A stretch of DNA of 64,000 bases from Chlorobiota bacterium (lineage in GTDB: Bacteria; Bacteroidota; Ignavibacteria; Kapaibacteriales; UBA961), in NCBI GenBank assembly GCA_014191195.1, contig BJGZ01000001.1:186001-250000 (forward strand). Direction: 5' to 3'. Under the pieces are notes generated by a model. The model saw only the letters and a program-made list of their open reading frames with translations. It made no database searches and had not been told where the DNA came from. Made by a program: the position numbers and the translations under genes. Below are positions 1 to 64,000 of the stretch, piece by piece (position 1 is the stretch's first letter; each line of letters starts with the position of its first letter).

Positions 1-358
1 ATTCTTCTCTTTGGCCAATGGCTTGGGTATTTTCAAGTTGTGTTTTAAGAGATGAAACAATTGACAAAGCAGATTCGGCATCAATTATAGAAGACGCCTC
101 GGCTGTTTCTACTACTACAGATACTTTGTTACGTAATACTTCGGCAAAACCACCTTCTGTAGCATAATATATCTGAGTATTATCATTATTAATGATTTTT
201 ATTGCGCCGATGTCTAAAGCAGAAACAATAGCAGCATGATTATATAGCACTTGAAATGGAGATTGAGCACCCGGTAAAGAAACAGCAGAGCATGTTCCAC
301 TAAAAATAATTTTTTGCGGTGTTACTATATCGATTTCAAGAAGACGTTCAGAAGACAT
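1..358 (-). CDS. atpC: F1 ATP synthase epsilon subunit (partial, 3' end outside window)
   Basis: This is the epsilon subunit of the F1 sector, part of the central stalk of ATP synthase on the cytoplasmic face of the inner membrane. The reading frame opens with ATG at 358 (reverse strand) and stays open to the window edge, giving about 119 codons with no stop. The N-terminal part reads as the epsilon beta-sandwich, with EIDIVTPQKIIFSG and the family pattern of a PG turn, then a hydrophobic run and NHAAIVSAL. The last visible residues begin the helical C-terminal region. It lies 45 bases downstream of atpD on the same strand, so the two are very probably co-transcribed. An atpD-atpC pair separated from the remaining atp genes is common in Bacteroidota and relatives, but the rest of the operon cannot be seen here. 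Confidence 0.88.
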   Translation of the reverse strand, partial: MSSERLLEIDIVTPQKIIFSGTCSAVSLPGAQSPFQVLYNHAAIVSALDIGAIKIINNDNTQIYYATEGGFAEVLRNKVSVVVETAEASSIIDAESALSIVSSLKTQLENTQAIGQREE

Positions 359-403
359 ATGGATATTTAATTATAAGGTACAAGAATTTACTAATCTATA
401 ATG

Positions 404-1837
<1,434 letters not shown>

Positions 1838-2063
1838 TTAAAGCGTAATATTCAATTAATAATCTGGCAAAATTACGAAAGTTGTTTCACAGAGCAAAGG
1901 ATTAGAACATATCTCTTTATTAATTAGTGAAAAATGATGTATTATGTAAATATATTTTTATACACTTCTAAATTTATAAGCAAAAACCTTATTATTTTTG
2001 TTTATACTTTAAAGGGTATAATCTAAATTATTAGGTACCTTTTTCACTTTATCGGATTTGCAT

Positions 2064-3359
2064 ATGGAACTTCTGTATAATTCCGGATTTGGTAATGAAT
2101 TTGCCACAGAGGCTTTACCTGGCGCTTTGCCTGTGGGACAAAATTCTCCGCAGAAAACCCCTTATAATTTATATGTAGAGCAATTAAATGGTTCTGCATT
2201 TACAGCTCCTAGATCTTTAAATAAAAGGTCTTGGCTTTATAGAATTAGGCCTTCGGTGGTTCACAAACCATTTGAAATGCTAAAAAGCACTTTATTTAAA
2301 TCGACACCTTTTGATAATATGCCAACATCTCCTAATCAGTTAAGATGGAGTCCACATCCAATCCCAAGCGAGCAAACTGATTTTATCGATGGCATTATTA
2401 CTATGGCTGGTTGCGGAGATTCGTCCTCTCATTCTGGAGTTGCGGTTCATATTTATGCTATTAATTCAAGTATGAAAGGCCGATATTTTTATAATTCAGA
2501 TGGAGAGATGCTTATCATCCCACAAATGGGAAGATTGCTATTCCGTACAGAATTGGGGAATATGATGGTAGATTCTGGAGAAATATGTGTTATTCCTAGA
2601 GGCATAAAATTTGCTGTAGATAGTATCGATGGTCATGCGCGTGGATATATCTGCGAAAATTATGGAAGCCCTTTTAGAATTCCTGATTTAGGGCCTATTG
2701 GCGCTAATGGTTTGGCTAATCCAAGAGATTTTCAGACACCTATAGCTGCTTATGAGCAATTAGATGGAGAGTTTTATCTTCTCAATAAATTTATGGGAAA
2801 TATGTGGCAAGCAGAATTGCGTCATTCTCCTTTAGACATTGTTGCATGGCATGGTAATTATGCTCCATATAAATATAATCTCGCTCATTTTAATTGTATC
2901 AATACTGTCACTTTCGATCATCCAGATCCATCTATTTATACAGTGTTAACTTCACCTACTGATACTCCTGGTAAAGCGAATGCTGATTTTGTTATCTTTC
3001 CTCCACGTTGGATGGTGGCAGAGCATACATTTAGGCCACCTTGGTTCCATAGGAATTTTATGAATGAGTATATGGGGCTTATCAATGGTGCTTATGATGC
3101 AAAAGATGGTGGATTTATTCCTGGTGGAAGTTCACTTCATAATTGTATGTCTGGTCATGGCCCAGATGCAGCTACATATGAAAAAGCTGTGAATGCTCAA
3201 TTAGAACCACACTATTTACTTAATGGTTTAGCATTTATGGTAGAAACCTGTTTTGTAAATCGTCCTACAGAATTTGCTATGCAAACAGGTGAATTACAAA
3301 AAGATTATTTTGAATGTTGGCAAGGGTTAAAACCTTTATTTAATCCTAATCAGAAATAA
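2064..3359 (+). CDS. hmgA: Homogentisate 1,2-dioxygenase
   Basis: This Fe(II) enzyme opens the ring of homogentisate with O2 to give maleylacetoacetate in aerobic tyrosine/phenylalanine breakdown. The N-terminus has the family hallmark [21 protein letters not shown]. Iron ligands and active-site residues align with the human enzyme at a constant offset of six: H329 and E335 in HRNFMNE, then H359 and H365 in [16 protein letters not shown] lies six bases upstream in frame, but I chose the ATG at 2064 because family members start close to the SGFGNEF block. The predicted product has 431 residues, a usual length. No maleylacetoacetate isomerase or fumarylacetoacetase gene is nearby, so the rest of the pathway must lie elsewhere. 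A stem-loop follows the stop codon. Confidence 0.96.
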
Positions 3360-3364
3360 TAAAA

Positions 3365-3389
3365 GCCCCGGATATACTCTATTCGGGGC
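3365..3389 (+). terminator. Stem-loop after hmgA
   Basis: GCCCCG at 3365-3370 pairs with CGGGGC at 3384-3389 around a 13-base loop, six bases after the hmgA stop. It is GC-rich against an AT-rich background. No proper T-tract follows (ATTATTAATAA), so it may be a weak terminator, an mRNA 3' stabiliser or an attenuator before purE 21 bases later. Confidence 0.5.
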
Positions 3390-3409
3390 ATTATTAATAA
3401 GGTATAATT

Positions 3410-3916
3410 ATGACAAATTCAGAGTTCACTTCTACAGATTCTCCTTTGATTGGAATCATTATGGGTAGTGATTCGGATATGCCTACAATGATAGAAGCAG
3501 CCACTATTTGTAAGCAATTTGATGTTCCCTATGAAATGCATATTGTATCTGCTCATAGAACTCCTGATGATATGGCGAATTATGGTAAAAATGCCCATCT
3601 AAAAGGTATTAAGGTAATTATAGCTGGTGCTGGTGGCGCAGCTCATCTTCCTGGTATGACTGCTGCATATAGCCCATTGCCTGTTATCGGTGTGCCAATT
3701 CAATCTAAAGCATTAGGCGGACAAGATTCTTTATTATCAATAGTACAAATGCCAGCTGGTGTTCCGGTTGCTACTGTTGCTATTGGTGGCGCTAAAAATG
3801 CTGGCTTATTGGCTATTCAGATTTTAAGTGTGGCTTATCCATTTTTATTAGATAAAATGTGTGCGTATAAGCATGAGATGGCATTGGAATCGAGAGCAAA
3901 AAATTCTTCCCTTTAA
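3410..3916 (+). CDS. purE: 5-(carboxyamino)imidazole ribonucleotide mutase (class I PurE)
   Basis: PurE converts N5-CAIR to CAIR in de novo purine synthesis. The 168-residue protein has the class I blocks [20 protein letters not shown] with the catalytic His, [12 protein letters not shown], and [21 protein letters not shown]. These cover the nucleotide-binding loop and active site of the octameric enzyme. PurK, which makes the N5-CAIR substrate, is not adjacent. The gene starts at ATG 3410 just after the stem-loop that follows hmgA. Its stop codon overlaps the convergent glycosyltransferase gene by four bases. Confidence 0.96.
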
Positions 3917-5238
3917 TATTTGCCATCTAATAGTTCAGCAAGCTTTTTTGTAGATTCTCTTCTTTCATAGCATTGGATAATTTCTTTATGGGGATTTGCT
4001 AGGGGTAATCCCTTCTTGAATGCAGAATACATTTCAAAAATTATTGATGCAATGCCTTCGATATTACTTTGATGTGCTATTCCACCAGCTTGTGTCTCTT
4101 TTATTAAATCTGCAATTGCCCCTTGTTCAGGTGCAATTGCCAATACAGGCTTCATAGATCCAATATATTCATATACTTTGCCTGGAACAATTTCTTCACT
4201 TTCTTTTGATTCATCTACAATTAATAAAAGCACATCAGAAACTTGTACATAGCTTATACTCTTTTCATGTGGAACATAACCAATGATTTCAATTGAATCT
4301 TTTAATGAAGAAGATTGAAACATATCATGAATTTCATTGCCAAAGCGTCCAATAAATCTTAATAAGACAGATTCTTTTTTTATTAAACCTTTCTCGACAA
4401 GTAATTCTAAAGCTAAAAAAAGAGCTGCAGGGTTTCTTCTACCGTACATAGAACCAGTATAAGTCATAATGAACTTATCTGGATTGTAAAGGGTTTGGTC
4501 TATCTGTTCAGGTAAAAGATAATCTGCGGAATCATATCCATTTGGTACATGAAAGAATTTTTCAACAGGCAAGCTGGGAAATTTATATCTAATATCCATA
4601 ATGATTCCTTTCCAAGCACATTCTACTGCATCAGCTTCTTTAAATACTGAATATTCCATTCTTTTATCAATCCAAGCTGGTAAAAACCAACGTTTTGGAG
4701 AAGAAATAAATCCTGTCCAAGGATCTCTAAATCCTACAACCCATTGCAATCCAGTTTTTCTTTTCAAGGCCCGTGCAATAAGCGAAGTTGTGTACGGCGG
4801 TGAAGAATTGTATATTGCACTAACATTATGCTTCTTTATTAATTCCATTGCTTTGGGAATTGCTGTAGGCAACCAACCAATTCTAGCATCAGGAATAAAA
4901 AATGTAGCACGAATAAATTCTGCAAATTGTTCTTTGAAAGTTCTTTTTTGATTGTCTTTCTTGATAACATTTACATCGATTGCGACACCTTTTTTGTGTC
5001 CCATTAATAATCTATATAGATCATATGGTTCATAAATATGGGTTCTTTCAACAATGATATCAGAAGGAATTTTTTCTAATAGAGACTCATCTCTTGCAGG
5101 AAAATCGCCATTTGAGACTGTTAATACTATTGGATTCCAACCGAATTCCCTTAAGTATTGAATATGTTTTAATACCCTTTGAACTCCTGGCCCACCTGAA
5201 GGAGGGAAATAATATGCGATAACCAGAACAGACTTCAT
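3913..5238 (-). CDS. Glycosyltransferase, GT4-like (GT-B fold)
   Basis: A 441-residue cytosolic or membrane-associated sugar transferase. The N-terminus [18 protein letters not shown] is the glycine-rich donor/acceptor loop typical of GT4 enzymes that act on surface polysaccharides. The C-terminal Rossmann half includes [15 protein letters not shown] and a [18 protein letters not shown] block, where the acidic EX7E-type nucleotide-sugar site usually lies. The sugar donor and acceptor cannot be read from sequence. It is divergent from two further glycosyltransferase genes across 109 bases and convergent with purE, which it overlaps by four bases. Together the three suggest a small polysaccharide or lipooligosaccharide locus. 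Confidence 0.85.
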
Positions 5239-5347
5239 GCAAAGTTCTTTTTGAAGATTAATTGAGTCATTGTGGGTGCAAAAATAGCACGATTTATACC
5301 ATAAAATACTTCTTTATCTAATTAAAAGGTTAAAGAGTTTTGTATAG

Positions 5348-6436
5348 ATGAATATATCAGAAGTTAAATTTGATTGTCGCCATTTTCGTGGCGAAATACC
5401 ATGCACTCCAAATAAATTGAGTGGTAGTATATGTACTGATTGTACTGATTATGATAAGATTACTAAAAGAATTCTTATCATAAAATTAGGTGCTATTGGT
5501 GATGTGATAAGAACTACTCCCTTAGTAGAAAAATATAGAACATTATATCCGGGATGTCATATTACATGGATTACCCATACACCTGATATTCTTCCAAAAA
5601 AAGCAATTGACACAATACTCTCATTTTCTTTTACATCTGTATTTACTCTAAGCCACAAACACTTTGATATAGCAATAAATTTAGATAAAGACCAAGAAGC
5701 TTGTATGCTTCTTTCGGATATCAATGCAATCGAGAAATATGGTTTTATCTGGCGTGATGGTCATCTAAACACAGCTAATCATCTAGCCGAACACAAGATT
5801 CTCACAGGTTTATTCGATAATGAATCCAAGATCAATACAAAAAGTTATTTAGAAGAAATATTTGAAATATGTGGATTTACTTATAATCGCGAACGATATC
5901 TTCTGAATGTAAATGAACAATTGGTTGATACATGGAGTATTCTTAAAAAAGAGGCTAATAACAAGAAAATTATTGGTCTTAATACTGGTTGTGGTAAGCG
6001 TTGGCCAACTAGATTATGGCCTTCAGAAAATTGGATTGAACTAATTCAATTATTACAAAATGCTGGATATGAGCCTTTGCTTTTAGGCGGAATTGATGAA
6101 CATGAACAGAATCTAGTTTATCAACAAAAAACAGGTGCTAAGTATCTAGGAACATTCAGTTTAGAGGAATTTATTTCGATTACAAGCCAATGTGATGGAA
6201 TTGTCACGGCTGTTTCTATGATGATGCATATTGCATTAGGTTTAGGTAAAAAAATGATTCTTTTCAATAATATTTTCAATAAACATGAGTTTTCATTATT
6301 TGGAAATGGAGAGATCATTGAGCCTAGCACTGGATGCGATTGTTATTATGGGGCAACATGTAATCGTAATAGACAATGCATGAATGATATCGCTACAGAG
6401 CTAGTTTTTAATGCCATACAAAGACATATTCCCTAA
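5348..6436 (+). CDS. GT9 heptosyltransferase-like glycosyltransferase
   Basis: This 362-residue protein belongs to the GT9 family (ADP-heptose:LPS heptosyltransferases). Family blocks are RILIIKLGAIGDVIRTTPL near residues 42-60, GLNTGCGKRWPTRLWP in the second Rossmann domain, and CDGIVTAVSMMMHIALGLGKK. The N-terminus carries cysteines at 10, 19, 29 and 32 (DCRHF...PC...CTDC) before the GT-B fold. The C-terminus has another group at 330, 332, 338 and 344, of the kind often seen in heptosyltransferases. These may bind metal or form a structural site, which is inference. The next glycosyltransferase starts 14 bases downstream, so the two form an operon. Heptose specificity is not proven. Confidence 0.85.
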   Translation: MNISEVKFDCRHFRGEIPCTPNKLSGSICTDCTDYDKITKRILIIKLGAIGDVIRTTPLVEKYRTLYPGCHITWITHTPDILPKKAIDTILSFSFTSVFTLSHKHFDIAINLDKDQEACMLLSDINAIEKYGFIWRDGHLNTANHLAEHKILTGLFDNESKINTKSYLEEIFEICGFTYNRERYLLNVNEQLVDTWSILKKEANNKKIIGLNTGCGKRWPTRLWPSENWIELIQLLQNAGYEPLLLGGIDEHEQNLVYQQKTGAKYLGTFSLEEFISITSQCDGIVTAVSMMMHIALGLGKKMILFNNIFNKHEFSLFGNGEIIEPSTGCDCYYGATCNRNRQCMNDIATELVFNAIQRHIP

Positions 6437-6450
6437 GTGTAGAAATTACA

Positions 6451-7572
6451 GTGAATATTGCATATCTATCTACTTTTTATCCTTTTCGTGGTGGAATTGC
6501 CCAATTTAATGCATCATTATACAGGGCATTCGAACATTTAGGTCATAATCCTTCTGCATTTTCCTTTTCTAGACAATATCCAGACATATTGTTTCCAGGG
6601 GAAACTCAATTTGTTACCGAACATGATATAGCCGATCCAATACCATCGATTCGTATCCTAGATAGTATCAATCCATTGTCATGGTATTCTACAGCAAAAG
6701 AAATTAATAATATACATCCAGAAATTCTGCTCACTAAGTTTTGGATGCCATTTATTGCTCCATCTTTGGGTGCTGTAGCAGGAAGAGTCAATAAGAAAAC
6801 AAAAAAAATATGTATTGTCGATAATGCTTTACCACATGAAAGACGTCCAGGTGATATTGCATTAACCCGTTATTTTCTTAATAGATATGATGGGTTTATT
6901 GTGATGAGTGAAACAGTTGAGAAGGATCTCTTATCCTTAAAACCACAAGCTAAAATATGCAGACACAATCATCCATTGTATAATCACTTTGGAGGCAGAA
7001 TTTCTAGAGAAGAAGCTTGTAAATCTTTACATATACCCAGTGACAAACATATTCTTCTTTTTTTCGGTTTTATCAGATCGTATAAAGGACTGTCATTATT
7101 ATTAGATGCTTTGAAACTCTTGCCAGATACTTATCATTTAGTGATAGCTGGAGAAATGTATGGTTCATTTGATAAGTATCAACAACAAATAGACTCCTTA
7201 GATCTTCAACACAAAATTAGCTTGCATATTAGATATATCAGTGATGTAGAAACTCCACTGTTCTTTTCTGCTGCAGATGCTTGCATTTTACCATATATAT
7301 CAGCCACTCAAAGTGGAATTATAGCAATTGCTCATCATTTTGAAACACCAGTTATTGCTACTAATGTTGGAAGTTTGAGTGATGCATTATATCATGGTGC
7401 GGCAGGTATGTTGATAGATAAGCCTGACCCACAAGCAATTGCAGATTCAGTGCATACTTTTTTTTCTAATAAGCTATCAGATCAATACATTGCTGCTGTG
7501 CAATCATTAAAAAATGAATTGTCTTGGGAAAGTTTAGGAGAGGCAATTGTAGAATTTTCTGAACTTCTGTAA
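6451..7572 (+). CDS. Glycosyltransferase family 4
   Basis: A 373-residue GT-B glycosyltransferase starting with GTG at 6451, 14 bases after the GT9 gene. MNIAYLSTFYPFRGGIAQF is the family N-terminal loop. Residues around 197-210 (HILLFFGFIRSYKGLSLLL) are the standard start of the C-terminal nucleotide-sugar domain. SAADACILPYISATQSGIIAIAHHFETPVIATNVGSLSDAL matches the GT4 donor-binding region in separate short blocks. Activity is probably transfer of a hexose to a surface glycan. Substrate cannot be assigned. The GTG start and tight spacing suggest translation linked to the upstream gene. Confidence 0.88.
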   Translation: MNIAYLSTFYPFRGGIAQFNASLYRAFEHLGHNPSAFSFSRQYPDILFPGETQFVTEHDIADPIPSIRILDSINPLSWYSTAKEINNIHPEILLTKFWMPFIAPSLGAVAGRVNKKTKKICIVDNALPHERRPGDIALTRYFLNRYDGFIVMSETVEKDLLSLKPQAKICRHNHPLYNHFGGRISREEACKSLHIPSDKHILLFFGFIRSYKGLSLLLDALKLLPDTYHLVIAGEMYGSFDKYQQQIDSLDLQHKISLHIRYISDVETPLFFSAADACILPYISATQSGIIAIAHHFETPVIATNVGSLSDALYHGAAGMLIDKPDPQAIADSVHTFFSNKLSDQYIAAVQSLKNELSWESLGEAIVEFSELL

Positions 7573-7763
7573 CTCATGAAGATTGATTGTTTTGTTTCAA
7601 GGATATAAGCAAGAAAATATATTTTTTAGGTCTGTACTATTTTCAGTCTTTAAATCCCCTTACATTCTGTAATTTTGCGTAAACAATTCGCGATTGTACT
7701 CACTGACAATCAAAACAAAAAGATTATATAATTTCAACACACAATAAAACTTAGGTGATTTAC

Positions 7764-9035
7764 ATGGATTTGTTCAAGGCGCGGCTTGATGAAAAGCTTC
7801 CCCAGCTTCGTGCAGAAAGAACATCGTTATTAAAAGAGCATGGTGATTCACAAATTACAACTGTAGCAATTGAGCAAGTTTTAGGTGGAATGCGCGCAGT
7901 TCCTGCATTGTTATGTGAAACTTCTTCAGTTTCTGCAGATGAAGGTTTAAGAATCCGTAATATTCCTATTTTAGACTTAACTACTCAATCTCCAGAAGAT
8001 ATATTTTTTCTTCTTTGTACTGGATCTTTACCAAATGATGCAGAAAGAGCAGAAATTAGTGCAGCATTCGCGGCAAAAGCTCATGTCCCTGATTCCATAT
8101 GGAATGTCTTAAAAGCATTACCTAAAGATACACATCCAATGGTGATGCTAAGTATTGGTATCTTGGCGATGGAAAAATATTCTGCATTTAGAAGTGCATA
8201 TGAAGCAGGTGCTTCCAAAGATGATTTGTGGAAAGCAACTTTGGAAGATTGTATTACTCTTCTTGGAAGCGTTACAACAATTGCTGCAGGTATTTATCGC
8301 ATTCGCTTTGATAAAGGAGAGCCAATAGCACCAACTGCTGGTTTAGACTGGAGCGCAAATTTTGCTACAATGTTAGGTGTAAGTAATAATAAGTCATGGG
8401 AAGATTTAGTTCGCTTATATCTTGTATTACACAGTGATCATGAAGGTGGAAATGTTAGTGCAATGACATCTCATGTAGTAAGTTCTGCATTATCCGATGT
8501 ATTCTATTCTGTAAGCGCTGGATTAAATGGTTTGGCTGGTCCACTTCATGGTTTAGCTAATCAGGAATGTTTAAGATTTATCGTGGATTTACATGAAGAG
8601 TTTGGTGGAGTTCCTAGCGATGAAGCATTAAGAGAATACTGTTTCAAACGCCTAGCTGGCGGCCAAGTAATACCAGGATATGGCCATGCAGTATTAAGAG
8701 TTACAGATCCACGATTTACAGCATTCTATAATTTTGCAGAATCACATGATCTTAATGATGATAATGTGCAATTCATGAAAAAACTTTTCAAAATTGTTCC
8801 TGAAGTTCTTACAGAACAAGGTAAAGCAAAAAACCCTTGGCCAAATGTTGATGCAGCTTCTGGCTCATTATTATACTATTATGGTATGAAAGAATTTGAA
8901 TTTTATACTGTAATGTTTGGTGTCTCCAGAGCAATGGGAATTTGCTCGCAAATACTAGTTCATCGTATGTTGGGATCTTCTATTGTGCGCCCAAAATCTA
9001 TGACATTTGCCGAACTTCGCAGTATGGTAAAATAA
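7764..9035 (+). CDS. gltA: Citrate synthase, class I eukaryotic-like
   Basis: This enzyme condenses acetyl-CoA and oxaloacetate to citrate at the TCA entry point. The catalytic triad is clear: H262 in GPLHGLANQE, H308 in GYGHAVLR and D363 in NVDAASG. All three sit at a constant offset of 12 from pig mitochondrial H274/H320/D375, and the 423-residue length fits the dimeric class I (Si) type rather than the E. coli hexameric type. A GTG nine bases upstream is in frame. I chose the ATG at 7764 because AGGTGA at 7753-7758 is a well-placed ribosome site. The gene stands alone and ends in a strong terminator. A TAATTTTG box at 7670-7677 might be a -7 element, but no matching -33 TTG is evident. Confidence 0.96.
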   Translation: MDLFKARLDEKLPQLRAERTSLLKEHGDSQITTVAIEQVLGGMRAVPALLCETSSVSADEGLRIRNIPILDLTTQSPEDIFFLLCTGSLPNDAERAEISAAFAAKAHVPDSIWNVLKALPKDTHPMVMLSIGILAMEKYSAFRSAYEAGASKDDLWKATLEDCITLLGSVTTIAAGIYRIRFDKGEPIAPTAGLDWSANFATMLGVSNNKSWEDLVRLYLVLHSDHEGGNVSAMTSHVVSSALSDVFYSVSAGLNGLAGPLHGLANQECLRFIVDLHEEFGGVPSDEALREYCFKRLAGGQVIPGYGHAVLRVTDPRFTAFYNFAESHDLNDDNVQFMKKLFKIVPEVLTEQGKAKNPWPNVDAASGSLLYYYGMKEFEFYTVMFGVSRAMGICSQILVHRMLGSSIVRPKSMTFAELRSMVK

Positions 9036-9057
9036 TACTGCAATTAAATATTTGATT

Positions 9058-9094
9058 ATAGGTTTATTCATATTGAATGAACCTATTTTTATTT
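9058..9094 (+). terminator. Rho-independent terminator after citrate synthase
   Basis: A 13-bp stem (9058-9070 with 9074-9086, one G-T wobble) closes a TAT loop and is followed at once by a T-rich run (TTTTATTTG). It begins 22 bases after the citrate synthase stop. Confidence 0.88.
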
Positions 9095-9133
9095 GTGTAA
9101 TATCGAATTAATGCTAAACTTTAAAAAATTACT

Positions 9134-9244
9134 ATGAAAACTTTACATAAAGAAATGACATTCGAAGATATAAGAAAAAAAATAGGTTTAAAAAGAAGCA
9201 TTTCTTTGTCAGTTGTCATAGAAAGCATAGATCAACATCATTAA
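9134..9244 (+). CDS. Possible 36-residue small ORF, unknown
   Basis: A short open frame from ATG 9134 to TAA encodes 36 residues beginning MKTLHKEMTFEDIRKKIGLK and ending in IDQHH. It lies between the citrate synthase terminator and a hairpin-rich region. No Shine-Dalgarno sequence is obvious and I recognise no family. The charged, helix-forming composition would fit a small cytosolic peptide, but a chance ORF in AT-rich DNA is equally likely. Confidence 0.2.
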   Translation: MKTLHKEMTFEDIRKKIGLKRSISLSVVIESIDQHH

Positions 9245-9284
9245 TAAGTATATAATAAGTAGTTTTAAGTGGATAATATAGATA

Positions 9285-9440
9285 AAAGAACAATATTGAG
9301 GGGGTTTTGTAGGGTATTAACAGTTGCTGTATGAGTTAATTTAGTCTGTGTAAAAAGCTGACAAAGCTTTTTGCATTTCAAATCAGGGGAAGGATACACA
9401 ACTGTAGCCATTTTCAGTGAAAATGGCTACATTGTTTTTT
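9285..9440 (+). ncRNA. Candidate small RNA ending in an orphan terminator
   Basis: This non-coding stretch holds three successive hairpins. ATTAAC...GTTAAT encloses a smaller ACAG-TTG-CTGT stem. AAAAAGCT-GACAA-AGCTTTTT follows, then the strong terminator at 9404-9440. No credible ORF ends before that terminator, so something other than a long protein gene appears to be transcribed and terminated here. An AT-rich GATAATATAG at about 9272-9281 could be a -10-like element. It does not match any riboswitch, SRP RNA, 6S or tmRNA consensus that I can recognise. A leader or attenuator of the VWA-OmpA gene at 9546 is the alternative. Confidence 0.35.
9404..9440 (+). terminator. Perfect Rho-independent terminator
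   Basis: GTAGCCATTTTC (9404-9415) pairs perfectly over 12 bp with GAAAATGGCTAC (9419-9430) around an AGT loop, followed by ATTGTTTTTT. It lies 105 bases before the next gene and over 360 bases after citrate synthase, which already has its own terminator. Confidence 0.85.
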
Positions 9441-9545
9441 AAAGGAAGATTGAATGATGATTAAAAATACAATCTATTTATCTAAATAATAATATATTTA
9501 CATTTATCAATATATTTAATTCATAGAATGTATTAAGGGTAGGGA

Positions 9546-12509
9546 ATGAAAGTTATTATACTTCTTTTTATTGCATGTTTGTCATTTCACAATTTGTACT
9601 CACAATTAACTTCGCATAGCTTAACCAATAGAAGAATGGGTTTATTAAGCGATGCAACTTCTGTTAGTTGGAATCCTGCTTTATTGGGTGTTGAGAAAGG
9701 AGTTGATTTATTATTTGCCGCAAATTATGATAATCAGTTTTCAAAAAAAAAACAATATGCTGGTTTTATTAAAATCAATGGCTTTGCGGGTGGTTTTATT
9801 ACTTCTTTGGATTCTATCTCATCATTCCCTGTAAATATTCCGTTAAATATACATGTAGGTTATGGGTTTACATTAATCGATAAATATATGTGGGCTGGAG
9901 TAGGTAGTAGATTTTTTAAGGATTCAATAATTAATGCTAAATATTCAGCATCACTAGTTATTGCACCTTTGAATGCATTGTTATTTTCTATTGGAATAGA
10001 TAATACATATACTCCTTATAATAGTCTGAATATTATTTCAGGTATGGCTTCTTATACCATAAATGATTGGTTTACCATACATACAAGATTAATGTATTCA
10101 ATGGATACTACATTTTTTAGAGGTAAAAATATTTCTCCTGACTTTGGAATAAGTGCTCATATTATCAAAGATTTTTTAATTGCATCTGGGTCTATGAATC
10201 CAGTATATGATCAGTTTAGGCTTGGTCTTGAAATGAATCTAGGAGCTCTTTCCTTTGGAAGCCTGAATACATTTGATAATAATGTTACACCCAGTGTAAT
10301 GACAGAGGGAAATGTATTAATACGGATTAATACCAAAGGAGATGCAAAAAAGAAAACTGATATTATTGCTGATGCTCCATGTGATACAACTGCATATAAA
10401 TGGACTTCATTTGATTCCGACTCATCAGAAAGAGTTTATAATATTGTAAGGGGTCTCAATAGCAGTTATAATCAATTAGCTAATAAACTAGATAAGATGT
10501 CAGGATCTTCAAAGACTCTTTATGATACTATTTTTAAACAATATTATTCTGCATACTATCCTAAAATTTCAATAAAAGGTATTGAGCAAAATATTATAAG
10601 TCATAAAAATCCAAAATATACTGTTTTAGAACAATCAAGAATTACTACTGATACAGGCATAAAGTCTATAACAGTACAAATTAAAGATGAACAAGATAAA
10701 ATGATATCTAATGCAAATGAGAGTTCATTTATTATTTCGGATTCCATGCTTCAAATAATCAGTGTAAAGCAATCTGTTTCATCAACACCTGTACCAGTAG
10801 ATTTTATTCTATTGATGGATTGTTCTGGAAGCATGGGTGATGAAATCTTAGAAGTAAGGGTTAATGTGGAATCATTTGTAAATAAATTAAAAAATGCAGG
10901 GATTGACTATAGGATTGGTGGTATACTTTATAGCGATAAGATTCAAGATACTATTCAACCAACGGCAGATATTGAAGCATTTCTGAGGTTTTTTTCGAAA
11001 GCAGCAGCAATAGGAAATGATGAAATTACATCAACAGCTATTCATATAGCAACAACATTTCCTTTCAGAGAAAAGGCGCAAAGATGTATCATACTAATAA
11101 CTGATGATTGCTCAATTCAAACTAATGGTAACTTTACAGAATCTTCCTTAACTCAAGATTTGTGGCAATCAGGCGCAAAGCTATATTCAATTATAAATCC
11201 TGAAAATCATAATGGAGGAATAATGACTCGATTAAGTTTGGGGAAAGAATATAGTATAAAACAACCATTTACTGCTATTTTAAATGATATAACACGAGAT
11301 ATAACAACAACTTATGAAGTAGTGCTGGGCAATAAACAAACGATAGTACAAAAGAATGATATCTATTTAAAAAGTACATTTTATTCAGAAAACAATGAAG
11401 AGATTACTCCTCGTTTGATAATTAGAGATAACTTTGGCGAGCAATTGCCAATGAACACAATAAACTTTTCTGACAATGCACTGATTACTTTTAAGGACAA
11501 AAACACATATACTATAGAAATTAATGCAGAAGGATTTGCAATACAGAAAGAAAATATTGATTTGAAGCTAAGCCAATTTGGTGATACACTTATTAAAAAT
11601 TTCCAATTAACATCATTGCCATATTTTGTATCAGGGGTTTTAAAAGACGCAGAAGGACATCTTTTACAAGGGACTATAGTGTTAAAAGATCCATTAACTC
11701 AGCAAGAAATATCAAGAACAACCACAAATGAATATGGTATATATTCTTTGACATTTTCACAAAAAAAAGCATTTATAATAGAGCCAATTGTTCATCTATT
11801 TAAAACAATGTCAATTTTTGTAGATACACTTTCAATAAAAAGGGGTGTAATTGATACAGTTAACTTTGTATTAGAATTAAAACCAGCATTAGTTGAAGGT
11901 GTCTTATTTGATCAGAAAAATAACAAGGCATTGCAGGGTACAATTAAAATAGAAGATATGAATACATCGGTAGAATTGCTGACGATAGATACAGATTTTG
12001 AAGGAAAATTTTCGGTAGAACTAAAAACAGGGATAGACTATAGATTTATTCCTAAAGTGAAAAACTATATAAGTGATCCATTCGAGATAAAAAGGAATGT
12101 ATTGCAAAATGGATATACATTTAACCCAAATATTCCATTAATGTCAATTTCTGATGCAATCGATGAAGGAAAAACATTCTCACTAAAAAATCTATTATTT
12201 GAATCAAATCAATCAGTATTGAAAACAGAAAGTGCCTTATTTTTAGATAAACTACATAGTTTTTTGATTGAATATCCTAATCTTAACATTGAAGTACATG
12301 CTCATACAGATAATAAAGGGGGCGATGCTTCAAATCTATTGCTTTCTCAAAATAGAGCGAAATCAGTAATCATCTATTTAGAACAAAAAGGAATTACTAG
12401 TACAAGAATGATTGCCAAAGGATTTGGAGAATCTAAACCAATCGCGAATAATGACGCTCCAGAAGGAAGAGAATTGAATAGAAGAGTAGAATTTAAACTA
12501 GTTAAATAA
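9546..12509 (+). CDS. VWA and OmpA domain surface protein with beta-barrel-like N-terminus
   Basis: A 987-residue exported protein with signal peptide MKVIILLFIACLSFHNLYSQ. After it, about residues 20-250 read as alternating outer-membrane-type strands. A von Willebrand A domain begins near 417, with a MIDAS motif DCSGSMGDE around 425. Two carboxypeptidase-regulatory-like repeats (GVLKDAEGHLLQG and GVLFDQKNNKALQG) span about 695-850. Residues 880-987 form an OmpA peptidoglycan-binding domain, with VHAHTDNKGG, SQNRAKSVIIYL and GFGESKPIANNDAPEGRELNRRVEF. It probably sits in the outer membrane, is tethered to the wall, and presents a metal-dependent adhesion domain. The ATG at 9546 has a GGGTAGGGA ribosome site. 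Function beyond a structural or adhesive role is unknown. Confidence 0.85.
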   Translation: MKVIILLFIACLSFHNLYSQLTSHSLTNRRMGLLSDATSVSWNPALLGVEKGVDLLFAANYDNQFSKKKQYAGFIKINGFAGGFITSLDSISSFPVNIPLNIHVGYGFTLIDKYMWAGVGSRFFKDSIINAKYSASLVIAPLNALLFSIGIDNTYTPYNSLNIISGMASYTINDWFTIHTRLMYSMDTTFFRGKNISPDFGISAHIIKDFLIASGSMNPVYDQFRLGLEMNLGALSFGSLNTFDNNVTPSVMTEGNVLIRINTKGDAKKKTDIIADAPCDTTAYKWTSFDSDSSERVYNIVRGLNSSYNQLANKLDKMSGSSKTLYDTIFKQYYSAYYPKISIKGIEQNIISHKNPKYTVLEQSRITTDTGIKSITVQIKDEQDKMISNANESSFIISDSMLQIISVKQSVSSTPVPVDFILLMDCSGSMGDEILEVRVNVESFVNKLKNAGIDYRIGGILYSDKIQDTIQPTADIEAFLRFFSKAAAIGNDEITSTAIHIATTFPFREKAQRCIILITDDCSIQTNGNFTESSLTQDLWQSGAKLYSIINPENHNGGIMTRLSLGKEYSIKQPFTAILNDITRDITTTYEVVLGNKQTIVQKNDIYLKSTFYSENNEEITPRLIIRDNFGEQLPMNTINFSDNALITFKDKNTYTIEINAEGFAIQKENIDLKLSQFGDTLIKNFQLTSLPYFVSGVLKDAEGHLLQGTIVLKDPLTQQEISRTTTNEYGIYSLTFSQKKAFIIEPIVHLFKTMSIFVDTLSIKRGVIDTVNFVLELKPALVEGVLFDQKNNKALQGTIKIEDMNTSVELLTIDTDFEGKFSVELKTGIDYRFIPKVKNYISDPFEIKRNVLQNGYTFNPNIPLMSISDAIDEGKTFSLKNLLFESNQSVLKTESALFLDKLHSFLIEYPNLNIEVHAHTDNKGGDASNLLLSQNRAKSVIIYLEQKGITSTRMIAKGFGESKPIANNDAPEGRELNRRVEFKLVK

Positions 12510-12541
12510 AAAAAAATCAAGGCCTGAAATACAGGCCTTGA
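12508..12541 (-). terminator. Terminator of tRNA-Val, opposite the VWA-OmpA gene end
   Basis: TCAAGGCCTG (12517-12526) pairs with CAGGCCTTGA (12532-12541) around AAATA. Read on the minus strand, the hairpin is followed by a run of T (the A-run at 12508-12516), so it fits termination of the tRNA transcript. On the plus strand it lacks a T-tract but may still shield the 3' end of the gene stopping at 12509. Confidence 0.8.
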
Positions 12542-12548
12542 GTGTATG

Positions 12549-12622
<74 letters not shown>

Positions 12623-12872
12623 TCTTTATTGCAAGGCAAAAATAAGAACTATAATAGAATAATGGGAAGAAATATGTCTAATTCATAGAAAAAGAGTAAA
12701 ATGTGGAGAACTTTTTGGGAAAATTATCATCACTTTTTAAATCTGCATGATAGCCTTTTGTATATTTGCATTAAATCCTTTCAAGCAAAGTTAAATAGCA
12801 GGTTAGCAGCATTGCATTTTAACAAATAGCTTGTTTATACAATTTGAATTGTTTCACTTTCCGAACTGCATT
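12623..12872. other. Intergenic region between tRNA-Val and hppA
   Basis: This stretch has no credible ORF. It should hold the divergent promoters for tRNA-Val (minus) and the pyrophosphatase (plus). A TATATTTG box at 12761-12768 fits a Bacteroidota -7 element, but there is no TTG at the expected distance upstream, so I do not call it as a promoter. Confidence 0.5.
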
Positions 12873-14999
12873 ATGACTGTTGGGATAATCCTTGCCTTGG
12901 GTATTCTTGCCCTATTAGTAGCTTTATTTTATTCACGCCGCGTTAATGCGATTTCTATTGACAGTGGCGCATCTTCTCCAGAAGAAGTAGAAAAATTAAC
13001 TGAGATATCATCTGCAATTGCAGAAGGCGCTATGGCTTTCTTAAATCGCGAATACAAGATTCTGGCCTTGTTTATGGCAATTTTTGCTATAATAATCATG
13101 TTTACTGTAAATGATTCTCGTTCTGGTATTTCAATGGGAATATATTCAGCAATATGTTTCCTAATTGGTGCTGGAACTTCTGTTGCGGCTGGCTATATCG
13201 GGATGAAAATTGCAACAAAAGGGAATGTGCGCACTGCAGCGGCAGCCCGAATTTCTTTAGAAAGAGCATTTAGCATAGCTTTTGAATCAGGTGCCGTAAT
13301 GGGCTTTGGCCTAACAGGTCTAGCTGTTGTTGGTCTTATATTAGTTTATACAGGATTAACAAATTTCCTTCCTTCTGTTGAACCACATTTCATCATGGAA
13401 ATTCTTTCTGGATTTGCACTTGGTGGTTCTTCTGTAGCATTATTTGCACGTGTTGGTGGTGGTATTTATACAAAAGCTGCAGATGTTGGAGCTGATCTTG
13501 TTGGAAAAGTAGAAGCAGGTATTCCAGAAGATGATCCAAGAAATCCAGCAGTTATTGCTGATAATGTAGGTGATAATGTAGGAGATATTGCTGGTATGGG
13601 CGCGGATTTATTTGGCTCAGTAGCAGAATCTACATGTGCGGCAATGGTAATTGGTGCAGCATCTTTTGTTGCTCTAGAAGAACCATTAAGAACTTCTGCA
13701 TTGCTTTTTCCTCTTTTTGTAAGCGGTATTGGTATTGTAGCAAGTTTAATTTCACTCTTTTTTATTCGTCCTAAAACAGAAGAAAAAGTAGAAGGATCAC
13801 TCAAAAATGCACTCATCATTTCTACATTATTAATGTTAATTGCATTATATCCATTTACCATGCAAATGTTGCCAGCATCATTTATTCTAGGCGAAAGAAC
13901 ATTTACAAATACAGGTGTATTTATTACTCTTGCAGCAGGGTTAATTGCAGGTTTGGCAATTGGTTTAATAACTGAATATTTTACATCTCATAGATATTCT
14001 CCAGTTCGTGAAGTTGCAGATGCCTCACAAACCGGGGCAGCAACTAATATTATTTATGGCTTATCATTAGGATATAATAGCGCAGTTATACCAATGCTTA
14101 TCTTGGCGATAACTGTTGTTATAGGCTTTAGTTTTGCAGGAATGTATGGTATAGCAATGGCTGCTATCGGTATGCTTGGAACTATAGCAGTTGGATTAAC
14201 GATAGATGCATATGGACCAGTTTCTGATAATGCAGGTGGTATTGCAGAAATGGCAGAAATGGGCAAAGATATTCGTAAACGTACAGATGCTTTAGATGCC
14301 GCAGGAAATACAACTGCAGCAATTGGTAAAGGATTTGCCATTGGCTCTGCTGCTTTAACAGCTCTTGCTTTAACAGCTGCTTTTCTTACAAGAGCACAAT
14401 CAGCTTCTATAAATATGTTAGATCCAATCGTTATGGCCGGTTTATTTGTTGGCGCTGCATTGCCTTTTGCATTTTCAGCAATGACAATGCGTTCTGTTGG
14501 TAAGGCAGCATTCGCTATGATAGAAGAAGTTAGACGTCAGTTTAGAACTATTCCTGGCCTTTTAGAAGGTACAGCAAAGCCAGATTATAGTACATGTGTT
14601 GATATCTCTACTCAAGCATCTCTTAAAGAAATGATGGCACCTGGTTTAATGGTTATTATCACTCCATTATTGACAGGCTGGTTTTTTGGCGTACAAATGT
14701 TAGCAGGACTTCTAATTGGCTCTTTAATTGTGGGTGTAATGCTTGCAATTTCTATGGCTAATTCTGGCGGTGCTTGGGACAATGCTAAAAAATATATTGA
14801 AACCGGACAATTAGGTGGTAAAGGTTCTGATACACATAAAGCTGCTGTAGTTGGTGATACGGTGGGTGATCCATTTAAAGATACTTCTGGTCCGGCATTA
14901 AATATTCTTATTAAATTAATGGCAATTATCTCTCTTGTTTTTGTTCCATTCTTTATGGAAAAAGGCGGAATATTATTACCATACTTAGGTTTGAAATAA
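12873..14999 (+). CDS. hppA: K+-dependent membrane-bound pyrophosphatase (ion pump)
   Basis: This integral membrane enzyme couples pyrophosphate hydrolysis to export of H+ and/or Na+. The 708-residue sequence has about 16 membrane helices and the family catalytic blocks. These are [21 protein letters not shown], then [21 protein letters not shown], and near the C-terminus [10 protein letters not shown] and [26 protein letters not shown] has Ala and Gly at the two positions that in K+-independent enzymes are Lys and Thr, so K+ dependence is expected. H+ versus Na+ specificity is not assigned. A TTG is available upstream at 12831, but the ATG at 12873 gives a normal N-terminus ([10 protein letters not shown]). 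No clear Shine-Dalgarno is seen. It forms a single-gene unit with its own terminator. Confidence 0.95.
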
Positions 15000-15021
15000 T
15001 ACCAGAAATTCAATGAATTAT

Positions 15022-15065
15022 ACGCCGGAATTTCAGATTTATCACTGAGATTTCCGGCGTTTTTT
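15022..15065 (+). terminator. Rho-independent terminator after hppA
   Basis: ACGCCGGAA (15022-15030) pairs with TTCCGGCGT (15052-15060); the inner TTTCAG/CTGAGA bases may extend the stem. A T5 run follows. It separates hppA from sbcD, whose start lies nine bases further on. Confidence 0.85.
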
Positions 15066-15073
15066 ATATAATT

Positions 15074-16315
15074 ATGAAAATTCTTCATACAGCAGATTGG
15101 CATTTGGGAAAATGGCTTGGATCTATATCCAGATTGCCAGAGCAAAAGGAAGTATTAGAGGAACTATGCTCTATTGTAGAGCAAGAAACCCCTGATATTG
15201 TGCTTATAGCAGGAGATATTTATGATCAAATAAATCCTCCAGTTGAAGCCGTGTATTTACTCCATCAAACATTGATGAAGATGTCTGCAAATGGAAAAAG
15301 AGCCATTATAATCATTGCTGGCAATCATGATTCTCCAGAAAGAATTGAAGCAATAGAACCACTTCTGTTTGAATCAGGAATAATTGTGGCAGGATGGCCA
15401 TATTCATCACCAGCTTGCTATTCTATCCCTTCAGGAATATCAATAATATCTTCGGGACAAGGTTTTGTTGAATTGCAATTACCTAATTGTAAGTATCCAG
15501 TAAGAATACTTTTAGGTGCCTATGCAAATACATTGAGATGCACGCCATTACTTAGTCCAGAAAACCAAGACATACAATTAATACTAAAAAATCTATGGAA
15601 TAATACCAAAAGCTTGTTTCAAAACAAAGAAGGCTTTAATCTATTTATAGGACATGGTTTATTCATGGGTTCTACTATTCCAGAAGAAGATGAAGGCGAA
15701 CGTTCTGTAATGGTTGGAGGTGCTCAAGCAATACCTTTGTCATATATACCTGAATGCCTTGATTATGCAGCTTTAGGGCATATTCACAAGCCATTGAAAT
15801 TTGATAGTGTATCATTTCCAATTGTTTATTCGGGAAGTCCATTATGCTATAGTATGGCAGAGGCAGGACAAAAAAAACATATTGTGATGGCAGAATTTGT
15901 TTCACCAGGAGAAACCGCAGTTTTACAATATATAGAATTAAGTAAAGGAAAACCTTTGCTTAAGATATATGCTCATTCTGTGCAAGATGCATTAAACAGA
16001 TTATCTACATGTCAAGATTCATATGTTGAACTTCATCTTATCTTGTCAAATCACATGTCAATAGAAGAAAAAAACTCACTATATGAAGCACATGATGGAA
16101 TTATTGATATTCTGCTTAAAATGGATATGAGTAATGCTGTTATTGAATCTATGCCAGACATGACAATCAGCATATCTGAATTATTTAAAAGTTTTTATAA
16201 AGACAAGAAAGGAATAGACCCATCATTTGAAATGGTACAATTATTCAATGAGGTTTTGAATAATACAAACAATCAAATTGAGTTAAGTTCAGGGGAGATT
16301 AAAGATGAAGCCTAA
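15074..16315 (+). CDS. sbcD: Exonuclease SbcCD nuclease subunit
   Basis: The Mre11-type subunit of SbcCD, which cleaves hairpins and processes DNA double-strand ends. Metallophosphoesterase motifs occur in order: ADWHLG (D8, H10), AGDIYD, AGNHDSPER, GHGLFMG and ALGHIHKP. These supply the Mn2+ ligands. The 413-residue length and the C-terminal capping region are normal. The stop codon overlaps the sbcC start by 11 bases, a classic sbcDC operon with translational coupling. The start is the ATG at 15074, just after the hppA terminator, so its promoter must lie within or before that hairpin. Confidence 0.95.
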   Translation: MKILHTADWHLGKWLGSISRLPEQKEVLEELCSIVEQETPDIVLIAGDIYDQINPPVEAVYLLHQTLMKMSANGKRAIIIIAGNHDSPERIEAIEPLLFESGIIVAGWPYSSPACYSIPSGISIISSGQGFVELQLPNCKYPVRILLGAYANTLRCTPLLSPENQDIQLILKNLWNNTKSLFQNKEGFNLFIGHGLFMGSTIPEEDEGERSVMVGGAQAIPLSYIPECLDYAALGHIHKPLKFDSVSFPIVYSGSPLCYSMAEAGQKKHIVMAEFVSPGETAVLQYIELSKGKPLLKIYAHSVQDALNRLSTCQDSYVELHLILSNHMSIEEKNSLYEAHDGIIDILLKMDMSNAVIESMPDMTISISELFKSFYKDKKGIDPSFEMVQLFNEVLNNTNNQIELSSGEIKDEA

Positions 16316-19300
16316 ATCTTTAAGTATAAAAGGGATGTATTCTTATAAAAAAGAGCTACAAACTATAGACTTCGAAGCCTTATCTATATATAAGCTTTTT
16401 GGAATATTTGGTGATGTTGGAAGCGGTAAGTCTACAATTTTAGAAGCCATGTCTTTAGCTCTTTTTGGACAAGAAGGCGCCGAACGATTAGTTGGCTCTA
16501 GAACAAAAAAAAATTATCAACTCATGAATCTTGATGTTAATGAGTTGTATATAGACTTCCAATTTTATAGTAATGGTTCATTATATAGAACTCAAATAAA
16601 GGGTAAAAGAAAGAAAAATAATATTGATGATGTAACTCTAGACAGTAAAACAGGATTTAAATGGGATGAATTACTTCAGATGTGGCAACCGATTGAATGG
16701 AATAAAGCTAAAGCTGAAGAAATTATTGGTCTAAAAGCAGAGTATTTTAAAAGAGCGATCATCATTCCACAGGGTAAATTCATGGAATTTATTCAATTAT
16801 CTCCTGTAGATCGCACAACAATGATGAGAGAACTTTTCGATCTCCATCGTTATGAGGTATCAAATGGAATTAAAGTTGTTCAACAAAACAATGAAAAAGA
16901 CCTTCATTATTTGCACGGAGAATATGATTCAATTCATTCGATTACTGAAGAAGATTTGACTGCTGCAGAATCTGAATTAACTCTTTTGTCATTGCAAATA
17001 AAAAACAGTAATCAAGAAATTCAAGATATTGAGTATCGACTTCAACAAACTATTAAAGCCAAAAATATTCAAGAAAGATATGTTTCTTTATCTCATGAAT
17101 ATGAAAATCTTTTACAAGAAAAAGATATGTTCGAAGAAAAAGAAAAACATATTATACATCTTGAATTAGCAGAAGGATTTAGAGATAACTTGGTTTCTCT
17201 TGAATATATTGAACATGAGATTGCTAAAAAAGAAACAGAAAAGAAATCACTTAATGAATGTATAGCGGATGTACAGCATAAACAAAAAGAAGTGGAATTT
17301 TTTTTAACAACACTACATGATGAATATTTACTATCAGATAATGCTATCAACAAAGTAGAAAGTCTACGAAAACTATCTGAATATCATAAAAAACAATACA
17401 AGATTATAGACTTGCAGTCTACTCTCCAAGGTACAATAACAGTTAAGCAGTCTTTACAAGAAGAGTGTAGTGAAATACATAAAAATATTGAAATAGCTCT
17501 GCAAAAAGATAATGATGATAAAAAAGAGATACATAGATTAGAATATATCAATGCAGTAGAGTTATGGCTAACAACATATACTCATATACTTAAAAACTCT
17601 GATTCATTGTCGACAACATTACGCTCTATTGAAGGGAAAATATTAGCTTTTAAACAAGAATTGAATCAAATTGTTGATGCAGTTATCATTTATGCAAAAA
17701 ATAAGAAAGTACTTTCTATTCAGAAATATATCGAATTAGCAAAAGGCCATATAAATTCAGAACTTACGCTATGCAAAGAGAGAAAATATATACTTGAAAA
17801 AAAGAAAATTCTTCATGATTATACTGTAGAGTTAAAACCACATGAAGCTTGTCCTCTATGTGGCTCAACCCAACATAATCCAATGTCTCATGAGTATAAT
17901 AGCGAAGAATTACATGCTCTTATCCAAAAAGAAATTGATGTGCAGGAAAAATTATCTTTTTTGCATTCTCTTGAGATTAAGTCTGGATCAATACTTGATC
18001 AATTACATACATTGTATACTGAACAGAGTGATCTCATTTTAAAAATGAATCATATTGACAAACAACTCAATGAGCACCTACAATTAATAAATGACAATGT
18101 GCTTCATCTATTGAATTCGTCCGTAAAAGAAATTGACATATATATTCAACAAGAAAAGAAAGAATTAACTCGATTAAAGGCACATGTTTTACAGCTGGAA
18201 TCTACTCTTCAGGAAATGAATGAAAAGTTGCTAGAAAAACAGAAAAAAATGCAAATATTAGAGTATGAAAGTATTAAAATACAAGAACAGCAAAAGCTAA
18301 TAGAAAAAGATATTCAAGAATTGAAAGACATAATTGATATCGATATAATTAATACATATATAGATTATAGTAAAGATGACATTAATAATGAATTAGATGC
18401 ACTTTTATTATCTATTCAAAACAAAATAAATGAAAAAGAATATGCAGAGAAAGAATTGCAATCTATATTTCAAAAAAGAGAATTTTACTTTGGTCAAATT
18501 CAATTATTAGAGCAGCATGTGCAGTCTTTGATTTCAAATTCATTGACTGTATCTAATGAATTAGACGGAAAATTTAAAAATCAAACTGTCTATAAAAGTG
18601 TATCAGATATAAAAAATGCATTGCAATATGCTATTGATCTTTCTGAAGAAAAATCTCTAGTGAAAGTATATTATGCTAATCTTAATACATGTTTGCAAGC
18701 TTTTATTGTCACCAAGAAAGAATATGAAGAAAATCCATATGATGAGATAATTCATGGCACATTGTGTGGTACTTTAGAAGAAAAGAAGCAATTATTATCT
18801 GCATATCAAGTAAAAAGTGGTATGCAAGTTTCCCATTTAGAATCGTTAACAGAACATTTTGTTAAGAAAGTATCTTTAGGAAAAAGAATACAGACCTTAA
18901 AAAATACATCTGAACTCATCAAAGAACTGCAGCAACTCTTAAAAGGCGAAGCATTAGTTAGATATGTTGCAATGTGGCAAATGAAAGCTCTATGTATTCA
19001 AGCTAATAAGAGATTTCAACAATTAAATGCAGGTGCTTTGCGATTATCTGTCAATGATATGGCAGAATTTGAAATCATTGATTTAATGCATTCGGGTAGA
19101 AAAAGGAGTATTCATACTTTATCGGGTGGGCAAAGTTTTCAGGTTGCATTATGTTTAGCAATAGCACTTTCAGAGAGTGTTCTAGGTAATAATTCCGATA
19201 ATTTCTTTTTTTTAGATGAAGGATTTGGAAGCTTGGATAAAAAAGCTTTGGAAGATATGTTGCAGAATCTTAGAGAATTATGCAATGATGGAAGAACAAT

Positions 19301-19397
19301 TGGCATTATCTCTCATGTAGAAGAATTAAAGCAAGAAGTTTCTAAATCGATAACCATTAAGAATATCCCAGGCAAGGGAAGTGTCGTTTTTACATAA
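16305..19397 (+). CDS. sbcC: Exonuclease SbcCD ATPase subunit (Rad50-like)
   Basis: A 1030-residue SMC-like ATPase that partners SbcD. Walker A GDVGSGKST is at residues 36-44, and PQGKFMEFIQLSPVDRTTMMRELF is nearby in short family blocks. Long coiled coils run from about 200 to 500 and 550 to 880. Between them the zinc hook CPLCGS lies near residue 516. The C-terminal lobe has signature LSGGQSFQ near 938 and Walker B FFFLDEGFGSLD near 966. All elements for ATP-dependent end clamping and hook dimerisation are present. It overlaps sbcD by 11 bases, and the next gene starts 88 bases later. Confidence 0.95.
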   Translation: MKPKSLSIKGMYSYKKELQTIDFEALSIYKLFGIFGDVGSGKSTILEAMSLALFGQEGAERLVGSRTKKNYQLMNLDVNELYIDFQFYSNGSLYRTQIKGKRKKNNIDDVTLDSKTGFKWDELLQMWQPIEWNKAKAEEIIGLKAEYFKRAIIIPQGKFMEFIQLSPVDRTTMMRELFDLHRYEVSNGIKVVQQNNEKDLHYLHGEYDSIHSITEEDLTAAESELTLLSLQIKNSNQEIQDIEYRLQQTIKAKNIQERYVSLSHEYENLLQEKDMFEEKEKHIIHLELAEGFRDNLVSLEYIEHEIAKKETEKKSLNECIADVQHKQKEVEFFLTTLHDEYLLSDNAINKVESLRKLSEYHKKQYKIIDLQSTLQGTITVKQSLQEECSEIHKNIEIALQKDNDDKKEIHRLEYINAVELWLTTYTHILKNSDSLSTTLRSIEGKILAFKQELNQIVDAVIIYAKNKKVLSIQKYIELAKGHINSELTLCKERKYILEKKKILHDYTVELKPHEACPLCGSTQHNPMSHEYNSEELHALIQKEIDVQEKLSFLHSLEIKSGSILDQLHTLYTEQSDLILKMNHIDKQLNEHLQLINDNVLHLLNSSVKEIDIYIQQEKKELTRLKAHVLQLESTLQEMNEKLLEKQKKMQILEYESIKIQEQQKLIEKDIQELKDIIDIDIINTYIDYSKDDINNELDALLLSIQNKINEKEYAEKELQSIFQKREFYFGQIQLLEQHVQSLISNSLTVSNELDGKFKNQTVYKSVSDIKNALQYAIDLSEEKSLVKVYYANLNTCLQAFIVTKKEYEENPYDEIIHGTLCGTLEEKKQLLSAYQVKSGMQVSHLESLTEHFVKKVSLGKRIQTLKNTSELIKELQQLLKGEALVRYVAMWQMKALCIQANKRFQQLNAGALRLSVNDMAEFEIIDLMHSGRKRSIHTLSGGQSFQVALCLAIALSESVLGNNSDNFFFLDEGFGSLDKKALEDMLQNLRELCNDGRTIGIISHVEELKQEVSKSITIKNIPGKGSVVFT

Positions 19398-19485
19398 ATA
19401 CAATAAAATTACCATATTGAATTTTGGCTTGTGTTTTGCATATATGTTGACAGTATAATTTCTTTACTACTTATTTTGAGTTTAC

Positions 19486-21672
19486 ATGGATACTTCGGAA
19501 ATATTGATAGGTCGTGAAAAATCAATAGAAATCTTGAATGCTTCTAGAGAGCGATTAAAGAAGAAAAAAGGTACTGTCATATTTATTTCTGGTGAAACAG
19601 GTTTTGGTAAAACTACTTTAATGAGGTATTTCGAAAAAGATACCCAATTAAACGACAAAGCCCTAGTTTCTATGTCTGCATGCCAAGCTCCAGTTGGTAA
19701 TTTTATGGTGGGAGCACTTCAGCCTTTAGGACCATTCATTAGGCTTTTAGAAGAGCTAAAAAATTCTGAAAAAGTTTTAACACCTCAAAAAAAATTGGCT
19801 TTCAATATTGGAATAACATTATTGACTTCGGTTCCATATGTGGGCGATGTAATCGATGCAGCAAATAAAATATCCAAAGATGTTCAATCGTACAAATCAG
19901 AGAAAGATAAATACAAGGATAAAAAAGAAATTATTGACGGAAAAGAACAGATTCATATCACATTTTATAAAAGATTAGAGCAATGGTGTAATAAATCTCC
20001 ATTAATCTTGATTTTAGATGATATGCATTGGTGTGATGCTGAATCGACACTTCTTTTAGAGCAATTAGCTCAAAATATCTCTAAACTACCTATCCTAATT
20101 GTTGTTGCTTATCGAAAAAGTATCGCTGAAGAAATGCTATCACCAATTCTGTCAGTTTTAAGAGAATTCAAACAAGAAACTGCTTCATATGTTCATATTG
20201 ATATAACTACTTTTAATAAAGCTGAATTGCATGCAATGTGTGCCAAAATGTTGCCTAATTATATTAGCAATGAAGAGTTTGAACGAACATTGTTTGACAA
20301 GACAAATGGAATTCCTAGCGTATTAGCTGAATATCTAAAATATTTTCAAAAAGTAACACCATTTTTACCGGATGGATCAATCAATAATGAGTTTAAGCGT
20401 GGTGAATTACTGCCTTCAAGTGTTCATGCGGCTTTTTCTAAGCTCATAGAAAGCTTAAATGAAGAAGAAATTACTTTGCTTTCTTTATGCGCTGCTGAAG
20501 GAGCTGAATCATCAGCTTTTATTATTTCAAAATTGTTGAATATTGATGTTGTTTCTTCTATTCGAAAAATTAAACGTGTGCAGGCAAAGACAGGGGTTAT
20601 AAGGAGTCTTGGGCCTCATGAACGATATGGTGTGAAAACCACACTTTTTGAATTTACACAAACTTTATATAGAGATTATTTTGAAAAATCTTTAGAATAT
20701 GAAGAGAAAACTGCTATTCACACTCAAATATTAGCTGTATTAAATGAACAAATTAAAGATATGGACGAAACCGAAAGGGCAAGAGTAACTCCATATTTGG
20801 CTGCTCATGCAACAGGTGCTGGAGAGCTTCAACAAGCTCAGCAATTTGTTATGGATATTGCCAAAAACACCCAACAATTTGCTATGCCCTCAATGAGTTC
20901 TTATGCTTTACAACAATTTGATTCTATCACTCATGCACTTAATGCTCCTCTTTCACCAGAAATGGCAATTTCTAGGGCAAGGGCAGGTGCTGAATTAAAA
21001 AATAGTTTTCCAGAATACGATGTAAAAGAAATTGTACAATTAGCAAAAAAAGATACTGGAGAAAGCAATACTGATCATTCTACCAATTCATCCACAGATT
21101 CTGATGAACAATATGATGTCTCCCAAAACAATGTCATAGAAGATATCTTACACACAGTTCTAGAAGCAGACACGGTTGCGATCCAAAGAGAAATGTTGGC
21201 AGCTTCAGATAATCTATTATATCAAGAAGCTATAAAAATTGGAACAGATTTTCTTTCTACATATGCTGGTTCAATATCTAAAAATGATGAATCAATCATT
21301 TCTATCTTAATCGCTAGACTATCAATTACTATTGGTGATACCGAAAGTGCATTGTTCTTTATCAAAGAAGTTAAAAACTTATTAGCAAAAAATCCAGATA
21401 CTTTGATCACTTGTTTATATCATAATGCAAAAGCTTCCTTGCACTTATCAGAACAGGACTTTAATTCTGCTTGGAGAGAACTACAAAAAGCTGCAAACGA
21501 ATCGTCACATCTTGGATTTGAATATCAATTACTTACTATTTCTAATATTAGCATTTTGCTTGCTAAAGGAAATAAACCTTCTGATGCAGTTAAATATCGA
21601 AAAGCTGCTAAGTCTTTAGCTAAAGCCCTGAAACTTCAAGGATTTCTAGAACACTTAAAGAAATTCTCATAA
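19486..21672 (+). CDS. STAND-like AAA ATPase with helical-repeat C-terminus
   Basis: A 728-residue cytosolic P-loop protein of the AAA_16/STAND type. Walker A GETGFGKT is at residues 36-43. Walker B LILILDD at 173-179 continues into MHWCDAES, the HW.D..S form seen in MalT/LAL regulators and signalling ATPases. Residues 280-420 resemble a winged-helix/arm region. About 521-547 is a Ser/Thr/Asp/Asn-rich linker, and the last 180 residues look like TPR-type helical hairpins. No DNA-binding, cyclase, kinase or nuclease output domain is visible. It follows sbcDC by 88 bases on the same strand, but a functional link to DNA repair is only positional. It could be a signalling switch or a stress/defence sensor. 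Confidence 0.7.
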   Translation: MDTSEILIGREKSIEILNASRERLKKKKGTVIFISGETGFGKTTLMRYFEKDTQLNDKALVSMSACQAPVGNFMVGALQPLGPFIRLLEELKNSEKVLTPQKKLAFNIGITLLTSVPYVGDVIDAANKISKDVQSYKSEKDKYKDKKEIIDGKEQIHITFYKRLEQWCNKSPLILILDDMHWCDAESTLLLEQLAQNISKLPILIVVAYRKSIAEEMLSPILSVLREFKQETASYVHIDITTFNKAELHAMCAKMLPNYISNEEFERTLFDKTNGIPSVLAEYLKYFQKVTPFLPDGSINNEFKRGELLPSSVHAAFSKLIESLNEEEITLLSLCAAEGAESSAFIISKLLNIDVVSSIRKIKRVQAKTGVIRSLGPHERYGVKTTLFEFTQTLYRDYFEKSLEYEEKTAIHTQILAVLNEQIKDMDETERARVTPYLAAHATGAGELQQAQQFVMDIAKNTQQFAMPSMSSYALQQFDSITHALNAPLSPEMAISRARAGAELKNSFPEYDVKEIVQLAKKDTGESNTDHSTNSSTDSDEQYDVSQNNVIEDILHTVLEADTVAIQREMLAASDNLLYQEAIKIGTDFLSTYAGSISKNDESIISILIARLSITIGDTESALFFIKEVKNLLAKNPDTLITCLYHNAKASLHLSEQDFNSAWRELQKAANESSHLGFEYQLLTISNISILLAKGNKPSDAVKYRKAAKSLAKALKLQGFLEHLKKFS

Positions 21673-21691
21673 AAGTATATACAAACAAATG

Positions 21692-21721
21692 TGGGTGTAA
21701 AATCTGTGGGGGAAAGTGGGG
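21692..21721 (+). promoter_or_regulatory. Distal MraZ-type box cluster
   Basis: TGGGG at 21707-21711 and TGGGG at 21717-21721 are direct repeats with a five-base spacer (period 10). This is the pattern bound by MraZ in characterised bacteria. A further TGGGT lies at 21692-21696. The cluster starts 20 bases after the STAND gene stop and about 620 bases before mraZ, an unusually remote position. Confidence 0.5.
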
Positions 21722-22107
21722 AAAAATTAAAATATTATTAAAGAATTATGCTAAAAGCATATGTATTATTCGCATAAGTATATAGATTATAATGAGATAG
21801 TTAAATAATATTTATACCATCAGTACAATCCTTCCTGTAGATACATAGTGCATTTATCATCTTTCTACAGGTTTTATGTGCTCAAAATCCACTTAAAGCC
21901 AATGTTTTGTTATAAATATTCTGAATTAAACTAAAATCCCATCGCTTTTTGCATCCATAAAAGAAATCAATTCAATAATCAGCAATCTCTGAAATCAAAA
22001 TATAAGATATTATATATGGCGAAATATTAAGATTATAGCCATATTGATGAATGTGGAAAAGTAAAATGAAAAAAACTATCTATAATTTTAATTAATATTT
22101 GGCGAAT

Positions 22108-22144
22108 TGGGGAATTCTGGGGATATTTGTGGGAGAAAGTGGGG
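22108..22144 (+). promoter_or_regulatory. Proximal MraZ-type box cluster
   Basis: Four TGGGN boxes lie at 22108, 22118, 22130 and 22140. They form two pairs with period 10 (five-base spacers), the pairs offset by 12. Known MraZ represses its own mraZ-rsmH operon by binding such TGGG direct repeats, so autoregulation is the natural reading. The cluster ends about 195 bases before the mraZ ATG, implying a long leader. Confidence 0.65.
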
Positions 22145-22153
22145 AATGTGAAC

Positions 22154-22292
22154 CAGGAATAGATAATTATAAAGTTAAGTGGAGGGAAGCCACTTTGCTT
22201 TAGAGCAAATACCGATCAAGTATGGCATGCAGCGGCTAGAGGAAGTATAGGTAGATGCAGGTGAAATTTAGTTTTAAAGAAATCTATTCCTG
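22154..22292 (+). ncRNA. Candidate structured leader RNA of mraZ-rsmH
   Basis: An 11-bp inverted repeat, CAGGAATAGAT at 22154-22164 with ATCTATTCCTG at 22282-22292, could close a domain of about 139 nt. Inside are two tandem hairpins: AGTGG-AGGGAAG-CCACT (22178-22194) and TTGCT-TTAG-AGCAA (22195-22208). They are followed by a purine-rich segment that is richer in G than the surroundings. No ORF spans it. It lies between the proximal MraZ boxes and the mraZ start. It matches no riboswitch or RNase P consensus that I recognise. It may be a cis-acting leader or an independent small RNA. Confidence 0.35.
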
Positions 22293-22339
22293 ACAGCATT
22301 CCCTGCCTTTATTATTTTGTTTATATCATTGCTGCAACG

Positions 22340-22792
22340 ATGGCTTTTTACAAAGGACAAGAAACCTATTCCGTAGATTCTAAAGGAAGGGTTAATATAC
22401 CAGTTAAGATGCGCAGAGCATTATCACCAGAGGCTCAAGATACCTTCATCTTGACTCGTGGTTCAGACCGTTGTATAGCGGCTTATCCATTAGATGAATG
22501 GCGTAAATATGAACAAGAATATTCTAAGTTGAATCAATATGATGAGCAAAGTAGATTCTTTTTAAGAACTATTTTAGCTTGGAGTGAAGAAGTAGAATTA
22601 GATGGTCAGCAAAGAATTTCCCTTCCAAAAAAATACCTTGAATTTGCCGGAATAGAGAACAGAGTAGTAATAGTTGGGATGATGGATCATCTTGAATTAT
22701 GGAAGCCTGAGGAATTTGAATCTTATCTTCAAAAGTTCGAAGATAGTTATGAAAAAGTAGCAGCTCAGGTAATGAATAAACCGCATGTCTAA
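22340..22792 (+). CDS. mraZ: Transcriptional regulator MraZ
   Basis: A 150-residue AbrB-like (SpoVT/MraZ) regulator with two tandem half-domains. The first has YSVDSKGRVNIPVKMRRAL and the second EVELDGQQRISLPKKYLEF. Each holds the conserved D.(K/Q)GR(V/I)..P block that forms the swapped-hairpin barrel. MraZ forms ring oligomers and represses the division/cell-wall operon through TGGG repeats, which are present upstream. The start is the ATG at 22340; no Shine-Dalgarno is obvious. The 3' end overlaps rsmH by eight bases. Confidence 0.95.
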   Translation: MAFYKGQETYSVDSKGRVNIPVKMRRALSPEAQDTFILTRGSDRCIAAYPLDEWRKYEQEYSKLNQYDEQSRFFLRTILAWSEEVELDGQQRISLPKKYLEFAGIENRVVIVGMMDHLELWKPEEFESYLQKFEDSYEKVAAQVMNKPHV

Positions 22793-23756
22793 AAAAAAGA
22801 AATCACACAGCAGAAAACCAAGTGTAACTATAAAAAGTGAAATTAGAGATTATGATTATCATCAACCTGTTTTATTAAAAGAATGTGTAGATGCATTAAT
22901 GAATTGTGGTGATAATAGTTTGTATATAGATGGCACTTTAGGTGGTGGTGGGCATACGACAGAAATTCTTTCCAGATTATCATCAAGGGGAAGAGTTTAT
23001 TCATTTGATGCAGATCCAGATGCAATTGTACACTGCAATCAAAAATTTTCCGAAGAATTATCAAAAGAACAAGATTCCCGATTAATTCTTGTGAATAAAA
23101 ACTTTGTAGAAGCATCTACATTAACATATCCAGAACAAGGAGTTTCTGGAATGTTATTGGATTTGGGTGTTTCTTCAAGACAATTAGATATTGGACAAAG
23201 AGGAATCAGTTATAGATTTAATACTAAGCTTGATATGCGTTTTGGGACAGATGGAATATCAGCCGAAGAATTATTAAATAAAAGTGAGGAGGGTACACTC
23301 CACCATATTCTGCGAAGTTTCGGGGAAGAACCTTTCGCAAGAATTATCGCACGACGGCTTGTTGAGCGCCGTCGTGCGGCTCCTCTAAAATCAACTGCAG
23401 ATTTACGCTATATTATTGAAGAATGTGTCCCACCACATATGGCTAGTAAAAGCTTAGCAAGAGTATTTCAGGCAATAAGAATTGCAGTTAATAATGAAAT
23501 AGAAGTTTTAGAACAAACTATTAAGAATATAATACCATTATTAAATAAAGGTGGAAGAATTGTTGTTCTCTCTTATCATTCCCTTGAAGATAGAGTAGTG
23601 AAGCAAGTATTTAAAGATAGTGCAAAAAAATCTGATGAAAATCCTGATCCTCAATTACACATACTGACCCCTAAACCACTTGAGCCATCAGAACAAGAAA
23701 TAGGATGGAATCCACGTTCAAGAAGTGCAAAGTTAAGAATTGCCGAAAAAATCTAA
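22785..23756 (+). CDS. rsmH: 16S rRNA m4C1402 methyltransferase
   Basis: RsmH (MraW) N4-methylates C1402 of 16S rRNA in the ribosomal P site using SAM. The 323-residue protein shows HQPVLLKECVDAL, the SAM loop IDGTLGGGGHTTEIL, LLDLGVSSRQLD, FRGISYRF-like GQRGISYRF, ARVFQAIRIAVNNE and VLSYHSLEDRVVK. A lysine/serine-rich N-terminal extension of about 20 residues precedes the fold. It overlaps mraZ by eight bases. No ftsL, ftsI or mur genes follow. Instead, a secreted T9SS protein starts 92 bases later. Confidence 0.96.
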   Translation: MSKKKKSHSRKPSVTIKSEIRDYDYHQPVLLKECVDALMNCGDNSLYIDGTLGGGGHTTEILSRLSSRGRVYSFDADPDAIVHCNQKFSEELSKEQDSRLILVNKNFVEASTLTYPEQGVSGMLLDLGVSSRQLDIGQRGISYRFNTKLDMRFGTDGISAEELLNKSEEGTLHHILRSFGEEPFARIIARRLVERRRAAPLKSTADLRYIIEECVPPHMASKSLARVFQAIRIAVNNEIEVLEQTIKNIIPLLNKGGRIVVLSYHSLEDRVVKQVFKDSAKKSDENPDPQLHILTPKPLEPSEQEIGWNPRSRSAKLRIAEKI

Positions 23757-23848
23757 TCTTAGCACTTAATCTGCCTATAACTACTTTTGAATTTGGTATA
23801 TTTACAAAAAAAACCGCATCTGTAATTTATTTACTTAAGAATATTAAT

Positions 23849-26065
23849 ATGAAATCTCTTTCTACGCTGTCTATATTGATAGTACTATCATTATTAGTGA
23901 ACATAAACAATGTGTTCTCCTATGAAGAAAAAACATTAAAAGAAATTACTACAGTTTCTACAGATTCATTGATTGCAAAATCATTGCTTTCTGCATATTA
24001 TGGAGATACACTGGTAGTAAAAGGGGTGGTTGGAGTATCAGTATTAGTGAATGTTTCTAAAGGAGATAGACGTCCAATTATGTTAACAGGGGGAAGTTGG
24101 ACAACATATCTTCAGACAGAAGCCACAGTATCGGAAAGCCAAAAAGCTGGAATTTTAATGTTTCAAAGAGACACTTTAATAAAGAATTCAGGTTTTGATA
24201 AATTACAGACGGGAGATTTGATTGAAGCTACAGTAGTTGTAGGAAGTTTGCCATATAAATTTGATGCTACAAATCAAACCAAAATCAGTGCTCCTGCATT
24301 AGAATTATTATCTATAATTCCAGTTAAAGTATTAGCTTCAAAACAGACATTAAACCCTGCGATTAAAACCAATATTTCTAAATTTTATAAAGGAAATAAA
24401 GTTCAAAATCCATTATTAGAAACTGGATCTGGTTTTATTGGGCAAAAAGTGATCTTTGATTCTTTAACAGTTACAGCTACTTCTCCTCAGATCATCGTAA
24501 GAGATAATCAAAATAATAGTATCGTAATGAATGAACAAAGTGGATATTATACTACAAAAAGTCACTTTATTGAGGAATCTGAATTTAGACCATTATCTAT
24601 TGGACAAAAAATCTATAAAATGGAAGGGTATATTAGTTCATTGTTTGTTGCAGGCAGTGGTGGTGGTGGATTTGGAAATGGTAGTGGTAGTGCATTATAC
24701 ACATATACTATTTCACCGGCATTACCAGGAGATCTTAATTCTGGGCCAAAACCATCTCAATTATCGGTTGTAAGGGTGCAACCAGCTAAGTTATTTCCAA
24801 GTTCTTCGGATATAGTTTCTGTTATCTTCGAGATATTACCAGGTGCTAATTTTGTTCCTATCGGAAATATATTTTTAGAGTATTCAATTGATGATGGTAA
24901 AACATATAACAAAATACCTGCAGAAGAAGATATTACAGGAAATTACTTAGGAAAAATCCCTGCTCAAAGTGCTGGAACAATTGTGTATTATATGTTAACT
25001 GCAACTGATGAAGTTGGGGAAACATATAAGGGCCCAGTTAATGGAGTTTATTATTTTAAAGTAGTAGATCAATTTCCTTCAATTGCAGATATACGCCGTC
25101 CAGATACTATAGAAGCCATACGAATTATAAGTGGCTCTAGTGTTACGATAGAAGCTACGGTTATGAGTGATACAAATGATATTTTTGGTGATGGTTTCCA
25201 AAACCCTTCAAGAATAATATTACAAGATGGTACTGCACCATGGAGTGGTGCAGCAATATTTAGAATGGGAAATAATGATTCTCCTGTTTGGAAATTAAAA
25301 AGTGGCGAAAAGGTAAGATTAACAGCAAAATTGCAAGAATTTGGTGGAAGTTTATATTTTCAGTCGGTTGATACTGTTATTACTTTAGGAAAAACTGAAT
25401 TATATGCACCAGTTGCATTATCAACAGCTGAATTTGGAACTAATCCTGGTGGTACAGAGAAATCTGATCAATGGAGAAATATGCTGGTGGAATTTAATAA
25501 TGTTGAAGTTGGTAAATTAGAGCCATCTTCGCCACAGTCAACTGGAGAATTTTTAATAGTAGATGAAGCATTAAAAGCTACTCCAGAGGCATCAATAAGA
25601 TTGGAAACAGATGAAAGTAAGCTAACATATACTACTAGAGATAGCATTGTTTCTATTTCAAAACGAGTAAAACCTACAATTGGAGAAAAAATTAGCTTCG
25701 TTAGAGGAATTATAAATGCAGATTTTAGAACAAGAAGATATAAACTGATTCCTAGAAATGATCGCGATTTTAGTATAGTAACTGATATTAAAACGGGTGA
25801 TGCTGATATTCCTCAATTGTTTGTTTATCCAAATCCTGTGAAAGACAAAGCATGTATAGATATTAATATCGAAAAGGAATCTTTGGTATCTATAGATATA
25901 ATTTCAACAATAACAGGTAATAAAATTACTTCTACAAAAGAGTATCTTTCTGCTGGTATATTTACTCTACAGATTAATACCTCAGAGCTAAGCAGCGGTT
26001 CTTACATAATTTCAATAATATCTGATACTCAAACACAAACACTTCCTTTAGTGATAAATAAATAA
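23849..26065 (+). CDS. Secreted T9SS-sorted protein with OB-like domains
   Basis: An exported 738-residue protein. I chose ATG 23849 because it opens a clean signal peptide, MKSLSTLSILIVLSLLVN, ending near residue 24. The open frame extends upstream only into rsmH sequence. The central part reads as beta-rich repeats, including a segment near 440-520 with SSVTIEATVMSDTN and LQDGTAPWSGAAIF that resembles OB-fold nucleic-acid-binding modules of secreted Bacteroidota proteins. The last 80 residues (VYPNPVKDKACIDI...SGSYIISIISDTQTQ) form a type A T9SS sorting domain. It is likely to be exported by T9SS and attached to or released from the surface. The substrate is unknown. Confidence 0.8.
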   Translation: MKSLSTLSILIVLSLLVNINNVFSYEEKTLKEITTVSTDSLIAKSLLSAYYGDTLVVKGVVGVSVLVNVSKGDRRPIMLTGGSWTTYLQTEATVSESQKAGILMFQRDTLIKNSGFDKLQTGDLIEATVVVGSLPYKFDATNQTKISAPALELLSIIPVKVLASKQTLNPAIKTNISKFYKGNKVQNPLLETGSGFIGQKVIFDSLTVTATSPQIIVRDNQNNSIVMNEQSGYYTTKSHFIEESEFRPLSIGQKIYKMEGYISSLFVAGSGGGGFGNGSGSALYTYTISPALPGDLNSGPKPSQLSVVRVQPAKLFPSSSDIVSVIFEILPGANFVPIGNIFLEYSIDDGKTYNKIPAEEDITGNYLGKIPAQSAGTIVYYMLTATDEVGETYKGPVNGVYYFKVVDQFPSIADIRRPDTIEAIRIISGSSVTIEATVMSDTNDIFGDGFQNPSRIILQDGTAPWSGAAIFRMGNNDSPVWKLKSGEKVRLTAKLQEFGGSLYFQSVDTVITLGKTELYAPVALSTAEFGTNPGGTEKSDQWRNMLVEFNNVEVGKLEPSSPQSTGEFLIVDEALKATPEASIRLETDESKLTYTTRDSIVSISKRVKPTIGEKISFVRGIINADFRTRRYKLIPRNDRDFSIVTDIKTGDADIPQLFVYPNPVKDKACIDINIEKESLVSIDIISTITGNKITSTKEYLSAGIFTLQINTSELSSGSYIISIISDTQTQTLPLVINK

Positions 26066-26076
26066 AAAACAATAAT

Positions 26077-26113
26077 AAAACCCTTCATCACATTGAAGGG
26101 TTTTGTTTTTTTA
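26077..26113 (+). terminator. Rho-independent terminator
   Basis: AAAACCCTTCA (26077-26087) pairs with TGAAGGGTTTT (26094-26104) around TCACAT, followed by GTTTTTTT. It ends the T9SS gene transcript 12 bases after the stop, and 35 bases before rpe. Confidence 0.92.
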
Positions 26114-26147
26114 TCATTTTGTACACTTTATACATGTGGAATATATT

Positions 26148-26825
26148 ATGTTCACTCCAAAACATCCTATAATCATAGCACCTTCATTGCTTTCAGCAGA
26201 TTTTGCTTATCTACAAAAAGAAGTACACAATTGCGAACAATCTGGTGCAGATATCCTTCATATTGATATAATGGATGGACATTTTGTTCCTAATATTACA
26301 TTTGGTCCAATGATAGTATCTGCAATTCGCCCTCATACATCATTGGTATTGGATTGTCATTTAATGATTGAAAATCCAGATATATATATTCCAGAATTTG
26401 CCAAAGCCGGCGCAGATTGGATTTCTGTTCATGTAGAGGCAACGAAACACGTACATAGGACAGTTCATTTAATAAAAGAGCATGGTAAAAAGGCAGGTAT
26501 AGTATTAAATCCAGCAACCCCAATAGAATATGCATATGAAGCAGCTCATTTTGCAGACTTTATCTTGCTTATGTCTGTAAATCCAGGTTTTGGAGGTCAG
26601 AAATTTATAGGCAATGTATTATCCAAAGCAAAAAAATTATTCACCTATCTGCAAAAAAACAATCTTTCCCATGTACAATTGGAAATAGATGGAGGAGTAA
26701 GGTTGGATAATGTACAAGAAATAGTCAGTTCTGGTATCAATATCCTTGTTAGTGGGTCAGGTTTATTCTCTGGGGATTTATCTAAGAATATATCTGAGAT
26801 GAAGCAGAAAATTGCTACAATGTAG
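26148..26825 (+). CDS. rpe: Ribulose-phosphate 3-epimerase
   Basis: Interconverts ribulose 5-phosphate and xylulose 5-phosphate in the pentose phosphate pathway. The TIM-barrel motifs are IIAPSLLSADFA, LHIDIMDGHFVPNITFGP with metal-binding His/Asp, LDCHLMIENPD, LMSVNPGFGGQKF, and LEIDGGV followed by VSGSGLF phosphate binding. I chose the ATG at 26148 (225 residues) because the longer frame would start inside the preceding terminator. The gene overlaps the convergent glycosyltransferase by 11 bases at its 3' end. Confidence 0.95.
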   Translation: MFTPKHPIIIAPSLLSADFAYLQKEVHNCEQSGADILHIDIMDGHFVPNITFGPMIVSAIRPHTSLVLDCHLMIENPDIYIPEFAKAGADWISVHVEATKHVHRTVHLIKEHGKKAGIVLNPATPIEYAYEAAHFADFILLMSVNPGFGGQKFIGNVLSKAKKLFTYLQKNNLSHVQLEIDGGVRLDNVQEIVSSGINILVSGSGLFSGDLSKNISEMKQKIATM

Positions 26826-27726
26826 ATTTTTTATAACCTTTTAAAATTCTACTTCCTACAGCATGTCCCACAAAAAAAGTGGCAAAAGATATGGGAAGAA
26901 TCGAACATAATGTTTCTGATATAATGCCCAAAAAGGGATGTAATCCGCATTGAAATAATCGTGCTTTTAACGAAGATTTTGTCAATAAATGTGCTTTATA
27001 TATAGAAGTGAATTCAGGGTGTTTTTTACGTATATAAACAAAATTTTGTTGTCCGAAACTTTCCATTTGATCTAATGCAAAAGGGATAGTCTTTCCCATT
27101 ACAGAGTCTGAAATAGCAGATGCATTATATATCGGGTTGCAAGAAAACTTTTTGTGTAAACGATAAGCAAATTCAGTGTCTCCACCTCCATAACTTTTCA
27201 TTGTGGCATCTTGTCCACCAATCGAAGTAAAAAATCTAGTAGGTAAACCCAGATTACCAGTTGTTATATAAGTAAAGGGAATTTCCTGTCCATTCTTATA
27301 TTTTCTTTTCCCTCTTGTATGTAAATATGCTGCCCACAGATTTGTGTTTGCATTTTGGTATATAATTTCACCAATAGAGACGGTATTATTCTGTTTTAAA
27401 ATTGAGTGATGTTGCTGAAGGAAATCCTTTCGAGGGACACAATCTGAATCACAAAAAATTAAAAATTCAGATTCCACATAAGGTAAGCTTAAATTTCTGG
27501 TAGCATTTCTACCATGATTTTGACAATCAGCATGTTGAAGAATTCTTATAGAATAAGAAGCTTTGTAAGTATAATCTTGTAAAAAAGAAAGTGTTTCATC
27601 AGTAGATCCGTCAATACAAACAAAAACACGAAAATTCTTTATTGTTTGGTGTTCAAAAGCTACAAGACAATTCTTTAACTCTTCATAATTATTATATGTT
27701 GGAATGATAATATCGAATAAAAACAT
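26815..27726 (-). CDS. Glycosyltransferase family 2
   Basis: A 303-residue GT-A enzyme. The N-terminus DIIIPTYNNYEELKNCL and VCIDGSTDETLSFL are the nucleotide-sugar-binding beginning of GT2 proteins. LIFCDSDCVPRKDF carries the DxD-type metal motif near residue 93. GGGDTEFAYRLHKKF fits the catalytic ED-equivalent region. A hydrophobic segment near 265-285 may anchor it to the membrane. It lies two bases downstream of the flippase gene, so the pair probably acts on one lipid-linked glycan. It overlaps rpe by 11 bases on the opposite strand. Confidence 0.88.
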   Translation of the reverse strand: MFLFDIIIPTYNNYEELKNCLVAFEHQTIKNFRVFVCIDGSTDETLSFLQDYTYKASYSIRILQHADCQNHGRNATRNLSLPYVESEFLIFCDSDCVPRKDFLQQHHSILKQNNTVSIGEIIYQNANTNLWAAYLHTRGKRKYKNGQEIPFTYITTGNLGLPTRFFTSIGGQDATMKSYGGGDTEFAYRLHKKFSCNPIYNASAISDSVMGKTIPFALDQMESFGQQNFVYIRKKHPEFTSIYKAHLLTKSSLKARLFQCGLHPFLGIISETLCSILPISFATFFVGHAVGSRILKGYKKSTL

Positions 27727-27728
27727 AG

Positions 27729-29036
27729 TTATTTATACTTTTTTAGGCCAGATTTAGCAAAATGAAAGATATCAGGAATTGCCCTGAAAAAGTCTTTCAA
27801 AGTAAAAACCTGTTTATGAATTGCGAAACGTATACCAAAAATGGCAAAACTTACATTGTAAAAGATAGTGCCAAATGAGACCATTGATTCTGCATGAACA
27901 ATACCAATTAATACAGAAGCTGTAATTCCAGCTAAACAACTTATTATTGAATTAAATAATAAAGCTGGCATATCATCATAAATTATATACACGATAGCCA
28001 TTGTATTCATTGGTAAAGCAATAGCAGATATCATTAGCCATTGAAAATGACCAAATGCAAGCGAATATTTTGTGCTTAAAAAAGTATGTACAGCCCATTC
28101 TCCAATTCCAGCATTCATGATAATCACTAAAACAAGAATACTACATATAGAAAATGAAAGCATTTTAGAAGTAAGAGATTTTTCAGCTTCTTTATCATTA
28201 CGTGCATGAATTCTAACCATAGCTGGATAATATAAACCGCCAATTCCATCTATTAAAGCTTCAAAAAATCTAAAAAGTGTTTTAGCGGATTGAAAAATAC
28301 CAACTATAGTAGCCCCAAAAAAGTATTGAACAAAATACAAATCAAGTTGTTTCATAATTGTACTAGGTAAAGCCCAAGAAACCTGATATCCACCAAATCT
28401 ATAAAATTGTTGTATTGCATCTTTATCTGGAATTTCTAAGTCAATTGATGAAAAAGTAAAGAAAAGTCCTGTTAATGAACTTAATGAAGTACCAATGCCA
28501 GTAATCCATATCATATCAAGTAAAGACAATTCTGCATGTATAGAGAGTAAATAAAAAGTAACAGCAATCATACTACCAAACCAAATGCTATTGGTAATAA
28601 ATACTTCTTTCATTTTAGTATCACGCAATAAGAATTTTACAGACATGATTCTAGGAAGATTTAACAAACATAATAAAGGTAAAAATGTTGCAACTTGGAT
28701 AAGCCTTGGCTCGGAAAATAAAAGCGAAAGATGGGTTTTACTAAGAAAAATAATGAGAGCTAAACCCATAGAAAGCCCTGTATGGGATATCATGGACAAG
28801 GCATTGATTTTAGGTCTTAAAGAATTATCAGATCCAAAACGAATAATAGATTGCAAAGAAAAATTGTCACTTAAAGTACCAATTGTGAGTACTAATGCAT
28901 CTAGTAATGCAAATAAGCCAAACTCACTAGGTTGCATTCTACTTACTTGAAGCATCCTAATAATACCATAAGTAATAAAAAGTCCTTTGTCAAGAACAGT
29001 CCAAGTAATTTTGCCAATGTGGTCTTGAATGCGCAT
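27729..29036 (-). CDS. Polysaccharide flippase-like membrane protein (MOP superfamily)
   Basis: A 435-residue polytopic protein with about 12 hydrophobic helices in the MATE/oligosaccharide-flippase arrangement. It opens with MRIQDHIGKITWTVLDKGLFITYG and MQPSEFGLFALLDALVL, a Wzx-like start in which the EFG-L-F segment follows the first helix. FRFGGYQVSWALPSTIMKQLD in the middle is also typical. The likely role is moving lipid-linked glycan units across the inner membrane. The GT2 gene follows after two bases. The 177-base gap upstream separates it from a divergent membrane-protein gene. Confidence 0.82.
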   Translation of the reverse strand: MRIQDHIGKITWTVLDKGLFITYGIIRMLQVSRMQPSEFGLFALLDALVLTIGTLSDNFSLQSIIRFGSDNSLRPKINALSMISHTGLSMGLALIIFLSKTHLSLLFSEPRLIQVATFLPLLCLLNLPRIMSVKFLLRDTKMKEVFITNSIWFGSMIAVTFYLLSIHAELSLLDMIWITGIGTSLSSLTGLFFTFSSIDLEIPDKDAIQQFYRFGGYQVSWALPSTIMKQLDLYFVQYFFGATIVGIFQSAKTLFRFFEALIDGIGGLYYPAMVRIHARNDKEAEKSLTSKMLSFSICSILVLVIIMNAGIGEWAVHTFLSTKYSLAFGHFQWLMISAIALPMNTMAIVYIIYDDMPALLFNSIISCLAGITASVLIGIVHAESMVSFGTIFYNVSFAIFGIRFAIHKQVFTLKDFFRAIPDIFHFAKSGLKKYK

Positions 29037-29213
29037 TGCAATCCAGTATATCTATGAAATAAGTATATTGATACTATCAATAAACGTGCATATTTTTGAT
29101 TATAATTAAATAAAAATTTGCTTATTCAAAATACAATGCACTATTTGCCAATTGAAAATACAATTTGTTGATTTTTATTTAGAATAAATCTTCATTTACA
29201 AAGGAAGAGAGAT

Positions 29214-29951
29214 ATGAGTTCAAATTCAATTAGCTTAGACATCAAAAGTGTGCTGGGCTCATTAGTTATTGGGTTAGTTGCTGTATTTGGTTTAGGTTGG
29301 ATTAGTGGCTCTGCATTTGTAGCATTACCTTTTCCTGTACTGTCTGTATTATCTGGTTATATACTTACTGGAATGGCAGCTGGTTTATTATCAAAAGGTG
29401 AAACGATAGCAGAACCAGGTATTTCATCTGTACTGGTAAGTATAGCATTGTATTTTTTCCTTCCAGGATTACACTTGCAAGGATTTGCTGATTTGTCTCC
29501 AGAACTTATGATTACTATGGGAATGAATGGCGTATTATTATCATTTGCTGGTGCATGGGCTGGTGAAAAATTCCAAGGTACTCAAGAAGGAGAGGCATCT
29601 GAAGAACAAGTTATGGAATGGGGATGGGTTTTAGCTGGAACTATTCTAGGTGTTATGGTTACAATTTTAATGTCTACATTATTTATTGTATTATTTGGTT
29701 TAAAGACAGATCCTCAATTTATAGGATTTGTCATTGGTTTATTATCTACTGGATTTATCATTGGTTTCCGCTCACCTGGTATCACAATTAAAGAAGCTGC
29801 ATTAGCAGGTTTTTTTGCTTTGGTGATAGATTTAGATGTGTTAACTATTGCACTTGTTCCACCAAGTTTTGATGGTATTATGATATCATTAGTATTAGGT
29901 ACTGTACTTGCAATGGTAGGTGCATGGATAGGTGAAAAAGTTCAAGGATAA
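29214..29951 (+). CDS. Internally duplicated membrane protein, function unknown
   Basis: A 245-residue, strongly hydrophobic protein. It appears to be built from two halves of about 120 residues, each with three to four membrane segments and each ending in the same tag: GAWAGEKFQG near 111-120 and GAWIGEKVQG at the very end. Glycine-rich helix patterns such as GSLVIGLVAVFGLGW and GTILGVMVTILM open the halves. A short acidic linker (EGEASEEQVMEW) joins them. A good ribosome site (AAGGAAGAGAGAT) precedes ATG 29214. I do not recognise a characterised family; DUF-type inner-membrane proteins with a TIGR04086-like look are the nearest impression. It stands alone between the flippase operon and the SBBP gene. 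Confidence 0.65.
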   Translation: MSSNSISLDIKSVLGSLVIGLVAVFGLGWISGSAFVALPFPVLSVLSGYILTGMAAGLLSKGETIAEPGISSVLVSIALYFFLPGLHLQGFADLSPELMITMGMNGVLLSFAGAWAGEKFQGTQEGEASEEQVMEWGWVLAGTILGVMVTILMSTLFIVLFGLKTDPQFIGFVIGLLSTGFIIGFRSPGITIKEAALAGFFALVIDLDVLTIALVPPSFDGIMISLVLGTVLAMVGAWIGEKVQG

Positions 29952-30112
29952 TAAGTATTTCAATAGTGAACATATAGCTTTGATTATCCCATAACATTTA
30001 CGATGTTTGTTATATCACTAACAGATAGTATTTTAGTGATAGCAGCATTAATGGTTGTCTTAAAAATTCGGGAATTTTTGGATAATCTTCAGTTCACTTC
30101 GTTATTTACATT

Positions 30113-33100
30113 ATGAATTGCAGCCCTTTTGGCACTTTGTGCAGAATATACTATTCAAGTATATTATTGCTCTTTTTTATTGCTTCATGTACTATTACAG
30201 AGGCATATAATCTTGTACAAAGTAAGAGTACTGCCTCTGGTATATATAGGGGTATTGTCCTAAATTCAGGACAATACCCTTCTTTTATTTATGGTTATAC
30301 CTCTAATAACAATACATCCTTATGGTTTACTAAGCATGGATTAATGTTTGATATCCATCACTCTATTATATCTGAAGTTTCAGGAAAACAGAGTGAAAAA
30401 AAATATGCTGTTTCACTAGTATTTACTGATAATAATGGTAATGACATTGTTAATGATATACAGGATATTCATCAAGTTGGAACAATTCAAGCATGTAAAC
30501 AAACAAGAGAAGCTTCAGAAATTGCTGTATGTGATGATATAACATTGAAATTTCCTTCTTTAGGAATGAACTTTAAGTATATCAACAATTCTCTATCATG
30601 GATAATACATACCCCTTCCATTAATGATTCCTTGCCAAATATCTCTCTTTATGGTGCAGATTCTGTTCATTATGAAAAGGAATTATCAAGAATTACTATC
30701 CATACAGGTGGTATAAAAACTCATATAGCAGTTCCAAAACTATTTGTGAATGATAGGCATGATTATATGCCATTGATACTCAATAAAACTGATTCACATT
30801 CTTTTTCATTATCAATTGATTTACAGAATAAAAAAGAGCAAAAACTTATTATCTCATTGGAGTATGCCATATTAATTGGCGGATCAGAAAATGAATCTGC
30901 AAATGCAATAGCTTTAGATACAAGTAGAAATATATATATCACAGGTGAAACAACATCTAAAGATTTTCCAGTTTCAATCGGGGCATATATTACGCCATTT
31001 AAGGGTGCTAGAGATATTTTTATTGCTAAATATGATTCAACTGGACAAAAACAAATCTTTGCTTTAGTGATTGGTGGTTCTGCTTTTGACCAAGCATATG
31101 CAATTGCTGTAGACTTAGAAGGTAATTCACATATTACGGGTACAACAAGTTCTTCGGATTTTCCTACTACTATTGATGCTATATCAGAAAAAGGTGGATT
31201 TGGCGATGATGATGCATTCTTTCTAAAAATAAGCAAAGATGGAAAACAATTATTGTATTCTACATTTTTAACAGGAAATTCTGATGATGTAGGCAGAAGC
31301 ATTGCAGTTGATTACAAAGGTGATGTTTTTCTAACAGGATCTACAGGGGCAATACAGAATAAACCACATACATTCCTTAAAACAAAAAATGCATTCGATA
31401 CATCTTATAATGGCGGAGCATTAGATGGATTTATCGCTAAAATTCGTCCTATTGGAAATGGCATCAATGATTTGGTGTATGCTACATTGATTGGAGGTAA
31501 TGGTAATGATACTCCGCATAGTATTTCTATAGATTCTAAAGGAAATGCATATATAGCTGGTGAAACAAATTCTCAGGCCTTTCCAGTTACTCCTTTTTCC
31601 TTAAGACAATTGCCAGGTGGCGGGTCAGATGGTTTTGTTGCAAAAATGAGCCCTTTGGGTGATTCTTTATTGTATAGCACTTTATTGGCTGGTTCTGCTG
31701 ATGACAGAGCTTTAAGCATTGTATATGATGAAGTACTAAATACAATGTTTGTATCAGGTTCAACGGCTTCAGATGGAACTTTGTCTTTGGATAAGAATAT
31801 AGTGCCATTCCCATTTCCTACTACCCCAAATAGTTTTGATACATCGTATAATGGTGGGTTAACAGATGGTTTTATCATGAAGATAAAGCCAGATATTACA
31901 GATCAAAATCAGATAAAGTTTTCTTCTTTTATTGGTGGTAAAGGAGAAGATATTGTCCATTCTATTTGTGTGGATGTATGCTCTGCAGTATATATTACTG
32001 GTTCAACCACTTCATCGGATTTCCCATTTACTGATGATGCATTTGATAAAAGCTGTATAAATCAAGAAAGTTTTATAGCAAAATTAGGAGCACTTGGTAA
32101 TATTCTTGTATTCTCTAGTTTTTATGGTGGAAGTTTAGATGATGCTGGAGCTGGCATTACAGTAGATAAAACTGGAGCTGTATATGTTTCGGGTTATTCT
32201 GAATCTAAAGATTTACCAGAAATCAATGCCAATCTTTCAAGTAAGAGAGATGCATTTATCATAAAGGCTCAAGTTGGGATATTACCTTTAAGGCCAGAAA
32301 TAAAAACAAGTGGTGCTGTAAAATTCTGCATAGGTGGAAGTGTACTCTTAGACGCAAAGTCAAACAATTTTGTATCATATCAATGGCGAAAAGATAGAGA
32401 GATTATATCTGGTGCAAATACAGCAACATATATTGCTAATCAAAAAGGAATATACACTGTAGATGTAATGGATGCAAGTGGATGTACGGGATCTGAAAAG
32501 ATAGAAGTAACAGTTTTCGAGTCTCCTTTAATACAGATTGCATCAAAAGAAAGGGTGATATGTCCGGGTGACACTATTCCTTTAAGAATAACATCTAAAG
32601 ATTCAATTATAGCTGTAAAATGGTTTTCTGATGCTGTGTTATCTTGTGATACTTGTAATGAGATATTAGTTCAACCAAGTACAACAACAAAATATTATAT
32701 CACTGTTACCGATACAAATCGATGTACAAATACAGATTCATTAATAGTATATGTATTAGATTCTAATTCGTTAATTGTTAATCAGTTACAAGATACTTTG
32801 GCTATTTGTCCAGGGGACTCTATTTGGGCTTATATTCCTATTGTAAATAATGAAGATGTTCCATTACAGATGAAAATTTTGTCAAATGTAGATCCTTTGT
32901 TTTCTATTCTGCAAGATTCATTGATAGTAAATGGCAAAGACACTGTACTATTTCCAGTGCATTTTAAAGGAAGTGTAAATCAACAGTATTATTCATATAC
33001 AGTTCAGTTTGTAAATCAATGTTCGATTATAAAAAATAGTACATTTACTGTTTCTGTAGAAAGCCCTCAACTACAGATAAAAGCAATTTCAGATACGTCT

Positions 33101-34045
33101 ATATGCCAGCTTGATGCTTCAAGAAGATATATTACAGTAAAAAATAATAGCAGAGTATCTTCGGTATTATCTATTAATGGAGGCGCAAATAGATTTATAA
33201 TTAATCCTCCTACCCAAACAATTTATCCAAAAGATAGTGTTGAATTTATTGTAGATTTTGCTGGAGATACAACTGGCACCTATACTGTGTCTTATTCTTT
33301 ATTAAACTCTTGCGGTGGCAAAGATTCTATAGGAATAACAGTAAATGTTATAGGAAATCCAATGATAGTTAGTTTGCATCAATCTGATACAAATGCTGCT
33401 ATTACTGGACAAAATATCATTCAATTTGTAGAAATAGATACTATTAACTTATTCAATAATTCAACTAATAAAACGGTAACATTTACTCTATATCCAGAAA
33501 AAACGTCTCTACATTTAGATTCAGTTCTCTCTTCTTCTTGTGATGTTTCTGTGATAAAATCTATAGACTCATTTATTATTACCTTAACAAATTGCAAAGG
33601 CATCATCAATCCGCTTGCAGAGCTTCATTATCGCTCTGTTATTGGGGCTACGCTAAAGCCAGAAGTAAGAATAACTAATGTATTCGCAGCAGATAGATGT
33701 ATATCAGCTTATCCGGGCAAGATTGATACAATTTTATTGCTTCCTTATGGATGTGAATTATCAACCTTGAATATTTATTCTATGGTATCTACTTTATATT
33801 CAGTAGAAAGAAATCCATTACAAGAGCAAATTTCCATACAATATTCAACAGTAGAGCAAGTGCCGGTTGAATTTATAGTGTATTCAATGTTAGGAGAGCA
33901 AATTCAGCATATTCAATTGCCTTATCATAAACCAGGAGTATATCAAGTTCAGATTCAGTCCGATAATTTAGTGTCTGGAACATATATACTTCTTTATAAA
34001 GCAGGACAATATGCAGATTCACGTATCATCACAATTCAACGATGA
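30113..34045 (+). CDS. SBBP beta-propeller surface protein with T9SS tail
   Basis: A 1310-residue exported protein. The N-terminal hydrophobic segment ends in FIASC, a possible lipobox. Residues about 250-710 contain seven SBBP-type repeats, each with a pattern like (Y/F)ST(F/L)(I/L)GG..DD...I.VD..G..Y(I/V)(T/S)G.T.S.DFP. Seven repeats suit a seven-bladed propeller. After that come Ig/PKD-like domains (WRKDREIISGANTATYIANQKG and VICPGDTIPLRIT) and beta-sandwich repeats. The final 85 residues (RNPLQEQISIQYS...SGTYILLYKAGQ) look like a T9SS sorting domain. The gene directly precedes a double-OmpA protein with a ten-base gap. It is probably a surface adhesin or structural protein. Confidence 0.8.
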   Translation: MNCSPFGTLCRIYYSSILLLFFIASCTITEAYNLVQSKSTASGIYRGIVLNSGQYPSFIYGYTSNNNTSLWFTKHGLMFDIHHSIISEVSGKQSEKKYAVSLVFTDNNGNDIVNDIQDIHQVGTIQACKQTREASEIAVCDDITLKFPSLGMNFKYINNSLSWIIHTPSINDSLPNISLYGADSVHYEKELSRITIHTGGIKTHIAVPKLFVNDRHDYMPLILNKTDSHSFSLSIDLQNKKEQKLIISLEYAILIGGSENESANAIALDTSRNIYITGETTSKDFPVSIGAYITPFKGARDIFIAKYDSTGQKQIFALVIGGSAFDQAYAIAVDLEGNSHITGTTSSSDFPTTIDAISEKGGFGDDDAFFLKISKDGKQLLYSTFLTGNSDDVGRSIAVDYKGDVFLTGSTGAIQNKPHTFLKTKNAFDTSYNGGALDGFIAKIRPIGNGINDLVYATLIGGNGNDTPHSISIDSKGNAYIAGETNSQAFPVTPFSLRQLPGGGSDGFVAKMSPLGDSLLYSTLLAGSADDRALSIVYDEVLNTMFVSGSTASDGTLSLDKNIVPFPFPTTPNSFDTSYNGGLTDGFIMKIKPDITDQNQIKFSSFIGGKGEDIVHSICVDVCSAVYITGSTTSSDFPFTDDAFDKSCINQESFIAKLGALGNILVFSSFYGGSLDDAGAGITVDKTGAVYVSGYSESKDLPEINANLSSKRDAFIIKAQVGILPLRPEIKTSGAVKFCIGGSVLLDAKSNNFVSYQWRKDREIISGANTATYIANQKGIYTVDVMDASGCTGSEKIEVTVFESPLIQIASKERVICPGDTIPLRITSKDSIIAVKWFSDAVLSCDTCNEILVQPSTTTKYYITVTDTNRCTNTDSLIVYVLDSNSLIVNQLQDTLAICPGDSIWAYIPIVNNEDVPLQMKILSNVDPLFSILQDSLIVNGKDTVLFPVHFKGSVNQQYYSYTVQFVNQCSIIKNSTFTVSVESPQLQIKAISDTSICQLDASRRYITVKNNSRVSSVLSINGGANRFIINPPTQTIYPKDSVEFIVDFAGDTTGTYTVSYSLLNSCGGKDSIGITVNVIGNPMIVSLHQSDTNAAITGQNIIQFVEIDTINLFNNSTNKTVTFTLYPEKTSLHLDSVLSSSCDVSVIKSIDSFIITLTNCKGIINPLAELHYRSVIGATLKPEVRITNVFAADRCISAYPGKIDTILLLPYGCELSTLNIYSMVSTLYSVERNPLQEQISIQYSTVEQVPVEFIVYSMLGEQIQHIQLPYHKPGVYQVQIQSDNLVSGTYILLYKAGQYADSRIITIQR

Positions 34046-34055
34046 AGGTGATTAT

Positions 34056-36224
34056 ATGTACATGATAATAAGAATATTCCTTTCTTTTTTATTGCATGCT
34101 TGTTTATCGATATATATGCATCCATATATATTAGCCCAGGAAGAATCAGATGCAAAAACATCACTACCTATATGGTATGGATTCGGATTACAAGGAATGT
34201 ATGTACATCATAATACCGATGGAAATTTGCAATGCTTGAATGATCCAGCATGTCCTTCTTTTAATAGTGGATCAGGTTTTGGATTAGGACCACTTTTATC
34301 GATTGAATGGATGAAAAATAATTGGGGACTATTAAGTACTTTATCGTATAATATGGCAAATGGGAACTTAGAAATAGAAGATAGAAGAGCACTAACTGTA
34401 AATGAATTAGGACAAATTGTACCATTAGTTAGAAATCATTCTTTAACAATGCAAGTACATAATATTACCAGTAATATCGCTCTTCAAATGAAAACTGGAG
34501 ATATAAGAATATATGCAGGAACGAATATTGGCTTTTTAATTAATCCACATTGGACAGCATCTTCATCATTAATTTCACCATCGAATATTACATTCCCATC
34601 AGGTAAAAGAGATACAATATTTGTTAATGAACAAACCATTCAAAATCATAATCCAATACAATTTGGAACGATAGTAGGTATTGGCTATGATGTCACATTA
34701 AAAGAAAAAGTAAAAATATCACCAGAATTAACATATACCCTACCATTTAGTTCAATGATAAGTTCATCAGATTGGAAGCAATCTTCTTTAGCATTGTCGG
34801 TTTCAATAAGATGGGGTAAAGAATCAAAAAAAGATGAAGAATTCAAAAAAGATATATTTATAGATACCATAGAAGTAAAAAGGCCTGAATTCATAGGAAA
34901 AAGAATAGTGAAAGGATCTACTCTTCAATCTTTAGAGATATCCGAAACTTCTTCTGCTATCATAACCACAGAAATTATTAAAAGAACAGATACTTTGATC
35001 ATTGGAAGTTTACCACCTGCATCCGCAAAACCACCTACAGTGAATCTATTAGCTTATGCACCGCAAGATTCTGTATTGCAACAGGTAAAAGCTATTACCT
35101 TGCAAGGACAATTTGTCACAGAAGGATTTCCAATTTTGCCATTGGTGTTTTTCAAACCACATTCTTCCGAATTAGCAGAACGATATCATCAATTAGAATC
35201 TTCTGAAGGATTTAGATCTGATAGTTTAGAACCAAATTCGATACTTCAGCATAAAGACATCTTGAATATCATCGGAGAGAGATTATCGAAAAATGCAAAA
35301 GCTACGATAAATCTGTCTAGTATGTCCGATCCGATTACAGAAAAATCTGATTGTGATTTAGCATTGCAAAGAGCACAGACAGTAAAGCAATATTTAGAGA
35401 ATATATGGTTGATTGATCAATCAAGAATTACAATTAATCCTATGGGAAAGAATTGTATGCCAGAATCACCTACACAATCAAAAACAGAAGCAGGATTTGA
35501 AGAAAATAGAAGGGTAGAAATATATTCAGATGATGATATTATACTTAATCCTGTAGTTAGAACAAGGTATATACAGTTGACAGATTATTCTCCCAAAATC
35601 ATACACTTGCATCCAGAAGGAAGTACAAATACAGGGATAAATACATGGCAACTACATGCAGAATATGGAGATAATGAAATTCTTGATACAAATGGATTAG
35701 GAATTGCTCCTATTGTAGACTATTCTTTAGAACCCAATATTGCCACATTGATGAATTCAGGAGAACCATCAAAATTTCAAGCGTCTTTAACACTGCAAGA
35801 TAGAAAAGGATTATCTAATACTCGTGTTTTAGAAATTCCTATTAATAGAGATACCACAAATTATGCTGTACAACGTTTATCTTTAATGCATTTTGGAGTG
35901 TTAAAATCAACATTGAATGAGGCAGCTAAAGCATCAATAAGTAAATTTATAAGCAATTTAGAACAAGATGCCACCATTAGTATCGTAGGGTATTCCGATA
36001 ATCTTGGAAATCCAATAACTAATAATAGACTGTCAAAATCAAGAGCAAAAACAGTTAGTGATTTTATTAGAAAAATGAGACCCAATTCCAATATTGTGCA
36101 AATTGATGGAGTTGGATTTTCTAAACTTCCTCCAGGTATACTATCTCACGAATTACCGGAAAGTAGATTTTTAAGTAGAACAGTTCAAATTGAAATCATC
36201 AGAAGCTGGAAAAATTCCGAGTAA
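34056..36224 (+). CDS. Outer-membrane protein with two OmpA-like domains
   Basis: A 722-residue exported protein. I chose ATG 34056 because AAGGTG sits about six bases before it, overlapping the stop region of the SBBP gene. The longer frame begins inside that gene. A signal peptide (MIIRIFLSFLLHACLSIYMH) ends around YILAQ. Residues 30-250 read as outer-membrane beta strands. A middle OmpA-like unit has FFKPHSSELAERY, LALQRAQTVKQYL and EENRRVEIYSDD. The C-terminal one has GYSDNLGNPITNNRLSKSRAKTV and SRFLSRTVQIEI. The OmpA fold binds peptidoglycan, so this protein may anchor the propeller protein encoded just upstream. That pairing is inferred from operon context. Confidence 0.82.
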   Translation: MYMIIRIFLSFLLHACLSIYMHPYILAQEESDAKTSLPIWYGFGLQGMYVHHNTDGNLQCLNDPACPSFNSGSGFGLGPLLSIEWMKNNWGLLSTLSYNMANGNLEIEDRRALTVNELGQIVPLVRNHSLTMQVHNITSNIALQMKTGDIRIYAGTNIGFLINPHWTASSSLISPSNITFPSGKRDTIFVNEQTIQNHNPIQFGTIVGIGYDVTLKEKVKISPELTYTLPFSSMISSSDWKQSSLALSVSIRWGKESKKDEEFKKDIFIDTIEVKRPEFIGKRIVKGSTLQSLEISETSSAIITTEIIKRTDTLIIGSLPPASAKPPTVNLLAYAPQDSVLQQVKAITLQGQFVTEGFPILPLVFFKPHSSELAERYHQLESSEGFRSDSLEPNSILQHKDILNIIGERLSKNAKATINLSSMSDPITEKSDCDLALQRAQTVKQYLENIWLIDQSRITINPMGKNCMPESPTQSKTEAGFEENRRVEIYSDDDIILNPVVRTRYIQLTDYSPKIIHLHPEGSTNTGINTWQLHAEYGDNEILDTNGLGIAPIVDYSLEPNIATLMNSGEPSKFQASLTLQDRKGLSNTRVLEIPINRDTTNYAVQRLSLMHFGVLKSTLNEAAKASISKFISNLEQDATISIVGYSDNLGNPITNNRLSKSRAKTVSDFIRKMRPNSNIVQIDGVGFSKLPPGILSHELPESRFLSRTVQIEIIRSWKNSE

Positions 36225-36233
36225 AACTAATAT

Positions 36234-37283
36234 ATGAATGAAACTCCTATACGTTTAACACAATATAGTCATGGCGCAGGTTGTGGATGTAAAATATCGC
36301 CATCTGTTCTAGATATTATTTTATCAACAAATGAAGCAAAACCTGATAGTAAAAATTTGCTTGTAGGTAATAGTTCTAGAGATGATGCTGCCGTATATGA
36401 TTTAGGAAATGGAATGGCATTAATCAGTACTACTGATTTTTTTATGCCAATTGTAGATGATCCATACGAATTTGGAAAGATAGCATCTGCAAATGCAATA
36501 AGTGATATCTATGCAATGGGTGGAAAACCAAGCTTGGCAATTGCAATTTTAGGATGGCCAATCAATACTTTGTCACCAGAAATAGCAAGAAAAGTAATTG
36601 AGGGCAGTAGAGAAATTTGTAAAGAAGCTGGAATTCCTTTGGCAGGAGGACATAGCATAGATTCACCAGAACCAATTTTTGGATTGGCAGTTAATGGATT
36701 AGTTGAAATAACTAGATTAAAACAAAATAGTACAGCACAATTAGGGGATATTCTGTTTTTAACAAAACCATTGGGTATAGGAATTTATACTACTGCAGAA
36801 AAAAAAGGAATATTAAAGACAGACCATAGAGGATTAGCAGCTAAACAGATGATGCAATTAAATAAAATTGGTGAAGAATTATCTAGTATTTCACAAGTTC
36901 ATGCTATGACTGATATAACAGGTTTTGGATTATTAGGACATCTTTCTGAAATGTGCACAGGTAGTAATTTGTCTGCACATTTAGATTTTACTTCTATCCC
37001 ATTAATGTCAGATTTAGAATGGTACGTTGAACAAGATTCTATTCCTGGAGGTACTCATAGAAATTGGAATAGTTATGGAGATACAATAGCACCACTCACA
37101 GATTTTCAAAAAGTAGTTCTTGCAGACCCCCAAACAAGTGGTGGATTATTGATTTCTGTTTCTCCATCTGCCCAAAATGAAGTAAAAGAATTATTTCAAA
37201 AGAATTTTCCATCAGTATCGATGCAATCAATAGGATATATGGAGCAGAAAGGTCTATTTACAGTTAGGGTATCTAATGGATGA
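36234..37283 (+). CDS. selD: Selenide, water dikinase (Cys form)
   Basis: Makes selenophosphate from selenide and ATP for selenocysteine or selenouridine synthesis. The 349-residue protein opens with [17 protein letters not shown], placing catalytic Cys17, Cys19 and Lys20 exactly as in E. coli SelD. Residue 17 is encoded by TGT, not by a Sec [24 protein letters not shown] and the ATP-binding [18 protein letters not shown] also match. No selA, selB, selC or selU lies in the window. The 3' end overlaps lepB by eight bases, and the gene starts ten bases after the OmpA gene, so a run-on operon is likely. Confidence 0.95.
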
Positions 37284-37926
37284 TCAAAAACAACAATTGT
37301 TTGAATGGAAAGATGTGTATTGGGGTATCACAATAGCATTGCTTTTTGCATGTATTATACGGCTTAGCTTTGCAGAACTATATAATGTTCCATCTGAGTC
37401 TATGAAACCTACATTGCAAAAAGAAGATATGATTGTAGTAAGTAAAATGGCTTTCTCTTTTGGTATTTCAGGGGAAATTTTAGGCATTACAATTCCACAG
37501 AACTTAAGAATTACATGGAATACACCTAAAAAAAATGATATAATTGTTTTTAAAGCTCCTGCAATAGCTTTGAAAGATTTTCCACCTATATCAGAAACAG
37601 TATATTTCGTAAAAAGAATAGGATATGGTCCTGGAGATATTAATCCAATAAATAATCAGATTATCCCATATAAAGGAATGAAGCTAGACAAGAATGATCT
37701 TGTTTGGAAGCAATTTATTGTTGATGATAGTAAACAAGAATTACAATTATTGATGAATAAAGAATATATCGTTCAGCATAATTACTATTATGTGCTTGGT
37801 GATAATTCTGAGCAAAGTTTTGATTCTAGGTTTTGGGGTCTTATACAAGAAGAATCAATAATGGGAAAGCCAATTATCATCTGTTGGTCGAAAAATACTT
37901 CTAGAATAGGATATTTTATAAAGTAG
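37276..37926 (+). CDS. lepB: Signal peptidase I
   Basis: The inner-membrane serine protease that removes signal peptides from exported proteins. One membrane helix at about residues 14-33 precedes the catalytic part. Ser42 in [11 protein letters not shown] is the nucleophile and Lys113 in [12 protein letters not shown] the general base. [16 protein letters not shown] is the conserved box E. The 216-residue length is compact. The gene overlaps selD by eight bases and is followed 14 bases later by the beta-CASP nuclease gene. The many signal-peptide proteins in this window would be among its substrates. Confidence 0.93.
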
Positions 37927-37940
37927 AAAAGGAAAAATTT

Positions 37941-39323
37941 ATGAATATAGAATTTTATGGAGCGGCTCAAACAGTTACAGGATCACAACATTTATTAACA
38001 ATACATGGATATAAAATTCTGTTGGATTGCGGATTATATCAAGGCCGAAGAGAAGAAGCTTCAAGAATAAATAGAAATATTCATTGGGATGCTAAAAGTA
38101 TAGATGCATTAGTACTATCACATGCACATATTGATCATGCAGGAAATATACCAACATTGGTAAAAAATGGATTTTCAGGGACAATCTACTCTACGTTTGC
38201 AACCAGAGATCTGTGCTCTGTAATGCTTTCTGATAGCGCAATGATTCAAATGAAAGATGCCAGGCATTTACTAGAACATAAAGGTGAATATATAGAACCT
38301 TTATATACTATAGATGATGTTGCAGATGCTCTGTCATTATTTAATGGTATTGCTTATGAGAAGAGATTTGAACCAGTGCCAGGTGTCTTTTTTACATTCT
38401 ATGATGCAGGTCATCTTCTAGGTTCTGCGATCGTATTAATAGAATGGCAAGAAAATGGAATTATAAAGAAAATGATGTTTACTGGCGATCTTGGAAGAGT
38501 CAATAGGCCAATTTTAAGAGATCCAGTTCATATTGGGGATGTAGATTATATTATAAGTGAATCTACATATGGAGGGCGTTACCATGAAAATGAAGGAGAT
38601 ATAGAAGCCGAATTATTAGATATTATCCATGATGTTGTAGAGAAAAGAGGAAAATTAATAATTCCAGCTTTTAGCGTTGGAAAAACTCAAGAATTGGTGT
38701 GGTATATGAATAATATATACAATAGAGGATTAATGCCAAAGATAGATGTTTTTGTTGATAGCCCATTAGCAATCAATGCAACTGGAGTATTCCGCTTACA
38801 CCCAGAATGTTTTGATGAGCAAACCAGAAAAATCCTCTACAGAGATGATGATTTATTTGCTTTTCCTGGTATCAAGTATGTTAAAGATGTTATTGAATCA
38901 AAAAAAATTAATAGATCTGGTAAACCAGCAATAATTATTGCAGGAAGTGGTATGTGCGAATCCGGAAGAGTTGTTCATCATTTGATACATTCGATAAGAA
39001 AACCAAATACAACTATTCTGTTTTTGGGTTATAATGCGCCATATACTTTAGGACGTAAGATAGCAGATGGAGAAAAAAGAGTAAGATTAATGGGAGATTA
39101 TTATACAGTTAATGCATCTGTAAGGCAATTACACGGCTTAAGCGGGCATGCAGATCATACAGGATTAATAGAATATCTATCAAACAGAAATATATCTGCC
39201 GTAAAAAAAGTATTTTTGGTGCACGGAGAAATCGAATCACAAAAAATACTTAAACAATCTCTAGTTGAAAAAGGATTTGCTGATATCATGATACCAGCCA
39301 AAGGTGATATCGTAACTATATAG
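37941..39323 (+). CDS. Beta-CASP metallo-beta-lactamase RNA exonuclease-like protein
   Basis: A 460-residue MBL-fold protein of the YsxC-distinct, YpsR/TTHA0252-like beta-CASP group. MNIEFYGAAQTVTGSQHLL and LLDCGLYQGRREEASRIN form the N-terminal MBL strands. SHAHIDHAG supplies the zinc ligands (HxHxDH). GDLGR adds a further metal Asp. SESTYGGRYH, SFSVGKTQEL and ASGSGMCESGRVVHHL-like IAGSGMCESGRVVHHL are beta-CASP blocks, with RMMBL near the end (LSGHADHTGL, VHGE). Such enzymes cut or trim RNA in vitro. The likely role is RNA processing. A ribosome site AAAGGAAAA precedes ATG 37941. Confidence 0.9.
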   Translation: MNIEFYGAAQTVTGSQHLLTIHGYKILLDCGLYQGRREEASRINRNIHWDAKSIDALVLSHAHIDHAGNIPTLVKNGFSGTIYSTFATRDLCSVMLSDSAMIQMKDARHLLEHKGEYIEPLYTIDDVADALSLFNGIAYEKRFEPVPGVFFTFYDAGHLLGSAIVLIEWQENGIIKKMMFTGDLGRVNRPILRDPVHIGDVDYIISESTYGGRYHENEGDIEAELLDIIHDVVEKRGKLIIPAFSVGKTQELVWYMNNIYNRGLMPKIDVFVDSPLAINATGVFRLHPECFDEQTRKILYRDDDLFAFPGIKYVKDVIESKKINRSGKPAIIIAGSGMCESGRVVHHLIHSIRKPNTTILFLGYNAPYTLGRKIADGEKRVRLMGDYYTVNASVRQLHGLSGHADHTGLIEYLSNRNISAVKKVFLVHGEIESQKILKQSLVEKGFADIMIPAKGDIVTI

Positions 39324-39373
39324 TATTCATTAGAATACATATTATTATTGCTAAAGATTACAATCGTTTTTAT

Positions 39374-40477
39374 ATGGATAATAAAGCATTGATACAAGGA
39401 GCTGAGCACAGAATTCAGCAGATAAGATTGTCTTTACAAAAGAAAGGCATAGACTGTTTACTTATTAACCATTTGCCAACAATACGTTATTTGACAAATT
39501 TTTCTGGCTCTTATGCAACAGTATGTATAACATCTAAAAAAGTATTATTTCTAACAAATGATTTATATGCAGAGCAAATTCAGCATCAATTGTTTAAAGT
39601 AAAAGGACTATCTACCTATATAACAAGAGATCCTTATGCTTTTATTGCAAAAGAAGGATTATTAGATGATGCTAAAACCATAGGCTTCGAATCAGATAAA
39701 ATGTCTTATGCGACTACATTGCAATTAAGAAAACTTCTTGCACCAATAAAATTGGTTAAAGCAAATGGTATAGCGCAAGAAGTGACAATTTCTAAAACTG
39801 AAGAAGAAATTAATCTGATCAGAAAAGCAGCATATATAACCACAGAAGTTTTTAATCATATCATTACATTAGTAAAGCCAGGAATAACAGAAGCAGATTT
39901 AGCAACAGAAATCGTGTATCAAGGCCGTAAAAGAGGAGCTGAAAAAGAATCTTTTGATATTATTGTAGTATCAGGACACAGAAGTGCAATGCCACACGGA
40001 AGAGCTACCGATAAAAAATTGCAAAATGGAGATATGATTACATTCGATTTTGGTTTTTATGTCGAAGGATTTGCATCAGATATGACACGTTCTGTAATGG
40101 TAGGAAAGGCAAATAAAGAACAAAAAGCAGTATATACATTAATAGCAGATTGCGTAGAAGCTGCAAATGCATATGCAAAACCAGGAATCTCTGGAAAAGA
40201 GTTAGATGCAATCGCAAGAGAAAAAATTGTTGCTGCTGGTTATGGTGATTATTTTCAACATTCTTTAGGGCATGGCCTAGGAATAGAAGTACATGAATCA
40301 CCAGCAATATCATGGAGAAATGAAAAAGGTTTGATTCCCGAAAATGCAGTTATTACAATAGAGCCCGGCATTTATTTGCCAGGTAAATTTGGGGTTAGGA
40401 TTGAAGACGATATTGTTGTGCATGCAAATGGAATTGAATTGTTAACTAAAGCAACTAAAGAATTGCTAGAACTATAG
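39374..40477 (+). CDS. Xaa-Pro aminopeptidase-like M24 metallopeptidase
   Basis: A 367-residue aminopeptidase P/prolidase-type enzyme that releases N-terminal residues before proline. A creatinase-like N-terminal domain (about 1-135) is followed by the pita-bread fold. All five metal ligands are present: D225 and D236 in FDFGFYVEGFASDMTRS, H300 in GHGLGIEVHESP, E330 in TIEPGIYLP and E344 in RIEDDIVV. The D225-D236 spacing matches E. coli PepP. Aminopeptidase P versus prolidase cannot be decided. It starts 50 bases after the beta-CASP gene on the same strand. Confidence 0.92.
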   Translation: MDNKALIQGAEHRIQQIRLSLQKKGIDCLLINHLPTIRYLTNFSGSYATVCITSKKVLFLTNDLYAEQIQHQLFKVKGLSTYITRDPYAFIAKEGLLDDAKTIGFESDKMSYATTLQLRKLLAPIKLVKANGIAQEVTISKTEEEINLIRKAAYITTEVFNHIITLVKPGITEADLATEIVYQGRKRGAEKESFDIIVVSGHRSAMPHGRATDKKLQNGDMITFDFGFYVEGFASDMTRSVMVGKANKEQKAVYTLIADCVEAANAYAKPGISGKELDAIAREKIVAAGYGDYFQHSLGHGLGIEVHESPAISWRNEKGLIPENAVITIEPGIYLPGKFGVRIEDDIVVHANGIELLTKATKELLEL

Positions 40478-40601
40478 AAAAATTAGATAGATAGATTATA
40501 CAATGTTTTTTATGCTTTGTCGTTAAAAACAAATTGAAATACAGAAAAGAATAATTAAACATATTTGTTCAAGATTAATGTTTGTGGAGTATAGTATACC
40601 C

Positions 40602-42656
40602 ATGCGAAGAATTTTATCCTTCTCAGCCATCTTACTTTCATGCGTCATGGTGTCTTTTAGTACACTAAATGCACAAAAAAGTAAATCATCTAAAGCATCT
40701 AAAACTGCAAGTTTAGCATCTAAAACACCAGTAAATCCAATTGTATTAACTGTAGGCCCAGAATCAATCTCATATAGTGATTTGGAAGGGGCATTTCGTA
40801 GAAATATGAATAGAAAAAATGTTCGTTTAGCAGATGTATCTAGAGATTCAGTTCTTGATTTTATGAAGCTATATGCAAATTATCGTCTTAAAGTATTAGA
40901 CGCATATGGAAGAAAAGTTGATCAAGATTCCAATGTAAAAGTTGATATAGAGCAAAACAGAAAATTATTAGCTGATAATTATTTTTTTGAAAAGAAGATA
41001 GTTGATCCAACTATAGACAAAATATTGGAAAGAAGAAAACGTGAATTACAAGTAGCTATTATTTTTGTTGAAAAAAAATCTGATACCATTGCTTCATTCC
41101 AAAAGGCGCAAAGATTATTAGGGATAGTGCGTGCTGGTGCAGATTTCGAGAAAATTGCAATGGATTCCTCTGAAGATAGAGAAACAGGCAATAAAGGTGG
41201 AGTATTACCATTTATTACAAGTGGAAGAATATTAAGAACAGTAGAAGATGCTGCTTATTCTGTTGCTCCCGGACAAATTTGTCCTACTATAGTGAATGCT
41301 CGTGGTGGTTATTTTATTGTAAAAACCCTTAGAAATGAACCAAGAATACGTGTGCGTGGAAGCCATATACTTGTGTTTATGTCTGGCAAAGATGATTCAT
41401 TAAATGCATCCAAAAAAGCTGATAGTTTATTAGGCTTATTAAAAGTTGGACAATCCTTTGAAACTATAGCAAAAACACATTCAGATGATGCCTCGAGTAA
41501 AGATAAAGGAGGCTTTTTAGGTGCTTGGTATATTAGAAGCAAAGGATTAGAAGGTGCCTCTGGTGATGTATTACATCCTGAATTTGAAAGGGCCTTATAT
41601 GAATTAAAAGATGGCCAGATTTCAGGTAAAGTGTTGACAGATTACGGAGTTCATATTATACGCCGTGATTCTACACAAGTGGTAAATTTAGAGATAGAAA
41701 AAGAATCAGCAAAAAAAGAATACAAGAGAATCTATTTTGAAGAAGATAAAAGAAAAATGCTGGATTCTTTAAAACTTGCATATGGTTGGAAACTTAATAG
41801 TGAAGCTTTGGCAAATATGCTATCTAAAACCGACACAATTAAAGTAATTTCAGATACCATTGCTTTTCAACATGTTAATAATCGTTCAGACATATTGTAT
41901 TCTATGGGAGATAAAGGATATATCTCTGTCGGTGGATTTGTAGATACAACTAAAAGAGCAGAATACAGAGCAATTTCTGCTAATTATATGGGTTGTGTAA
42001 GGGCTATCGATAAAATGAGTGATCCATTGATTATGAAGCTTGCAACTGAATCTTTAGAAAAAGAATTTGCAGATTTCTCTGGACTCATGAAAGAATTCAG
42101 AGATGGTATCTTATTGTTTAAAGTAGAAGAACAAGAAGTATGGAGTAAACTAAAATTTGATTCATTAGCAGCAAGAGCATATTGGGACAGCACAAAAACT
42201 CATTATAAAACAGATTTAAAATATGATATGAGTGAGATTTATATCTCTAATGACTCTTTAGCTAAAGCATTGAAGGCAAGAATTGATGCTGGCGAGAAGT
42301 TCGATAATATTGCAGGCGAATATACAGAACGTTCTGGCTTTAAAGAAAAAAAAGGACGCTATACAGCGCAGACGATAAAAGAAAGTAAATTTTCTGCTAT
42401 TGCAGAGAAAAAACAATTGATGCCTGGCGATATATATGGTCCTGAATCATTCGAAAGAGGATATAGTATCCTTAGAGTTAATGAAATCATTCAACCTCGT
42501 GAGAAGCGTTTTGAAGAAGCTATTTCAGATTTTGCTCCAGCTTATCAAGACCAAGTACAGAAACGATTTACAGAACAATGGCTTTCACGCATAGCAGTAA
42601 ATTATCCTGTAACAAAACATATAGATAAACTAGACGAAATCTTGAAAAAAAAGTAA
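40602..42656 (+). CDS. Periplasmic parvulin-type peptidyl-prolyl isomerase
   Basis: A 684-residue exported chaperone/isomerase. ATG 40602 gives a direct signal peptide (MRRILSFSAILLSCVMVS ending at NAQ) and a GGAG 12 bases upstream. The alternative ATG 24 bases earlier would add eight polar residues. Two parvulin domains are visible: one near 150-245 (VAIIFVEKK, then GNKGGVLPFITSGR) and one near 250-365 (RGSHILVFMSG, then SKDKGGFLGAWYI). A third, degenerate unit near 540-610 has GEKFDNIAGEYTERSG. It probably helps fold outer-membrane and T9SS proteins. A related SurA-like gene follows after a terminator. Confidence 0.88.
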   Translation: MRRILSFSAILLSCVMVSFSTLNAQKSKSSKASKTASLASKTPVNPIVLTVGPESISYSDLEGAFRRNMNRKNVRLADVSRDSVLDFMKLYANYRLKVLDAYGRKVDQDSNVKVDIEQNRKLLADNYFFEKKIVDPTIDKILERRKRELQVAIIFVEKKSDTIASFQKAQRLLGIVRAGADFEKIAMDSSEDRETGNKGGVLPFITSGRILRTVEDAAYSVAPGQICPTIVNARGGYFIVKTLRNEPRIRVRGSHILVFMSGKDDSLNASKKADSLLGLLKVGQSFETIAKTHSDDASSKDKGGFLGAWYIRSKGLEGASGDVLHPEFERALYELKDGQISGKVLTDYGVHIIRRDSTQVVNLEIEKESAKKEYKRIYFEEDKRKMLDSLKLAYGWKLNSEALANMLSKTDTIKVISDTIAFQHVNNRSDILYSMGDKGYISVGGFVDTTKRAEYRAISANYMGCVRAIDKMSDPLIMKLATESLEKEFADFSGLMKEFRDGILLFKVEEQEVWSKLKFDSLAARAYWDSTKTHYKTDLKYDMSEIYISNDSLAKALKARIDAGEKFDNIAGEYTERSGFKEKKGRYTAQTIKESKFSAIAEKKQLMPGDIYGPESFERGYSILRVNEIIQPREKRFEEAISDFAPAYQDQVQKRFTEQWLSRIAVNYPVTKHIDKLDEILKKK

Positions 42657-42665
42657 TCAATATAT

Positions 42666-42690
42666 AAGCCCGATACTGTATCGGGCTTTT
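42666..42690 (+). terminator. Rho-independent terminator between the two parvulin genes
   Basis: AAGCCCGATA (42666-42675) pairs with TATCGGGCTT (42679-42688) around CTG, followed by TT AATTT. It lies nine bases after the upstream stop and 30 bases before the next ATG, so the second gene needs its own start or read-through. Confidence 0.87.
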
Positions 42691-42719
42691 AATTTGAAAG
42701 AATCATCCTTTTGAATAAT

Positions 42720-44033
42720 ATGTTAAATAATAATAGAATTTCACATGTGAAGTATTACGCTTTAGGTATATGCATGATTTGTAATGTATATATTTCTATA
42801 GCACAAGATGGATCTAGCCAGGTTCTAGATAAAGTGATTGCTGTTGTGGGGCGTGAAATAGTATTGCAATCTGATATTGAAGGTAGGCTTGCAATGATTG
42901 CACAACAAAATCCAAAAATCAATCCTAAAGATCTAGAAATACGAAAAAAGGTTCTTGAATCCCTGATTAATGAACGATTAATGGTTACCCAAGCTATAGA
43001 AGATAGTATTGTAGTTCAAGACGAAGAAATCAATCAAAGTTTGGACTATATGATGCAAAATTTAGCGCAAACATATGGATCAGAAAAACGTATTGAAGAT
43101 GTTTATGGAATGAGCGTATCCAGAATAAAGAAAAATTATAGAGAAGAAGTTAGAAAACAATTACTTGTAGAAAAACTACAACAACAAAAATTTTCATCTG
43201 TTAAATGTACTCATCGAGAAGTACAAGATTTCTTTAATCAATACAAAGATTCAATTCCTACTGTTCCACCACAAATGGAATTAGCTCATATTGTGAAAAC
43301 AATTCAGCCAAGCTCTGATGCTAAAGAAGAAGTTAAAAATTTGGCAAAAAAGGTTAGAGATTCTATAGCTACAGGTGGAATTTTTGCAGATTTTGCCAAA
43401 CGATATAGCGCAGATCCAGGTTCTGCAGCTTCTGGCGGTGAATTAGGTTGGATAGATAAAGGCAAATTAGTTGGTGAATACGAAAGAGCCGCATATAATT
43501 TACAATCGGGTGAAATATCCCAACCAGTTGAATCTCCATTTGGTTTTCATATCATCCAAACATTAGATAAAAGAAAAGACGCAATTCAAACAAAACATAT
43601 CCTTTTTAAATTGGGTGGATCTGGTGAAGATAAAAAAAGAACAGAAAAAATCTTATCAGATATAAAAATGAGAGTCGAAAAAGGAGAAAGTTTTGATGAA
43701 TTAGCTAAAATATTTAGTGATGAAAAAGAAACTCAAGGCTTTGGTGGGTCTATGGGCTCTGTAGAATTATCAAGGCTGCCCGCTGAATTAAAAGGCATGC
43801 TTGACATATTACCTGATGGTGGTATTTCAGATCCATTACCTTATATGTCAGATCCAACTAAGCCTGCTATGCATATAATGTTAAGAAAAAAAATGATGGA
43901 TTCTCATAAACCTAGCTTAGAAAATGACTTCAAAAAAATCGAACAAATGTCTATAAGTCATAAACAAAATATATTAATGGAAGAGTGGATTAAGGGTCTA
44001 AAAAAAATAATTGCCTGGGAGATCAAAGAATAA
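42720..44033 (+). CDS. surA: SurA-like periplasmic chaperone/PPIase
   Basis: A 437-residue exported protein. ATG 42720 is preferred over an in-frame TTG nine bases upstream. A hydrophobic export segment (YYALGICMICNVYISIAQ) leads into the SurA N-terminal chaperone domain (LDKVIAVVGREIVLQSDIE and KVLESLINERLMVTQAI). Two parvulin domains follow, near 180-275 (LAHIVKTIQP, GGELGWIDKGKL) and 285-380 (TKHILFKLGG, GFGGSMGSVELS). SurA escorts outer-membrane beta-barrels to the BAM complex, and bamD lies 4 kb downstream. The stop and the xth start overlap as TAATG, indicating translational coupling. Confidence 0.92.
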   Translation: MLNNNRISHVKYYALGICMICNVYISIAQDGSSQVLDKVIAVVGREIVLQSDIEGRLAMIAQQNPKINPKDLEIRKKVLESLINERLMVTQAIEDSIVVQDEEINQSLDYMMQNLAQTYGSEKRIEDVYGMSVSRIKKNYREEVRKQLLVEKLQQQKFSSVKCTHREVQDFFNQYKDSIPTVPPQMELAHIVKTIQPSSDAKEEVKNLAKKVRDSIATGGIFADFAKRYSADPGSAASGGELGWIDKGKLVGEYERAAYNLQSGEISQPVESPFGFHIIQTLDKRKDAIQTKHILFKLGGSGEDKKRTEKILSDIKMRVEKGESFDELAKIFSDEKETQGFGGSMGSVELSRLPAELKGMLDILPDGGISDPLPYMSDPTKPAMHIMLRKKMMDSHKPSLENDFKKIEQMSISHKQNILMEEWIKGLKKIIAWEIKE

Positions 44034-44800
44034 TGAAGATTATTAGTTGGAATGTAAATGGTATCCGGGCTTCTATTAAAAAGGGGCTTACAGACTACGT
44101 ACTTGCAATGAATCCCGATATATTCTGTGTTCAAGAGACTAAAGCAGAACGTGAACAAGTTCCTACAGATAACTGGCCACCAGCTGGTTATAGAGACTAT
44201 TATCATTCTTGCTCTGTTAAAGGTGGTTATTCTGGAGTTGCTACTTTTACAAAAATCGAACCTTTGCATGTTCAAAGAGCAATTGGAATAGAAAAGTTTG
44301 ATCAAGAAGGCAGAGTGATGCAAACTGATTTTGAGGAATTTACATTGTTAAATGTGTATTTCCCCAATGGTGGCTCTAGAGATGAAAGACTTTTATACAA
44401 GCTTGATTTTTATGATGCCTTTTTTGAATATTGTGAATCATTAAGAGCACAAGGTAAAAAGCTATTAATTTGTGGTGATTATAATACAGCCCATCATCCA
44501 ATAGATCTTGCCCGCCCAAATGAGAATAAAAATACTTCAGGATTTATGGAAGTAGAAAGAATCAAGCTGGATTTTATAAAAGAACTTGGCTATGTTGATA
44601 CATTCAGATTATTTAACAATGAACCACATCAATATACATGGTGGGATGTAAAAACAAGATCAAGAGAAAAAAATGTTGGCTGGCGTATAGATTATCACTG
44701 GGTTACCAATGACTTAGTGCCATATATAAAAAATTCTTATCATCAACCAGAACAAATGGGCTCTGATCATTGTCCCGTTATTATAGAATTCTCATTCTAA
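44033..44800 (+). CDS. xth: Exodeoxyribonuclease III
   Basis: An AP endonuclease and 3'-5' exonuclease in base-excision repair. The 255-residue protein has the EEP-fold motifs MKIISWNVNGIRA, IFCVQETKAE (metal Glu), YSGVATFTK, NVYFPNGG, CGDYNTAH (catalytic Asp/Asn) and, at the C-terminus, RIDYHW and GSDHCPVI with the catalytic Asp-His. The start codon shares one base with the surA stop (TAATG). The methyltransferase gene follows after four bases. The operon mixes envelope and DNA-repair functions. Confidence 0.96.
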   Translation: MKIISWNVNGIRASIKKGLTDYVLAMNPDIFCVQETKAEREQVPTDNWPPAGYRDYYHSCSVKGGYSGVATFTKIEPLHVQRAIGIEKFDQEGRVMQTDFEEFTLLNVYFPNGGSRDERLLYKLDFYDAFFEYCESLRAQGKKLLICGDYNTAHHPIDLARPNENKNTSGFMEVERIKLDFIKELGYVDTFRLFNNEPHQYTWWDVKTRSREKNVGWRIDYHWVTNDLVPYIKNSYHQPEQMGSDHCPVIIEFSF

Positions 44801-44804
44801 CACA

Positions 44805-45992
44805 ATGTCAATCATACATGATGATTTGTCAGAATTCCTTATTGTATTCCATCAAGCAAGAGAATTCCTTCTCCATAATAGTGTAACACCTTCTTATATT
44901 CAATCGCTTAGAAATAATTTTCCTCATCTTGACAATGATAGTATTACAGAAATCATTGATCTTGCTTTAGGTACCAATAAAGCATATAATTCAGGGGAAT
45001 ATGAAGCAGTATTACCATGGCTTTTTTCTTCAAAAACATATGAACAATGTAGTTCTCCTGCTATATGTTTGCATCATATGGATCGATTGCAAGTAGAAGG
45101 CAATACTGTTTTAGAGATATGTACTGGTGCTGGAATGGATGCTTTGGCAGCATTGGCTCAAAAGGCTTCATTTGTTTATACTATCGAAGCACATAAACAA
45201 GTTGCCAATCTATTCGAATTAAATTGTACGCTTAAAGAGATTAAGCATGTTTCTTTAATTCAGTCTGAAGCAGAAATTGCTAGCTTACCCAAAGCGGATA
45301 TTCTATGGGCAGACCCATCAAGAAGAGAAATCCCTGGTAAAAGAAAACAGTTAACGGGTAATTATGCACCTTCAATTGACTGGTTATTAGAGATAGCTAG
45401 CTCATATAAAAGAGCTGGAATTAAAATAGCGCCTGGGGAGCAGATTAAAGGTGATTTTTCACGAGAATTTATTAGCTATAATTGGGAATGCAGAGAGCAG
45501 ATTTTATGGATACATATCGATATCCCCGATGGAAGTGTTACCTTGATTGACAAAAATTATAGTTGGTATCCAAAGAATCCCGATGTACTTCCAATATTGA
45601 TTTCTCCTGAAGAAATACAATCAGGGCATATACTGATTGAGCCAAATCCAGCATTAATTAGAGGAGCATTAAGTGCTTGTTATGCAGAATTTGATATTGC
45701 CGTATTTGACAGAGAAATTGCATTTGGTATACATAAAGGAAATATAGATCCTCATCCACTATTTAGAACATTTAGTATTGAAGATGTATTCCGATTTAAT
45801 CGAAAAGAATTGCAATCAAAAATCACTTCAAAAAAGTGGAATAAACATACAGAGATTAAAAAAAGGGGCTTCCCATTATTACCAGAGGAAATTAGAAAAG
45901 AATTGGTATTTGCACAAAGTGATCACTATGGAACCATAGTATTAACCAGATGTGGAAATGAACATTGGGTTATATTATGTAAAAGGATTTAA
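44805..45992 (+). CDS. SAM-dependent methyltransferase with THUMP-like C-terminal domain
   Basis: A 395-residue class I methyltransferase. About 100 N-terminal helical residues precede the Rossmann fold. VLEICTGAGMDALAALA is the SAM-binding glycine loop, VYTIEAHK the second-strand acidic residue, and LWADPSRRE the catalytic-type DP segment. The remaining part, with IKIAPG, IRGALSACYAEFDI and the closing FAQSDHYGTIVLTR, matches the THUMP-like domain found in this family. The target is unknown; a nucleic acid is plausible from the DPSRR motif. It follows xth by four bases and overlaps the convergent CNNM gene by four bases. Confidence 0.82.
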   Translation: MSIIHDDLSEFLIVFHQAREFLLHNSVTPSYIQSLRNNFPHLDNDSITEIIDLALGTNKAYNSGEYEAVLPWLFSSKTYEQCSSPAICLHHMDRLQVEGNTVLEICTGAGMDALAALAQKASFVYTIEAHKQVANLFELNCTLKEIKHVSLIQSEAEIASLPKADILWADPSRREIPGKRKQLTGNYAPSIDWLLEIASSYKRAGIKIAPGEQIKGDFSREFISYNWECREQILWIHIDIPDGSVTLIDKNYSWYPKNPDVLPILISPEEIQSGHILIEPNPALIRGALSACYAEFDIAVFDREIAFGIHKGNIDPHPLFRTFSIEDVFRFNRKELQSKITSKKWNKHTEIKKRGFPLLPEEIRKELVFAQSDHYGTIVLTRCGNEHWVILCKRI

Positions 45993-47317
45993 TCATTCAT
46001 AGACTTATGTTGAATGGCATCTAACATTAATGTTACGCTTTCTACTTTTCTTTCAGATGCTTGCTCAATTTTAACGATATAATATGGAGGAATCACAACT
46101 TTTTGTCCGATACTAGGAATATATCCTGCAATATGATTTATCATTCCACCCAATGTTTGATAATCATCCGAAACAGGCAATTGATATAGCAAAAATTCAT
46201 TAATCTCATCAATAGAAGCTTCTCCTGAAATTGTCCATTCTTTCTCACCACTAGATTTTATGACAGGAAGTTCTTCGTCATATTCATCTTGAATTTCTCC
46301 TACTAATTCCTCCATGATATCTTCTAATGTCACTAAGCCAGCAGTTCCACCAAATTCATCTAATACTACTGCCATATGAAACTTCTGTTTTTGCATTTTA
46401 TTGAGCAAAGAATGAATTTTATCTGATTCTTGAACAAAAGAAATAGGGCGCACAATATCTTGTAAGATAATAAGAGAGCTATACGAAACCATAGTCAACA
46501 AATCTTTTGCATACACAATCCCAATCATATTGTCCAAAGTACCATTATAAACAGGCATTCTTGAATAACCTTGTTCAATCACAGTAGAAACAATTCTTGA
46601 TCCCGGCATAGATAGTTCTAATGCAACTATTCTACCCCTTGGAACCATAATTTCTGCAGCTGTTGTATCCTGAAATTCAAAAACATTCTCTATCATTTCC
46701 TGCTCATTCATTTCGATAATCCCACTCTTAGAACTTTCTTCTAATAAGTATCGTAATTCTTCGGCACTATGTACATTATTTTCACTTGCAGGATGAATAC
46801 CTACAATTTTCAATAGGAAATTTGCTAAAGTATTTAATATCCAAATGAACGGTTTAAAGACAATAAAAAATGCTCTTAATGGAAGTGCTATTCCTAAAGC
46901 AACAGATTCAGAGCGCTGGAGCGCAAGTGATTTTGGTGCAAGTTCGCCAATAACAATATGTAAAAATGTTATGATTATAAATGCTAATGGGAAAGCAATA
47001 CTATGCGGGTTAATAGACATCCAATCTAAACCTAAAGCTAGAATAGCCTTTTCAACAATAGTGGCAACAACTTTCTCGCCAATCCATCCTAAAGCTAAAC
47101 TAGCTAATGTAATGCCTAATTGGGTTGCAGATAAATATGAATCTAAATGCTCGATAATGCGTTTTGTGATAACAGCTAAAAAACTACCATTACGAATCCG
47201 TATTTCAATTTGAGAAATCCGTACTTTCACAATTGCGAACTCTGCAGCCACAAAAAAGCCATTGAGAAACACTAAAAACAGAGTAAGAATGATTTGAAGA
47301 ATAATATCCTGATCCAT
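45989..47317 (-). CDS. CNNM/CorC-type membrane protein (DUF21-CBS-CorC)
   Basis: A 442-residue inner-membrane protein of the hemolysin-C/CorC family, linked in other bacteria to Mg2+ export. The DUF21/CNNM membrane domain covers about residues 5-190, with FFVAAEFAIVKVR and LGITLASLALGWIGE. A pair of CBS domains spans about 205-330 (MVPRGRIVALEL, GYSRMPVYNG, MIGIVYAKDLL and VVLDEFGGTAGLVTLEDIMEELVGEI). The C-terminal CorC_HlyC domain covers 345-435. The old hemolysin name is misleading. It is two bases downstream of recO on the same strand, so they probably form an operon. Confidence 0.93.
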   Translation of the reverse strand: MDQDIILQIILTLFLVFLNGFFVAAEFAIVKVRISQIEIRIRNGSFLAVITKRIIEHLDSYLSATQLGITLASLALGWIGEKVVATIVEKAILALGLDWMSINPHSIAFPLAFIIITFLHIVIGELAPKSLALQRSESVALGIALPLRAFFIVFKPFIWILNTLANFLLKIVGIHPASENNVHSAEELRYLLEESSKSGIIEMNEQEMIENVFEFQDTTAAEIMVPRGRIVALELSMPGSRIVSTVIEQGYSRMPVYNGTLDNMIGIVYAKDLLTMVSYSSLIILQDIVRPISFVQESDKIHSLLNKMQKQKFHMAVVLDEFGGTAGLVTLEDIMEELVGEIQDEYDEELPVIKSSGEKEWTISGEASIDEINEFLLYQLPVSDDYQTLGGMINHIAGYIPSIGQKVVIPPYYIVKIEQASERKVESVTLMLDAIQHKSMND

Positions 47318-47318
47318 A

Positions 47319-48086
47319 TTATATGGTAGCTCCAGGAGGCATTGTCCTCCATGTAAATTTTTTATGACTATGAATAGAAAAATATCTACTTAAAAAGTCA
47401 TGAATTGTAAAGGTATCTGATGAAGAAATATTAAATGAAGAATTATCGTCTAATAATCCTGTATCTAATTTCTGCAAGATACTCACTATCGATGAATTCA
47501 ACAATATTCCTTGTTGTCCACTATGGTCCACATCTAGGCTAAGAATAGATCCTTCATAATATGAAAAGAAAAAATATTCTGAGTCTCTTATGTCAATTAA
47601 TTCACCTGTGATATTGCATTTGTGAAAACTCATGCCAAAACCCATACAAAGTGCTGTCTTTATCAAAAAAGTAAAGAACAGATTATATGAAGATTGTAAT
47701 GCATCTGAGTTATTTAAAAATTGCAATATCTGATGAGTAAGATCAAAAAGTTCAGGATGTGACTCTTCGTTTTCTTGGGTAGTTGACAATACTTCTGCAA
47801 TTGCCATGCATGTAATTAATTTATCATAATCACTTAAAATATGATATGTAGGGGTATACTGCTCTGCAGATTTTACAAGATATAAATCTTTTTGTGTGGA
47901 ATGATACCATGATAAAGTACTGCAACTAATTACTTCTAAACTGCTACCAAATTTACTTTTAGAAGATCGAACTCCTTTGGCCAATATGGATATTTTCCCA
48001 TGGTTTCTTGTGTATACATGCAAAATCTTGCTTGTATCACTAAATTTTCTTCCATGTAGTATTATTGCTGAGTCTGTACGTATCAT
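47319..48086 (-). CDS. recO: DNA repair protein RecO
   Basis: RecO loads RecA onto SSB-coated single-stranded DNA with RecF/RecR. The 255-residue protein has the OB-fold N-terminus TDSAIILHGRKFSDTSKILHVYTRNHG and ILAKGVRSSKSKFG, followed by the helical C-terminal domain. The canonical CxxC pairs of zinc-binding RecO proteins are not seen; only isolated cysteines remain, which is common in this phylum. It starts the minus-strand pair with the CNNM gene, two bases apart, and is divergent from bamD across 90 bases. Confidence 0.9.
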   Translation of the reverse strand: MIRTDSAIILHGRKFSDTSKILHVYTRNHGKISILAKGVRSSKSKFGSSLEVISCSTLSWYHSTQKDLYLVKSAEQYTPTYHILSDYDKLITCMAIAEVLSTTQENEESHPELFDLTHQILQFLNNSDALQSSYNLFFTFLIKTALCMGFGMSFHKCNITGELIDIRDSEYFFFSYYEGSILSLDVDHSGQQGILLNSSIVSILQKLDTGLLDDNSSFNISSSDTFTIHDFLSRYFSIHSHKKFTWRTMPPGATI

Positions 48087-48176
48087 GTAAAAGGCAAACT
48101 ATCTAAATTGAGAACAAAATCATCCAAATATTTTATCAAGATAACCGATTAAGCATAAAAAAAGTAATTTTGTTCT

Positions 48177-48995
48177 ATGAAAATCTCCTCTACTAATAAT
48201 ATTGTGACAAATCACATTAAAAGCCATAATGCATTAAGTTATATAACATTAATCATAGCTGGTTTTTGTGTTTGTATCTTTACAGTATTAGATGGATGTG
48301 CATCGTCTCAGGGAACTGTAGAAGTAAAAGATGCTGAAAGTGCTTTTAGAGTTGGGCTAGCTGCCTTTAAAGACGAAAATTATTTTGAATCACAAAGGCT
48401 TTTTGATTTGATCAGACTTCAATTCCCAACTACCCAATATGCCGATGATGCTCAATATTATTTGGGTGAAATAAGTTATGCCAGAAATGAATATGTGATG
48501 GGAGCATTCAATTATGGAATGATTAGGCGCAGTTATCCATCTAGTGAATTAAATAAGCCAGCTTTATATAAAACAGCAATGTGTTATTATGAATTAGCAC
48601 CGCCTGCAGATAGAGATCAGGATTATACCAAAAAAGCAATAGTATCATTTTCAGAATTCCAAGCCATATATTCTCAAGATAGTTTGGCAGAAGAAGCTGG
48701 AAAGAAGATAGTAGAATTAAGAAATCGATTAGCTGAAAGAGAAATGATCACAGCAGAATTATATAGAAAACTGTATTCGAATAAAGCAGCACTTGTATAT
48801 TATGATGTAATCATTGATGAATTTCCAGATACAGATCACTATGAAGCTGCATTTGTAGGAAAACTTGAAGTGTTAACTGCATTAAGAAGATATGAAGATG
48901 TAAAAATAGCATTAGAGCTCTATAAAAAGAGATTTATCCATGGTAAACTTGCTGATGATGTACAATCAATCGAACAGCAATTACCTGCAGACTAA
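48177..48995 (+). CDS. bamD: Outer-membrane assembly lipoprotein BamD
   Basis: BamD is the essential lipoprotein partner of BamA in outer-membrane protein assembly. The 272-residue protein has a hydrophobic segment ending in the lipobox-like LDGC (Cys about residue 42), then TPR units: AFRVGLAAFKDENYFESQRLFD, YADDAQYYLGEISYA, PALYKTAMCYYELAPPADRDQ and AALVYYDVIIDEFPDTDHYEAA. The PPADRDQ loop is a family hallmark. The ATG at 48177 lies very close to a TAATTTTG box at 48165-48172. Either that box is not a promoter or the mRNA is nearly leaderless. A GTG inside the frame near 48201 is an alternative start. The thioesterase gene follows by 15 bases. Confidence 0.9.
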   Translation: MKISSTNNIVTNHIKSHNALSYITLIIAGFCVCIFTVLDGCASSQGTVEVKDAESAFRVGLAAFKDENYFESQRLFDLIRLQFPTTQYADDAQYYLGEISYARNEYVMGAFNYGMIRRSYPSSELNKPALYKTAMCYYELAPPADRDQDYTKKAIVSFSEFQAIYSQDSLAEEAGKKIVELRNRLAEREMITAELYRKLYSNKAALVYYDVIIDEFPDTDHYEAAFVGKLEVLTALRRYEDVKIALELYKKRFIHGKLADDVQSIEQQLPAD

Positions 48996-49010
48996 ATCAA
49001 GGACATATAT

Positions 49011-49499
49011 ATGAATGGCAAATTACCGTCTGAATCCTATGTTATAATGACAAATTTAGTATTACCCAATGATACAAATCAATTAGGTAATCTTCTTGGC
49101 GGTAGGTTAATGCACTGGATAGATATAGCAGCTGCATTAGCAGCAATGAGACATTCCTCTAAAGTATGTGTAACAGCTTCTGTGGATGTTATTAATTTTT
49201 TTGAACCTATTAAACTTGGACATGTAGTTAAAGTATTAGCTACAGTAAACAGAGCTTTTAGTACTTCAATGGAAATTGGAGTAAAGGTTTATAGAGAAGA
49301 TCCACTCAATGGTGTTGAAGTGCATTCATCAAGTGCATATCTAACTTTTGTTGCTATAGATCAATATGGTAAACCATTATCTGTTCCACCTATCACGCCA
49401 AATTCTGCAGAGGAACTTAGAAGATTTGAAGAAGCTGCCATTAGAAGAGCTCAAAGACTACAAAACCGTGAATTAATGAAAGCAAATAGAAGTAAATAA
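49011..49499 (+). CDS. Hot-dog fold acyl-CoA thioesterase
   Basis: A 162-residue hot-dog thioesterase of the cytosolic acyl-CoA hydrolase (YciA/BFIT/ACOT) type. NQLGNLLGGRLMHWIDIAAALAAM holds the helix and active-site Asn/Asp region. VDVINFFEPIKLGHVVKV and EVHSSSAYLTFVAID are typical beta strands. It hydrolyses acyl-CoA thioesters, but chain length cannot be told. It is 15 bases after bamD, with ribosome site AAGGACA near the ATG. A 193-base gap with a promoter candidate separates it from the surface-protein island. Confidence 0.9.
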   Translation: MNGKLPSESYVIMTNLVLPNDTNQLGNLLGGRLMHWIDIAAALAAMRHSSKVCVTASVDVINFFEPIKLGHVVKVLATVNRAFSTSMEIGVKVYREDPLNGVEVHSSSAYLTFVAIDQYGKPLSVPPITPNSAEELRRFEEAAIRRAQRLQNRELMKANRSK

Positions 49500-49560
49500 T
49501 TCCAGCATTGTTAATCCGCACTCATAAAACTTACATTATTTGTGAAAGTTTCAATTTTTC

Positions 49561-49592
49561 TTGCTCTAAAAAATATTATTTAGTTATATTTG
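49561..49592 (+). promoter_or_regulatory. Candidate Bacteroidota-type promoter
   Basis: TTG at 49561-49563 and TATATTTG (TAnnTTTG) at 49585-49592 are separated by 21 bases, within the range for Bacteroidota -33/-7 elements. It would start transcription about 94 bases before the small T9SS gene at 49693. An ATGCC...GGCAT hairpin follows in the leader. Confidence 0.35.
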
Positions 49593-49692
49593 GCAGTTAA
49601 TGCCTTTTTGGGCATAATATCAACCAAAGTTAAGTGTCTAAAAAACACTTATATACTATAGATTATTAAAAACTAAAATAAATGGAGTATTA

Positions 49693-50271
49693 ATGTTTTC
49701 ATTATTACTAAAAACAGGTAAAGGCATAGTATTAGCAATTGTATTAGCAGTTTCCTGCTTTGCGACAGTTAATGCACAAGGCCCAAAAGTAAATTGGCAT
49801 GTTATTGCTAGCGGTGGAGCTTTAAATATTGTTAGTGGACAATATTTGATTTCTGCAACGATTGGCCAGCCTATTGTTGGCAATATTAGTATTGGTGGAT
49901 ATCGTCATTTTATTGGATTTTGGGGCCCTCAAGCTATAAAAGAAGAAATAACCGGTGTTAATGAATATGTATCTACCGGCGAAAATTCTTTATTATCCAA
50001 TTATCCTAATCCATTCTCATTGCAAACAACAATTTCATATCAGGTTCCACAATCTGGTTTATTGTCGATAAGAATTATGGATATGGTTGGTAGAGAAGTT
50101 AGAAGTATGATTTCGAATGAATTTAGAGAAGCTGGTAGCCATAATGTAATGTGGGATGGAAAAGACAATGTTGGTTCTGATTTACAATCAGGAAATTTCA
50201 TATGTGAAATGTCTTTCTCACAACATGGTGAATCAGTTAAATCTCGTATACCATTGATATTAGTTAAATAA
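49693..50271 (+). CDS. Small T9SS-sorted surface protein
   Basis: A 192-residue exported protein. The signal peptide runs to about residue 28 (VLAVSCFATVNAQ). The short mature N-terminus has SGGALNIVSGQYLISATIGQPIVGNISIGGYRHFIGFWG. This is the SGG...Y.L..TIGQP..G...GGY...GFW pattern common in FCB-group secreted proteins. The last 90 residues (LSNYPNPFSLQTTISYQVPQ...GNFICEMSFSQHG) are a complete T9SS type A/FlgD-like sorting domain. The cargo part is so small that it may be little more than a surface tag. A terminator-free 47-base gap, with an AAT/AAT-rich run, leads to the next gene. Confidence 0.85.
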   Translation: MFSLLLKTGKGIVLAIVLAVSCFATVNAQGPKVNWHVIASGGALNIVSGQYLISATIGQPIVGNISIGGYRHFIGFWGPQAIKEEITGVNEYVSTGENSLLSNYPNPFSLQTTISYQVPQSGLLSIRIMDMVGREVRSMISNEFREAGSHNVMWDGKDNVGSDLQSGNFICEMSFSQHGESVKSRIPLILVK

Positions 50272-50318
50272 GAATAATAATAAGAATAATAATAATACAT
50301 AATGTAATGGAGAACAAT

Positions 50319-51806
50319 ATGAAACGTTTTGTTATTGGGTATTTAGCCCTATTTACAATGTTTCTTTTTACTGAAACTGTTAAAGCCCAAGTTCCAAAGT
50401 TGATGTCTGTACAAGGTATGCTTGCAGATGCCAATAATGTTCCTTTAAAAGATGGTTTATACACAATGTACTTTTCTATTTATGATTTAGAAGTAGGTGG
50501 TGTAGCTCTTTATAAGGAAGCATTCCAAGTTCAATTATCTAATGGTAGATATATGGCTTTACTTGGTGAGAGAAATGCTTTAAATCTTGCATTTGACAAA
50601 CAATATTGGTTAACAATGTCGCCAGATAGTGCAAATGAAGGAGCAAGAATCAGATTAACTACTTCTCCATATGCATTTACTGCATCACATGCTATGCATG
50701 CTGATACCTCCAGTTTTGCAGTTGCAGCACATCCTGTTGGTACTGCTGGTGGTAGCTTGAATGGATCTTACCCTAATCCTACTCTTGCACCTGGCTCGGT
50801 AACTACAAGTGCTATTGCAAATGAATCTATTACTTTAGAAAAAATCTCTAAAAATTTAATCTTTTTGCCAAGTGGCCCAGCTAGTGGTGATATTACTGGT
50901 GATTATCCAAATCCAAAAATTGCAGCCGGTGCTGTAAAAAATGATCGTATAGCTGATTTAGCAGTTACATCTGCAAAAATCGCAACAGGAACAATTGATT
51001 CTATTAATATCAAAACTAGATCTATTAGCGGAATTCACATTAAAGATAGCTCTATTAACTCAAGTAAATTGGGTGGAAATGTTGTAATGGCACCTGTATC
51101 GCCTAGTTCATTTTTTACACAAACAAATGGTACTATGAATACAAATGCAGTTGTTGGCCCTAATACTTTACTTGTAGGTATTAGCTCAACCGATGCTGGT
51201 TCACATGGTTGGTTAAATGGTCCAACAGTTGCAAGCCAAGTATTAAGATTTAATGGTACAAATTTAGTTTGGTCTAAAGATAGTGTAATATTTCCTGTGA
51301 TCAGCACAGGTACTGCAGATGGTGCTGCAAATGCTATGTTAGGCTTAACCAATCTAGGTAATTCTGCAACTGCACGTTTTGTATCTACAACAGGTAATGC
51401 TGTACATGCTATAACACCAACAATTGGTTCTGCATATGCAGGTTTATTTGAAGGTAATGTTCATGTAACAGGCGATATTAAAAAAACATATAAGTCAGGT
51501 AGTATACCACAAAATGCAGTTCCTGTAGCATTTGCTTCAGTAGCCTTAAATGGACAAGTAAGAAGCGCATCTGCAAATATGGGAACTGTAGTTTGGAATG
51601 GCACAGATTACGAAATTGACATGTTGGGTGAAGTCTATAATCCAATTTCTCATATCGTAAATGTTACTGCAAATACTGTTGCTACTACTCCAGTACCTGT
51701 TGTACCTCTTACAAGTTTAAGAGGTAATAGATTGGTTATCACTTTCTATACATTAGCTGGTGCAAAAACTCAAACTGACTTTCATTTCACAGTAATGAAA
51801 CCATAA
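50319..51806 (+). CDS. Modular surface protein with conserved N-module and VTGDI tail
   Basis: A 495-residue exported protein. ATG 50319 is preferred over 50307 because the GGAG at 50309-50312 is then a correctly spaced ribosome site. The signal peptide is MKRFVIGYLALFTMFLFTETVKAQ. The N-module (VPKLMSVQGMLADANNVPLKDGLYTMYFSIYD and TTSPYAFTASHA, each in short blocks) is a known secreted-protein beginning in this phylum. The middle has G/S/T-rich linkers (GGSLNGSYPNPTLAPG). The C-part has AGLFEGNVHVTGDIKKTY, a tail-fibre-like strand, then a 100-residue beta domain shared with the next gene. It is probably displayed on the surface or part of the matrix. Confidence 0.78.
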   Translation: MKRFVIGYLALFTMFLFTETVKAQVPKLMSVQGMLADANNVPLKDGLYTMYFSIYDLEVGGVALYKEAFQVQLSNGRYMALLGERNALNLAFDKQYWLTMSPDSANEGARIRLTTSPYAFTASHAMHADTSSFAVAAHPVGTAGGSLNGSYPNPTLAPGSVTTSAIANESITLEKISKNLIFLPSGPASGDITGDYPNPKIAAGAVKNDRIADLAVTSAKIATGTIDSINIKTRSISGIHIKDSSINSSKLGGNVVMAPVSPSSFFTQTNGTMNTNAVVGPNTLLVGISSTDAGSHGWLNGPTVASQVLRFNGTNLVWSKDSVIFPVISTGTADGAANAMLGLTNLGNSATARFVSTTGNAVHAITPTIGSAYAGLFEGNVHVTGDIKKTYKSGSIPQNAVPVAFASVALNGQVRSASANMGTVVWNGTDYEIDMLGEVYNPISHIVNVTANTVATTPVPVVPLTSLRGNRLVITFYTLAGAKTQTDFHFTVMKP

Positions 51807-51824
51807 ATAGTTAATATAAAATTG

Positions 51825-51859
51825 AAAGCCTTCGGTATTTAACCGAAGGCTTTTTTTTT
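51825..51859 (+). terminator. Rho-independent terminator
   Basis: AAAGCCTTCGGT (51825-51836) pairs with ACCGAAGGCTTT (51842-51853) around ATTTA, followed by a long T run. It ends the transcript of the first modular surface protein. Confidence 0.93.
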
Positions 51860-51955
51860 ATCTTTTAGTATAATATATTTCATAATTGTTCTTTTTCCAT
51901 TGAAAAAAGTAAATTGACAGATAAAGCAATAAGCAACATATCTTTAGGTGTATAT

Positions 51956-54259
51956 ATGAAAAAATTATCACTCATTCTAAGCATGTTCTTAGTCTGTTCT
52001 ATAGGAAGTATTAATTTAGTAATAGCACAGATACCGAAAGTATTAACATATCAAGGGATAGTTACTGGAATTGACGGGAAACCAGTAGATAGTTTGTTAA
52101 ATATGACATTTAAATTGTATCAGGATATCTCAGGCGGACAACCATTATTTGAAGAAACTCAAAATGTTCCCATTAGTAAAGGATTATACACAGTATATTT
52201 AGGATATAAAACACCATTAAATCTACCATTCGATAATCAGTATTTTATATCTATAACAATGGATGGCATTGAATCAATTTCAAGAATTCCATTCGCAACA
52301 GTTCCTTATGCATTCAAAGCAGAGAGTGTTCCTGATAGCTCAATTAGTACTCAACAATTAAGTAAAAAAGGAGCTTCTACCGGGCAGGTATTAACTGCTG
52401 GTGAAAATGGCGTGAATTGGACAAGAATAGTAAATAAAATTATTCCTGGTGAAAATTTTTATGTATCACCTGATAGTGGATCTGGCATAGTAACAATTGG
52501 TTTGATTGATGGAAGCATAAGAGGCAATCAATTGGTAGATGGAACTATTACTCCACAAAAATTAGGCGTTCCTGCTAGCCCATTAGATAAACAATTATTG
52601 TCTTATGATGGAATTGGACAAGTACTAAAATGGGTAGACCCACCAAATGGTGGCATTATTTATCCTTATAGTGCTATAGCACAAAATACGACAACGCTAT
52701 TTTCAATTAGAAATAATGGTAATGGCCCTGCAGGTAAATTTTCAGTAAGTGCTAATCCAAGTACTGCAAATGCGCTTGTTGGCGAAAATAATGGAATAGG
52801 ATCTGCAATCGCAGGATTAGCCTCTGGAAATGGCCCTGCAGGCTCTTTTACAGTAACTAATATCAGTGCAACTTCTTCGGCTTTAAAAGTTGAGTCAAAT
52901 TCTTCAGGAATAGGCTTAGATGCTATAATGAGTAATACTACTGCAAAGAATAGCATTGCAATTAGAGGAAGAAGCGCTAGTACTGGAGATTCATCCTTTG
53001 CAATTATGGGTACTGTGAGTTCTACTAATCCAGGAGTAAATTCAGCAGGACTTCGTGGAATAGCAGCAAGTTCTAATGAAAAAGCATTTGGAATATGGGG
53101 AACTCATAATGGAAAAGGAAGTGCTGTTTATGGCAATTCCAAATTTGGAATTGGAATGTATGGACAAAGTAAAGATAGCATAGGTATTTATGGATTTCAT
53201 AGCGATACTTTAGGAGTGAATCCCGGAATATATGCAGCATCTGCTTCTTTGGCAGATTCTGCAATCGCATTAAAAGCTACTATATCATCTTCTAATCCTG
53301 GAATTAGATCAGCTGCAATAGTTGGTATTAATTCAGGGAATGGATTTAATGGTATTGGCGTATTAGGACAACATGCAGGAAAAGGCATAGCAGTTCAAGG
53401 CCAAAGCGATGCAGGTATCGGAGTAGTTGGAATCAGTAAAGATTCTACAGCTATCATGGCATATCATACAGGAATTTCTGGTTCTCAATCAGCAATCTAT
53501 GCAGAAACTCAGTCAGAGTCAATTTCAGCATCTGGTATAGAAGGCTATGCTTCTGCTATAAAAGGTGGTATTGGTTCTGCTGGAATTAAAGGAATTAATA
53601 AAAGTACAAATGCAAATGGTTATGGCGTTAGTGGCTCACATAGCGGTTTAGGTTATGGTATATATGGTTTAAGTAATCAAGGGAATGGTATTGTAGGTGA
53701 GTCTTCAGAAAATGCTAATGGAAAAAGTGGCGTATTAGGACAAAGCTCTAGCAGAACTGGTACAGGTGTATTTGGCAAGGCTACATCTACTTTAGGTGTT
53801 ACAGTAGGCGTTCTAGGTACTACAATTAGTGATTCAGGTATAGCAATCAAAGGAATTGCTGCTACAAGTAATGGTGGTAATCCATATGCAGGCTTTTTTC
53901 AAGGCAAGCTACATGTAACAGGTGATATAACAAAGACATATAATGCGGCATCTCCAACTGGAGAACGTAGAGCAATGCCAATAGCATATGGCTCTATCAA
54001 TGCAGTTGGATTAATTCTTTCTGGAACACCTAATTTTACTGCCAGGTGGGATGCAGCCGAACAACAATATGTACTTACAATTAATAATGAAATATATGTT
54101 CCAACAACATATGTAACCACCGTAGCGCCAAATGGTGTGAATTACCCTGTGATACCAGTTACAGGAAATGTTCCTAATGATGCATTAGGAATAAGGATGT
54201 TCAATCTTGCTGGACAATCTATTCAATGTAGTTTTCATTTTGTAGTCTATAAGCCTTAA
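51956..54259 (+). CDS. Modular surface protein with glycine-rich beta repeats (paralogue)
   Basis: A 767-residue exported protein. ATG 51956 gives signal peptide MKKLSLILSMFLVCSIGS with ribosome site TAGGTG; the earlier frame start lies 42 bases upstream. Its N-module (IPKVLTYQGIVTGIDGKPV) and C-part (AGFFQGKLHVTGDITKTY plus a terminal beta domain ending FHFVVYKP) match the preceding gene. The middle (about 240-650) is different. It has many imperfect glycine repeats such as GKGSAVYGNSKFGIGMYGQS, SGNGPAGSF and GYGVSGSHSGLGYGIYGLS, which suggest a repetitive beta-solenoid or fibre. This is typical of tail-fibre-like surface adhesins. It ends in a terminator. Confidence 0.78.
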   Translation: MKKLSLILSMFLVCSIGSINLVIAQIPKVLTYQGIVTGIDGKPVDSLLNMTFKLYQDISGGQPLFEETQNVPISKGLYTVYLGYKTPLNLPFDNQYFISITMDGIESISRIPFATVPYAFKAESVPDSSISTQQLSKKGASTGQVLTAGENGVNWTRIVNKIIPGENFYVSPDSGSGIVTIGLIDGSIRGNQLVDGTITPQKLGVPASPLDKQLLSYDGIGQVLKWVDPPNGGIIYPYSAIAQNTTTLFSIRNNGNGPAGKFSVSANPSTANALVGENNGIGSAIAGLASGNGPAGSFTVTNISATSSALKVESNSSGIGLDAIMSNTTAKNSIAIRGRSASTGDSSFAIMGTVSSTNPGVNSAGLRGIAASSNEKAFGIWGTHNGKGSAVYGNSKFGIGMYGQSKDSIGIYGFHSDTLGVNPGIYAASASLADSAIALKATISSSNPGIRSAAIVGINSGNGFNGIGVLGQHAGKGIAVQGQSDAGIGVVGISKDSTAIMAYHTGISGSQSAIYAETQSESISASGIEGYASAIKGGIGSAGIKGINKSTNANGYGVSGSHSGLGYGIYGLSNQGNGIVGESSENANGKSGVLGQSSSRTGTGVFGKATSTLGVTVGVLGTTISDSGIAIKGIAATSNGGNPYAGFFQGKLHVTGDITKTYNAASPTGERRAMPIAYGSINAVGLILSGTPNFTARWDAAEQQYVLTINNEIYVPTTYVTTVAPNGVNYPVIPVTGNVPNDALGIRMFNLAGQSIQCSFHFVVYKP

Positions 54260-54280
54260 AGTATACTGTACAGTATAAGA

Positions 54281-54322
54281 AAAAAAGTCCCGATAGAGGT
54301 TATTTCTATCGGGACTTTTTTT
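54281..54322 (+). terminator. Bidirectional terminator after the repeat-rich surface protein
   Basis: GTCCCGATAG (54287-54296) pairs with CTATCGGGAC (54306-54315) around a nine-base loop, with an A-run before and T7 after, so it can act on both strands. A perfect 16-bp palindrome (TATACTGTACAGTATA, 54262-54277) lies just before it. Confidence 0.92.
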
Positions 54323-54334
54323 ATCACAGATACA

Positions 54335-54609
54335 TTATCTAGCTATCATTAATGGTAATGATAAGACTTCATTATTCATATATGTAATAATGATAGTATT
54401 ATATCCATTTCCTGGTGACATCTCAATAGAAGTACTTCCGCTTAACTTCAGTTCCAATCTAAGTTAGATTGATTGTGCTTCCTTTGCATAATGAACGTGG
54501 ATCATTATAAGAAGTAATTGTTATACTGGTTTCTGCCTGTGCATATATACATACAAATGCGCTTAATGCTAAAGAAATAAGTACCGAAAAGATTCTAGAC
54601 TTTTTTCAT
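54335..54609 (-). pseudogene. Decayed fragment of an Ig-like/T9SS surface protein gene
   Basis: On the reverse strand, ATGAAAAAAGTC at 54609 is followed by a stop and a one-base frame change. The next frame then reads as a signal peptide and mature start: RIFSVLISLALSAFVCIYAQ, then ETSITITSYNDPRSLCKGST. A TAG and a second frame change follow. The last part reads LSGSTSIEMSPGNG and ends YNTIIITYMNNEVLSLPLMIAR. These match the adjacent intact gene, which has LSGTTTIEMSPTG and ends in a similar ...LPIIIQR tail. The remnant therefore looks like a paralogue with most of its middle deleted, plus two frameshifts and stops. It is too damaged to be expressed as a whole protein. Confidence 0.65.
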
Positions 54610-54693
54610 TTTATTATCCCATACTTAGTAAAACATCCTTGTTTAAAAGTATTGGGTTGTCTAGGTAATTTCTATGATAAATCTCAATTACTT

Positions 54694-54730
54694 AAAAAAA
54701 AGCCTGAAGAGGACTCTCTTCAGGCTTTTA
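54694..54730 (-). terminator. Terminator of the Ig-like T9SS gene
   Basis: AGCCTGAAGAG (54701-54711) pairs with CTCTTCAGGCT (54716-54726) around GACT. On the minus strand the complement of AAAAAAA (54694-54700) supplies the T-tract after the gene that stops at 54750. A TTTT also follows on the plus strand. Confidence 0.9.
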
Positions 54731-54749
54731 ATAATTATGTAAGTGATAT

Positions 54750-57491
54750 TTATCTTTGAATAATGATTGGTAAACCAAATGATTTACCATTATGAAGATT
54801 CACAATAGCAATATAGGAACCTGGTATTGTATGATGAATATCAATAGCGCAAGTAGTAGACTGGTTTTGAATATTATGTTTTGCGATAGTTTCACCCAAA
54901 ACATTTATTAATCGTACAGAATGAATTGCTTGTGCAGATTGAATTTCAAGAATTTCATTAGCTGGATTTGGGAATGCTGAAATTCCAGAAAACATATCGA
55001 ATTCACTAATACTTGATGGTGAAGCATATGTTGCAGATAAAGGAATAGTAAATACTTGTGAAGCATTAGAAGATTGAGAAATTTTTACAAGTAATTCAGC
55101 ATTATAAGTTCCATCTTGATTAGTAGCAAAGCTAAGTAATACTTCTTTGCATATACCTGGCTGAATAGATAATGGTAAAGCGGGAGGATTAGATAAAGTA
55201 AAAGTTGAAGATCCATTAATAGACAACTCAGTAACAGAAGCAGATCTTGTTCCAGTATTGCAAATCTTGATTAATGTATCTTTTTTGTTTACAGCTATTT
55301 TTCCTAAAATTATTGGAGTAGTAGCAATATCTTCAAAGCAACTTGTACCAGATATATTTATAAGGCCTGGAGCAGTAACCGAATTACTTGCAAAAGCAAT
55401 TGAAGCATTATTTGTAATCTCTGATTTAGGAGAGAATTCTAAGCCCAATGCTTTTGTTTCATTAGCTGCAAGTATAAAAGGGGCTTTTCCTGAAATTATA
55501 GAATAATTATTAGCTGCGGGGCCACTTAGTGTAATCGCAGTAATATTTAATTCTTCATTACTTGTATTTGTTATAAGAGCAGAAATTACAGTATCCTTTG
55601 TTGTTCCTTTATTAATACAACCAAAATCAATAGTTCTTGTAGAAAGAGTTAATGTTGGTCCTTTAGAGGCAGGTTTAACGCTTAAAAAGGTTTTTGAACT
55701 AGTAACTGTTCCACATGAATTTGTAATGATACATTCATACGACCCACTATCAGCAAATTGCGTAGCTACTATGGTATATCTATCGCTAGTAGCATTATTG
55801 ATATCTTTTCCATCTTTTTTCCATTTATAGCCAAGATTTGATCCTAATGCTATAATGCGAAGTGATGTCTCTGTATTAACTATTACTGTAGTATCGGCCA
55901 TATTTCTTGCTATTAGAGGCTTTGATAAAACAATAAGCTTTATAGATCTTTCATTGCCTGATTCAGCACATTGGTTCTTAGCAGAAACCGTATATACACC
56001 TGAGTCAGCGCTTGCAATACTATTTATAGTGAAAGAAGAATCAGTATTTGGGAGTAGATTTCCATTCTTTTTCCATATATACCCAGAAATAATAGCACCA
56101 GTACCTTGAGCAAATAATTGAAGTTTATTGCCAATGCATAAAGATGAGTCATTCCCAGTAAAATTAGATGCTGTAATAGGAATTTGAACCATTTGTACTG
56201 TAGCTGCATTAGATGTAACCGCTGGAGAACATATGCCTGTAACAACACAGTCATATTGTCCTGCATCATTTGCAGTCATAGATGAAATAGTATAAGCTGC
56301 TTTATTACCATTGGGTATAGCAGTACCATTTTTTCGCCATGCATATGATAGAGTAGTGCCAGTAGCAGAAACATTTAAGGTAACTTGAGAGCCAAAACAG
56401 GCATTTGAAGAGCTGGGATGGCTAGAAATAGCAGGGCTTTGAGCAATAAATACAAGAGTAGCTTCGCTAGTAAGATTTGTACATCCATTTAATTCAACAC
56501 TGTATTGTCCTGAAGCCCCAATTTGTGCATTAGTTATAGTATATGTTCTTGAATTTGCCCCTGATATTGGACTTGACCCCTTATACCATTTATATGTTAA
56601 AAATGGATCTTCTTTATCAGGCATCACACTTAATGTAATATTTCCACCAATACATGTTGTATCAAAAGCTTTAGGTTGTGTAGCAATAATCGGTGTAGGT
56701 AGAACTGAAATATTCGCATCATTGGTGTCTGAAACAGCGCCATTAATCACTCTAAAACGGTAATTATTACCATAGGTTGCATTTGCAGGAACTGTCCATT
56801 GAAAATTAGTAACATTTGCAGGAACAGATCCAATTTGTGCCCAAGGTAATGTTCCTGTTGGCGACATTTCAATGGTAGTTGTTCCGCTTAATCCATTGGC
56901 TGTCCATAGAATATCAAGTGGGGAATTTCTGCAATATTTAGCTACATTATTTTGAGAATTAATGACGATAGAAGCGCTGGCTTGAACATTTATGGTTATG
57001 CTAGACATTACATTCCAAAAATCACCCGTGTCACCACCATTATTATTTACTGCATTCCCGGCTGCTCTTAATGTATATACACCTGGTATAGCAGGCGCTG
57101 TCCAAGTAAATATATATTCGGTTTCACCACCAGTAATTGCAACAGGTGCTGAATGTGTTAATTCATTATTGGAGCTTACACAATTAGTCAAATTGGAAAA
57201 AGATCCTGCATTATTGTTACTACTATTTTTTACTGCAATATTTACACCTGATTTTGGCATACTTGCATGTGCAACTATAACCTTAAATGTTTTGGATTCA
57301 CCTGTTGATAGGGAAAAAGGGCCATTGCCTTCTCTTAAAAAAACGGATGTTGTGGTACTTGAACCACCATGACATCCACCACAACCATTGATAGAACTTC
57401 CTGTTTTCCCACCACTAGATGCAATGATGGGGCTTATATTAATGAGTGTAGCCACACATATCACAAAAAAAGTAAAAAGTATATTAGCCAT
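54750..57491 (-). CDS. Large Ig-like T9SS surface protein with CxxCH motif
   Basis: A 913-residue exported protein. ATG 57491 is preferred because the reverse strand has ATCAGGAGCT just upstream; the longer frame adds 16 residues before it. The signal peptide MANILFTFFVICVATLIN is followed near residues 37-41 by CGGCHGG, a CxxCH haem-type motif. Together with the following beta domain this resembles the choice-of-anchor V/Reeler-like class. Several Ig-like domains follow (KWYKGSSPISGANSRTYTI, AWRKNGTAIPNGNKAAYTI, KWKKDGKDINNATSDRYTI), then a choice-of-anchor D-like region (IDFGCINKGTTKDTV). The last 80 residues are a T9SS sorting domain (AFPNPANEILEI...LPIIIQR). Role: probable surface or extracellular binding protein. 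Confidence 0.82.
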   Translation of the reverse strand: MANILFTFFVICVATLINISPIIASSGGKTGSSINGCGGCHGGSSTTTSVFLREGNGPFSLSTGESKTFKVIVAHASMPKSGVNIAVKNSSNNNAGSFSNLTNCVSSNNELTHSAPVAITGGETEYIFTWTAPAIPGVYTLRAAGNAVNNNGGDTGDFWNVMSSITINVQASASIVINSQNNVAKYCRNSPLDILWTANGLSGTTTIEMSPTGTLPWAQIGSVPANVTNFQWTVPANATYGNNYRFRVINGAVSDTNDANISVLPTPIIATQPKAFDTTCIGGNITLSVMPDKEDPFLTYKWYKGSSPISGANSRTYTITNAQIGASGQYSVELNGCTNLTSEATLVFIAQSPAISSHPSSSNACFGSQVTLNVSATGTTLSYAWRKNGTAIPNGNKAAYTISSMTANDAGQYDCVVTGICSPAVTSNAATVQMVQIPITASNFTGNDSSLCIGNKLQLFAQGTGAIISGYIWKKNGNLLPNTDSSFTINSIASADSGVYTVSAKNQCAESGNERSIKLIVLSKPLIARNMADTTVIVNTETSLRIIALGSNLGYKWKKDGKDINNATSDRYTIVATQFADSGSYECIITNSCGTVTSSKTFLSVKPASKGPTLTLSTRTIDFGCINKGTTKDTVISALITNTSNEELNITAITLSGPAANNYSIISGKAPFILAANETKALGLEFSPKSEITNNASIAFASNSVTAPGLINISGTSCFEDIATTPIILGKIAVNKKDTLIKICNTGTRSASVTELSINGSSTFTLSNPPALPLSIQPGICKEVLLSFATNQDGTYNAELLVKISQSSNASQVFTIPLSATYASPSSISEFDMFSGISAFPNPANEILEIQSAQAIHSVRLINVLGETIAKHNIQNQSTTCAIDIHHTIPGSYIAIVNLHNGKSFGLPIIIQR

Positions 57492-57571
57492 AATAGCTCC
57501 TGATATATTAAACAAATGTTTTAAACAAAGTACATTCAAAAATAAGGGAATTGATTGAGTAGTTAATATAA

Positions 57572-60205
57572 CTATAATTTCTTTTTCAACTGAATTAGGG
57601 CTTCGAATGCTTGTAAAGGAGAAAGTGCATTGATATCGATATCTTGTAAAGCTCTTCTTATAGCATCATCACGAATTTCAAACATAGAAAACTGTGATTC
57701 TGATTCTCGCAAATGTATATCTTGGATTTTTTTATCATATTCGATAGCATTCGTATTGATATATACTGGAGAAGAAGTTTCTAAAGTAGAAAGAATATTA
57801 TTTGCCCTAGAGATAACACTTGGTGGTAATCCTGCCATATGCGCAACATGAATACCAAAAGAATGATCACTTGTACCACGTATTACTTTATGAGTAAATA
57901 GTAGGCTTTGAAGCACTTCTTTTACATCGACTTTATAATTAACTGCACGAGATAAATGTTCGGTTAAGCTAGTTAATTCGTGATAATGAGTTGCAAAAAG
58001 CACCCTAGAATTCAGAATATCATGTACATATTCCGCAATTGCCCAGGCAATAGAAATCCCATCAAATGTTGCGGTGCCTCGTCCAACTTCATCTAACAGT
58101 AAAAGACTTTTCTCTGTTGCATTATTAAGAATATTAGCAGCTTCTTGCATTTCTACAAGAAATGTACTTTCACCAGCAGAAATATTGTCTTGAGCACCAA
58201 CTCTTGTAAAAATACGGTCTACAATGCCAATAATAGCAGATTCAGCAGGGACATAGCATCCAATTTGAGCCATTAAAACGATAAGTCCTACTTGGCGAAG
58301 ATAGCAGGATTTACCTGCCATATTCGGACCAGTGATGATATGGATTCTTTCTTTTGCATCAAAAACGGTAGAATTTGAGACAAATGAATTACCAGGATTT
58401 AACATTCTTTCTACAACTGGATGTCTACCACCAATAATATGTACATCATTGCTTTCATTAATTATTGGTTCTGAATACTTGTATTGTTTAGATACGCTCG
58501 CAAAACTATGCAAGCAATCTATTTTTGATATTACTGATGCTAGGGCTTGTATTTGTTCTGTGTATTCAATTACTTGAAGGCGAAGTTCTAAAAATAGATT
58601 TTGTTCTAATTCGCTGATTTTATCGGATGCATTGACTATTTTTTCTTCGATATTTTTCAATTCTTCTGTTATATATCGTTCTGCATTGGCTAAAGTTTGC
58701 CTTCGTTCATATCTGTGTTCAGGAACTTTGCTTTTGTGAGTATTACTAATTTCAATATAATAACCAAATACACCATTAGAGCTTATTTTTAGAGATGAAA
58801 TTCCCGTTAGATCTCTTTCTCTTTGCATATATTCTTGTATCCAGTTCTTACCAGAATACATTGCTTCCACATATTCATCTAAGATTGCAGAATAGCCTCG
58901 ATTAAATACATTACCATTTCCGATTACTACAGGTGCCTCTTCTTGTAATGCTTGTTCGATTAATTTTGTTAATTGATCTAATGGGACTAATTGATCAACT
59001 AGCGATATGAGATATGGTGAAAGTTGAATTTTGCCTAATAATTCTTTTAGCAGAGGAATTATATCTAAACTTTTCTTTAAGGCATATAGATCTCTAGGAT
59101 TGCATCTTCCAGCGCACACCTTGGCAATTAATCGTTCTAAATCACCAATTTGTTTCATGATATATTCACATTCATGAAGAATATTTCCTGAATTCACAAA
59201 GGATTTTACTGCAGAAAGCCTTTCCTCGATGGAATGTAAAGATCTAAGAGGCCTACCAACCCACATTTTGAATAAACGGCTGCCCATAGGTGTTTTCGTA
59301 TGGTCTAGAATTGCCAATAAAGACCCCTCTTTTGCCTGATCATTCATGGAAGATAAAATTTCAAGATTTCTTCTTGTTGCATAATCCAAAGTCATAAATT
59401 CCGATGGATTGAATACAGATATCCTGCTTATCTGAAGTGCAACAGATTTTTGTGTGTCTTGAATATATTGCAATACTGCACCTGCTGCAATAATACCTGC
59501 ATGCATATCATGAATACCAAAACCCTTTACATTTTTGGTATTAAAGTGTTTTACTAAGACATCGTATGCAAATTGATATTCAAAAATCCAGTCTTCTAGT
59601 TTAGTTATTGATGGATTAAATGGCAAGTCAGATATATCGTCTTGAAGCTCTCTATATAATGATTTCGATATGATGATTTCTGCAGGAAGACATAATTCTA
59701 GTATATGAAATATATCTTTTTTAGCTATTTCGCAGGTGAAAAACTCTCCGGTAGAAATATCGGCAAATGAAACACCATATACCATAAAACCTGATTTATG
59801 AAATTGCACTGATATTGCGGCCACATATGTATTTCTTTTTGCGTCTAATAATTTATCATATAATCCAATTCCGGGTGTAACAACTTCTACAATGTCCCTT
59901 TTTACAATCCCTTTTGCCTGTTTTGGATCTTCCACTTGTTCGCATACTGCAACTCTATAACCAGCCCTTACAAGTTTAGGAAGATAAACATCCAATTGAT
60001 GATAAGGAAAGCCTGCTAAAGGTACTTCGCCAGCATCACCATTATTTCGTTTAGTTAAAGTAATGCCACAAACAGATGATGCAATCACTGCATCATTTTC
60101 GAAGGTTTCAAAAAAATCACCCATCCTAAAAAGCATTACAGCATCAGGGTTTTTTGCCTTCATTTCTTTATATTGCCTCATCAGAGGCGTTTCTTTATCT
60201 TTCAT
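57572..60205 (-). CDS. mutS: DNA mismatch repair protein MutS
   Basis: MutS recognises mismatches and small loops, then recruits MutL using ATP. The 877-residue protein starts with TPLMRQYKEMKAKNPDAVMLFRMGDFFETF, where the Phe-x-Glu mismatch wedge is kept as GDFFETF (GDFYELF in E. coli). The lever/clamp region is in the middle. The ATPase has GPNMAGKSCYLRQVG near residue 627, STFLVEMQEAANIL, LLLDEVGRGTATFDG and FATHYHEL. Length and order are normal. It is a single-gene unit here, with no mutL nearby. It is followed at 57491 by the start of the Ig-like gene on the same strand, 80 bases away. Confidence 0.97.
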   Translation of the reverse strand: MKDKETPLMRQYKEMKAKNPDAVMLFRMGDFFETFENDAVIASSVCGITLTKRNNGDAGEVPLAGFPYHQLDVYLPKLVRAGYRVAVCEQVEDPKQAKGIVKRDIVEVVTPGIGLYDKLLDAKRNTYVAAISVQFHKSGFMVYGVSFADISTGEFFTCEIAKKDIFHILELCLPAEIIISKSLYRELQDDISDLPFNPSITKLEDWIFEYQFAYDVLVKHFNTKNVKGFGIHDMHAGIIAAGAVLQYIQDTQKSVALQISRISVFNPSEFMTLDYATRRNLEILSSMNDQAKEGSLLAILDHTKTPMGSRLFKMWVGRPLRSLHSIEERLSAVKSFVNSGNILHECEYIMKQIGDLERLIAKVCAGRCNPRDLYALKKSLDIIPLLKELLGKIQLSPYLISLVDQLVPLDQLTKLIEQALQEEAPVVIGNGNVFNRGYSAILDEYVEAMYSGKNWIQEYMQRERDLTGISSLKISSNGVFGYYIEISNTHKSKVPEHRYERRQTLANAERYITEELKNIEEKIVNASDKISELEQNLFLELRLQVIEYTEQIQALASVISKIDCLHSFASVSKQYKYSEPIINESNDVHIIGGRHPVVERMLNPGNSFVSNSTVFDAKERIHIITGPNMAGKSCYLRQVGLIVLMAQIGCYVPAESAIIGIVDRIFTRVGAQDNISAGESTFLVEMQEAANILNNATEKSLLLLDEVGRGTATFDGISIAWAIAEYVHDILNSRVLFATHYHELTSLTEHLSRAVNYKVDVKEVLQSLLFTHKVIRGTSDHSFGIHVAHMAGLPPSVISRANNILSTLETSSPVYINTNAIEYDKKIQDIHLRESESQFSMFEIRDDAIRRALQDIDINALSPLQAFEALIQLKKKL

Positions 60206-60342
60206 AACTGGGCTAAAAAGTCATAATCTTACTTGTAATCAAACAATATATATGCAAATTCGTTAAAAAATGGGTTCGTTGATTATGGAAATTAGATGGA
60301 TGAGATTTTTGAGTATATTCCTGTTGGGATTAAGTAAAAAGT

Positions 60343-61254
60343 ATGAACATTAGAACATCAATTTTATATCTATGTATAACTTTCAGTGTATTCTTTACTA
60401 ATCAAGATGCGTATGCAAAGAAAGTTAGCTTTGAGGGCTGGTTTGTTCAGCCTGATATTGCCGGAATATTACCAATTTGGGTAGAATTAGAAGTGTCTAA
60501 TAATGGCAATATACAAGGTTGGTTTTGTTATAGAATAGATGGTGAAAAAAGTTTATTGCAGGGCACAGTAGATGGAGATGATTATAGTTTAAGTGTTCCT
60601 GGAACAAAAGGTAAATATAAAGAGGTATTAACGTTTAGTAAAGATGCTGATTCTTTAACTGGGGAATGGAAAAAGGGAAATGAATATATGTCTGTAACAT
60701 TATATGATGCTTCTGAAGATCAAGAACAATTTATACCTTTACAGATTAAGACAAATTTTTCAAAAATGACAAAAAAGCATACTGATTCTATCGTAGATAT
60801 TGAATATTTAATGGTTAAAAAAGGGTTAGCATCTGTAAAAGTGTATCATTCCAAAGCATCTGGAACAAGAGATTGGGCATCATATCATACGATTGATTTG
60901 CAAAAAAATAAGGAGATAAATCTTCTTGAATATGTAGATGCAAATGCTTTTAAAGCATTAAAAATTGTTTCTGATAATTATGCAGAATTACAAGCTAGAG
61001 AGCAATTAGAATCATTAACTACAGAAGATATTATGGAAATGGTACAATGTGGTTTTTCAAAAGAAGATGATTTCCACTTTGATGCTGTTGTTTTGTATCC
61101 TCATAAAACTGGGATAACATTATATTATCAAGATTTATTTGGTTTAGACGAAGCTTGCTTGCCCTATATATTCCCTATTGAATATGAAATTCCATTAAAA
61201 GACTTTACATCTTGTATAAAAAAGGGTTCTCTTTTAACTAGATTCTTTCATTAA
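60343..61254 (+). CDS. Secreted protein of unknown function
   Basis: A 303-residue protein with a signal peptide ending around ...DAYA-KK (residue 25). The first half is beta-rich, with [25 protein letters not shown] and [18 protein letters not shown]. These look like repeated short strands as in lipocalin- or FABP-like barrels seen in many secreted hypothetical proteins, but I cannot name a family. The second half is more polar, with [22 protein letters not shown]. It probably acts in the periplasm or at the surface. Its 3' end overlaps the convergent arsenite-efflux gene by 21 bases, so both stops lie inside the other gene. Confidence 0.7.
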
Positions 61255-62259
61255 TACCTTTTGTTTTAATGTAAATTTAACAAGTAATAACATAATTGGA
61301 ACCTCGATCAGTGGTCCAATTACTGCTGCAAATGCTTGCCCAGAAGAAATCCCAAACACTGCAATGGCAACTGCTATTGCTAATTCAAAATTATTTGAAG
61401 CGGCTGTAAATGAAAGTGTAGTTGTCTTCTCATAATTTGTACCCATCCATCTACTTAGATACCAACTGACAAAGAACATGATGATAAAATACAATGTCAG
61501 TGGTAAAGCTATTATTAATACATCAAAGGGCAATGAAATAATAGTTTCGCCTTTAATACTGAACATAATGATAATAGTTAGTAATAAAGCAATAAGAGTT
61601 AATGGACTAATTTTAGGAAGAAAAGTATATTCATACCAATTATTACCTTTTATAGCTATAAGTGTTTTACGAGAAATAAATCCTGCTATTAATGGAATGC
61701 CAAGATAAATCATCACACTAAATGCTATGTCATAAATGCTAATTGCTATTTCTGTGCTATTCATACCTAAGAAAGGTGGAAGCCAAGTAAGAAAAAACCA
61801 TGCATATAGGCTATAAAACAGCACTTGAAACACACTGTTAAATGCAACTAATCCGGCTGCATATTCTCTATTCCCACATGCTAAATCATTCCACACAATT
61901 ACCATTGCGATACATCTAGCTAAGCCAATCATGATTAAGCCCTGTATATATTCAGGTTTTCCGGGTAGAAAAACTAATGCTAATATGAACATCAGAATTG
62001 GCCCAATTATCCAGTTTTGAATTAACGATAAAATCAAAACCTTGGTATCTTTAAAGGATTCTCCAATAAGTTCATATTTAACTTTTGCCAATGGGGGATA
62101 CATCATTAATATAAGGCCTAAAGCCATTGGAATATTTGTTGTTCCAGCACTTAAACTTTGTATATAATTAGGTATAGAGGGGAATATATAGCCAGAGATA
62201 ATTCCCAAAAACATGGCTAGGATTATCCATAGGGTAAGATATTTATCTAAAAATTTCAT
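61234..62259 (-). CDS. acr3: Acr3-family arsenite efflux permease
   Basis: A 341-residue inner-membrane carrier with about ten helices. It pumps arsenite, and sometimes antimonite, using the proton gradient. Family hallmarks include [37 protein letters not shown] with conserved Cys116, and the C-terminal [16 protein letters not shown] and [13 protein letters not shown]. The gene overlaps arsC by four bases (ATGA-type) and lies downstream of it. The arrangement arsC-acr3 is a compact arsenic resistance operon. No arsR regulator is seen. It overlaps the secreted-protein gene by 21 bases. Confidence 0.93.
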
Positions 62260-62684
62260 TTCTTTTCCAAAAATAAAGAAGGAATGAGCTGCACATATTC
62301 TTTTATCTCATCTCTTACACGTCTGTAAATATCCAAGCCTAAGTGATCGGCAATATTTTTTGCCAAACTTGGGGGGTCATCAAAGGATTGATGAATAGAG
62401 AGATGATTTCCTGGAATATATGGACATCGCTCTTTGGCTGAATCACATACAGTAATGATTACATCCCAGCTAATTTCAGGCAAATCACTAATCAATTGTG
62501 AATGTTGTTTCGATATATCTATTCCAGATTCTTTCATAACTATAACTGCATTGGGGTTAAGTCCATGTGCTTCAATTCCAGCAGAGTAAACTGCATACTG
62601 ATAACTTAGCAGTGCTTTAGCCCAACCTTCTGCCATTTGTGAACGACAAGAATTACCAGTGCATAGAAATAAGATATTGATCAT
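62256..62684 (-). CDS. arsC: Arsenate reductase, low-molecular-weight phosphatase type
   Basis: A 142-residue thioredoxin-coupled arsenate reductase. The P-loop CTGNSCRS starts at Cys8 (nucleophile). Cys80 and Cys87 in [14 protein letters not shown] supply the disulfide relay needed for As(V) reduction; simple tyrosine phosphatases lack these. The DDPPSLA segment carries the general-acid Asp. It produces arsenite, which the overlapping acr3 gene exports. The start is ATG 62684. A 280-base gap with no ORF lies upstream before the divergent ATP-grasp gene. Confidence 0.94.
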
Positions 62685-62964
62685 AAAGTAAAATCATATT
62701 GTTGTTCGATTGCAAAATCGGAAAAAATCAAATTTGATAGTGTAAAGAAATTGTAAAGAATTTTTAAACAACCTAAATCTATGTGTATTAATATCACATG
62801 TATAAACAGGTAAATATGTTAAAAATGAATATAAGTATCTATACATGGTACGTAAACAACAACATATTATGATAACAAAGGGTAATGTAGTGATAAATTG
62901 TAGGTAACATAAACATGATAAATTTACAGTATCTAGCTAATTTATTTACGTATATATACCTATT

Positions 62965-63891
62965 ATGTCTGCTAAAACCACTGTCGCAATTTTATACACA
63001 CCATCAAAATTGACCCCTTGGAAAGAAAATATTAATCAGGAGACGATAGATTGTTTGAGTAATAATCTACCTGATTGGGTGCAATCAAATAGTATCTCAT
63101 TTCAAGGATTTTCTCATTCATCAGCATTATTACTAAAGCAATATGACTTAGTACTTAATGTATGCTATGGGTATTATGAAGCTGACCAAGTAGAAATAAC
63201 TAAATGGCTTTCAGAACATTCGATTCATCATACTGGATCAGATCCTGAAGCAATGCTAATTGCCCAAGATAAATCTCTTCTTCCAGATATTTGTTCTCAT
63301 TTGTCTTTACATACTCCAAGTCTTATAACAGAGTTATCCATGATAAATGAGCAAACCCAATATATATATAAGCCACGCTTTGGAAGTTGTCATAGAAATA
63401 TAAGTATACTTTCGGCGGCTGAGGCTAGATTAAAACTTGAAAACCCAGAATCAGAAATGCTTTTGCAACCATATATATTAGGCAGAGAGTTTTCTTTAGC
63501 AATAATTCCTTCTGAAAACATTAAAGACTATATAGCCTTGAAACCAGTAGAAATCTTACCCAAAGAGAGCAATGATTTTTTCATCGCTGGAAATAGTATT
63601 GTTCATACCACAAAAAATTTCTCTCCTGATATCACAGTTGACGAAGAAAAAAAGCTAATGGAATCAGCTTTGAATATTCACAATTATCTCGGATTATCAT
63701 GTATGAGCAGAATAGATATCAGGATGAATGATAAGGGAGACATATTTATTCTTGATATTAATACACTCCCTAACTTAGACCCAGATCGTTCACTTTTACC
63801 AAAAATATGTATTCATCAAGGGGTTAATTATAGCACGCTTCTAGATAGAGTAATGAAAATGGCTTTGAAGTTGAAAAGTAAAGAAGTATGA
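62965..63891 (+). CDS. Divergent D-Ala-D-Ala ligase-like ATP-grasp protein
   Basis: A 308-residue ATP-grasp enzyme most like D-alanine ligases but distant. YDLVLNVCYGYYEADQVE and GSDPEAMLIAQDKSLLPDI fit the N-terminal and ATP-binding start. IYKPRFGSCHRNI holds the ATP-binding Lys, LQPYILGREFSLAI the hinge, and SRIDIRMNDKGDIFILDINTLPNL the catalytic end. The usual metal ligand Glu in the EINT(L)PG block is Asp here (LDINTLPN), and the Gly is replaced by Asn. These changes argue against a true Ddl. It may ligate other amino acids or peptides. It is a lone gene whose promoter should lie in the 280-base gap upstream. Confidence 0.75.
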   Translation: MSAKTTVAILYTPSKLTPWKENINQETIDCLSNNLPDWVQSNSISFQGFSHSSALLLKQYDLVLNVCYGYYEADQVEITKWLSEHSIHHTGSDPEAMLIAQDKSLLPDICSHLSLHTPSLITELSMINEQTQYIYKPRFGSCHRNISILSAAEARLKLENPESEMLLQPYILGREFSLAIIPSENIKDYIALKPVEILPKESNDFFIAGNSIVHTTKNFSPDITVDEEKKLMESALNIHNYLGLSCMSRIDIRMNDKGDIFILDINTLPNLDPDRSLLPKICIHQGVNYSTLLDRVMKMALKLKSKEV

Positions 63892-64000
63892 TTTAGTATC
63901 ATCTATAATTGAATTATAGTTTATACACAAAGGAAAATCTAATATCTTTTCTATCATTTTTCATGTAGGTCTTACAAATTTCTTAAGGATTCTTTTTGCT

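Follow-up and report, generated by a model that had tools for sequence, protein, structure and literature searches.

Two adjoining genes in a 64,000-nucleotide stretch of Kapaibacteria DNA (the window, meaning the whole of that stretch) encode a probable type IX secretion system (T9SS) cargo built around a propeller and an outer-membrane barrel protein with two OmpA domains (Table 1). We lean, if not strongly, towards reading them as a T9SS cognate pair in which the cargo is tied to the cell wall via loop 1 of its barrel partner. The window pair is one somewhat worn example of a wider pairing of T9SS cargos with barrel-OmpA proteins.

As we envisage it, the product of gene 1, comprising the propeller, Ig domains, a module ahead of the sorting domain (pre-CTD module) and the C-terminal sorting domain (CTD) itself, would be exported via Sec and then the T9SS. 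The product of gene 2 would be its outer-membrane partner, an 8-stranded barrel with a periplasmic tail bearing two OmpA domains, the second with intact peptidoglycan-binding residues. The extracellular loop 1 of this partner would receive the C-terminal module of the cargo, and the partner would tie the cargo to the cell wall. Barrel and wall anchor would then reside in one polypeptide, in parallel to the chain of type B CTD, PorP(SprF) and PorE. We infer physical contact, anchoring and this topology for the pair.

Table 1. Features of the gene pair, with positions in the window
Feature	Position	Strand	Basis
SBBP propeller protein (gene 1), 1310 aa, probable T9SS cargo	30113..34045	+	ORF, Pfam, local sorting-domain profile
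Seven-bladed beta-propeller, residues about 249-720	30857..32272	+	Repeat consensus, AlphaFold2, Foldseek
Ig_7 domain, residues 812-875	32546..32737	+	Two PF19081 stretches in Pfam, E 5e-9
Divergent pre-CTD module, with Cys1214 (33752-33754) in YGCELS	33338..33808	+	Profile-profile match
T9SS C-terminal sorting domain, residues 1234-1310	33812..34042	+	PF18962, local profile
Ribosome-binding site AAGGTG, overlaps cargo gene stop	34045..34050	+	Sequence
Barrel and double OmpA protein (gene 2), 722 aa	34056..36224	+	ORF, Pfam, AlphaFold2
8-stranded outer-membrane barrel, residues 39-255	34170..34820	+	AlphaFold2, Foldseek
Barrel loop 1, residues 59-68, Cys60 and Cys66	34230..34259	+	Alignment, AlphaFold2; extracellular side predicted from barrel topology
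OmpA domain 1, residues 366-492	35151..35531	+	Pfam, AlphaFold2
OmpA domain 2, residues 600-717, with the peptidoglycan-binding trio D648/N656/R663	35853..36206	+	Alignment, PorE spacing

Architecture of the propeller protein and the barrel-OmpA protein

The first-pass annotation of this DNA had proposed that seven SBBP repeats close one propeller, and this proposal stands. Pfam detects the repeats (PF06739) in six stretches (total E 3.5e-36), the seventh being plain in the consensus of a 28-sequence alignment and in the AlphaFold2 model, and the three sources together have the repeats folding as a single propeller. The model contains 28 strands arranged as seven 4-stranded blades, mostly at pLDDT >85, with an N-terminal strand closing the three C-terminal strands of the last blade; the top Foldseek match of the propeller is CylK (7fh6, E 5e-24). 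C-terminal of the propeller lie the Ig_7 domain and a further Ig-like domain, both overlooked by that annotation. The N-terminus of the protein is hydrophobic on inspection of the sequence. Assignment of the propeller as a lipoprotein was rejected, as the lipobox-like IASC (residues 23-26) is missing from the orthologues.

The CTD scores below the cut-offs of the public models, namely PF18962 (20 bits, E 8e-4, and 23.3 bits in a second scan; cut-off 27) and TIGR04183 (17.4 bits; cut-off 23), and reaches 70 bits with a local sorting-domain profile whose training set includes the window domain itself. With its CTD backed by the orthologues and this profile, the protein is, judging from sequence, most likely a T9SS cargo. 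Its CTD fits type A models, not type B. Counting against the cognate-pair reading, the cargo ends in E, not K/R, in the four other members of the genus with a whole cargo gene. The same genome encodes the T9SS translocon and sortase (SprA, 877 bits; PorU, 799.5 bits) and yields 96 sorting-domain matches at E<=0.05. No type B CTD (TIGR04131) exceeds the cut-off in this genome, the one weak match (18 bits) lying elsewhere in it, and PorP/SprF is found over the cut-off in none of 41 genomes of the order, with two weak matches. Neither the sorting domain nor the translocon and sortase had featured in the first-pass annotation.

Its reading of gene 2 as a barrel with two OmpA-type domains is borne out by both Pfam, which recognizes OMP_b-brl_2 at residues 70-235 and two OmpA stretches, and AlphaFold2. 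Foldseek matches the barrel to those of NspA, OmpX and OmpA, and the protein is of the OmpA type, with an 8-stranded barrel and an OmpA_C domain, plus a second OmpA domain. The residues of the peptidoglycan-binding trio are unchanged across 60 aligned sequences, and their spacing is identical to that of D576/N584/R591 in PorE. The protein is not PorE itself, as the domain scan and model are without the lipoprotein layout of TPR, propeller, CRD and OmpA_C; the PorE model NF052230 gives it 20 bits, the cut-off being 600. TIGR03519 (PorP/SprF) is absent among its matches at E<=0.1. The two genes are as closely set as had been claimed: the cargo stop TGA occupies 34043-34045 and the ATG of gene 2 lies at 34056, and there are therefore 10 intergenic bases, with the ribosome-binding site overlapping the stop.

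Cargo-then-OmpA gene order in Kapaibacteria

The SBBP and OmpA genes adjoin in all six assessable genomes of the genus and in none of seven genomes from the family's other genera, of which g2-g4 have both orthologues, unlinked; this adjacency is therefore local. The first-pass annotation had named a lack of adjacency in relatives as evidence against its proposal; the genes do adjoin within the genus, and such a lack is what is seen outside it. The surrounding block, TM245-SBBP-OmpA-selD-lepB-MBL-pepP, is kept in G001, G003, G005 and G006, and its OmpA side also in G004. Both OmpA and SBBP genes are numerous in these genomes, double-OmpA genes numbering about ten per genome (10 in that of the window).

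Neighbours of barrel genes with two OmpA domains were assessed in Kapaibacteria genomes, counting co-directional genes at <150 bp. Of 85 upstream neighbours, 51 have a T9SS sorting domain, compared with 32 of 449 pairs in the background (p 8e-27, without correction for relatedness); the downstream side is not enriched (8/69 versus 36/449). By Pfam alone, Por_Secre_tail is found in 35 of 57 paired cargos. A pairing specific to SBBP is ruled out, since SBBP cargos account for only 9 of these 85 upstream genes; others encoded upstream of paralogous barrel-OmpA genes include WD40 propellers and IgGFc-binding, FGE-sulfatase-like and HYDIN-Ig proteins. Of the earlier suggestion of a secreted propeller with a dedicated partner, the secreted propeller and the barrel and wall-binding partner are supported; the pairing itself extends beyond SBBP proteins. 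With unrelated cargos, the cargo-then-OmpA order occurs in nine of ten sampled families of the order and in one family outside it (G217). In the reverse direction, in genomes not used before, an OmpA gene directly follows 31 of 50 assessable module-bearing cargos, leaving 19 without an adjoining one; 49 of 107 OmpA genes are without an upstream CTD cargo. Clustering of the cargos by full-length similarity was dropped, as shared domains merged everything; repeated without the CTD, it gave 72 groups, of which 25 include a paired cargo; these groups are rough, as the 2.6-kb fetch truncated numerous upstream genes.

The pre-CTD module, paired cysteines and alternative explanations

A common module, in which a Cys is conserved, precedes the sorting domain in most OmpA-paired cargos. 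The window module matches that of the other paired cargos in a profile-profile comparison (138 columns, E 7e-5, probability 63%) and is missed by a plain HMM whose training set contained no SBBP cargos. Presence of Cys in this stretch of the cargo and in barrel loop 1 agrees in 55 of 57 informative pairs and in all 32 further pairs (87/89 overall), an agreement that corresponds to about four evolutionary changes per trait, with an independent-pair sign test unable to reach 0.05. Matched Cys-plus and Cys-less pairs are found side by side in G020, G022, G032 and G062. This correspondence hints that cargo and barrel may be locked to each other, possibly by a disulfide. The window cargo has four Cys within its last 215 residues, which could therefore pair internally. 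A TP[TS] motif, noticed post hoc and a lead only, occurs in 30 of 57 paired CTDs versus 2 of 73 others; the window cargo lacks it.

More tentatively, these patterns might reflect a distinct T9SS display branch of Kapaibacteria, wherein many passengers of unrelated kinds have a cohesin-like Cys module ahead of the sorting domain, and this module forms a disulfide with the outer loop of a dedicated, peptidoglycan-bolted barrel. Such covalent anchoring would be independent of sortase; partners would have been swapped, and Cys pairs acquired or lost in concert.

The window protein could instead be an ordinary type A cargo, exported by SprA/PorV and then joined to LPS by the sortase PorU, beside an OmpA gene that is a mere operon neighbour stabilising the envelope. 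PorU is indeed present, the CTD is of the fitting type and the g2-g4 orthologues stand apart from OmpA genes; however, the enrichment of CTDs upstream of barrel-OmpA genes and a common module with linked Cys are both unexpected on this explanation, which we consider rather unlikely. Another option, that the barrel is a dedicated PorV-like export shuttle which collects cargo from the SprA channel and then releases it, with no anchoring, appears improbable. In PMC9143113, PorV and PorP-like barrels are proposed as cargo collectors, and the order is without PorP/SprF over the cut-off, so another barrel could take this role; yet a pair of OmpA domains, with the wall-binding residues conserved in one of them, better suits a static anchor, and PorV/PorP are described there as 14-stranded FadL-type barrels, unlike the 8-stranded barrel of gene 2. 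Mere synteny of an unrearranged genus-level block without functional link, though compatible with the block's retention and with the abundance of both gene families, is very improbable given the recurrence of the gene order with unrelated cargos within and beyond the order.

Relation to known systems

The proposed cognate pair resembles SprB-SprF and PG1035-PorP, in which a T9SS cargo has an outer-membrane barrel of its own, encoded next to it or binding it, that is thought to hold it at the surface. As type B CTD cargos are already known to pair with cognate PorP/SprF barrels (PMC9143113), the earlier claim that such a system is not described holds in part. In contrast to those systems, the window CTD is of the type A kind, and the barrel has 8 strands, resembles that of OmpA, comes with two OmpA domains and gives no match to PorP models. 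PorE likewise links outer membrane and peptidoglycan via OmpA_C, with three wall-binding residues in common with gene 2. However, PorE combines TPR, propeller and CRD in a periplasmic lipoprotein, whereas the window propeller belongs to an exported protein of its own and the wall-binding part is joined to a barrel. The 8-stranded barrel and OmpA_C domain are also found in OmpA/OprF, from which the gene 2 protein differs in having a second OmpA domain, a further two beta domains, Cys conserved in loop 1 and a link to T9SS cargos. SprF and PorG barrels couple to the T9SS track by disulfides (PMC12635249), to which the proposed anchor, if true, would be a parallel. In either case a barrel protein related to the T9SS has a twin-Cys motif, but the SprF Cys lie in the C-tail and bond GldK inside, whereas those of the gene 2 barrel are predicted outside, facing the cargo. 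The SBBP lipoprotein LipL53 (NF047494) shares the SBBP propeller with the window cargo, which scores 104 bits against that model's cut-off of 400 and is probably a T9SS cargo rather than a lipoprotein.

A cargo module with a barrel-wall anchor would address how T9SS cargos are sorted and retained at the surface in lineages without PorP/SprF. If true, it would also assign a function to the orphan double-OmpA genes in a branch of the phylum with hardly any experiments, and cargo-anchor pairing would be readable from gene order and paired cysteines. A literature search, with most subscription papers outside its reach, returned none on Kapabacteria OmpA, Kapaibacter secretion systems or cohesin C-terminal domains of T9SS cargos, and none on OmpA family genes downstream of type IX secretion C-terminal-domain genes. 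On T9SS cargo-protein operons with OmpA it returned four papers, and for Kapabacteria and type IX secretion together a CAZyme survey.

The propeller protein and its OmpA-domain neighbor

As proposed in the first-pass annotation, the two genes are separated by ten bases, with the ribosome-binding site of the second overlapping the stop of the first, and the SBBP repeats of gene 1 are predicted to form a single seven-bladed propeller. Six SBBP stretches are recognized by Pfam in its product; an alignment of 28 homologs and an AlphaFold2 model give seven repeats and seven blades, the model closing the propeller with a strand from the N-terminal side. The closest solved fold is CylK (7fh6; Foldseek E 5e-24, 18% identity). 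The C-terminus matches the type 9 secretion system (T9SS) sorting domain (CTD) at 20 bits in Pfam, against a cut-off of 27, and is collinear with strong sorting domains. Since the same genome also encodes SprA, PorU and 96 sorting-domain matches at E<=0.05, gene 1 most likely codes for a cargo of the T9SS.

Features of the window
Positions	Strand	Length	Feature
23705-26065		786 aa	T9SS sorting-domain protein (PF18962, E 5e-9), between rsmH and rpe
30113-34045	+	1310 aa	Gene 1, SBBP propeller protein
34056-36224	+	722 aa	Gene 2, barrel and double-OmpA protein
36234-37926			selD and lepB-like gene
49693-50271			C-terminus matches local T9SS sorting-domain profile
54750-57539			C-terminus matches local T9SS sorting-domain profile

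The barrel and two OmpA domains predicted for gene 2 were likewise recovered. Its AlphaFold2 model (mean pLDDT 89) starts with an 8-stranded barrel (39-255), after which come OmpA domains 1 and 2, each preceded by a beta domain, and matches the periplasmic domains of OprF/OmpA and the barrels of NspA/OmpX/OmpA in Foldseek searches. In OmpA domain 2, D648, N656 and R663 are invariant across 60 aligned sequences and have the same spacing as D576/N584/R591, the peptidoglycan-binding residues of PorE (PMC7192894); domain 1 retains R439 and is otherwise looser. The protein is 92% identical to that of the closest named relative, a Candidatus Kapaibacterium contig.

Gene 2 is followed after 9 bases by selD, which overlaps the lepB-like gene. 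Given this spacing and an order constant throughout the genus, the selenophosphate synthetase and signal peptidase genes may share a transcript with the surface pair. The additional sorting-domain gene at rsmH-rpe also keeps its position across the genus where contigs reach.

Cargo-then-OmpA order across Kapaibacteria

The genes were expected to be neighbors in relatives, and this holds within the genus and fails in the family's remaining genera. Adjacency is retained in 6/6 assessable genus genomes (G000, G001, G003-G006; the contig of G002 stops within the SBBP gene), as is the flanking TM245-pepP block as far as the contigs extend. In the other genera (G007-G013), an OmpA ortholog (40-46%) is present in 7/7 genomes, never with the SBBP gene upstream, and an SBBP ortholog in 6/7, never with the OmpA gene next at loci whose contig shows the following gene. 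The upstream neighbor of the OmpA ortholog is carA in two of these genomes (L071, L074); in family f2 the orthologs instead stand behind T9SS cargos, the one cargo scanned (L083) carrying a WD40 propeller.

We collected 111 distinct barrel and double-OmpA-like genes (blastp E<1e-15 to gene 2, 550-1000 aa) from the same genome, genus, family and order. The upstream neighbor was in view for 107, and in 85 cases was co-directional within 150 bp. A local sorting-domain profile, stable at 127-130 hits over four rounds, detects the domain in 51/85 of these neighbors versus 32/449 background co-directional pairs (Fisher p 8e-27, uncorrected for kinship); the downstream side is not enriched (8/69 versus 36/449; Fisher p 0.35, likewise uncorrected). 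Pfam alone confirms the domain in 35/57 paired cargos. In the window's own genome, a CTD gene adjoins 4/10 double-OmpA genes, lying upstream in two cases and downstream in the other two. With a gap limit of 300 bp, 58 of the 111 genes count as paired, 49 as unpaired and 4 as unknown; on their tree the paired state requires at least 20 changes, and thus pairing is not a single inherited event. Paired cargos include SBBP, WD40, IgGFc-binding, FGE-sulfatase-like and HYDIN-type Ig proteins.

Several side observations concern these loci. WD40-type propeller T9SS cargos occur in bacteria at L083 and L165, upstream of orthologs or relatives of gene 2. One OmpA clade has the reversed order, with a module cargo (1244-1557 aa) directly downstream (L097 8695-15480; L156, L181, L191). 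A TP[TS] motif near the C-terminus, seen post hoc in alignment A3, is present in 30/57 OmpA-paired sorting domains versus 2/73 others.

A shared module preceding the sorting domain

In most paired cargos, a cohesin-like stretch terminating in ICxxGGxRL precedes the CTD; Pfam Cohesin matches are weak (L096, L165). A profile of this module, excluding the CTD and seeded on paired cargos, matches 51/56 paired cargos (training members included), 18/71 other CTD genes, several also beside OmpA genes, and 1/771 other genes, that one itself preceding an OmpA gene. When SBBP cargos are left out of the training set and no iteration is used, the profile matches those from other families (L099, L100, L216; 77-81 bits), misses the window's cargo and gives 15.5 bits for its ortholog L067. 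In profile-profile comparison the window family's stretch aligns to the module over 138 columns (E 7e-5, probability 63%). Consequently, the window's cargo is likely, and not firmly, a member.

In the reverse direction, a module and CTD alignment of 41 cargos was searched against 99 genomes of the order; of the matches listed, the 30 given loci and 40 of 63 additional sites in previously unused genomes were inspected. Among these, a barrel and double-OmpA gene directly follows 31/50 assessable module cargos in held-out genomes, with one more at a contig end; in genomes used before it follows 19/19, as training would give. Followers of other kinds (four scanned) include hisS, a VWA protein and further surface proteins. 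Among the matches listed from 148 phylum genomes, the full-length module is confined to the order and G217, from another family of the class; G172 has a partial module, and elsewhere only the CTD part matches. The full barrel and double-OmpA protein was found in 6/6 order genomes sampled and 0/93 others, G217, which has a cargo-OmpA pair, lying outside the sample (E<=1e-30, best 11 candidates per genome scored).

Paired cysteines and a putative anchoring mechanism

Functional counterparts are known: type B CTD cargos are held by PorP/SprF barrels and tied to the wall by PorE (PMC9143113), and SprF/PorG is coupled to GldK by a disulfide (PMC12635249). PorP/SprF exceeds the cut-off in 0/41 order genomes, with two weak matches, and no type B CTD does so in the window's genome. 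We therefore propose that, for a subset of T9SS cargos, barrel and double-OmpA proteins combine the roles of PorP and PorE in a single polypeptide.

Loop 1 of the barrel, usually H.ADF..LPG.PSCCP.F and with C60 and C66 in gene 2, would be extracellular, judging from an 8-stranded topology with a periplasmic C-terminal domain. Cysteines are present in both this loop and the cargo stretch in 44 of 58 pairs and in neither in 11, with L190 and L205 discordant and L200 masked; 32 further pairs (31 from held-out order genomes, plus G217) give both in 31 and neither in 1. Together 87/89 pairs agree. Each trait changes about four times on the tree, and there are only 3-4 independent comparisons, too few for significance. 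Genome background does not explain the agreement, as G020, G022, G032 and G062 each hold matched pairs of both kinds.

Gene order and the paired cysteines point to a putative contact between cargo and barrel; that a disulfide forms the bond is a more tentative suggestion. A sole cysteine lies within the last 215 residues in 43/75 cysteine-containing cargos; the window's cargo has four, and so an internal bond is as possible there as one to the barrel. Both informative mismatches fall in G022, where one locus has a CC barrel beside a cysteine-less cargo and the other a cysteine-less barrel beside a cysteine-containing cargo; the true partners might be crossed.
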